DNA of 37,908 nucleotides from Vicingaceae bacterium (lineage in GTDB: Bacteria; Bacteroidota; Bacteroidia; Flavobacteriales_E; Vicingaceae). The notes beneath the pieces were generated by a model. It ran no database searches and was not told the DNA's origin. It saw only the letters and a list, made by a program, of their open reading frames with translations. Numbering within the stretch: the first letter of the stretch is position 1; every line of letters starts with the position of its first letter. A program made the position numbers and the translations under genes. Of this stretch, positions 1 through 37,908 are shown piece after piece. Where the stretch lies: positions 1 through 37,908 of the forward strand of contig JAQXDJ010000031.1 in the NCBI GenBank assembly GCA_029251425.1, read 5' to 3'.

Positions 1-3000
1 AATAAAGTAAAGAAGTTTATGTTTAAACCTGTTGCCAATGGTATTAACCCTAAAATAGTTGTAATTGCTGTTAACAATACCGGTCTTAAACGTGCTTTAC
101 CCCCAATTACAATTGCTTCAAACAAAGTATCTTTATCTACCATTTGATTTTTTGCTAACCCAAATTCTGCTTTCTTTCTATCAATTAAAAGCTGTGTATA
201 ATCGAGCAATACCACCCCATTATTTACTACAATTCCTGCTAACGAGATAATTCCCATCATTGTCATCATAATTACGAAAGGAGCTCCTGTAATAATTAAC
301 CCTCCAAAAACTCCAATTAAACTTAAGAAAATCGCCAACATAATAATTGTTGGTTTTGAAACAGAATTAAATTGGAAAATCAAAATCAAAAAGATTAAAC
401 CTAAACCACTAAAGAAGGCTCCCATTAAAAAAGCCATTTGCTTATTTTGTTCTTCTATTTGACCTGTATAATCAATGTTTACGCCTTTTGGTTTCCCATC
501 AAAGCTTTCCATCTCTTTTTGAATTTGAGAAACAATTGCTCCAGCATCAGTAAATCCAGGACTTAAAGCAGAATACACAGTAACCACTCTTTTTAACCTT
601 TTGTGTTTAATTGCGCTAAAACCAGAACTATTTTTTTGCTTGGTAACAGCCGAAACTGGAACTTCTTTTATTTGCCCATTTGATGGGTCTCTAAATGTTA
701 TTTTTTGATCAAATAAAGCATTTTTGTTGTATTTATTCGCTTCGTTAAATCTTACATATATGTCATAATCATCTCCATCTTCTTTATAAACTCCTGCTTT
801 AGCTCCAAAAATAGAATTACGTAATTGCTGACCAACTTGCATAGCGTTAATTCCTAATTCACCAGCCTTTTCTCTATCAACTTCTACTTGAAGGCTTGGC
901 TTAGATTTGTTCACATCAATTTTTAACTGGTCAATCCCTTGAATACTTCTAGAGTTAATAAAATCTTTCATTTTCTCTGCTGTAAAAATTAATTCAGCAT
1001 AATCCTTCCCCTCCAGCTCTATATTAATAGGGTATCCTTGAGGTGGTCCTGCAGCATCTTTTTCTACAGATATTGCCAAGCCTGGGTAAACATCTTGCAG
1101 TATTTTTTGAACCTCTTTTTGTAACACCTTACTATCAGCACCATTTCTATATTTATACTCTCTCATAGAAACGGTAACCTTTCCTTTGTGCGGCATTTCT
1201 GCACTCGAAGCTCCGTCAGTTTGAGGGTTTCCAGCACCAGCACCAACTTGAGAAACAGCACTTTCTACTAAAAAGTTCCTATCTCCTTCCATATACTCAG
1301 TAGCGTTTAAAATAGAATAAACACGCTTCTCAATATCCTTTGTAACCTCATTAGTTTTAGCAATATCCGTTCCTTGAGGATACTCTATGTAAACAATAAT
1401 TTGGTTGGGCGTATTGTCTGGGAAAAACTCAACTTTTGTTCTTTGTGTCATCATTGATGCAATAAACCCTCCGACAGCAACAACAAGTATAAAAAAAGTT
1501 AATCCAGCAACAACAAGAGGCCTCCAACCTTTTAATACAGACCTTAAAAATTTCTCATAACCTCTTTCCCAACGAGTAAGTATTTTTTCTTGGAAATAAT
1601 TAACCATTCTTCTTAATCCTAAACGATAAATCCAAAGCATTACAGCAGTAATCACCATTACACTTCCTAAAGAACGATATGTACTTCCTGAGACTAGAAT
1701 CAATAATCCTATTCCACCAACAATAGAAGTTATCCAAACAATACGTTTTAACGGCATGTCTTTATCCTCAGTAGTCATAAACTGCGATACTAATACCGAG
1801 TTAAAGAAAATAGCTACAACTAATGAAGAACTTAGTACTACTGAGAGTGTTATTGGAAAATAAATCATAAACTCACCCATAACTCCAGGCCACATCCCTA
1901 AAGGAATAAACGCTGCTACTGTTGTTGCTGTTGAAACAATAATAGGAAAAGCAATTTCGGCAATCCCTTGTCTAGCCGCTTTCACCCTACTCATTCCTTC
2001 TTCATCCATCAAACGATAAACATTTTCAACTACAACAATTCCATTATCAACCAACATTCCAAGCCCCATAATCAATCCAAAAAGAATCATTGTGTTCATG
2101 GTATACCCCAACATTTCTAATATTGTTAAAGACATTAACATAGACATAGGAATAGCAAACCCCACAAATAATGCATTCTTAAATCCTAAGAAAAACATCA
2201 AAACTCCTACAACCAGAATAATCCCGAATATGATGTTGTTTACCAAATCATCTACCTGTCCAATTGTTTTGGAAGATTGATCGTTTGCAGTTGTCACTTT
2301 TAAATCGATAGGGAAAACTTCAGTTTTTGCATTTTCTAAAATCACTTCAATTTTTTCTATTGCAGCAACCATATTTTTACCAGCACGTTTTTTAACATCA
2401 AGCATCACCGCCATGTTTCCAAACTCACGAGCAAAACTTGTTTTTTCTTTTTCTTGAAAAGAAACCGTTGCAATATCTTTTAAATAAATTGGATTGCCAT
2501 TTTCTGCTTTTACAACAAAACTTTCTAACTCCGAAGGATCTTCTATTTCTCCTAAAATACTAATGGTTCTTCTCTGGCCACTAGCCACTAAGTTTCCAGC
2601 CGAAATATTTACATTTCCTCCATTAATAGCGTTGCTAATATCTGTAAAGCTCACTTTAGAAGCCATCATTTTATAAATATCTACAGCAATTTCAACCTCT
2701 TTTCCTTGAACCCCTCTAATATCAACTTCTTTAATCTCAGGTAAGTCTTCAATTTCATCTTCTAAATACTCTCCATATTCTTTTAACGTTTCTACCGGAT
2801 AATCTCCTGATAGATTAATATTAATAATTGGCATTTGTTCAGACATACTAATATCCATTACACCTGGCTCTACTTTAGCGCCATTAAATGTTGGCCAATC
2901 TTCGGTAGATGTTTCTGTGTCAATTTCATCTTTTACTTTCTGCTTAGCCTGCTCAACAGTAATATTTTCATCAAACTCAACCATAATCATTGAGTAATCT

Positions 3001-3290
3001 TCTTGTGATGTAGATTCAATCTTAACCACATTACTAATCATTTTCAGCTTACCCTCTAATGGCTCCGTAATTAGTTTTTCAATGTCCTCAGCTGTGTTTC
3101 CGGGATAAATTGAACTTACATAAATCTTCGTCTCTTTAATTTCTGGAAAAGCTTCTCTAGGCATGCTAAAGTATGCTGAAACTCCCATAAAAAGTAAGAT
3201 TATCATTCCTACATAAATGGTTGTTTTATTATTTATCGCCCATGACGATAAACCAAATTCCTTTTCTACTTTTTTCTGTTGCTCTGTCAT
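1..3290 (-). CDS. Efflux RND transporter permease subunit (AcrB/HAE1-like), 3' end truncated by window edge
   Basis: Minus-strand frame open from ATG at 3290 down to position 1, so it is absent from the ORF track. Translation begins MTEQQKKVEKEFGLSSWAINNKTTIYVGMIILLFMGVSAYFSMPREAFPEIK and contains RND motifs such as GLIMGLGMLVDNGIVVVENVYR and GIISLAGIVVNNGIVLLDY. Followed the MFP and TolC genes on the same strand. Confidence 0.95.
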   Translation of the reverse strand, partial: MTEQQKKVEKEFGLSSWAINNKTTIYVGMIILLFMGVSAYFSMPREAFPEIKETKIYVSSIYPGNTAEDIEKLITEPLEGKLKMISNVVKIESTSQEDYSMIMVEFDENITVEQAKQKVKDEIDTETSTEDWPTFNGAKVEPGVMDISMSEQMPIININLSGDYPVETLKEYGEYLEDEIEDLPEIKEVDIRGVQGKEVEIAVDIYKMMASKVSFTDISNAINGGNVNISAGNLVASGQRRTISILGEIEDPSELESFVVKAENGNPIYLKDIATVSFQEKEKTSFAREFGNMAVMLDVKKRAGKNMVAAIEKIEVILENAKTEVFPIDLKVTTANDQSSKTIGQVDDLVNNIIFGIILVVGVLMFFLGFKNALFVGFAIPMSMLMSLTILEMLGYTMNTMILFGLIMGLGMLVDNGIVVVENVYRLMDEEGMSRVKAARQGIAEIAFPIIVSTATTVAAFIPLGMWPGVMGEFMIYFPITLSVVLSSSLVVAIFFNSVLVSQFMTTEDKDMPLKRIVWITSIVGGIGLLILVSGSTYRSLGSVMVITAVMLWIYRLGLRRMVNYFQEKILTRWERGYEKFLRSVLKGWRPLVVAGLTFFILVVAVGGFIASMMTQRTKVEFFPDNTPNQIIVYIEYPQGTDIAKTNEVTKDIEKRVYSILNATEYMEGDRNFLVESAVSQVGAGAGNPQTDGASSAEMPHKGKVTVSMREYKYRNGADSKVLQKEVQKILQDVYPGLAISVEKDAAGPPQGYPINIELEGKDYAELIFTAEKMKDFINSRSIQGIDQLKIDVNKSKPSLQVEVDREKAGELGINAMQVGQQLRNSIFGAKAGVYKEDGDDYDIYVRFNEANKYNKNALFDQKITFRDPSNGQIKEVPVSAVTKQKNSSGFSAIKHKRLKRVVTVYSALSPGFTDAGAIVSQIQKEMESFDGKPKGVNIDYTGQIEEQNKQMAFLMGAFFSGLGLIFLILIFQFNSVSKPTIIMLAIFLSLIGVFGGLIITGAPFVIMMTMMGIISLAGIVVNNGVVLLDYTQLLIDRKKAEFGLAKNQMVDKDTLFEAIVIGGKARLRPVLLTAITTILGLIPLATGLNINFFTL

Positions 3291-3297
3291 GTCTCCT

Positions 3298-4467
3298 CTA
3301 TTTTTGAGTGATAACTTTTACTTCTTGTCCATCTTTAATGCTTCTCGCTCCTTCTAAAATAATTTCTGCTCCATCTTCAAGCCCTTTCAGCACTTCAATA
3401 TAATCCCCTTCAGTTTGACCTGTTTCAATAATTATTTTCTTTGCAATTCCAACGTTATTTACCTTTTTCTCAATCACATATAAATACTCCTCTCCATTTG
3501 CATTTTCTGAAATAATACTTTGAGGGATTAACAATGCGCTTTCGTTCGTATAATCGTTTATTCTAATTTTTGCTGTTAAGTTTGGTTTAATCAACTTACT
3601 CTCGTTAGAAACAGGAATTTCTACTTTAAAAGTTCTGTTTGCAGGGTTTATAAAGCTTCCCACTTGCACTACTTTCGTCTGAATTTTTTCTCCTAAAACA
3701 GGCAATTCTACCTCAACCGATTTTCCTTTGGTAACGCTTGTAATATGTCTTTCAGGAACATTTGTTTCTACAAACATATCTGTTAAGTTTACAATTCTAA
3801 ATAATTGATTCATTCCAGGGCTAACCATGTTTCCTTGCTCTGTAATTACCTCATCAATAACCCCAGAAAAAGGTGCTGTAATAACTGTTTTAGCTATTTG
3901 CTCTTCCATTTGATTCACCATCTTTTCTTGTGCTTCGTGGTTCGCTTTTGCTTGTAAATATTGAATCTCGCTTCCTACTTTTTGTTTCCACAAACGCTCT
4001 TGTTTTTCAAAAGTAGTTTTTGCAAGATCTGCTTGAATTTTCATTTGAGCCAATTGTGGTCCCATTCCTCCATCATCAATCTTAGCCAATTTTTGCCCTT
4101 TAGAAACCTGTTGCCCTTCTTTAACAAAAACTGACTGTAAGATTCCTGGAGCCTCTGGCATAATAACAACCAAATTGTTTGTGCTCACATTTCCTTGCAA
4201 TTCTAAATAATGCTTAAACACTTCTTTCTTTGCAGTAAATGAAGAAATTAATGCAATTTTCTTATTTGTATCTAATGTTGCTATTTTTGCATTTAACAAC
4301 TCCAATTGTGCTGCATAAGTGTTTTGTAATTCAGCAACCGTTGCTTTTTTTGCTCTTATTTCTTCTAAGTTATTTGTTGCAATAACCTCTTCAACAGTTT
4401 GTTCTTTATCTCCTCCACAAGCGAAAAGTAAAACTGCTGCACCTATTAATATTATTGATTTTTTCAT
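3298..4467 (-). CDS. Efflux RND transporter periplasmic adaptor subunit (MFP/HlyD-like lipoprotein)
   Basis: Lipobox LLFACGGDK, biotinyl-lipoyl-like segment (VFVKEGQQVSKGQKLAKIDD), coiled coil, TAPFSGVIDEVITEQGNMVSPG; 8 bp upstream of the RND gene. Confidence 0.95.
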   Translation of the reverse strand: MKKSIILIGAAVLLFACGGDKEQTVEEVIATNNLEEIRAKKATVAELQNTYAAQLELLNAKIATLDTNKKIALISSFTAKKEVFKHYLELQGNVSTNNLVVIMPEAPGILQSVFVKEGQQVSKGQKLAKIDDGGMGPQLAQMKIQADLAKTTFEKQERLWKQKVGSEIQYLQAKANHEAQEKMVNQMEEQIAKTVITAPFSGVIDEVITEQGNMVSPGMNQLFRIVNLTDMFVETNVPERHITSVTKGKSVEVELPVLGEKIQTKVVQVGSFINPANRTFKVEIPVSNESKLIKPNLTAKIRINDYTNESALLIPQSIISENANGEEYLYVIEKKVNNVGIAKKIIIETGQTEGDYIEVLKGLEDGAEIILEGARSIKDGQEVKVITQK

Positions 4468-4495
4468 GACTTTATATTGAGTTTCTTAATGTAAG

Positions 4496-5839
4496 TTATT
4501 TTATTCCGTATGATTTTTGAAGCTCTGATTTAGATGTTAAAAGATCTAACAAAGCTTTTATATAATTTCCTTCTGCCGTTAAGTATTGATTTTGTGTTTG
4601 CGACAATTCTAAACTTGAAGCAACGCCTTCTTTATATCTCAATACTGTTTTATCATAAATCTTTTTTGCTAACGCCATGTTCTCTTTTTGGTTAACATAA
4701 GTTTCATGATTTGTTTCGTAATTAGATTGTGCTACTTGTGTTTGATACAATAAACTTTGCTCTACTTCTTTTGCTGTAATTTCAGCTTTATCCAATTCTA
4801 TTCTCGCTTGGCTCATTTTAGATAAACGAGCACCACTTTGTAAAATTGGCAAAGTCAATTGTGCACCAACAACTGTCATCGGATACCATTTCCCACCACT
4901 AAAAGCATCAAACTTAGTGTTCATGTTTTGTTGCTCATGACTCAAAAACAAATTAATTGAAGGTAAAAAAGCATACTTTTCTTTTCTTAAATTCAATTTT
5001 TGTAACCGCATATTGGTTTCCACTAAATTGTAATCTATATGGTTCTCAACATTAAAATCTTTTTCGGCCATTCTAACCTTTACTTCATCCACAAAACCAT
5101 CTAAATTTTCTGTTAACGTAATTTTTGTTGCGATATCCATTCCTAATTGAAGCTTTAACAACTTTCTAGCAAACCTTACTTGTCCTTCAGCAATTCCAAC
5201 TGCTGTCGCTAATTCATTTACAGAAAGTGTTAATTGATCAACACTTTGTTCATCAACCATTCCCTCCTTATATAAAGCAGAAGTTTCTTTTAGTATTTTT
5301 TCAACCGATTCTTTTGATTTTGTTAAGACAGCTGTATTTTCTTCAGCTACTAATACTGTAAAATAAGCTTGTTTTACCCCTTCTCTTAATTCAATTTCTG
5401 TTTTAATTTGATTAGATATTGATAGGTTTTTGTAAGTTTTTGCAGCTTGCAATCCAACAATGTATGAACCATCAAAAATTAATTGAGAAGCACTAATTCC
5501 AACAGAATTACTATAATCTAATCCAAACTGTAACTCTGCTAGTTCATCTGCTGGTGCAGCTGGATTGAAAGCACTTGCTGGAGCTAAACTAACAGGAATA
5601 TCTAAAAATTTTTGAAGCTTTGCATTTGCACTAACTTGAGGCAAACCCATTGCTGTGGTTTCCCAAACTTTTTTCTTAGCAATGTCAACATCCAACATTG
5701 CTTTTTTATTTTTATAATTATGTTCTACAGCAAAATCTTGAGCTTCTTTTAAATTAAAGCTCGTGTTTACTTCTTCTTTTTCCTGAGCAACCGCTAGGGT
5801 AGAAACAAAAAATAATGCGATTAATAATTTCTTTTTCAT
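4496..5839 (-). CDS. TolC family outer membrane efflux protein
   Basis: Signal peptide; helical OEP repeats (YKEGMVDEQSVDQLTLS, RYKEGVASSLELSQTQNQYLTAEGNYIKALLDLLTSKSELQKSYG); operon position. Confidence 0.94.
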   Translation of the reverse strand: MKKKLLIALFFVSTLAVAQEKEEVNTSFNLKEAQDFAVEHNYKNKKAMLDVDIAKKKVWETTAMGLPQVSANAKLQKFLDIPVSLAPASAFNPAAPADELAELQFGLDYSNSVGISASQLIFDGSYIVGLQAAKTYKNLSISNQIKTEIELREGVKQAYFTVLVAEENTAVLTKSKESVEKILKETSALYKEGMVDEQSVDQLTLSVNELATAVGIAEGQVRFARKLLKLQLGMDIATKITLTENLDGFVDEVKVRMAEKDFNVENHIDYNLVETNMRLQKLNLRKEKYAFLPSINLFLSHEQQNMNTKFDAFSGGKWYPMTVVGAQLTLPILQSGARLSKMSQARIELDKAEITAKEVEQSLLYQTQVAQSNYETNHETYVNQKENMALAKKIYDKTVLRYKEGVASSLELSQTQNQYLTAEGNYIKALLDLLTSKSELQKSYGIK

Positions 5840-5844
5840 CTTTC

Positions 5845-6483
5845 TTAATCTAATTTTAAGTGATTGTTTTCTTTTTTATTCAATGTCTCTTTTAAAAGAG
5901 TGATACCTGCATCGTTGGCAACACCTCTAACATGATAACGAATCATTTCAAGGTGTAAGTCCTCGAGTTTAACATCTTTCCCAAAAGTTTGTTCAGCTTC
6001 AAAAAAGCCGTCCATCATCAGCATATATAAAGAAGTTACTATTTCTGGATTTAAATTTTCACGATAAACTCCCTCTTTAATACCTCGTTTGGTGTTTTCT
6101 AAAATAGAGTTTCTTACAAAATTTTGTTTATGATCTTGCATTATAGCCCAACTGTCAGGGTGGTACTTTTGTATGTCATATATAACTGAAGGGTGTAAAT
6201 CTCCTAACCTGGAATTTACAAACCGTGTAAAACCAATCAATTCATCAATAGCGTTTTCACAGTTTAAAGAAACTTTTGCTAAAACTTCTTTTTCTTCTTC
6301 TAAGCAAAGTGTCATTCCTTTAAAAACTAACTCCTTCTTATCTGATACAAACTGGTAAAGTGTCTTTTTGGATATTCCTAGTTTTTTAGAAATATCAGCC
6401 ATGGTAAGGCTTTTTATCCCAAACCTCATAAAGAGATCTAAACAAGAGCCAATAAGTTCACATGATTTATTTTCTTCTTTCAT
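5845..6483 (-). CDS. TetR/AcrR family transcriptional regulator
   Basis: N-terminal HTH: FMRFGIKSLTMADISKKLGISKKTLYQFVSDKKELV; first gene of the efflux operon, 5 bp from the TolC gene. Confidence 0.93.
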   Translation of the reverse strand: MKEENKSCELIGSCLDLFMRFGIKSLTMADISKKLGISKKTLYQFVSDKKELVFKGMTLCLEEEKEVLAKVSLNCENAIDELIGFTRFVNSRLGDLHPSVIYDIQKYHPDSWAIMQDHKQNFVRNSILENTKRGIKEGVYRENLNPEIVTSLYMLMMDGFFEAEQTFGKDVKLEDLHLEMIRYHVRGVANDAGITLLKETLNKKENNHLKLD

Positions 6484-6487
6484 GATG

Positions 6488-6495
6488 CAAACATA
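6488..6495 (-). promoter_or_regulatory. Bacteroidota -7 promoter box TATGTTTG (consensus TAnnTTTG) for the tetR-efflux operon
   Basis: CAAACATA on + strand = TATGTTTG on -; ends 4 nt upstream of the tetR ATG. Confidence 0.5.
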
Positions 6496-6524
6496 GGAAA
6501 CGTTTTTAACTTGGAAACGTTTTT
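6496..6524. promoter_or_regulatory. Tandem direct repeat GGAAACGTTTTT x2, each with palindromic core AAACGTTT; putative TetR operator
   Basis: GGAAACGTTTTT at 6496-6507 and 6513-6524 (17-bp period), directly upstream of the tetR start and abutting the -7 box. Confidence 0.6.
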
Positions 6525-6553
6525 CGTATTTTTTGTTTCCTTTTAAAACAAAA

Positions 6554-6586
6554 AAATCCCCAAACCTATATAAAGTTTGGGGATTT
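6554..6586 (-). terminator. Rho-independent terminator of the 604-aa gene
   Basis: 12-bp perfect stem AAATCCCCAAAC (6554-6565) / GTTTGGGGATTT (6575-6586), 9-nt loop; on the minus strand it is followed by a T-run and lies just after the 6600 stop. Confidence 0.85.
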
Positions 6587-6599
6587 AAATTTTATTTTT

Positions 6600-8414
6600 T
6601 TATGCTTGTTCTAAAGAGGGCAATGTTATTTCTTCAACAATTGCTTTATATTGAGCCAATTCTTCTTTAAATTTTGTTTTAATCACCTCAGATTCATCTT
6701 TCATTTCATTCAGTAAGTTTTCATAATACTCAATTCCCGAATTTAAATTGGCTTTAAACCCTTGGTAGTATTTTACTCTTTTACCATTTAATGCCTGAAG
6801 AGGTTCTTCGATAATTTCTTTATTTAAATAATCAATATACATTCCCAATTCTTTAATAAACATATGAGGTCTGTATGTATCATTTAAAACATTGTTTTTC
6901 CCGTAAATATGACCAACCATTTCTTTTAATGTTGATTCTTTAGAGAAATATGCAAGGTTTGGTCCTGGACATAAAGAAACACCTGTACCGTCAGATCTTT
7001 TTAACAAGTCATTTTCAGAATACGCTGTCATAACCAAGCCTGCACAAATACAAGACTTTACTGTTATTTTATCGTAAGCTTTTTGATGTTCTGATTCTGG
7101 AAGGTTTTTTTCTTCTAACTCAGCAATTTTCAATTTTTGATATTGACGGGATGCCAAACAAATTGGTCTCTCAGTAAATTCTGTATTGTAAATTTTTAAG
7201 AACTGGCTAGGACAAGTACTGCCTGGTTTTCCAGCAGCAATTTTCTCATCTTTTTCAACATCTTTTGTGTTTCCTTTAACTGAATTAAAAGGAACTCCTA
7301 TTGGAGAAATATCACTCAAATAAAGTTCATTTGTTCCTGCGTCAGAAAGAATTTTAAAAGAATTTTCATCAACGTTCACAGCTTCAGGAACCAATAAAAA
7401 TGGTGTCCCCCATCCAACTAAATCAACATCATAATTCTCTAATAGTAAATTATGTTCGTTAGCTGTTCCAACTCCTCCTTGAGCTGTTACCAACATTTTT
7501 AAAGGTTTAGTAAGTCTTTTCCTTTCCAACCCTTCTAATGCATCATTTAATATAGCATGAACTTGCTCTATTAATTCATTCTTCTTTTGTTTAAACTCTT
7601 CTAAGATTGGCCCCATTAAGTAACCATCAGTAGCAAAAGCATGCCCCCCACAATTTAAACCTGACTCAACTCTATATTCAGTAACCCAAATTCCTTTTTT
7701 AGCCAAAAATTTTCCTTGAACCAAAGCTGAACGGTAATCACTAACTTTTAAAATAATTGTTTTGTTTAGTTGCTCGTTTTCATCCGGAAAAAACTCATCA
7801 AAATTTGCAACATAACTATATAGTCTTGGGCTTAACCCCGCAGACAATACAACCCCAGAAGTTAAATCACTTTTTGCGAAACCTCTTAATGCTGCATGAG
7901 CATCATTCATTTCTTGTGGCAACTGCTCTCCTGTTTTCGTAAAATTAGCCTTATCTAATTTTGTCATAATGTTTACATCAATAGCTCCAGGCTCCATATT
8001 GTCCCTTAACCACTGTTGTTTTTTTTCTACAACTAAAGAGTCTGTCTCTTCAGTCATTCTTTTATACTCTTTCTTAAGGTCACACACATCAGGAAGCATT
8101 TCAAAATACTTCGTCAATTCGCTTCCTTTATCAAAAGAGGCATTCTTTAATTCTTGAAATTTATTTTTCACCATTCGATTCATCACATTTAAATAAAGTG
8201 TGATTCTCCTAGCTCTTTTATCAAGATCATCTTTAGCAACTTCTATATATGGTATGTCCATCTTATTGCAATAAAACTTTCTCATTCTATCTGCCAACAA
8301 ATCATCTCCCAATGACAATACTGAAGAAATACCAAAAGGTGCAACCTTAAAAGGTGTGTCAATCGTAAACCCAATTCCCATTACAGGAATTTGAAATGTA
8401 TGTTTTTTTTCCAT
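6600..8414 (-). CDS. Conserved-looking protein of unknown function; nitronate monooxygenase-like FMN TIM-barrel motif with multiple Cys motifs
   Basis: 604-aa ORF with its own promoter and terminator. AQGGVGTANEHNLLLENYDVDLVGWGTPFLLVPEA resembles the phosphate-binding end of NPD/NMO-type FMN barrels. Cys motifs: GLNCGGHAFATDG, GSTCPSQ, RPICLASRQYQ, KSCICAGL, VSLCPGPN. Confidence 0.7.
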   Translation of the reverse strand: MEKKHTFQIPVMGIGFTIDTPFKVAPFGISSVLSLGDDLLADRMRKFYCNKMDIPYIEVAKDDLDKRARRITLYLNVMNRMVKNKFQELKNASFDKGSELTKYFEMLPDVCDLKKEYKRMTEETDSLVVEKKQQWLRDNMEPGAIDVNIMTKLDKANFTKTGEQLPQEMNDAHAALRGFAKSDLTSGVVLSAGLSPRLYSYVANFDEFFPDENEQLNKTIILKVSDYRSALVQGKFLAKKGIWVTEYRVESGLNCGGHAFATDGYLMGPILEEFKQKKNELIEQVHAILNDALEGLERKRLTKPLKMLVTAQGGVGTANEHNLLLENYDVDLVGWGTPFLLVPEAVNVDENSFKILSDAGTNELYLSDISPIGVPFNSVKGNTKDVEKDEKIAAGKPGSTCPSQFLKIYNTEFTERPICLASRQYQKLKIAELEEKNLPESEHQKAYDKITVKSCICAGLVMTAYSENDLLKRSDGTGVSLCPGPNLAYFSKESTLKEMVGHIYGKNNVLNDTYRPHMFIKELGMYIDYLNKEIIEEPLQALNGKRVKYYQGFKANLNSGIEYYENLLNEMKDESEVIKTKFKEELAQYKAIVEEITLPSLEQA

Positions 8415-8445
8415 GCTTTAATTAAGATATAAAAAATACAGTTTG

Positions 8446-8453
8446 CAAATATA
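8446..8453 (-). promoter_or_regulatory. -7 box TATATTTG for the 604-aa gene
   Basis: CAAATATA on + strand; a TTGG element lies about 20 nt upstream on the minus strand, consistent with the Bacteroidota -33/-7 arrangement. Confidence 0.5.
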
Positions 8454-8565
8454 AGTAACTTAAATGATTATTTCCAACCGATTTACCTCTAAACAGCATT
8501 CTTAAGGGTCTATTGATTTGAAGCACTTAGGTCTTTCTTTTTACTTAAAGAAATACTTGATTTAG

Positions 8566-8573
8566 TATATTTG
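8566..8573 (+). promoter_or_regulatory. -7 box TATATTTG for the SBP gene
   Basis: TATATTTG overlaps the TTG that the ORF track took as a start codon; the preferred ATG is at 8595. Confidence 0.45.
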
Positions 8574-8594
8574 GAAAATCAAAGGATAAAAAAC

Positions 8595-10313
8595 ATGAAA
8601 AAAATAGCTTTAAGCGCTTTTACTGTATTAATTTTTTTACTCTCTTCTTGTGGAGGAAATGATAATGAAACAACACTAAAAGACCCCTCAAATAATGACA
8701 AAGAAACTGAAAACTCTTGTTTAGATTTTGCAATTAATGAAAAATATCAAACCTTAGACCCTATAAAAATTACTGACGTTACTTCATTTCATGTCTTAAG
8801 TCAAGTTTATGAACCTCTCCTAAGGTTTAATGAAACAGATTTATCATTAGAGCCTCTTTTAGCAGAGTCATGGTCAGTGAGTGACAATAATCTTGTTTAC
8901 ACTTTTAACTTAAAAAAAGGTGTCTATTTTCATGACAATAGTTGTTTTGAGAACGGTAAAGGAAAAGAGTTTAACGCTTCTGATGTTATTTACTCTTTTG
9001 AACGGGTTTTTTCAGAGACAGAGGGTAACTATGCTTATAGTTTATTTAGAAACACTATTGAAGGGGCTGAACAATTCAAAATTTCTGGAGGAAACATCTC
9101 TGGAATTAAAGCTATTGATGATTATACTGTTTCTTTTACTTTAACAAAACCTTCCTCTAGTTTTATTAACCTTATGGCGATAACAAGCGCAGCAATTGTA
9201 AACAAAAATGCAATTGAAAAAAATGCAGTTGCTGGAACAGGCCCGTTTATTTATAACAAAAAAAATGATACAAAGCTTGCTGTTACACTGCTCAAAAATA
9301 AAAATTATCACATGTCCGACAATAAAGGCAACAAACTTCCTTATTTAGAATCCGTAGCATTTAACTACATTCAAGATGGGCAAGATGAATTAACTCTTTT
9401 TAAAGAGGGTAAGCTAGATGTTATCGTTGGCATTCCCCCTGAATCTGTTAAAGAAATTGTCGAGGATCAAATCTCTGATTTTCAAAACAAGCCAACAAAA
9501 TATGTATTAGGAAGATACCCCAAAATACTCACCTCTTACTTAAGCTTAAATACTGCAGTGCAACCTTTCAATAATATTAAAATTAGACAGGCAATTAGTT
9601 TAGCAATTAACAAAACAAAGATTGTAACAAACGTTTTAAAGGGTGAAGCTTTTGGAGAAGGAAATCACGGTATAGTTCCTCCAGCAATAAAAGAATACGA
9701 CTTTTCTTCTGTTATTGGTCAAGAACACAATATTGTAAAAGCAAAAAAATTACTATCAGAAGCTGGATACTCTCAAGGAAAAGGGTTTCCTACAATTAAA
9801 TTTTCAGTTGGAAAAGGAAATACTAGCGTGCGTGTTGCTTTAGAAATTCAAAAACAACTGTTAGCCAACCTCAATATAAACGTAGAGATATCTTCTCTTT
9901 TTCAAAAAGAAATTATGACCCTTAACGACTCTTCACAAACAAACATGAGTTTAGGTGGTTGGTTAGGCGAATACCCTGACCCTGTTTCTTTTTTATCAAT
10001 ATGTTATGGTGCAGATGTTCCCCAGTCCAATACAGAAAGTGCATTTCCAAATGAATCTCGTTACAAAAACAAACGGTTTGACCAGCTTTACGAACAAGCC
10101 TCAATTACCTTAGATTTAAAAAAGAGATACGAACTTTGTTTAGAGGCCGATCAAATTATTGCAACAGAAGTGCCTGTAATTCCACTTTGGTATCATGAAA
10201 ACTATCAACTAATTCAATCGTCAATAAAAAACTATAAACCAAACCCTATGAACCTTCGCTACCTAACTTATGTTAGTATAGATAAGGCTTCATCAAAGAA
10301 ATTAGAAGAATAG
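8595..10313 (+). CDS. ABC transporter substrate-binding lipoprotein, family 5 (oligopeptide/dipeptide type)
   Basis: MKKIALSAFTVLIFLLSSCGG lipobox; SBP_bac_5 features (YQTLDPIKITDVTSFHVLSQVYEPLL, FSLEPLLAESW-like region, IRQAISLAINKTKIV, LGEYPDP). ORF-track start 8571 is a TTG; ATG 8595 is preferred. Confidence 0.9.
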   Translation: MKKIALSAFTVLIFLLSSCGGNDNETTLKDPSNNDKETENSCLDFAINEKYQTLDPIKITDVTSFHVLSQVYEPLLRFNETDLSLEPLLAESWSVSDNNLVYTFNLKKGVYFHDNSCFENGKGKEFNASDVIYSFERVFSETEGNYAYSLFRNTIEGAEQFKISGGNISGIKAIDDYTVSFTLTKPSSSFINLMAITSAAIVNKNAIEKNAVAGTGPFIYNKKNDTKLAVTLLKNKNYHMSDNKGNKLPYLESVAFNYIQDGQDELTLFKEGKLDVIVGIPPESVKEIVEDQISDFQNKPTKYVLGRYPKILTSYLSLNTAVQPFNNIKIRQAISLAINKTKIVTNVLKGEAFGEGNHGIVPPAIKEYDFSSVIGQEHNIVKAKKLLSEAGYSQGKGFPTIKFSVGKGNTSVRVALEIQKQLLANLNINVEISSLFQKEIMTLNDSSQTNMSLGGWLGEYPDPVSFLSICYGADVPQSNTESAFPNESRYKNKRFDQLYEQASITLDLKKRYELCLEADQIIATEVPVIPLWYHENYQLIQSSIKNYKPNPMNLRYLTYVSIDKASSKKLEE

Positions 10314-10385
10314 TTTATTTCTCTTTTCATCCTCTAGGATTAATACGATATTTGTGCGCTGTTATCCGTAATTGGAACTATTTAT

Positions 10386-12830
10386 ATGTGGGTTAAATTC
10401 TCAAGACTAATACTACGAAACCGTTTAGTAATTCTTATTGTTTTAGGAATTATTACTGCCTTTATGGCTTATCGTGTTCAGTTTGTAAGCATGAGTTACC
10501 AGCTCGCTCAAATGCTTCCAAAATCAGACAAAACACACATTGAATACCAAGAGTTTAGATCTACCTTTGGAAAAGACGGGAGCATTGTTGTTGTTGGAAT
10601 AAATAATGAAGACCTTTTTAAACTCAAAAACTACAATGCTTGGTATGATCTTACTCACAAGATTAAAAAAATTACCGTTGATTTTAAAATTAACAAAAAA
10701 GACACTGTTGTTAATGGTGTAACAGAAGCGCTTTCTGTTGCCAACCTTTTTTCTCTTAAAAAGAATAAAAAAGAAAAACGGTTTGACTTTGAACAAATAG
10801 TTAAACATAAGCCATCCACCCAAAAAGAGTTAGATAGCTTAAAAAATGTACTTTATAGCCAACCTTTTTACAATGGTTATTTATATACAGACTCATCAGC
10901 AACTACATTAATTGCAATTACATTAGAGTCAAGAGTTTTAAACTCTAAGTACCGAAACGAACTTTTTGAAAAGATTGATGCTGAAGTTTTAGCTTTTCAT
11001 GAAAACACAGGAATAAAGGTTCATAAATCTGGACTTCCATATATTAGAGCTAATTCAACAACTAAAGTAAAAGATGAAATTCTAATTTTCTTAGCCCTTT
11101 CAGTTTTTATTACCTCTTTAATTCTGTATTTATTTTTTAGATCATTTAAGGCAATGATTTACTCTATGTTGGTAGTAATTATTGGGGTTGTTTGGTCAGT
11201 GGGTATTCAATCTCTTTTTGGGTATAAAGTAACTATTCTTACAGGTTTAATTCCACCATTAATTATAGTTATAGGTATTCCGAATTGTATTTTCTTGTTA
11301 AATAAATACCATTCCGAATTTAAAAACCATGGAAACCAGGTAAAAGCGTTGAATAGGGTTATTCAAAAAATTGGGAACGCAATATTTCTAACCAATACAA
11401 CAACCTCTTTAGGTTTTGCTACATTTATTTTTACAAAAAGTGAAATATTAATAGAGTTTGGAGTATTAGCTGCTATTGATATTTTTATGGTGTTTATTCT
11501 TTCAATACTTATTATTCCTATTGTTTTTAGCTTTTTAGCCCCCCCAAAAGAGCGACACACCAAACATTTGGAAAATAAAAAAATGGTTAAAATTGTCGGT
11601 TTCTTGGAGCACATTGTAAAGTTTCATAGAAAAAAAGTTTATGCCGTAACCGTTGTTGTTGTCTTATTAAGTCTTTATGGTGTTTCTCAAATTACAACTA
11701 CAGGAAACATTATTGATGATTTGCCAAAAAACGACCCTATTGTTCAAGATCTTAAATTTTTTGAAAAAGGTTTTAACGGGGTAATGCCATTCGAAATTGT
11801 TATTGACACAAAAAAAGAAAATGGTGTTTTTGCAGATAATGGTAAGGTTTTATATAAAATACAGAAACTACAAAAAAGCTTAGCAGAATATAAAGAGTTC
11901 TCCAAACCTCTTTCTATTACCGAAGTAATTAAGTTTAGCTATCAAGCTTATAAAAAAGGTAAGCCTAAATTTTACATTCTGCCACCTGCAACAGAATTAA
12001 AAAAACTGCAAAAATATGCTAAAAACGACTCTCGAAAATCTAAGTTTTCTTCATTTATAGATAGCACCAATCAAATTACAAGGGTTAGTTTTCAGATGGC
12101 AGATATTGGAACCAAAGAAATGGATGTTTTACTTGCTGATATTCGTCCAAAAATAGATGAAATATTTCCCCCTCAAGATTATAATGTAAGCTTAACTGGC
12201 ACAAGTGTTGTGTTTTTAAAAGGAACCAACTATTTGGTTGAAAACTTATTAACCAGTTTAATTTTGGCTATTATTTTAATTGCCTCATTAATGTCTATTT
12301 TATTTTCATCTGTTAGAATGGTATTGGTTTCATTAATGCCCAACCTACTCCCTTTATTAACTACTGCTGGCTTAATGGGGTTCTTTGGCATCCCTATAAA
12401 ACCTTCTACTATTTTAATTTTTAGTATTGCTTTTGGTATTTCAGTAGATGATACCATACACTTCTTAGCAAAATATAGGCAAGAACTAAAACATCACAAA
12501 TGGAACATTAAAGAAGCTGTTTATCTAGCCCTTCAAGAAACGGGGGTAAGTATGATTTACACTTCTATTATTTTATTTTTCGGGTTTGGAGTTTTTACAG
12601 TTTCTAGTTTTGGAGGAACAATTGCTTTAGGAATTTTAGTTTCTATAACGCTTTTATTTGCAATGATGTCTGACTTAATATTGTTGCCATCTCTACTTTT
12701 GTCATTAGACAAATCGCTAACAACCAAAGCCTTTAAAAAAGAACCATTAATTGAAATAATGGATGAAGAAGAAGATATTGATTTGGACGAACTAGAAGTT
12801 AGACCTATTAAACACAAAGAAATAGAATGA
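10386..12830 (+). CDS. MMPL/RND-superfamily (Patched/SSD-like) transporter
   Basis: Two-fold 6-TM repeat with large extracytoplasmic loops; IVIGIPNCIFLLNKYH and FGISVDDTIHFLAKYRQE motifs. Confidence 0.9.
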   Translation: MWVKFSRLILRNRLVILIVLGIITAFMAYRVQFVSMSYQLAQMLPKSDKTHIEYQEFRSTFGKDGSIVVVGINNEDLFKLKNYNAWYDLTHKIKKITVDFKINKKDTVVNGVTEALSVANLFSLKKNKKEKRFDFEQIVKHKPSTQKELDSLKNVLYSQPFYNGYLYTDSSATTLIAITLESRVLNSKYRNELFEKIDAEVLAFHENTGIKVHKSGLPYIRANSTTKVKDEILIFLALSVFITSLILYLFFRSFKAMIYSMLVVIIGVVWSVGIQSLFGYKVTILTGLIPPLIIVIGIPNCIFLLNKYHSEFKNHGNQVKALNRVIQKIGNAIFLTNTTTSLGFATFIFTKSEILIEFGVLAAIDIFMVFILSILIIPIVFSFLAPPKERHTKHLENKKMVKIVGFLEHIVKFHRKKVYAVTVVVVLLSLYGVSQITTTGNIIDDLPKNDPIVQDLKFFEKGFNGVMPFEIVIDTKKENGVFADNGKVLYKIQKLQKSLAEYKEFSKPLSITEVIKFSYQAYKKGKPKFYILPPATELKKLQKYAKNDSRKSKFSSFIDSTNQITRVSFQMADIGTKEMDVLLADIRPKIDEIFPPQDYNVSLTGTSVVFLKGTNYLVENLLTSLILAIILIASLMSILFSSVRMVLVSLMPNLLPLLTTAGLMGFFGIPIKPSTILIFSIAFGISVDDTIHFLAKYRQELKHHKWNIKEAVYLALQETGVSMIYTSIILFFGFGVFTVSSFGGTIALGILVSITLLFAMMSDLILLPSLLLSLDKSLTTKAFKKEPLIEIMDEEEDIDLDELEVRPIKHKEIE

Positions 12831-12857
12831 TTCTATTTTTAGATTAAGAAAAAAACC

Positions 12858-13721
12858 ATGAAAGGAATTGTATTAGCTGGAGGATCGGGAACAAGGTTGC
12901 ACCCATTAACATTAGCTGTTAGTAAGCAATTAATGCCTGTTTACGATAAACCAATGATTTACTACCCTATCTCAATTTTAATGAGTGCAGGGATAAAAGA
13001 AATATTAATTATTACAACACCTGAAGATAGTTCAAGTTTTCAAAAACTTTTAGGTGATGGAAAACAATTCGGTTGTGAATTTACTTATGCTATTCAAGAA
13101 GTTCCTAATGGTTTAGCCCAAGCTTTTGTAATAGGTGAAGATTTTATTGGTGATGATAGTGTTGCTCTTATTTTAGGAGATAACATTTTTTATGGGACAG
13201 GATTAGATGGTTTATTAATGGAGAATACCAATTCTGTTGGTGCTGTTGTTTTTGCCTACCATGTTTCTGATCCTGAAAGATACGGTGTTGTTGAATTTGA
13301 TGATAATCAAAAAGCAATATCTATTGAAGAGAAGCCAGAAAAACCAAAATCAAACTATGCGGTTCCTGGTTTATATTTTTATGACAACAATGTTATTGAA
13401 ATAGCCAAAAGTTTAGAGCCTAGCCCTAGAGGGGAATATGAAATTACAGACATTAATAGTGTTTATTTAAAACAAGGAAACTTAAAAGTTGGTGTTTTAG
13501 ATAGAGGAACTGCTTGGTTAGACACAGGCACACACGAATCGTTAATGCAAGCTTCTCAGTATGTTCAAGTAATAGAAGAACGTCAAGGTTTAAAAATTGG
13601 ATGCTTAGAAGAAATCGCTTACAAAAAAGGATTTATTTCGAAAGAGGAATTGCTAAACTTAGCTAAACCTTTGGTAAAAAGTGGATATGGAAACTACTTA
13701 ATTCAAATTGCAGAAGAATAA
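12858..13721 (+). CDS. rfbA: Glucose-1-phosphate thymidylyltransferase
   Basis: [77 protein letters not shown]; 287 aa. Confidence 0.96.
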
Positions 13722-13792
13722 AATAGAATGTTATAAGAAACAACGAATACTTAAATTATTTCGTCTCTTAAGTTAAATCAGAAATTAAGTTA

Positions 13793-14737
13793 ATGGAAAA
13801 CAAAACAAACATCTTAGTTACAGGCGGTGCCGGAAATGTTGGTAGCGCTTTAGTTGAAAGGTTAATCGAAAACCCTAACAATTTTGTTGTAGTTGCCGAC
13901 AACTTGCTAACTGGATCAATAGAAAAATTACCAGAAGCTCCAAACAACAACCTTGAGTTTGTAAAATGTGATGTGAATATCAATGAAGCTATTTCAAATA
14001 TTTTTGAAACTTACTCTTTTGACTATGTTTTTCATTACGCTGCCTTAGTTGGTGTTAAAAGAACACTTGACAACCCTCTAATGGTGCTTGCAGACATAGA
14101 AGGTTTTAAAAATATTTTAGAGCTTTCTAAAAACTCAAAAGTAAAGCGTATTATTTTTTCGTCTTCTTCAGAAGTTTATGGAGAGCCTGTCGATTACCCA
14201 CAAAATGAAAAAACAACACCTTTAAACGCTCAACTTCCTTATGCTATAGTAAAAAATATAGGAGAAGCATATTTAAAATCATACCAACAAGCTCACGGAT
14301 TAGACTTTACCATTTTTAGATTTTTTAATACCTATGGTCCTAAACAATCAAAAGATTTTGTGATTTCTAAATTTATTAATGCTGCGTTAAACAATAAAAA
14401 TATTACCATTTACGGAGATGGTTCACAAACCAGAACATTCTGCTATATAGAAAACAATATTAACGCAACTGTTTATGCAGCCTTTAATGATACTGGAAAA
14501 AACCAAACAATTAACATTGGCAACAACATAGAAACCCCTGTTTTAGAGCTTGCAAAAACAATTATTAAACTAACAGGTTCCAAATCTCAAATAGTTCATT
14601 TGCCAGCATTAGAAGATGGTGATATGACAAGAAGAAACCCAGATATTACAATAATGAAAAGCTTGGTTGATCAAGAAATTTATTCTTTAGAGGATGGTCT
14701 TAAAAAAGTTTTAGAAAACACTACCTTTATCGCATAA
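13793..14737 (+). CDS. NAD-dependent epimerase/dehydratase (extended SDR)
   Basis: GGAGNVGS Rossmann motif, SSSSEVYGE, YAIVK catalytic Tyr/Lys, FFNTYGPKQ, TRTFCYIEN. Confidence 0.93.
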   Translation: MENKTNILVTGGAGNVGSALVERLIENPNNFVVVADNLLTGSIEKLPEAPNNNLEFVKCDVNINEAISNIFETYSFDYVFHYAALVGVKRTLDNPLMVLADIEGFKNILELSKNSKVKRIIFSSSSEVYGEPVDYPQNEKTTPLNAQLPYAIVKNIGEAYLKSYQQAHGLDFTIFRFFNTYGPKQSKDFVISKFINAALNNKNITIYGDGSQTRTFCYIENNINATVYAAFNDTGKNQTINIGNNIETPVLELAKTIIKLTGSKSQIVHLPALEDGDMTRRNPDITIMKSLVDQEIYSLEDGLKKVLENTTFIA

Positions 14738-14742
14738 AAACA

Positions 14743-15720
14743 ATGTCAAACACTATTTCTTTTTACATTAATCTTATAGATAAAGCTCTTAAAGAAAGAG
14801 AGAATAAAAAGTCTCCCGCAAATCTATACGAACCAATAACCTACACTCTTAATATAGGTGGCAAAAGAATTAGACCGGCATTATTAATGTTGTCCAACAA
14901 CTTATTTGGAGGAAAAGATGAAGCTGCACTTAATTCTGCTTTAGCAATTGAGGTCTTTCACAACTTCACACTACTTCATGATGACATAATGGATGAAGCC
15001 CCTTTAAGGAGAGGCCACCCTTCTGTTTATAAAAAATGGAATACTAATGTTGCTATTCTTTCTGGAGATGTAATGTTAATGCAAGCCATTCAATTATTAA
15101 GTAAAAAAAATCATCCCAACTTACACCGCACATTAAGTATATTCAATACAACAGCAATACAGGTTTGTGAGGGGCAACAATTAGATATGGATTTTGAAGA
15201 ATCATCTGCTGTTTCGATTGATGATTACTTAAAAATGATAGAATTAAAGACTGCTGTTTTATTAGCTGCCAGCTTAAAAATAGGTGCTGTTATTTCTCAT
15301 GCATCGTCAGACAATGCACATCATATTTATGAATTTGGTAAAAATTTAGGAATTGCATTTCAATTAATGGATGACATTTTAGATTTATACGGTAATACAG
15401 AAAAGGTTGGAAAACGTATTGGTGGAGATGTAATCGTTAATAAAAAAACCTATTTATTACTAAAAGCACAAGAGTTGGCAACAGGAAAAACAGCCAAAGA
15501 TTTAGATTTCTGTCTAACCTCAAAGGTTTTGGATGATGCCTCAAAAGTAGAAAGAGTTACCGCAATTTTTAATACCTTAAACATTAAAAAATTAGCCTTG
15601 GATGAAATGAACCTATTCTACAATACAGCCATTTCTCACTTAGATAGTATTGACGCGCCAGCAGAAAAGAAATTGGTTTTTGAAAGATTCGCTAAAGGTT
15701 TGATGAACAGAGAAAGTTAG
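14743..15720 (+). CDS. Polyprenyl (trans-isoprenyl diphosphate) synthase
   Basis: GGKRIRPAL, first Asp-rich motif LLHDDIMDEAPLRRG, second Asp-rich motif FQLMDDILD. Confidence 0.95.
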   Translation: MSNTISFYINLIDKALKERENKKSPANLYEPITYTLNIGGKRIRPALLMLSNNLFGGKDEAALNSALAIEVFHNFTLLHDDIMDEAPLRRGHPSVYKKWNTNVAILSGDVMLMQAIQLLSKKNHPNLHRTLSIFNTTAIQVCEGQQLDMDFEESSAVSIDDYLKMIELKTAVLLAASLKIGAVISHASSDNAHHIYEFGKNLGIAFQLMDDILDLYGNTEKVGKRIGGDVIVNKKTYLLLKAQELATGKTAKDLDFCLTSKVLDDASKVERVTAIFNTLNIKKLALDEMNLFYNTAISHLDSIDAPAEKKLVFERFAKGLMNRES

Positions 15721-15725
15721 AGTCT

Positions 15726-16085
15726 ATGAAGCTTCCTTCTCTCTCAGAATTATCACCTTATTATAATAGAATCGATTTATTAGAAAAGGTAGTTGAGCAA
15801 ATTAAAAAAGATTTTAATTGGTTTAATTTTGAGATTACGTTTACAGGAGAAAGCGAAAGCCCATATCAAGAATTATATGTTCAAATACTTCCTCTAATAG
15901 ACGAGTTATTAAATGATGATTACCCTAAGTTAATGGCTATGCTATACCGCATCGATTTAGATGAGGAGTTTCTCAATAAAAAATTGAAAGAAAACCATCA
16001 TTCTGACACAGATGAAGTGATTACTGATTTAATTCTCAAAAGAGAATTACAAAAAGTAATTATTAGAGAAGCTTATAGTTCTTAA
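15726..16085 (+). CDS. Hypothetical protein, 119 aa
   Basis: Intact ORF 5 bp downstream of the polyprenyl synthase gene; no domain recognised. Confidence 0.75.
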   Translation: MKLPSLSELSPYYNRIDLLEKVVEQIKKDFNWFNFEITFTGESESPYQELYVQILPLIDELLNDDYPKLMAMLYRIDLDEEFLNKKLKENHHSDTDEVITDLILKRELQKVIIREAYSS

Positions 16086-16106
16086 TATTAAGAGCTTCGC
16101 TTTTTT
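16068..16106 (+). terminator. Possible terminator overlapping the convergent gene ends
   Basis: GAAGCT (16068-16073) / AGCTTC (16093-16098) enclosing CTTAATATTAAG (16081-16092), followed by GCTTTTTT; spans both stop codons. Confidence 0.45.
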
Positions 16107-16960
16107 AAAACCGCATTCAAAAAAATTGTAGCAATAACGATTATTGTTCCCATATAAAAACCAAAAGACATGGTTTCGCTTTCTGGCCAAATAATTAGTG
16201 CTAGTATTATAGAATAGATTGGCTCTAAATTAATTGATATTGTAACGGTATAAGGTGCAATTTTTTTCATCACCTCAACAGACACAATAAAAGCAAAAGC
16301 GGTACAAAGTGTTCCTAAAATAACCAGCCACTTTATATCTTCAAAAGGAACAGAAAGTTGAGAAAAATCAGCTCCATTAGTTATTAGTAAATAAACAGAG
16401 ACTATAATAAAAGCTCCCAATAGTTCGTAAAACGAAATTAACTTAGCATTCGTCTTCTTTATTAAAACACCATTTAAAACCGTAAACCAAGAAGCTAACG
16501 CTGCTGAAACAACAGCCAAAATCATTCCTATTAAATACTTGAATTCGAAACTAAAAATAAAGTATAACCCTGTAATGATTAACAACCCAAAGATTAACTC
16601 GTAGGGCTTTATTTTTCTTTTAAAATATAAAGGCTCTAATAATGCTGTAAAAAAAGTGCTACTCGAAAAACAAACCAGTGCAATAGAAACGTTTGATTGT
16701 TTTATTGCTTCAAAAAAAGTAACCCAATGTACAGCTATAATTACCCCTACCAACAATATTTTAACCAGCTCTTTTCTGTTAATTCTTAACGAAAATTTAG
16801 TAAATAAAAAATATGCTAACACACTTACAAGTGCTATTCCGACTCGGTACCAAACCAATAAATAAGAATCTATTGTAATTAGTTTTCCTAGCACACCAGT
16901 CAACCCAAAAATTAAGACCGTTATGTGTAGCCAAATATGATATTTATACTTCGATAACAT
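16088..16960 (-). CDS. DMT superfamily transporter (EamA family)
   Basis: Ten predicted TM segments with two EamA-like halves. ATG at 16960 (MLSKYKYHIWLHITVLIFGLTGVLGK) preferred over the track start 16999 because a -7 box lies between them. Confidence 0.9.
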   Translation of the reverse strand: MLSKYKYHIWLHITVLIFGLTGVLGKLITIDSYLLVWYRVGIALVSVLAYFLFTKFSLRINRKELVKILLVGVIIAVHWVTFFEAIKQSNVSIALVCFSSSTFFTALLEPLYFKRKIKPYELIFGLLIITGLYFIFSFEFKYLIGMILAVVSAALASWFTVLNGVLIKKTNAKLISFYELLGAFIIVSVYLLITNGADFSQLSVPFEDIKWLVILGTLCTAFAFIVSVEVMKKIAPYTVTISINLEPIYSIILALIIWPESETMSFGFYMGTIIVIATIFLNAVLKKRSS

Positions 16961-16966
16961 TGGGGT

Positions 16967-16974
16967 CAAATGTA
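16967..16974 (-). promoter_or_regulatory. -7 box TACATTTG for the DMT transporter gene
   Basis: CAAATGTA on + strand; 6 nt upstream of the preferred ATG. Confidence 0.45.
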
Positions 16975-17032
16975 AATCAAAAAACAATGTGAAAATCAAA
17001 AAACTCCTTCAATATCACATTTCTAAAAAATG

Positions 17033-17040
17033 TATATTTG
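17033..17040 (+). promoter_or_regulatory. -7 box TATATTTG for the small lipoprotein gene
   Basis: TATATTTG ends 4 nt upstream of ATG 17045 and lies inside the ORF-track 5' extension. Confidence 0.45.
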
Positions 17041-17044
17041 GTTA

Positions 17045-17527
17045 ATGAAAAAGCTACTTTCTTTTGCCGTTATAATCCTTTTAATGTCCTGTGTTTCTTG
17101 CACCGAAAAAAAATCGTATTACGAGCAATTTAAAAAAAATAAAACCTTTGTTTCGCGTATTCTAGACCTCAACAAAACCTTTAATGAAATTAGGACAGAA
17201 GAGAAAGGAAAACTCATCAAAGAAGATATAAGTTTTTTAAAATTTATTTATGATATTGGTGAAAATGACACTTATGTTGTTTCTTATTTGTTTGATGAAA
17301 AAGGTTGTTATGAAATAGGTATTGATGGTTATTTTGAATTTGAAAAAGATGCTTTAGATGTTTTAAGTGGCATTCAAAAAGAAATGGAAACGGCAGCCTA
17401 CAAAAAAGAGGTAGATGATAACCGTTTAAATAGATGGAAAAACGCAGACAAATCTATTTCAATAGAATTAGACCACAAAGGCACAGAAAACGGTTTGTTT
17501 GTCGCTACCATTTTTGCAAACGAATAA
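17045..17527 (+). CDS. Hypothetical lipoprotein
   Basis: MKKLLSFAVIILLMSCVSCTEKK signal/lipobox; ORF-track start 17030 overlaps the promoter box. Confidence 0.75.
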   Translation: MKKLLSFAVIILLMSCVSCTEKKSYYEQFKKNKTFVSRILDLNKTFNEIRTEEKGKLIKEDISFLKFIYDIGENDTYVVSYLFDEKGCYEIGIDGYFEFEKDALDVLSGIQKEMETAAYKKEVDDNRLNRWKNADKSISIELDHKGTENGLFVATIFANE

Positions 17528-17528
17528 A

Positions 17529-18086
17529 CTATTTATCTTCTAGCTCTTCTTCAATTTCGGTAACTCCTCCCGAAATAATAAATTTCATAATGTCTGCTGA
17601 AGAACCATCAACAGGTGTAACATTTTTTTTAGGTACCACAATTAAATTACCAGTAACAGCATAAGAAAAAGGAATATAAACACCTATTTTATCAGCAGAA
17701 ACACCAAAGTGTGTTAAATCTTTTTGGGTAATAAACCCGAACCGCTCAACATCTCCTTCCATTTTTACCAAAACAGGCTCGGTAAACCTCTTTTTCTTTC
17801 CAACAAAAGCAGACAGTAAATCTTTAACCGAAGTATATATGATTTTTATTAATGGAACACGGTCTAAAATTTTATCAAAATTTAAGATTTGACGCGTTAA
17901 TAATGTTCTACCTATAAAACCAACAATGGTAACCGTTAACAATATGGTTAATAAGCCTAATCCAGGAATTTCTACAGGAACTATACCATCAACAAACCTA
18001 ATAGACTCAACAACAATATAAATGGTAACACTAATTGGCACCAAGTACAAAAGTCCTTGTAAAAAATATCCTAACAGTTTTTTCAT
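17529..18086 (-). CDS. DUF502 family membrane protein
   Basis: LQGLLYLVPISVTIYIV, GLGLLTILLTVTIVGFIGR, DRVPLIKIIYTSVKDLLSAF, VFVPTTPNP-like region replaced by LIVVPKKNVTPVDGSSADIMKFIISGG; typical DUF502 layout. Confidence 0.88.
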   Translation of the reverse strand: MKKLLGYFLQGLLYLVPISVTIYIVVESIRFVDGIVPVEIPGLGLLTILLTVTIVGFIGRTLLTRQILNFDKILDRVPLIKIIYTSVKDLLSAFVGKKKRFTEPVLVKMEGDVERFGFITQKDLTHFGVSADKIGVYIPFSYAVTGNLIVVPKKNVTPVDGSSADIMKFIISGGVTEIEEELEDK

Positions 18087-18087
18087 T

Positions 18088-18441
18088 TTATAATTCTTCG
18101 AGCTCTTTTTGTACTTTTTTTGTTAATGATTTAACCACCAAACTGTAAGAGTCATCTATTAGTTCAAAAATCAACTTATCAGAAATACCTCCGAGTAAAG
18201 AAACACTGTTCCAGTGTCTTTTACTCATATGATAAGCCCCAGTTATTCCTTCATACTCTTCTCTTAATTCAACCGCTATTTCTGGATCACATTTTAAGTT
18301 TATAAAATCAAATTTTTCAATTCCAGTGAGAGCAAACATTTTATTCATCACCTTAAAAACTAATGTTTTTTCATCAAAAGGAAAGCTTTCTGTTACTCCT
18401 TTTTTTGAAATGCAAAAGTCTCTATATTGTTCAATATTCAT
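18088..18441 (-). CDS. MmcQ/YjbR family DNA-binding protein
   Basis: YRDFCISKKGVTESFPFDEKTLVFKVMNKMFALTG, YHMSKRHWNSVSL, DDSYSLVVKSLTKK. Confidence 0.92.
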   Translation of the reverse strand: MNIEQYRDFCISKKGVTESFPFDEKTLVFKVMNKMFALTGIEKFDFINLKCDPEIAVELREEYEGITGAYHMSKRHWNSVSLLGGISDKLIFELIDDSYSLVVKSLTKKVQKELEEL

Positions 18442-18908
18442 TTTTTATACTTGTACGGCAGCACTTTAGAGTATTTATCTTTAGAAATAACAATCATTGA
18501 GTGCATATTTCTTATTTCTGGTATTGGTGTTAATTTCTCTTTAACTAAAACATCAAAAGCAATAATGTCTTTAACCATTATTTTTAATAAGTAATCTGCT
18601 TGCCCAGTAACATTATAGCACTCTAAAACTTCATCAATTTCATTAATCTGATCAATAAAATTAGTGATTGCATTGTCTCTTTGTCTGATTAAAGATATCT
18701 GCATAAAAGCAGAAATTCCTAACTCTAATTTAGACTCATCTACTAACGCATGATAACTTTGAATAAAACCATTAGACTCTAATTTTTTTACTCGCTCTAA
18801 TGTTGGTGCTGGAGATAATCCAATATCTTTAGAAAGTTGAAGGTTGGTAATTTTACCGTTTTCCTGCAGTCTTTTTAATATACTTAAATCTAATTCGTCT
18901 AACTTCAT
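18438..18908 (-). CDS. Lrp/AsnC family transcriptional regulator
   Basis: LDELDLSILKRLQENGKITNLQLSKDIGLSPAPTLERVKKLESNGFI HTH plus RAM-like C-terminal domain; 4-bp overlap with the YjbR gene. Confidence 0.94.
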   Translation of the reverse strand: MKLDELDLSILKRLQENGKITNLQLSKDIGLSPAPTLERVKKLESNGFIQSYHALVDESKLELGISAFMQISLIRQRDNAITNFIDQINEIDEVLECYNVTGQADYLLKIMVKDIIAFDVLVKEKLTPIPEIRNMHSMIVISKDKYSKVLPYKYKK

Positions 18909-18940
18909 TTTACCTTTTTTAAAATATTCTGTTAATAAAT

Positions 18941-18948
18941 CAAAAATA
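18941..18948 (-). promoter_or_regulatory. -7 box TATTTTTG upstream of the lrp-like gene
   Basis: CAAAAATA on + strand; TTTG element about 16 nt further upstream on the minus strand. Confidence 0.4.
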
Positions 18949-18989
18949 ACGAAATTAAAATTGGCAAAACCAAGCTGTAAGTTAAATTT

Positions 18990-19739
18990 TTAAGGCAAAA
19001 TATGGTACAATATTGGTTTGCTAGGCGAAGCATCATTCTCAAAACTTGCAATCTGAATATTTAAAAAGTAAGTTCCATCTGCTATAGAATCGGGAACAAA
19101 TATTAATTCAGTAATCGTTCTTTGGGCTTGTGTATTATTAGGGTATTCCCAAAATGTATGATGAGAAATTAGCTCCCCACCATCTTCTTCTTTATCAACA
19201 GACGGAGTGTCTATTAACAAGTGTTCTATGCTGTTGTCAATTAAATATTGAATTGCTTTATCTTCTACAAAAGTTGGATTTGTACTAGAGTATTGTTTTG
19301 ATAGTTTTTCTTTTGAGTTTGGAAGTGTTCTAATAATAATAGCTTTTGCATTATTGTTATTAAAAACATTTTTAATTTGAGGCAAAGTAATAATATAATC
19401 TTCTCCTTTTTGTTCAGGAGTAATACTTACAAGGTTTCCTAAAAAAAAGAACTGCTTTAGGCATTTGTTAATCGTATAAGGCTCTTTACTAATATGCCCA
19501 ACACACTCTGTGTGTGTTCCATGTCCATGTGGATTAAAATAGATGTTACGAAAGTTAACCGCACCACCTAGGTTTACATCTCCAACAAATCCATTTTCCA
19601 TAACGGGTTCAAATCTTGGCTCATTAACGTACCAAGCTGTTGGGTTTGTTTTGTCTGCCCTTAAGCCCATAGAAATATCAAGAGGTTGTGACAAGTCTAT
19701 TTCATATGTTTTGTTGTTGTGATTTATTGTTGTTTTCAT
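18990..19739 (-). CDS. Cyclase family protein (kynurenine formamidase-like metal hydrolase)
   Basis: Metal-binding HGHGTHTECVGHI motif, LIDTPSVD, HHTFW. Confidence 0.88.
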   Translation of the reverse strand: MKTTINHNNKTYEIDLSQPLDISMGLRADKTNPTAWYVNEPRFEPVMENGFVGDVNLGGAVNFRNIYFNPHGHGTHTECVGHISKEPYTINKCLKQFFFLGNLVSITPEQKGEDYIITLPQIKNVFNNNNAKAIIIRTLPNSKEKLSKQYSSTNPTFVEDKAIQYLIDNSIEHLLIDTPSVDKEEDGGELISHHTFWEYPNNTQAQRTITELIFVPDSIADGTYFLNIQIASFENDASPSKPILYHILP

Positions 19740-19742
19740 TTT

Positions 19743-20042
19743 TTAGATTTGATAGTAAAGTATAAGTAGCAAAAACATAAAAACGGAAAGCCCTATTGAC
19801 ATAACGCCTCCCCATATAAATTCTTTTTTCTTTTTTATAAGTCCAAACATTATGAACCCAACCCAAATAACATGAATCCAATTGTAGCAAAGAAGAAGTA
19901 TTATTCCTTTAGAAAGAATGATAAAAAACTCGCCTATTCCTTGTTCAAAAATTTTACTATTTACTAAAAACAAAATGAGAAATACAGCGTATATAATGGT
20001 TAGCAAAATATTAAGTCCCATTATTTTAAACCGTACTTTCAT
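19743..20042 (-). CDS. Small (99 aa) membrane protein of unknown function
   Basis: Three hydrophobic segments; 3 bp from the cyclase gene and adjacent to hemW, same strand. Confidence 0.65.
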   Translation of the reverse strand: MKVRFKIMGLNILLTIIYAVFLILFLVNSKIFEQGIGEFFIILSKGIILLLCYNWIHVIWVGFIMFGLIKKKKEFIWGGVMSIGLSVFMFLLLILYYQI

Positions 20043-21167
20043 CTATATATAAAATAAATCTGAAGTAATTTTATCAGCAATAAAAATTCCTTCCTGTGTT
20101 AATGTTATCTTATTATTATCGGTTTGAAGATAAGAAGAATTCAGGTAATGTTTTATTTCTTTTTGAAAATGAGCGTTTAGTTTCTTATTAAAATTGGTTT
20201 GAATATAATCTAAATCAACCCCCCAAATTGTTCTTAACCGTGTTAAAACATATTCATTAAAAGCTGTTTTTTCATCAATATCTTCTTCTTCAAAATAACA
20301 CTCATTATTATTTAAAGCTTTAATGTATTTGATGTTGTTCGCAACATTCCAGACTCTCTTTTCAGCTATGTAAGAATGAGCTGAAGGTCCTATTCCCAAA
20401 TACTGTTCTCCTTTCCAATAGTTACTGTTGTGTTGTGAATAAAAACCTTCTTTCCCAAAGTTAGACACCTCATATTGTGTCATTCCGAAAGTTGTTGTTT
20501 TTTCAATTAACATTTTAAACTGACGAATCATTTTTTCATCATTTAATTTTGGTAATTGACCCAACTCTATTTGGTGTGCAAGCTTTGTTTTTGGTTCAAC
20601 CGTTAGCCCGTAAGCAGAAAGGTGAGGAACATTAAATGTTGCTATTTTTTGCAGGTTATCTAACCAAATATTATCGGTTGATATTGGTGACCCATAAATT
20701 AAATCGATGGTGATGTTTTCAAACCCAACATCCTGACTTCTTTTTATGCTTGCTTCAGCCTCGTTGGAATTGTGTGCTCTATTAAAAAATTCCAGTTCGT
20801 TATTGTTAAACGATTGAACACCTATACTTAACCTGTTAACCCCAGAACCCTCCAACTCTTGTAACTTTTTTTGTGTTAAATCATCAGGATTGCACTCTAG
20901 TGTAAACTCAATATTGGAGGCAACAATATAGTTCTTATAAATCGATTCAACAATTCGTTTCAAATCATCACCAGTCAATAAGCTTGGTGTTCCTCCTCCA
21001 AAATAAATGGTATTTATTTTATTAGTAAGCTGCTCTTTTCTGTTTGCTATTTCTGTAACAATTCCGCTAACTAAGTCCGTTTTATTTTTTAAAGATGTTG
21101 AAAAATGAAAGTCACAATAACTACAACTTTGCTTACAAAATGGAATATGGATGTATATTCCGGCCAC
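20043..21167 (-). CDS. hemW: Radical SAM family heme chaperone HemW
   Basis: MAGIYIHIPFCKQSCSYCDFHF (CxxxCxxC followed by DF rather than a fourth Cys), YFGGGTPSLL, EFTLECNPDDL, RLSIGVQSF. Confidence 0.94.
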   Translation of the reverse strand: MAGIYIHIPFCKQSCSYCDFHFSTSLKNKTDLVSGIVTEIANRKEQLTNKINTIYFGGGTPSLLTGDDLKRIVESIYKNYIVASNIEFTLECNPDDLTQKKLQELEGSGVNRLSIGVQSFNNNELEFFNRAHNSNEAEASIKRSQDVGFENITIDLIYGSPISTDNIWLDNLQKIATFNVPHLSAYGLTVEPKTKLAHQIELGQLPKLNDEKMIRQFKMLIEKTTTFGMTQYEVSNFGKEGFYSQHNSNYWKGEQYLGIGPSAHSYIAEKRVWNVANNIKYIKALNNNECYFEEEDIDEKTAFNEYVLTRLRTIWGVDLDYIQTNFNKKLNAHFQKEIKHYLNSSYLQTDNNKITLTQEGIFIADKITSDLFYI

Positions 21168-21169
21168 GC

Positions 21170-22693
21170 TTATTTATTCAAAACAATTCTAAAGGTTGTA
21201 CCAGTAGCATCCGATTGTTTTACGAATATTTTTCCCTCATGATAGTTTTCTACTATTCGTTTTACCAATGACAACCCTAACCCCCAACCTCTTTGTTTTG
21301 TAGTAAACCCAGGCTCAAAAACAGTTTTATGTTGTGCCCTAGGTATTCCTGTTCCAGTATCAGAAATATCAATATAAACAAACTGACTTTGGTCTGTAAT
21401 ACAAATGTTAATGTTTCCCTCTCCCTTCATCGCATCAACAGCATTTTTAATCAAGTTCTCTAACACCCAACTAAATAAAGAGGGGTTTAGTTTTGCTTCA
21501 ATTTGCGCATTGTTTTGAGTGGTAAATGTGATGTTTATTTTTTTAGAAATCCTAACTTTTAAATAACTTAAAGAGTCGTTTATTACTTTATTTAGGTTTT
21601 CTGTTTCTAATTTTGGTATCGATCCTATTTTAGAAAAACGCTCGGTAATTGTTTCTAAACGAGTAATATCTTTTGACAGTTCGTTAATGGTATTCTCATC
21701 AACATCTTTTAATTTTAAATACTCCACCCAAGCCATTAAAGATGACAGTGGCGTTCCTAATTGGTGTGCTGTTTCTTTAGCCATACCAACCCAAACCTGG
21801 TTTTGTTCAACTTTACGAGAGGTGCTAAACAAGTAGTAAGAAATCAACAAAAACAATGCAATTATCAAAATCTGAAAGTATGGGTAGTACTTTAATTGTT
21901 GTAATAATTCTGAATCTGAATAAAAAATATAATTAACCGTATTGTTGTTTATTGTGATGGTGATTGGCTCATTTTCAACTCTCATCTCTTCAATTGTTGC
22001 CAATAAAAAATCTTGACCAACATTAGAATCTCCCCCTTTTAGATTTCCATACTCTTTTATTTCTGTTTGAGAACTGTCTGTGTAAATTACTGGAACAGAG
22101 GCTGAATTGATAACAATTTCTGAAATAAACGATTTTATTAAATCATCTAAAACAATTTTAAGTTCCGAAAATATTTTTGAATCTTTATAGTATAATTTTT
22201 GAACAACAGTATGCCTCCCAACCTTATACGATAGATCTATTGGCTTATTTTGACTCTGACGCATTTTGTCCAATTCATCTTTTAAAAACTGAGCAGTATC
22301 GACACCCTCTTCAATATCAAAATTTCTGTATGTATTTATCTTTTCATTTTCATCTACAACCAAAACGGGTATGGTAGTATTTCTGCCAATTATGTTTAAA
22401 TAAAACGTTAAATCTGTATGGTTGTCAGAAGTAGCCAAACGCTTATTCGCTTCTGCCCAAAGCTCAATTTTATTCCGCTCTTCATTAGATAGTTTGCTAA
22501 AAAGCTCTCCGGTATAATTCACCAAAGTTGCTTTATTTTGTATGGCCTCTGCCCACAATTGAACCTTGTTTCGTTCTTCTGAAGAAATTTTTTGAACCAC
22601 AACATTGGTGTACCACAAAGAGGCAATAATTATAATTACTGCAGCTCCTGCCAAAAGCAGTTTCCATTGTTGTTTTTTAGAATAAATATTCAA
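21170..22693 (-). CDS. Membrane sensor histidine kinase
   Basis: Two TM segments flanking a roughly 240-aa extracytoplasmic region; H-box AKETAHQLGTPLSSLMAW, N-box NLIKNAVDAMKG, G-boxes DTGTGIP and GWGLGLSLVKRIV. Confidence 0.94.
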   Translation of the reverse strand: MNIYSKKQQWKLLLAGAAVIIIIASLWYTNVVVQKISSEERNKVQLWAEAIQNKATLVNYTGELFSKLSNEERNKIELWAEANKRLATSDNHTDLTFYLNIIGRNTTIPVLVVDENEKINTYRNFDIEEGVDTAQFLKDELDKMRQSQNKPIDLSYKVGRHTVVQKLYYKDSKIFSELKIVLDDLIKSFISEIVINSASVPVIYTDSSQTEIKEYGNLKGGDSNVGQDFLLATIEEMRVENEPITITINNNTVNYIFYSDSELLQQLKYYPYFQILIIALFLLISYYLFSTSRKVEQNQVWVGMAKETAHQLGTPLSSLMAWVEYLKLKDVDENTINELSKDITRLETITERFSKIGSIPKLETENLNKVINDSLSYLKVRISKKINITFTTQNNAQIEAKLNPSLFSWVLENLIKNAVDAMKGEGNINICITDQSQFVYIDISDTGTGIPRAQHKTVFEPGFTTKQRGWGLGLSLVKRIVENYHEGKIFVKQSDATGTTFRIVLNK

Positions 22694-22787
22694 CCTAAGG
22701 GTTATTTTTATGTTGTGCGCCTAATTAGGACGTGTGAAAGTAATAAATAGTTATAAAAAAGTTAGGCTCATTATAAAATAATAATTT

Positions 22788-24008
22788 CTATCGCTTAAAA
22801 ACCTTAAATGTTTCCTGTTTGGTTTCAGAAACTACTTTTACAAAATAAACTCCTTGGTTTAAGGGTTGTAGTTTTAAATTAACGGTTTTAGTCTTATTTA
22901 CTTTCTTTGTCTGAAGAATTTTACCCAATACATCATAAACCAAAACAGTTAATTCTTCTTCTCTTTTGTTTGAGGAGAAATTAAACTGGTTTTTCGAGAA
23001 AAACCCTTTCCAGTTGTTTTTCACCTCCAACTCTTCCGAACCAACATTAACAGGAATACTTACTTTTAAAACTACAGGCAAATGATCTGACATGTAATAA
23101 AGCGCATCAATTACATTGCTTGGTGCAGCATTGTTTGTTCCTGAATTAATTGATTGGTTAAAATGATTACCATCGTTACCAACAGCGGTATAAGAACCCG
23201 GCACATAAGTTAGCCCTTGAGTCCCAGTTTGTAATTGATCATTAAAAAATATAAAGTCAAAACGGTCATCCATCCCCCCAGAAGCACCACCATCCCCAAT
23301 GCTCGAAGAACGAGTACTTTGCGTATGAATACTTGCAAAAGAAGAATTATTATTCCAACTTCCAGGAGAAGAAATAGGGTCTAACAAAGGAACATTTCCT
23401 CCATTTAAAATTGTATTGTAGGCAGGTTCTGCGCTTGTATATAAATTAAAATCACCTCCTAAAATCACATTTTCGAGATCAGCTCGTGAATCTAAATAAT
23501 TTTTAAAAACACCTGCTTCCTGGTTTCTTTTTTGCTCATTAGTAACTCCAGAACTGGCTTTTAAGTGTGCAGAATAGCAAAAAATAAAAACAGTATCAGA
23601 GCTGGCTGTCATGTTTGGTGCTTTATAATACAACACGTACTCACTAATGTTTCTTAAGGCTGTTGGTATTTCTTTTTGACTATACAAAACAAGTTTGTCA
23701 GAGTTAAAATACAACATGTTGTTCGTGTCTGGTCCCGAAAAAAATGTTGCTCGTAAATAATTTGTAACACCATCAACATTTAATGCGTCCGTTAAAATTG
23801 TTGTTGCACCAGCAGAAGATTCCAGCTCATTTATTAAAAAAATATCGGGCTGAACATGTTTGATAATCGGTTTTAGTGTGTCTGCTTTTGAAGTGTTAGA
23901 TGACGGATAATTTAACACGTTATAAGTCATAACAGTTAAAGTGTCTTGGGAGTTAGCTCCAAGCGCCAAACTCAGTAATATAATAAACAAAACTATTCTC
24001 ATCATCAA
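22788..24008 (-). CDS. Secreted endonuclease/exonuclease/phosphatase (EEP) family protein with T9SS C-terminal sorting domain
   Basis: Signal peptide; EEP motifs TYNVLNY, INELES, LGGDFN, SDHLPVVL; C-terminal LTVLVYDVLGKILQTKKV...LQPLNQGVYFVKVVSETKQETFKVFKR resembles T9SS type A. Confidence 0.92.
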   Translation of the reverse strand: MMMRIVLFIILLSLALGANSQDTLTVMTYNVLNYPSSNTSKADTLKPIIKHVQPDIFLINELESSAGATTILTDALNVDGVTNYLRATFFSGPDTNNMLYFNSDKLVLYSQKEIPTALRNISEYVLYYKAPNMTASSDTVFIFCYSAHLKASSGVTNEQKRNQEAGVFKNYLDSRADLENVILGGDFNLYTSAEPAYNTILNGGNVPLLDPISSPGSWNNNSSFASIHTQSTRSSSIGDGGASGGMDDRFDFIFFNDQLQTGTQGLTYVPGSYTAVGNDGNHFNQSINSGTNNAAPSNVIDALYYMSDHLPVVLKVSIPVNVGSEELEVKNNWKGFFSKNQFNFSSNKREEELTVLVYDVLGKILQTKKVNKTKTVNLKLQPLNQGVYFVKVVSETKQETFKVFKR

Positions 24009-24011
24009 TAA

Positions 24012-25076
24012 TTATTTCAAGGGGTTGTCAAGTTCTTTAATTAAAAACATATAAACCGGAAAGTGGTCACTATAGCCGCCCACATAAGTTCCAAAAGAAT
24101 AAGTTCTATAAGGGTACCCTTTGTATCGGCCTTCAGTACTTTTTAAATAAGGCTTATTAAACACCTTTGATTTATAAAGTTTAAAAGAGGAGTAGTCTTT
24201 TCCTAAAAGAGGTTTAGACACCATGATTTGATCAAACAAATTCCATGCATCGCGATAAGCCAAAGTCCCTATCCCTTTTTTATAATAACTTTCCCAGGGA
24301 TTAAACAGATCTCCTTTTCCTAGTTTTTCCTCTTTTCCGTTTCCTCGTAAATGTTTTTTTACACTTTCATCTACAGGGTCATCATTTAAATCTCCCATAT
24401 AAAATACTTTTGTTTTAGGGTCATTCTTTTGTAAAGAATCAACAATCATTCTACCTAATTTTGCCGCAGAGGCCCTTCTTGGTTTACTTCTTTTTTCACC
24501 ACCTCTACGTGATGGCCAATGTGCTACAATTACATGAATTTTTTCCCCATTTAACAACCCACTTACGAGTAGTTGATCCCTTGTGTAAAATGTTGTATCA
24601 ATATTTCTTAAAGAAAAGCTTTTGCTAGATGTAACTTCAAAATACTTGGGGTTATATAATAGGCCAACATCAATTCCTCTTCTGTCTGGAGAATCATAAT
24701 GAACTACCTGGTAGTTTCTGTTTTTAATGCTTTCTGATTTTACTAAATCTTCTAAAACACTTTTATTTTCAACCTCTGAAACTCCTAAAATTGCAACTCC
24801 GTCTGGTGTTATTTCTGTTCCGATTTCACCAATAACTTTAGCCATGTTTACCAACTTTTCTTGATAATGCTCTGATGTCCACGCTTTATTCCCTTTTGGC
24901 GTAAAGTCCTCTTGTAAAATTTTATTTGGATCTGGATCAATTAATGTATCAAAAAGGTTTTCTAAATTATAAAACCCAATTCCTGTAACTAAATATTCCT
25001 TTTTTTGCTCTTGTGAAAATGTATTCCCTAAGATAGCGGTAGCAAGGATTATTGATAAAATAAAGTGTTTCTTCAT
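24012..25076 (-). CDS. Secreted endonuclease/exonuclease/phosphatase (EEP) family protein
   Basis: MKKHFILSIILATAILGNTFSQ signal peptide starting at 25076 (track start 25145 appears too long); EEP motifs FYNLENLFD, LGVSEVEN, AHWPSRRGG, MGDLNDDP, YSDHFPVYM. Confidence 0.92.
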   Translation of the reverse strand: MKKHFILSIILATAILGNTFSQEQKKEYLVTGIGFYNLENLFDTLIDPDPNKILQEDFTPKGNKAWTSEHYQEKLVNMAKVIGEIGTEITPDGVAILGVSEVENKSVLEDLVKSESIKNRNYQVVHYDSPDRRGIDVGLLYNPKYFEVTSSKSFSLRNIDTTFYTRDQLLVSGLLNGEKIHVIVAHWPSRRGGEKRSKPRRASAAKLGRMIVDSLQKNDPKTKVFYMGDLNDDPVDESVKKHLRGNGKEEKLGKGDLFNPWESYYKKGIGTLAYRDAWNLFDQIMVSKPLLGKDYSSFKLYKSKVFNKPYLKSTEGRYKGYPYRTYSFGTYVGGYSDHFPVYMFLIKELDNPLK

Positions 25077-25320
25077 TGTATATTTTTTTGCAAAGTAACT
25101 AATTTCAAATTTATGGTTTTTGTTTTGTTCAATTCTCAATGTCAATTTTCTGTTAACTAATTATCAACAATTTAGTTGTTTTGAATATTTTATCATTTTT
25201 AAAACTTAATTTTGATTTGTTGTTTATTTCTTTATAATTAACAGCAAAAAGTGAACACCCTATGAAGCATTCCAACTAAGTCTTCAAACCGCTTTATTTT
25301 TATACTTTTTTATAACACAA

Positions 25321-27855
25321 ATGAGAATAATAAAAATATTATCGGCAACTGTTGTTTTTACAACGCTTTCAGCAAGTGCACAAACAACACCATCTTCTAT
25401 TTCAAATGAAGATAGTACCGAAAATGCAACAACTATACCAGCCTTCACAACATCGTTAGATTTATTAGAGGGTGATGCGCAAGCTCAAGATGTTTCAGGT
25501 CTATTACAATCTTCAAGAGATGTTTTTTCAAATATCGCTGGATTTAATTTTAGTGCTGCTCGTTACCGAGTTAGAGGTTATGATTCTGAAAACTTTTCTG
25601 TAAGTATGAATGGTGTTTCACTAAATGAACCGGAAGGAGGGAGAGCTATTTGGGCTTTTTGGGGTGGTCTAAATGATATTACACGAACTCAGGAGTCAAA
25701 GGCAGGAATTAGCTCTTCTCCATATAGTTTTGGAGGTATTGGAGGATTTTCAAACATTGACTCTAGAGCAACAGCTGTAAGAAAAGGAACGAGAATTTCT
25801 TATGCGTCTGCGAATAGATCTTACCGAAACCGTGTTATGGTTACACACTCTACCGGAATGATGGAGAATGGTTTTGCAATTGCAGTATCTGCATCTAAAA
25901 GGTGGGCTGGAGAAGGTTATATTGATGGGACTTTTTATGATGGAGGTAGTTATTTACTTTCTATAGAAAAAAAGATTAATGACAAACACACCATCGGTTT
26001 GGTTGGATATGGAGCTCCCACAGCAAGAGGAAAGCGAAGTATTTCTACACAAGAAGCCTACGATTTAACTGGAAACAATTACTATAATTCATATTGGGGG
26101 TATCAAAACGGAAAAAAAAGAAACTCAAGAATTAGAACAAACCACAAGCCTAGAATTATGTTAAATCATTATTTTAAGGTTAATGAGAAAACAAATATTA
26201 ATACTTCTACTTATTACTCTTTCGGAAAAGAAGGAAATACGAGATTAAATTGGTACAGTGCTGCAGATCCTCGCCCTGATTATTACAGAAACCTTCCTAG
26301 TTACTATAACAATCCTGGGGATGAATTTTTATTTGAACAACAAACCAACCTTTGGGAGTCTAATGACCCATTAGCAACACAACTTGATTTTGATCAAATG
26401 TATTTTGCAAACACTAAAAACCTTTTTACACTTTCTAATGCTGATGGTGTCGCTGGGAATAGTGTTACAGGAAATCGTGCAAAATATATAATTGAAGAGG
26501 CGAGAAAAGATGTTACACACTATGGGGTTAACATGAATGCTTCCCATAAACACAGTGAGCAAATAATGATAAATGGTGGTTTAGATGTAAGTATTTATAA
26601 AAGCAATAACTATAAATTAATAGACGACCTTTTAGGTGCTGATTTTTGGGTAGATGTTGATCAGTTTGCTGAAAGAGATTTTGCTGATGAAACTATTGCT
26701 CAAAGCGACATAAACAATCCCAACAGAATCGTTAAAGAAGGCGATCGTTTTGGGTATGATTATGATATAAACATAAACACATATAAAGGTTTTGGTCAAA
26801 TTGAAGGAACCTCAAAAAAGATAGATTGGTTTGCGGCCCTATCTTTAACAAGTACTTCTTTTTGGAGAACAGGAAACTATCAAAATGGTTTGTTTCCAGA
26901 CAACTCACTAGGTGATTCGGAAAAACAAAGTTTTTTTAATTATGGAATTAAAGGTGGTGCTATTTACAAACTATCAGGAAGACATTTGATTCGATTAAAT
27001 GGGGCACATTTAACAAGAGCTCCCTTTTCAAGAACTGCATTTGTCTCTCCAAGAACAAGAGATCAAGTTGTGCCAGACCTAGAAAGTGAAAAATTAATGT
27101 CTGGAGACATTAGTTACCTTGTTCGTTACCCTAAATTAAAAGCAAGAGCAACTCTGTTTCACACAACACTTAAGGATAAAACTTGGAGCAGAAGTTTTTA
27201 TAATGATGAATTAAACACTTTTGTTAACTATATGATGACTGGAGTTGATCAGGTTTTCACTGGCCTTGAATTTGGTGCTGAAGCAAATGTTACATCAACA
27301 ATTATAGTGACTGGAGCTTTTGCAACGGGAAAATTTCTTTATGACTCAAGACCTACCGCAACTATTATTCAAGACAACTCAACAGAGCTGCTTGCTGAAG
27401 ACAAAACTGTTTATTTTAAAAACTTTAGAATTGGAGGAATCCCCCAAACAGCAGCTTCAATTGGTGTACAATACAGGTCTCCTAAATATTGGTTTGTGGG
27501 TACTAACTTTAACTATTTTGCAGACATCTATTTAGATGCTAACCCCGACAGAAGAACAGAAGAGGCTATTTCTAAATATGTTTCTTCAGACCCTCAGGTT
27601 AGTGAAATTGTTGACCAAACAAAACTAGACAACGATTACACACTTAACTTGTTTGCTGGAAAATCGTGGAAATTAAAGGATAAATACTTTATTAGATTAA
27701 ACGTTAACGTTAACAATGTTTTGGATAATACAGATTTCCAAACGGGTGGTTTTGAACAATTAAGGTACGATCAAAACGAAATAGGAAAGTTTCCACCAAT
27801 GATAGGTTATATGTTGGGAAGAACATATTTTGCAATGGTTAGTTTATCTTTTTAA
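25321..27855 (+). CDS. TonB-dependent receptor
   Basis: Signal peptide, plug-like segment SGLLQSSRDVFSNIAGFNFSAARYRVRGYDSENFSVSMNGVSLNEPEGG, long beta-rich barrel ending in aromatic GRTYFAMVSLSF. Confidence 0.94.
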   Translation: MRIIKILSATVVFTTLSASAQTTPSSISNEDSTENATTIPAFTTSLDLLEGDAQAQDVSGLLQSSRDVFSNIAGFNFSAARYRVRGYDSENFSVSMNGVSLNEPEGGRAIWAFWGGLNDITRTQESKAGISSSPYSFGGIGGFSNIDSRATAVRKGTRISYASANRSYRNRVMVTHSTGMMENGFAIAVSASKRWAGEGYIDGTFYDGGSYLLSIEKKINDKHTIGLVGYGAPTARGKRSISTQEAYDLTGNNYYNSYWGYQNGKKRNSRIRTNHKPRIMLNHYFKVNEKTNINTSTYYSFGKEGNTRLNWYSAADPRPDYYRNLPSYYNNPGDEFLFEQQTNLWESNDPLATQLDFDQMYFANTKNLFTLSNADGVAGNSVTGNRAKYIIEEARKDVTHYGVNMNASHKHSEQIMINGGLDVSIYKSNNYKLIDDLLGADFWVDVDQFAERDFADETIAQSDINNPNRIVKEGDRFGYDYDININTYKGFGQIEGTSKKIDWFAALSLTSTSFWRTGNYQNGLFPDNSLGDSEKQSFFNYGIKGGAIYKLSGRHLIRLNGAHLTRAPFSRTAFVSPRTRDQVVPDLESEKLMSGDISYLVRYPKLKARATLFHTTLKDKTWSRSFYNDELNTFVNYMMTGVDQVFTGLEFGAEANVTSTIIVTGAFATGKFLYDSRPTATIIQDNSTELLAEDKTVYFKNFRIGGIPQTAASIGVQYRSPKYWFVGTNFNYFADIYLDANPDRRTEEAISKYVSSDPQVSEIVDQTKLDNDYTLNLFAGKSWKLKDKYFIRLNVNVNNVLDNTDFQTGGFEQLRYDQNEIGKFPPMIGYMLGRTYFAMVSLSF

Positions 27856-27876
27856 CCCTGTAAATATTAAATTATT

Positions 27877-29151
27877 ATGAAAATGACATTTACTAGAAAA
27901 ATATTAAGCGCTGTTTTGGTTATCGGTATCACTCTTTTTACTGCTTGTAAAAAAGATTTCGATACGGTTCCTGTAAAAGAATTGCCCGAAGGAAATATAA
28001 TTACAATAGATTCTTTAAGAAAAATTTATACAGCTTTTGACACAACAATCACTAATGACATTTCAATTTATGGTGTTGTTACTGCAGATGCTGTAACAGG
28101 AAATATTTATAAAGAATTGTATATCCAAGATGAAACAAATGCCATTAAGCTGGAACTTCTTTCTTCTGCCGATTTTTTTATTGGAGACAGGGTAAGGGTT
28201 GCAATAAAAGGAGCAACAGTTAGAAGAGATAGGGATATGATTGTGTTAGACAGCATCAACCCAGATATCGCAATAATAAGACAAGAACAAAATCAAGATT
28301 TAACTCCTGAAGTAGTTACAATAGACTCTTTAATCCTTATTGATATCTTTGCTTCAAAATACCAAGGTAAATTAGTGCAAATTAACAATGTTGAATTTGA
28401 TTGTGCTGACGCGTGTAAAACTTGGGCTGATGGAATTGGCCAAAGAGACGAAAACAGAGTGTTAATTGATACAATGGGAAACTCTATAGTTGTAAGGTCT
28501 AGCGGTTTTTCTACATTTGCTGGAGACAACCTTCCTTTTGATCAAGGCTCTATTGTTGGTGTTGTTTCTCAATACGATGGAACCGTTCAGTTAACAATCA
28601 GAAACCCAAATGAATTTATTGTTTCTAACACGAGAAAATCAACATGCACTCCTTGTCCTGCATTTACATATACTAAAGATTTTGAAGATGAAAGTATTAC
28701 TTCTGGTGGTTGGATTCAACAAAATATTGCTGGAAACATCAGTTGGGAGGCTAGCGACCAAGGCTCTCACCCTAGTTTTTATGGAAGAATTTCTAACTAT
28801 AATGGTAGCAGCAATGTTGCTTGCGAAACTTGGTTGGTTTCTCCAGCCTTTGATTTATCTAACACCACAAACCCAGAATTCTTTATGGAGTCGGACGTAA
28901 ACTACAGTGGTGCGGACTTAGAGGTTTATATTACGACAAACTTTACTGGAGATGTTACAACAACATCTTGGACGCAACTTTCTGTTCCATTAGACCCTGA
29001 CAATTCTGGTTGGAACACTTTTTATCCTTCTGGAGCGGTTAGTCTTGTAAGCTATAAAAGTTCAGGAGTAAGGGTTGCGTATAAGTATGTTGGAAGTTCT
29101 TCAAATGGACAAACATGTGAAATTGATGATATTAAAATTATTGATCTATGA
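27877..29151 (+). CDS. DUF5689 domain lipoprotein with choice-of-anchor J-like C-terminal domain
   Basis: Lipobox LFTACKKDFD; ISIYGVVTADAVTGNIYKELYIQDETNAIKLEL OB-like DUF5689 region; FEDESITSGGWIQQNI...WLVSPAFDLSN C-terminal domain. Confidence 0.88.
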   Translation: MKMTFTRKILSAVLVIGITLFTACKKDFDTVPVKELPEGNIITIDSLRKIYTAFDTTITNDISIYGVVTADAVTGNIYKELYIQDETNAIKLELLSSADFFIGDRVRVAIKGATVRRDRDMIVLDSINPDIAIIRQEQNQDLTPEVVTIDSLILIDIFASKYQGKLVQINNVEFDCADACKTWADGIGQRDENRVLIDTMGNSIVVRSSGFSTFAGDNLPFDQGSIVGVVSQYDGTVQLTIRNPNEFIVSNTRKSTCTPCPAFTYTKDFEDESITSGGWIQQNIAGNISWEASDQGSHPSFYGRISNYNGSSNVACETWLVSPAFDLSNTTNPEFFMESDVNYSGADLEVYITTNFTGDVTTTSWTQLSVPLDPDNSGWNTFYPSGAVSLVSYKSSGVRVAYKYVGSSSNGQTCEIDDIKIIDL

Positions 29152-30365
29152 AAAATTTATTAAAAAATTATAGCGCTATTTTTATTCTGATTGCTCTATT
29201 TACTTCGTGTAAAAAAGACTATGAAGATCCAACAATAAAAACAGTAGCCACAGGAAGTGTTCAAACAATTGCTCAGGTAAGAGCTTTGTATCAACCAGGA
29301 AAAACAATAAAAATAGCAGAAGATATTTCTGTTTATGGTGTGGTTACCATGGATGAGAGTACGGGAAACCTGTATAAAGAATCATACATTACAGATGGGA
29401 CAGGAAATTTATACTTACGCTTTACAACAGGAAGCGGTCTGTACATTGGCGACTCTGTTAGGGTAAATCTTAATGGTGCTAAAATTTTAAAGTATAACCA
29501 AATGCTTCAGGTTGACTCCCTTCACCCAGACAACAGTGTGGTCAAGTTGTCTACTCAAAACTATGTTACCCCAGAAACTATTTCTATTTCTTCTTTATTG
29601 GCTGATTTAGAGGGTTCTCAGGGAAAACTAGTTAAAATTGACGGTGCATTTTTTGCAGAAGGAGGTTTAGGTTTAAGTTATGCGGATGGAGAGAATCAAG
29701 TTTCAGAAAGTAGATATTTATTTGCGCTAAACGGAGATGAAATAGAGGTAAGAACAAGTGGGTATTCTAATTTTGCTGATGACACCCTTCCTAGTGGAAG
29801 TGGTAAATTTATTGGTGTTGTTGCGCAATACAATGATGGATTACAATTGTTAATTAGAGATCCTCAAGAGTTAGAAATGGACGGTGAAGCCCCTCTTTTA
29901 AAAACATTTAATGATCAAAGTATTACTTCTGGAGGTTGGACAACACAAGTTGTTACCGGCCCTTTTAATTGGATTACTAATGACCAAGGGTCTAGTTCTC
30001 ATTATGCTGCATTAACAAATTATGACAATGGAAACACAGCGTCTGAGGTTTGGTTAATTTCCCCATCATTTAATTTTAGTAATTCAACAGCACAAAGTTT
30101 AAGTTTTAAAAATGCCTCAAACTATAACGGTCCAGACATAGAGGTTTATGTTTCAACAAACTATGATGGGGCAAGTTTACCAAACACAGCAACATGGTCA
30201 CAATTAAGCGCAAACCTTTCTGGTGGAGGTTTTGAGTGGGTCTCTTCGGGAATTATTAATCTTTCTTCTTTTACAGGTGCCAATACTTATATTGCAATTA
30301 AATACACAGGCACAGCTTCTGATGGAAAAACCTGGGAGCTTGACAATATCATTATAAATAAATAA
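29148..30365 (+). CDS. DUF5689 domain lipoprotein, tandem paralogue of the preceding gene
   Basis: Lipobox LFTSCKKDYE; ISVYGVVTMDESTGNLYKESYITDGTGNLYLRF; FNDQSITSGGWTTQVV...WLISPSFNFSN; start overlaps the upstream stop by 4 bp (ATGA). Confidence 0.88.
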   Translation: MKNLLKNYSAIFILIALFTSCKKDYEDPTIKTVATGSVQTIAQVRALYQPGKTIKIAEDISVYGVVTMDESTGNLYKESYITDGTGNLYLRFTTGSGLYIGDSVRVNLNGAKILKYNQMLQVDSLHPDNSVVKLSTQNYVTPETISISSLLADLEGSQGKLVKIDGAFFAEGGLGLSYADGENQVSESRYLFALNGDEIEVRTSGYSNFADDTLPSGSGKFIGVVAQYNDGLQLLIRDPQELEMDGEAPLLKTFNDQSITSGGWTTQVVTGPFNWITNDQGSSSHYAALTNYDNGNTASEVWLISPSFNFSNSTAQSLSFKNASNYNGPDIEVYVSTNYDGASLPNTATWSQLSANLSGGGFEWVSSGIINLSSFTGANTYIAIKYTGTASDGKTWELDNIIINK

Positions 30366-30401
30366 CTTTAACAATATCTTTTAATATTAAAACTATCAAT
30401 T

Positions 30402-31808
30402 ATGAAAAAACTCTTTACTCTTTTATTTGCTGCTTCACTTGGCTCTATAGCTATTGGGCAAACAGTATTTACAAGTAACTTAAGCTCTTGGAATATGGGA
30501 GACCCAACAGACTTTATGGGCCCTAACACAAGTATCGCGTCAAGCAGTGTTGTACAAACTTCAACTGGAGCAAACTTTGGCTCAGACATGGCTGCCCTAA
30601 TAAATAGCACAACTTCTCACAAAAGGTTCACTACAGAAAGTACTGCTGTTGTTGGCGGAACAACTTATACTATTAAAATTTGGGTATCAGGTAACACTGG
30701 AGAATTGAGAACAAATTATTATGATGAAACTGATGGAACAACAGCGGGTTATGGAACGTATAATTCTTATGTTACTATTTCTGGGGCTCAAACTATTGTT
30801 TCTCAATCAGTAACAGTTCCTAGTACGTGTAATGATGCTCAGTTTATTTTATCTTTAAGAAACACTGATGCAACCGGAATTCTTGTTGATTCCGTATCTG
30901 TAACTGCAGGAGGAACTACTCCTCCGCCAACAGGTATAACTTCTATTTATGATATTCAATTTACAACGAATACTAATGGAGACTCTCCAGAGGTAGGAAA
31001 TGTAGTTACAACAAAAGGTGTGGTTACGGCATATATCAACAACACTGCTAATTTTGGTGGGGGAAGTTTCTTTATTCAGGATGGAAACGGATCTTGGAAT
31101 GGATTATATATTTACAACCTAGACACTACTAGAACTCCATTTGTTGGAGATAGCGTTGAAGTAACAGGAACTGTTATTGAGCACAACTTAGGTTCGGCTC
31201 CAGAAAATGTTACAGAACTTGGTTCAGTAACTAATGTTAATGTTATTAATTCAGGTAACACACTCCCTTCAGAAACGATTGTAACTACTGGCGCTGCAAA
31301 CAGAGAAGAATACGAAGGTGTTTTAATTAAAGTGGTTAATGCAGAAGCAACTTCTGTTGGTTCAACTTTAGGTTTTGGATTATGGGAAATGAATGATGGT
31401 TCTGGCGCTTTAAAAGGTGATGATGATATGTATGCTTTTCACACCCAAGCTATTTTAGGTTCTGACTATGACGTTACAGGTATTGGTCACTATTCTTTTG
31501 ATGACTACAAAATTTTACCAAGAAAAACAAGTGATGTTGCCTTGTTTACTGGTGTTGACGAATTAAGTGGTGTAAAAGTGGTTGTTTACCCCAACCCGGT
31601 AAAAGGCATGTTAAACTTTAAGTTAGATGTTAACGGATTTAATGTTCAGATTATTGACGTAACAGGAAAAACGGTTAGAACAGAAAACACGATAAACAAC
31701 AAGCTAACAGTTAATACTGAAAACTTAAACAACGGTTTTTATTTTTACAGCATCTCTGATGTTAATGGAAATTTAATTTCTACCAATAAATTTATTGTTG
31801 CTAAATAA
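30402..31808 (+). CDS. Secreted OB-fold (ExeM/NucH-type) protein with T9SS type A C-terminal sorting domain
   Basis: Signal peptide; DIQFTTNTNGDSPEVGNVVTTKGVVTAYI...SFFIQDGNGSWNGLYIYN...VGDSVEVTGTVIEHN...TELG; C-terminal VYPNPVKGMLNFKLDVNGFNVQIIDVTGKTV...LNNGFYFYSIS. Confidence 0.87.
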   Translation: MKKLFTLLFAASLGSIAIGQTVFTSNLSSWNMGDPTDFMGPNTSIASSSVVQTSTGANFGSDMAALINSTTSHKRFTTESTAVVGGTTYTIKIWVSGNTGELRTNYYDETDGTTAGYGTYNSYVTISGAQTIVSQSVTVPSTCNDAQFILSLRNTDATGILVDSVSVTAGGTTPPPTGITSIYDIQFTTNTNGDSPEVGNVVTTKGVVTAYINNTANFGGGSFFIQDGNGSWNGLYIYNLDTTRTPFVGDSVEVTGTVIEHNLGSAPENVTELGSVTNVNVINSGNTLPSETIVTTGAANREEYEGVLIKVVNAEATSVGSTLGFGLWEMNDGSGALKGDDDMYAFHTQAILGSDYDVTGIGHYSFDDYKILPRKTSDVALFTGVDELSGVKVVVYPNPVKGMLNFKLDVNGFNVQIIDVTGKTVRTENTINNKLTVNTENLNNGFYFYSISDVNGNLISTNKFIVAK

Positions 31809-31830
31809 TAAACGCTATTAATTATAGTAA

Positions 31831-31860
31831 AAGGCGAACCAAATGGTTCGCCTTTTTTTA
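31831..31860 (+). terminator. Rho-independent terminator of the TonB/DUF5689 operon
   Basis: 10-bp perfect stem AAGGCGAACC / GGTTCGCCTT with AAAT loop (31831-31854) followed by a T-run. Confidence 0.9.
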
Positions 31861-31895
31861 TTTTCTCTTACTTTTAAGAACCTAAAACTTATTGT

Positions 31896-33788
31896 ATGTC
31901 TATTAAGATTAATTCATTAGAAGAATACCATCAACAATACCAAAAAAGTATAGAAAACCCAGAGAGTTTTTGGAGCGAAATTGCTGAAACTTTTACTTGG
32001 AAAAAGAAATGGGAGACTGTTTTAGATTGGAATTTTGAGGAACCAAAAATAGAATGGTTTAAAGGGGCTAAATTAAACATCACAGAAAATTGTTTAGACA
32101 GACATTTAGCAACTCAAGGAAATAAAACAGTAATTATTTGGGAGCCGAACAACCCAAATGACAAGACTATAAAACTAACCTACAAAGAGCTTCATCAAAA
32201 AGTTTGTGCGTTTGCTAATGTCTTAAAAAACAATGGTGCTAAAAAAGGAGATAGGGTTTGTTTGTATATGCCAATGGTTCCAGAATTGGCAATTGCGGTT
32301 TTAGCTTGTGCGAGAATTGGAGCAATACACTCTGTTGTGTTTGCTGGGTTTTCTGCCAAAGCTCTTGCTGATAGAATTAATGATGCCACATGTAATATTG
32401 TTATCTGTTCTGATGAGGCTTATCGTGGGACGAAAACTATTCCCATAAAAACCGTTGTTGATGAAGCTTTAAAAACCTGTCCAACTATCAAAAAAAATAT
32501 TGTATTAAAACGAACGGGCGCTACTGTTATTATGAATCAAAAAGATGTTTGGTGGCATGAGGAAATAGAAAAAGTGAACGAAAATTGTGTTGCGGAAAAA
32601 ATGGATGCAGAAGATGACCTTTTTATTTTATACACTTCTGGTTCTACAGGAAAGCCAAAGGGTGTTGTTCACACTACTGCTGGTTATATGGTTTATACAA
32701 ATTACAGCTTTCAAAATGTTTTTCAATATGAAAAAGATGATGTTTATTGGTGTACTGCAGATATTGGTTGGATTACAGGACATTCTTACATTATATATGG
32801 TCCTTTGTTAGCTGGAGCCACAACGGTTATGTTCGAGGGTGTTCCAACTTGGCCAGATGCAGGAAGGTTCTGGGAAGTTATAGATAAGCACCAGATAAAT
32901 ATTTTTTACACAGCTCCCACAGCCATAAGAGCTTTACAAGCTTGTGATATCAGCTTTGTAAACAAACACAAACTAAGTTCTTTAAAGGTGTTGGGAAGCG
33001 TTGGTGAGCCTATTAATTTAGAGGCCTGGGATTGGTATCATAAAAACATAGGCAAGGGTAATTGCCCAATAGTTGACACCTGGTGGCAAACAGAAACTGG
33101 CGGTATTATGATTTCGCCATTGGCAGGAATTACACCTTTAAAGCCAACTTATGCAACCCTTCCTTTACCTGGAATACAACCTTGCTTGGTCGATGCTGAA
33201 GGAAATGAAATTGAAGGAAACGATGTTGAGGGAAACCTTTGTATAAAACACCCTTGGCCCTCTATGTTAAGAACCATTTACGGTGATCACAAAAGATGTG
33301 CAGCTGTTTATTTCTCTACCTATAAAGGAAAATACTTTACTGGTGATGGTTGTAAAAGAGATGAAAATGGAATGTACAGAATTACAGGAAGGGTTGATGA
33401 TGTTATTAATGTTTCTGGACACAGAATAGGAACAGCAGAAATAGAAGACGCTTTAGATACACATCACAATGTTGTTGAAACAGCTGTTGTTGGCTTTTCT
33501 CACGAAATAAAAGGGCAGGGAATTTATGCTTATGTTATTTGTGCCAAAGAAGTAAATGAGAACGAGCTAAGAAAAGAGTTGTTAGTTCAAATTACCAAAG
33601 AAATTGGTCCCATAGCAAAACCAGATAAAATTCAAATTGTTAGCGGACTGCCCAAAACAAGGTCAGGAAAAATTATGCGTAGAATTTTAAGAAAAATTGC
33701 AGAAGGAGACACTTCCAACCTAGGAGACACGAGCACATTACTAGATCCAACCGTGGTTGAAGAAATTAAAACAGGAAGGGTTAATTAG
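31896..33788 (+). CDS. acs: Acetyl-coenzyme A synthetase
   Basis: LFILYTSGSTGKPKGVVHTTAGYM, YWCTADIGWITGHSYIIYGPL, VDTWWQTETGGIMISP, RVDDVINVSGHRIGTAEIE, KTRSGKIMRRILRK. Confidence 0.97.
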   Translation: MSIKINSLEEYHQQYQKSIENPESFWSEIAETFTWKKKWETVLDWNFEEPKIEWFKGAKLNITENCLDRHLATQGNKTVIIWEPNNPNDKTIKLTYKELHQKVCAFANVLKNNGAKKGDRVCLYMPMVPELAIAVLACARIGAIHSVVFAGFSAKALADRINDATCNIVICSDEAYRGTKTIPIKTVVDEALKTCPTIKKNIVLKRTGATVIMNQKDVWWHEEIEKVNENCVAEKMDAEDDLFILYTSGSTGKPKGVVHTTAGYMVYTNYSFQNVFQYEKDDVYWCTADIGWITGHSYIIYGPLLAGATTVMFEGVPTWPDAGRFWEVIDKHQINIFYTAPTAIRALQACDISFVNKHKLSSLKVLGSVGEPINLEAWDWYHKNIGKGNCPIVDTWWQTETGGIMISPLAGITPLKPTYATLPLPGIQPCLVDAEGNEIEGNDVEGNLCIKHPWPSMLRTIYGDHKRCAAVYFSTYKGKYFTGDGCKRDENGMYRITGRVDDVINVSGHRIGTAEIEDALDTHHNVVETAVVGFSHEIKGQGIYAYVICAKEVNENELRKELLVQITKEIGPIAKPDKIQIVSGLPKTRSGKIMRRILRKIAEGDTSNLGDTSTLLDPTVVEEIKTGRVN

Positions 33789-33818
33789 TCATCAAAAGGG
33801 TTTTCGTTCACTATTGCA

Positions 33819-34922
33819 TTAAGCCAGCTTATACATTTTTCCTGGAAGCGATTTTACTAAACCATCAAACTCTAAGTTTAACAGTAAAGATGTTGTTTGG
33901 CTCATGGTCATTTTTGCCAACAAAGAAAGTTCATCAACCCCTATTTTATCTTGTTTAGACAGTATTGCAGTGATCGTTTTTTGCTCTGGTGTGAGTTCTA
34001 AAAACAACTGTGTTTGTGTTTGAGCCACCTTCTTTTTAGTTTGCCAGCCCATTACATACTCAATATCTTTAGCTGACTGTATTAATGCAGCTTTATGGCT
34101 TTTTATAAGGTTGTTGCACCCTTCAGACTGACTATCTCCTAACCTTCCTGGTAGAGCAAACACATCCCTATTATAATCGTTTGCGATGTAAGCGGTAATT
34201 AACGAGCCCCCTTTTTTACTAGACTCTACAACAATTGTTAAATCAGACATTCCTGCAACAATTCTGTTTCGTTTCGGGAAGTTTTCTCTATCCGGCTTAG
34301 TTCCGCTTTTAAAATCAGAAAGCAAAGCGCCTTTTTCAGTCATTTGATTCGCGACACTTTTGTGTTGTGCAGGATAGAGTCTGTCAAGGCCGTGAGCCAA
34401 GACACCAACTGTTGATAAGTTGTTTTTTATAGCAGCTTTATGTGCACAAACATCTATACCATAAGCAAGGCCACTAACAACTGTTGGGTTGTGTGGTGCT
34501 AAATCTTTAATCAGCTGATCACAAAAACCTTTACCATATTCCGTTGCTTTTCGTGTTCCAACCACACTAATAACCTTTTGGTTATTAAAATCGATATTTC
34601 CTTTTGAATATAACAACACAGGTCCGTCCTCGCAATGTAATAGTCTTCTTGGGTAATTATCATTTAAGAAAAACAGAGGTGTTATTTCGTTTTTTGAAAT
34701 GAAACCAAGCTCTTCCTCTGCTATGGCCAGAGCCTCTGTTTTATGTTGAATAATTTTGTTTGCGTTTACAGGCCCTATTCCTGGTATTTTTTCTAAAACA
34801 CTTTTTTTCTCCTTAAAAACCTGCTCAGAGCTACCACAATAAGCAATTAGTTTCTTTGCTGTAACATCTCCGATGTTGGGAATTGAAGTAATTGCGATAT
34901 GATAAAGTAGCTGTTCGTTCAT
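33819..34922 (-). CDS. dprA: DNA-processing protein DprA (Smf)
   Basis: N-terminal HhH-like segment KIPGIGPVNANKI, Rossmann core VVGTRKATEYGKG, VSGLAYGIDVCAHKAAI, NRIVAGMSDLTIVVESSKKGGSLITA, ALPGRLGDSQSEGCNNLI, C-terminal winged-helix-like region. Confidence 0.96.
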   Translation of the reverse strand: MNEQLLYHIAITSIPNIGDVTAKKLIAYCGSSEQVFKEKKSVLEKIPGIGPVNANKIIQHKTEALAIAEEELGFISKNEITPLFFLNDNYPRRLLHCEDGPVLLYSKGNIDFNNQKVISVVGTRKATEYGKGFCDQLIKDLAPHNPTVVSGLAYGIDVCAHKAAIKNNLSTVGVLAHGLDRLYPAQHKSVANQMTEKGALLSDFKSGTKPDRENFPKRNRIVAGMSDLTIVVESSKKGGSLITAYIANDYNRDVFALPGRLGDSQSEGCNNLIKSHKAALIQSAKDIEYVMGWQTKKKVAQTQTQLFLELTPEQKTITAILSKQDKIGVDELSLLAKMTMSQTTSLLLNLEFDGLVKSLPGKMYKLA

Positions 34923-34966
34923 CGGATAGTAAAATTAACTATTTTTATGGTTGATATTTATAGCGC

Positions 34967-35701
34967 ATGAAAACACTTGGTATTATTCCTTCTCGTTATG
35001 CATCAACACGCTTTCCAGGAAAGCCACTGATTGACATTGGTGGTAAAACAATGATTCAGCGCGTTTATGAACAAGCAAAGAAAGCAACATCTTTAACGGA
35101 GGTTGTTGTTGCCACGGATGATGAAAAAATTTTTAATCATATCTACTCTTTCGGAGGAAATGTGGTAATGACTTCATCTTCCCACGAAAGTGGAACAGAC
35201 AGGTGTGCAGAGGTTTTAAGCAAAACCAGAGGTAATTATGATGCTGTAATTAACATACAAGGAGACGAGCCTTTTATTAATCCTGAGCAAATTAACCAAC
35301 TGTGCGCTTGTTTTAACGATGAGCAAACAGATATTGCCACCCTCATAAAAAAGATTGATACTGGAGAAGAGCTTTTTAATCCTAATCGTCCTAAGGTTGA
35401 GGTTGACGAAAATAGTTTTGCAAAAATGTTTAGCAGAAAAGCTATTCCAGAACTTTTAAATATTGAAAAGAGCGAATGGTTAAGCAAACAAGCCTTTTAT
35501 AAACACATTGGTATTTATGGTTACCGTTCTTCTGTTTTAAAAGAAATAAGTCAACTACAACCCTCTCCTTTAGAAATTGAAGAGCGACTAGAACAATTGC
35601 GCTGGTTAGAAAATGGATATAAAATTAAAGTGGCTACAACTGTTTTTGAAGCTGCTGCTATTGATACTCCTGAGGATTTAGAAAAAATTACTTTTAAATA
35701 G
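34967..35701 (+). CDS. kdsB: 3-deoxy-manno-octulosonate cytidylyltransferase
   Basis: IIPSRYASTRFPGKPLIDIGGKTMIQRVYEQA, VVATDD, SGTDRCAEV, INIQGDEPFI, HIGIYGYR, LEQLRWLENGYKI. Confidence 0.97.
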   Translation: MKTLGIIPSRYASTRFPGKPLIDIGGKTMIQRVYEQAKKATSLTEVVVATDDEKIFNHIYSFGGNVVMTSSSHESGTDRCAEVLSKTRGNYDAVINIQGDEPFINPEQINQLCACFNDEQTDIATLIKKIDTGEELFNPNRPKVEVDENSFAKMFSRKAIPELLNIEKSEWLSKQAFYKHIGIYGYRSSVLKEISQLQPSPLEIEERLEQLRWLENGYKIKVATTVFEAAAIDTPEDLEKITFK

Positions 35702-35740
35702 TTAAGTTTTTAAGTATTTTTATACATTCGCAAGCCCTAA

Positions 35741-36802
35741 ATGAAAATTGAACAATACATATCCGAATTACTTTACCAATACGATTGTGTTATTGTTCCT
35801 GGTTTGGGTGGTTTTATTGCTAATTATAAACCCGCTACAATACAGCCTATTCAAAACACATTTTCACCACCGTCAAAAAGCATTTCTTTTAATAAAAACC
35901 TAAACAATAACGATGGTTTATTAGCCAATTTTATTGCTCAAAAAGAAGCTTTTAGCTTTGATTTTGCTTCAAAAAAAATTGAAGATTACGTTGGTAAAAT
36001 TAATAGAGAGTTAAGACTTAAAAAAAGCGTAACACTTGCCGCTGTTGGTAATTTATTTTTAGATTCGGAAAATCGCTTACAGTTTGAGCCAGCAAACACT
36101 TCAAACTATTTACTAGAGTCTTATGGCTTGCCTGTTTATCAAAAACAACCTATAAAAAGAATAACTATCGAAGAAAAAATAACCAAAGAATTTGTTGATA
36201 GAACAACACCTTTAGTTGCTGTTAAAGGCCAAGAAAATAGAAAATCAAAAAAATGGATGTATTCTGCCGCTTTGGTTTTTTTAGCTTTTGGTGCTGGGTT
36301 TATGGCCAACAACTCTAACTTGTCTGGCGATTTAAATTACGCCAACCTTAACCCTTTTACTCCAAGTGCTAAAGCGGTTTATACCCCTTTTCAATATGAT
36401 TTAACTATTTCGGAAACAACAACATCAACTGTTGAGGAACAAATTAATGCTGCAAATGAAAACAGCATTTTTGTAGAGGTAACTCTTGATGAAAAAGAAA
36501 ACCTTTTTGTTGTTCAACTAAAAGAAAAAACTGTTGCAGAACCTGTTTCTACTTATGTTGCTGAAACTAAAAAAGTATTACAATACCACATTATTGGCGG
36601 TTGCTTTTCAGAAAAAAGGAACGCTAAAAAAATGGTTAAGAAGCTTAAAAAACAAGGTTTTGATGCTTTTGTTGTTGGAAAAAGAAAAGGCTTGTGGGCT
36701 GTAAGCTATAATAGCTTTGTAACAAGAAAAGAAGCTTTAAATGCTTTAGAAAATGCTCAAGCTCATAATGACAAGGCTTGGATTTTAGATCAATCTTTTT
36801 AA
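35741..36802 (+). CDS. HU-CCDC81-type domain and SPOR domain membrane protein
   Basis: N-terminal IEQYISELLYQYDCVIVPGLGGFIANYKPA (HU-CCDC81-like), one TM (WMYSAALVFLAFGAGFMA), C-terminal YHIIGGCFSEKRNAKKMVKKLKKQGFDAFVV...WAVSYNSF SPOR domain. Confidence 0.88.
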   Translation: MKIEQYISELLYQYDCVIVPGLGGFIANYKPATIQPIQNTFSPPSKSISFNKNLNNNDGLLANFIAQKEAFSFDFASKKIEDYVGKINRELRLKKSVTLAAVGNLFLDSENRLQFEPANTSNYLLESYGLPVYQKQPIKRITIEEKITKEFVDRTTPLVAVKGQENRKSKKWMYSAALVFLAFGAGFMANNSNLSGDLNYANLNPFTPSAKAVYTPFQYDLTISETTTSTVEEQINAANENSIFVEVTLDEKENLFVVQLKEKTVAEPVSTYVAETKKVLQYHIIGGCFSEKRNAKKMVKKLKKQGFDAFVVGKRKGLWAVSYNSFVTRKEALNALENAQAHNDKAWILDQSF

Positions 36803-37740
36803 GAAAACTCTTTTTCTATTTTATCTGCCAAAAAACTAGAAAGCTTTACGTAAGATTCTTTAGTCCAGCCGGCAACATGCGGACTTAATATTGCTTTTTC
36901 TGATTGTGCTAAATATTTAAAATCTTCTGGCAACTCATTTGCGTTTATCGTTTCAAACGATTTTGTTTCATATTCTAACACATCTAAACAAGCCCCTAAA
37001 ACCGTTTTGTTTTTTAGACCCTTTACCAGGTCTGCAACAGAAACATTATTGCCTCTTGCTGTGTTTATTAAGTAAATGGGCTTTTTAAATTTTAATAAAA
37101 ACTGCTCATTTACATAGAGGTGTGTTTCTTCCGAAAGTGGCAAGTGAATGCTTAAAATATCCGTTTTTTCAAAAATTTTATCTAAAGAAGTTTCTGTTAC
37201 AAACTGGTCCGAAAAACCTGTTTTATATTTATCATGAGCAATAACGTTGCACCCAAAACCAGAAAGTTTTTGAGCAAAAATTTTGCCCATGTTTCCATAC
37301 CCAATTATTCCAACAGTTTTTCCAGCTAACTCTAACCCCCTGTTTCCTTCTCTGTCCCAAACACCCTTTCTAACTTCAGTGTCTCCTTTTTTTAGTTGGT
37401 TAAAAAGCATTAACAACATTCCTATAGCTTGTTCTCCAACAGCATCCATATTTCCTTCTGGAGAATTAAAAACTTTAATTCCTTTTTCTGATGCATAATC
37501 AACATTAATGTTTTCTAGCCCCGCTCCTGATCTAGCGATAAACTTTAGATTAGTCGCTTTGTTTAAAAACTTTTCACCTATTGAAAATCGACTTCTAATA
37601 ACCAAACCAAAATAGTCCGAAATTTTTTGTTCTATTCGTTGTTTTGTAGCGCTTAAATCATGTTCACACTCAAAACCTAAAGCAGTTAGCCTTTCTTCCA
37701 ATATTGGATGAACAGTATCTACAAAAAGTATTTTTTTCAT
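36799..37740 (-). CDS. D-2-hydroxyacid dehydrogenase (phosphoglycerate dehydrogenase-like)
   Basis: GKTVGIIGYGNMGKIFAQKLSGFG NAD site, LIRSRFSIGEKFL region, SIHLPLSEET, LINTARGN, LSPHVAGWTKES. Confidence 0.9.
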   Translation of the reverse strand: MKKILFVDTVHPILEERLTALGFECEHDLSATKQRIEQKISDYFGLVIRSRFSIGEKFLNKATNLKFIARSGAGLENINVDYASEKGIKVFNSPEGNMDAVGEQAIGMLLMLFNQLKKGDTEVRKGVWDREGNRGLELAGKTVGIIGYGNMGKIFAQKLSGFGCNVIAHDKYKTGFSDQFVTETSLDKIFEKTDILSIHLPLSEETHLYVNEQFLLKFKKPIYLINTARGNNVSVADLVKGLKNKTVLGACLDVLEYETKSFETINANELPEDFKYLAQSEKAILSPHVAGWTKESYVKLSSFLADKIEKEFS

Positions 37741-37838
37741 GCTTACAATATTATGAATTATAGACCGTTATCCGTATCATAAAATCAACAAGCCTATGTA
37801 ATTTATTTACTTTTTATTCATACACTAAAATCAAAATT

Positions 37839-37908
37839 ATGAAAAAAGTAATGCTAATAGTTGCCGCTACATCTATGGTTCTTTTTGGATGTAGTAAAGA
37901 AAAATTAT
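37839..37908 (+). CDS. Start of a lipoprotein gene, truncated by window edge
   Basis: MKKVMLIVAATSMVLFGCSKEKL: signal peptide and lipobox; no stop before the end of the window. Confidence 0.55.
   Translation, partial: MKKVMLIVAATSMVLFGCSKEKL

Follow-up and report, generated by a model that had tools for sequence, protein, structure and literature searches.

The genes considered here lie in a window of 37,908 nucleotides, i.e., positions 1-37,908 of contig JAQXDJ010000031.1 of the Vicingaceae bacterium assembly GCA_029251425.1, in which six genes, all open and intact, extend from arm to arm over positions 22788-31808 and diverge from a shared intergenic region (25077-25320). The leftward arm encodes two exported EEP-superfamily enzymes, EEP1 (22788..24008, minus strand; Pfam Exo_endo_phos and a T9SS tail, Por_Secre_tail) and the nuclease-like EEP3 (24012..25076, minus strand; Pfam Exo_endo_phos_3, E 8e-123; signal peptide and no T9SS tail), which might be extended to position 25145 by use of a TTG start. 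The rightward arm encodes a TonB-dependent receptor (TBDR; 25321..27855, plus strand; Pfam TonB plug), two paralogous lipoproteins, each composed of an OB-like DUF5689 domain and a C-terminal choice-of-anchor-J domain (27877..29151, plus strand, Pfam E 7e-44; 29148..30365, plus strand, Pfam E 4e-41), and a secreted T9SS protein with an OB-fold region of the ExeM/NucH type and a weak CBM4_9-like region (30402..31808, plus strand). The rightward arm is closed by an intrinsic terminator (31829..31856, plus strand) with a 12-bp stem followed by T-rich sequence. The initial annotation had described the six genes, the common intergenic region and the strong terminator, and Pfam assignments and coordinates bear this out. 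Beyond the locus follow a gene for acetyl-CoA synthetase (31896-33788) and, at a distance of 2 kb, dprA (33819..34922, minus strand), encoding the recombination mediator of natural transformation. The dprA gene, a structured leader RNA upstream of the receptor and the choice-of-anchor-J domains of both lipoproteins were missing from the initial annotation.

For the receptor, the Pfam plug assignment and an AlphaFold2 model (pLDDT 87) place a plug domain inside a large beta-barrel, as in TonB-dependent transporters, and the best PDB matches of the model are PqqU, Fiu and FhuA. By sequence, EEP1, EEP3, the receptor and DUF5689 have no relatives in the PDB. The model of the DUF5689 protein (pLDDT 92) resembles cleaved-adhesin and MAM-like jelly-rolls in its C-terminus. 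Since the Foldseek search returned mainly this C-terminal jelly-roll, the OB assignment is based on profile comparison, which revealed an OB-type region shared by DUF5689 and the OB protein, and on the match of the latter to the ExeM/NucH nuclease family (NF033681; 39 bits, E 4e-10), which covers the OB region only and lies below the cut-off of 300. Extracellular nucleases of the ExeM/NucH type likewise combine an EEP domain with OB-type regions (PMC6085458), whereas here these functions are split over separate proteins around a receptor. We propose that the DUF5689/anchor-J lipoproteins are surface DNA binders, and the OB-fold T9SS protein would be an accessory surface binder. The arrangement of surface lipoproteins, secreted hydrolases and a TBDR also resembles SusCD polysaccharide utilization loci. 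The initial annotation had drawn this parallel while pointing to the lack of SusD and glycoside hydrolases; indeed, neither SusD nor a glycan-degrading enzyme is found among the locus genes, which rules out a SusCD-type locus.

The view that no characterised system corresponds to this locus has to be revised. In Riemerella anatipestifer, transposon mutants were screened for natural transformation and an outer-membrane barrel (RA0C_RS04915) and a DUF5689 protein (RA0C_RS04920) were characterised; markerless deletion of either gene abolishes transformation, the frequency falling from 5.4e-5 to below detection at approximately 4e-10 (PMC8459023). Besides these two, the HHH protein, ComEC and DprA were shown to be essential, and the species is reported to be devoid of type IV pilus machinery (PMC8459023). 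Loss of tonB likewise reduces transformation in Riemerella (PMC8383284), in agreement with a TonB-dependent step. The TBDR of the window matches one Riemerella gene with 39% identity over 94% of the length (E 2e-140), the next-best Riemerella TBDR scoring only about 100 bits; genome G000 contains a single match to the receptor-family profile. In Riemerella the sole DUF5689 gene directly follows this best-matching TBDR, and the gene order, i.e., comEC, two further genes and EEP3 divergent from TBDR-DUF5689, fits the locus tags RS04895 (comEC) to RS04920 exactly. As the Riemerella genome compared, located via a primer sequence printed in PMC8383284, is that of CCUG25054 and not of ATCC 11845, the tags were assigned by gene order and domains. 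On these grounds of sequence and synteny, we regard the TBDR and DUF5689 genes of the window as orthologs of RA0C_RS04915 and RA0C_RS04920.

Both loci thus share the receptor followed by a DUF5689/anchor-J lipoprotein and the divergent EEP3, and both genomes encode ComEC, DprA and an HHH protein. In contrast, the Riemerella receptor carries an N-terminal carboxypeptidase-regulatory domain, there is only one DUF5689 gene, neither EEP1 nor the OB gene adjoins, and comEC instead of dprA is located nearby. The Riemerella DUF5689 ortholog (L053:9887-11296) scores 590.8 bits against the NCBIfam model NF052645 (M949_1556 lipoprotein), above its cut-off of 475 bits, whereas the two window proteins remain below it (168.6 and 121.8 bits). 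According to work cited in PMC12566107, the M949_1556 gene is said to affect antigenicity and pathogenicity; given that the ortholog matches M949_1556, roles in transformation and as surface antigen may overlap. Homologs are also present in F. johnsoniae, yet attempts to transform this species failed under the conditions used (PMC8459023).

The initial annotation had suggested a comparison of genome neighborhoods, and this revealed a conserved unit across the Bacteroidia. A receptor profile search resulted in full-length orthologs (threshold >500 bits, table counted by hand) in 76 of 296 Bacteroidia genomes from 17 families, and one further receptor is split across two frames. The scores are bimodal, the next matches below the orthologs reaching approximately 260 bits or less. 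For the neighboring genes, 85 loci were read directly using six-frame translations. DUF5689 directly follows the receptor in 81 of the 82 loci with enough sequence, and EEP3 is encoded within 10 kb of the receptor in 70 of 84 loci (in the other 14 it was not found within this distance), being the divergent neighbor as in the window in 59 of the 84. Elsewhere EEP3 stands in line before the receptor (two loci) or after the operon, which shows that the association survives rearrangement. The recurrence of this layout in 17 families argues against chance. The OB gene is less widespread (33/77 loci) and EEP1 occurs mainly in the family of the window. In several genomes (L111, L124, L126) the gene downstream of DUF5689 encodes a protein of ~740 amino acids that is weakly similar to OB proteins and perhaps replaces the shorter one. 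In L140, the ortholog is accompanied at ~8 kb by another receptor paralog, which is more distant, and an additional EEP3 copy is encoded nearby.

Within EEP3, the residues N60, E62, E124, H209, D252, N254, D305, D360 and H361 (numbered from the TTG start) are found in 100% of 71 orthologs, and from knowledge of the superfamily we take them to be catalytic. Moreover, most EEP3 orthologs have a signal peptide, and in those inspected the SDH catalytic motif is immediately followed by the C-terminus, no T9SS tail being present. Taken together, these features suggest that EEP3 is a periplasmic enzyme. It is a candidate for the strand-processing nuclease (dsDNA to ssDNA) that is lacking in the Riemerella model. 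In the Riemerella study RS04910 (EEP3) served as transcription control only, and its deletion is not reported there (PMC8459023). EEP1 is predicted from its domains to be an accessory surface or secreted nuclease.

Regarding the downstream machinery, the genome of the window encodes ComEC (outside the window), DprA and, elsewhere, a ComEA-like multi-HHH protein that bears a membrane anchor at its N-terminus and is built like the Riemerella protein fitting RS02645. ComEC was detected in 291 of 296 genomes; being nearly universal, it says little when taken by itself and was dropped as a discriminating marker. In genome G019 of the same family comEC lies ~7 kb from the receptor, and suggestively, among the matches listed, comEC was placed within ~32 kb in 4 of ~46 TBDR-positive genomes, distances being compared by hand. 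Linkage of dprA to the locus was observed in the window and in two or more congeners, and was seen only in this genus.

We therefore consider it likely that the locus is an outer-membrane DNA-uptake module for pilus-independent natural transformation of the type described for R. anatipestifer, a reading by analogy to the Riemerella genetics. As in the type IV pilus/PilQ competence systems of Vibrio and Neisseria, the module would feed ComEC, DprA and RecA and make use of a periplasmic HHH DNA binder; however, outer-membrane passage would proceed via a TBDR and not via a secretin and a retracting pilus. A point against DNA import is that secreted nucleases could destroy the incoming DNA.

The initial annotation had favored nutritional scavenging, i.e., that surface nucleases shorten DNA, RNA or other organophosphates and the TBDR imports the fragments as source of phosphorus, nitrogen or nucleosides. 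The presence of OB-type binders and of two EEP enzymes, of which EEP1 with its T9SS tail is a candidate surface nuclease, would fit this explanation, as would the patchy distribution of the receptor even inside one genus. However, the orthologs are essential for transformation, a process that needs long DNA (PMC8459023), and dprA lies in the window, so that scavenging is not the primary reading. Furthermore, phosphate removal lowers transformation in Riemerella (PMC8383284), and a Pfam scan of the locus genes revealed no gene for a phosphatase, nucleosidase or SusD. Of the original proposal, the nucleic acid, most likely DNA, is thereby retained as substrate, while nutrient acquisition is improbable as the main role; use of DNA as nutrient is possible as a second role. 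Less probable still is uptake of another ligand such as a metal chelate, a peptide or a glycan with only an indirect effect on transformation. In its favor, the closest solved folds of the receptor are siderophore, PQQ and copper transporters, Riemerella tonB mutants show lowered transformation that is partly ascribed to iron (PMC8383284), and the jelly-roll at the C-terminus of DUF5689 proteins is similar to carbohydrate or adhesin modules. Against it, fold matches of this kind (8-13% identity) are what TBDRs in general would give, the partners of the nuclease and OB type are retained from family to family, and the markerless Riemerella mutants gave zero transformants (PMC8459023).

For a module of DNA uptake, we infer that DNA is the molecule passing the receptor and that the organism of the window is competent. 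The surface DUF5689/anchor-J lipoproteins would bind extracellular DNA, aided by the T9SS OB-fold protein, with EEP1 as a possible DNA-cleaving enzyme on the cell surface. TonB would open the plugged receptor, allowing dsDNA to enter the periplasm, where the ComEA-like HHH protein would hold it while EEP3 might degrade or trim one strand. ComEC would subsequently pass the single strand to the cytoplasm, where DprA would load RecA.

The expression of the receptor operon might be under the control of its leader. The sequence TAATTTTG (25207..25214, plus strand), kept in the genus, is a candidate for the Bacteroidota -7 promoter element, for which the consensus TAnnTTTG was described (PMC9723704). 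Between this conserved element and the receptor start codon lies a structured leader RNA of ~46 nt (25249..25294, plus strand), which ends 26 nt 5' of the TBDR ATG and comprises an outer stem AAGUG/CRCUU, a conserved internal strand and a covarying inner hairpin. A single CRP-like match in the window corresponds to the chance expectation and was discarded. The first model of the leader was built from receptor copies. The leader pattern is absent from shuffled sequences; of ten related genomes, eight have it at the receptor gene, and G003 contains an additional copy. Across 13 copies 97% of the cells are paired compared to 33-57% in slid controls, and in 28 sequences, with diverse genomic copies added, 61 double-change cells were counted vs. 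24 +/- 4.6 in shuffled and at most 20 in slid controls. In the family, 21 of 46 genomes contain the leader. Within the genus, it is present in each of the nine genomes with a receptor, while among five congeners without receptor one has a weak match in which the conserved core is missing. Model R2 also detects it ahead of receptor genes from a second family (L102:8434-8500, L131:1273-1335, L144:8366-8432 and L105:6653-6714; E 3e-9 to 2.5e-4), and L104 and L101 give weaker matches in this position, bringing the range of lengths to ~46-67 nt.

Other copies are located 5-66 nt before genes that, judged by eye, mostly encode secreted proteins, suggesting a surface-protein regulon. Among such genomic copies are those in L188, L219, L221-L224 and L226-L235, and the copy in L220 precedes a SpoIIE-phosphatase-like gene. 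No matching family was found in Rfam, and this RNA is apparently undescribed. It probably controls expression of the receptor operon, and its conserved, covarying 5'-leader structure is consistent with a riboswitch, for which ligand binding would be expected, or with another cis-regulatory RNA.

The system itself is a variant of the Riemerella-type module, and the new elements are the conserved nuclease partner and the leader RNA. A wider interpretation, which we put forward tentatively and regard as rather doubtful in its entirety, is that of a class-wide TBDR importer of dsDNA with EEP3 as the missing periplasmic nuclease that makes ssDNA, and of a small regulatory RNA of a new class, ~40-65 nt long and perhaps a riboswitch, by which DNA uptake would be controlled jointly with T9SS surface proteins. 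As a summary, two genes named by Riemerella genetics belong to a unit that is conserved across at least 17 families, and the leader RNA may set the timing of receptor-operon expression. This bears on how Bacteroidota without type IV pili bring DNA through the outer membrane.
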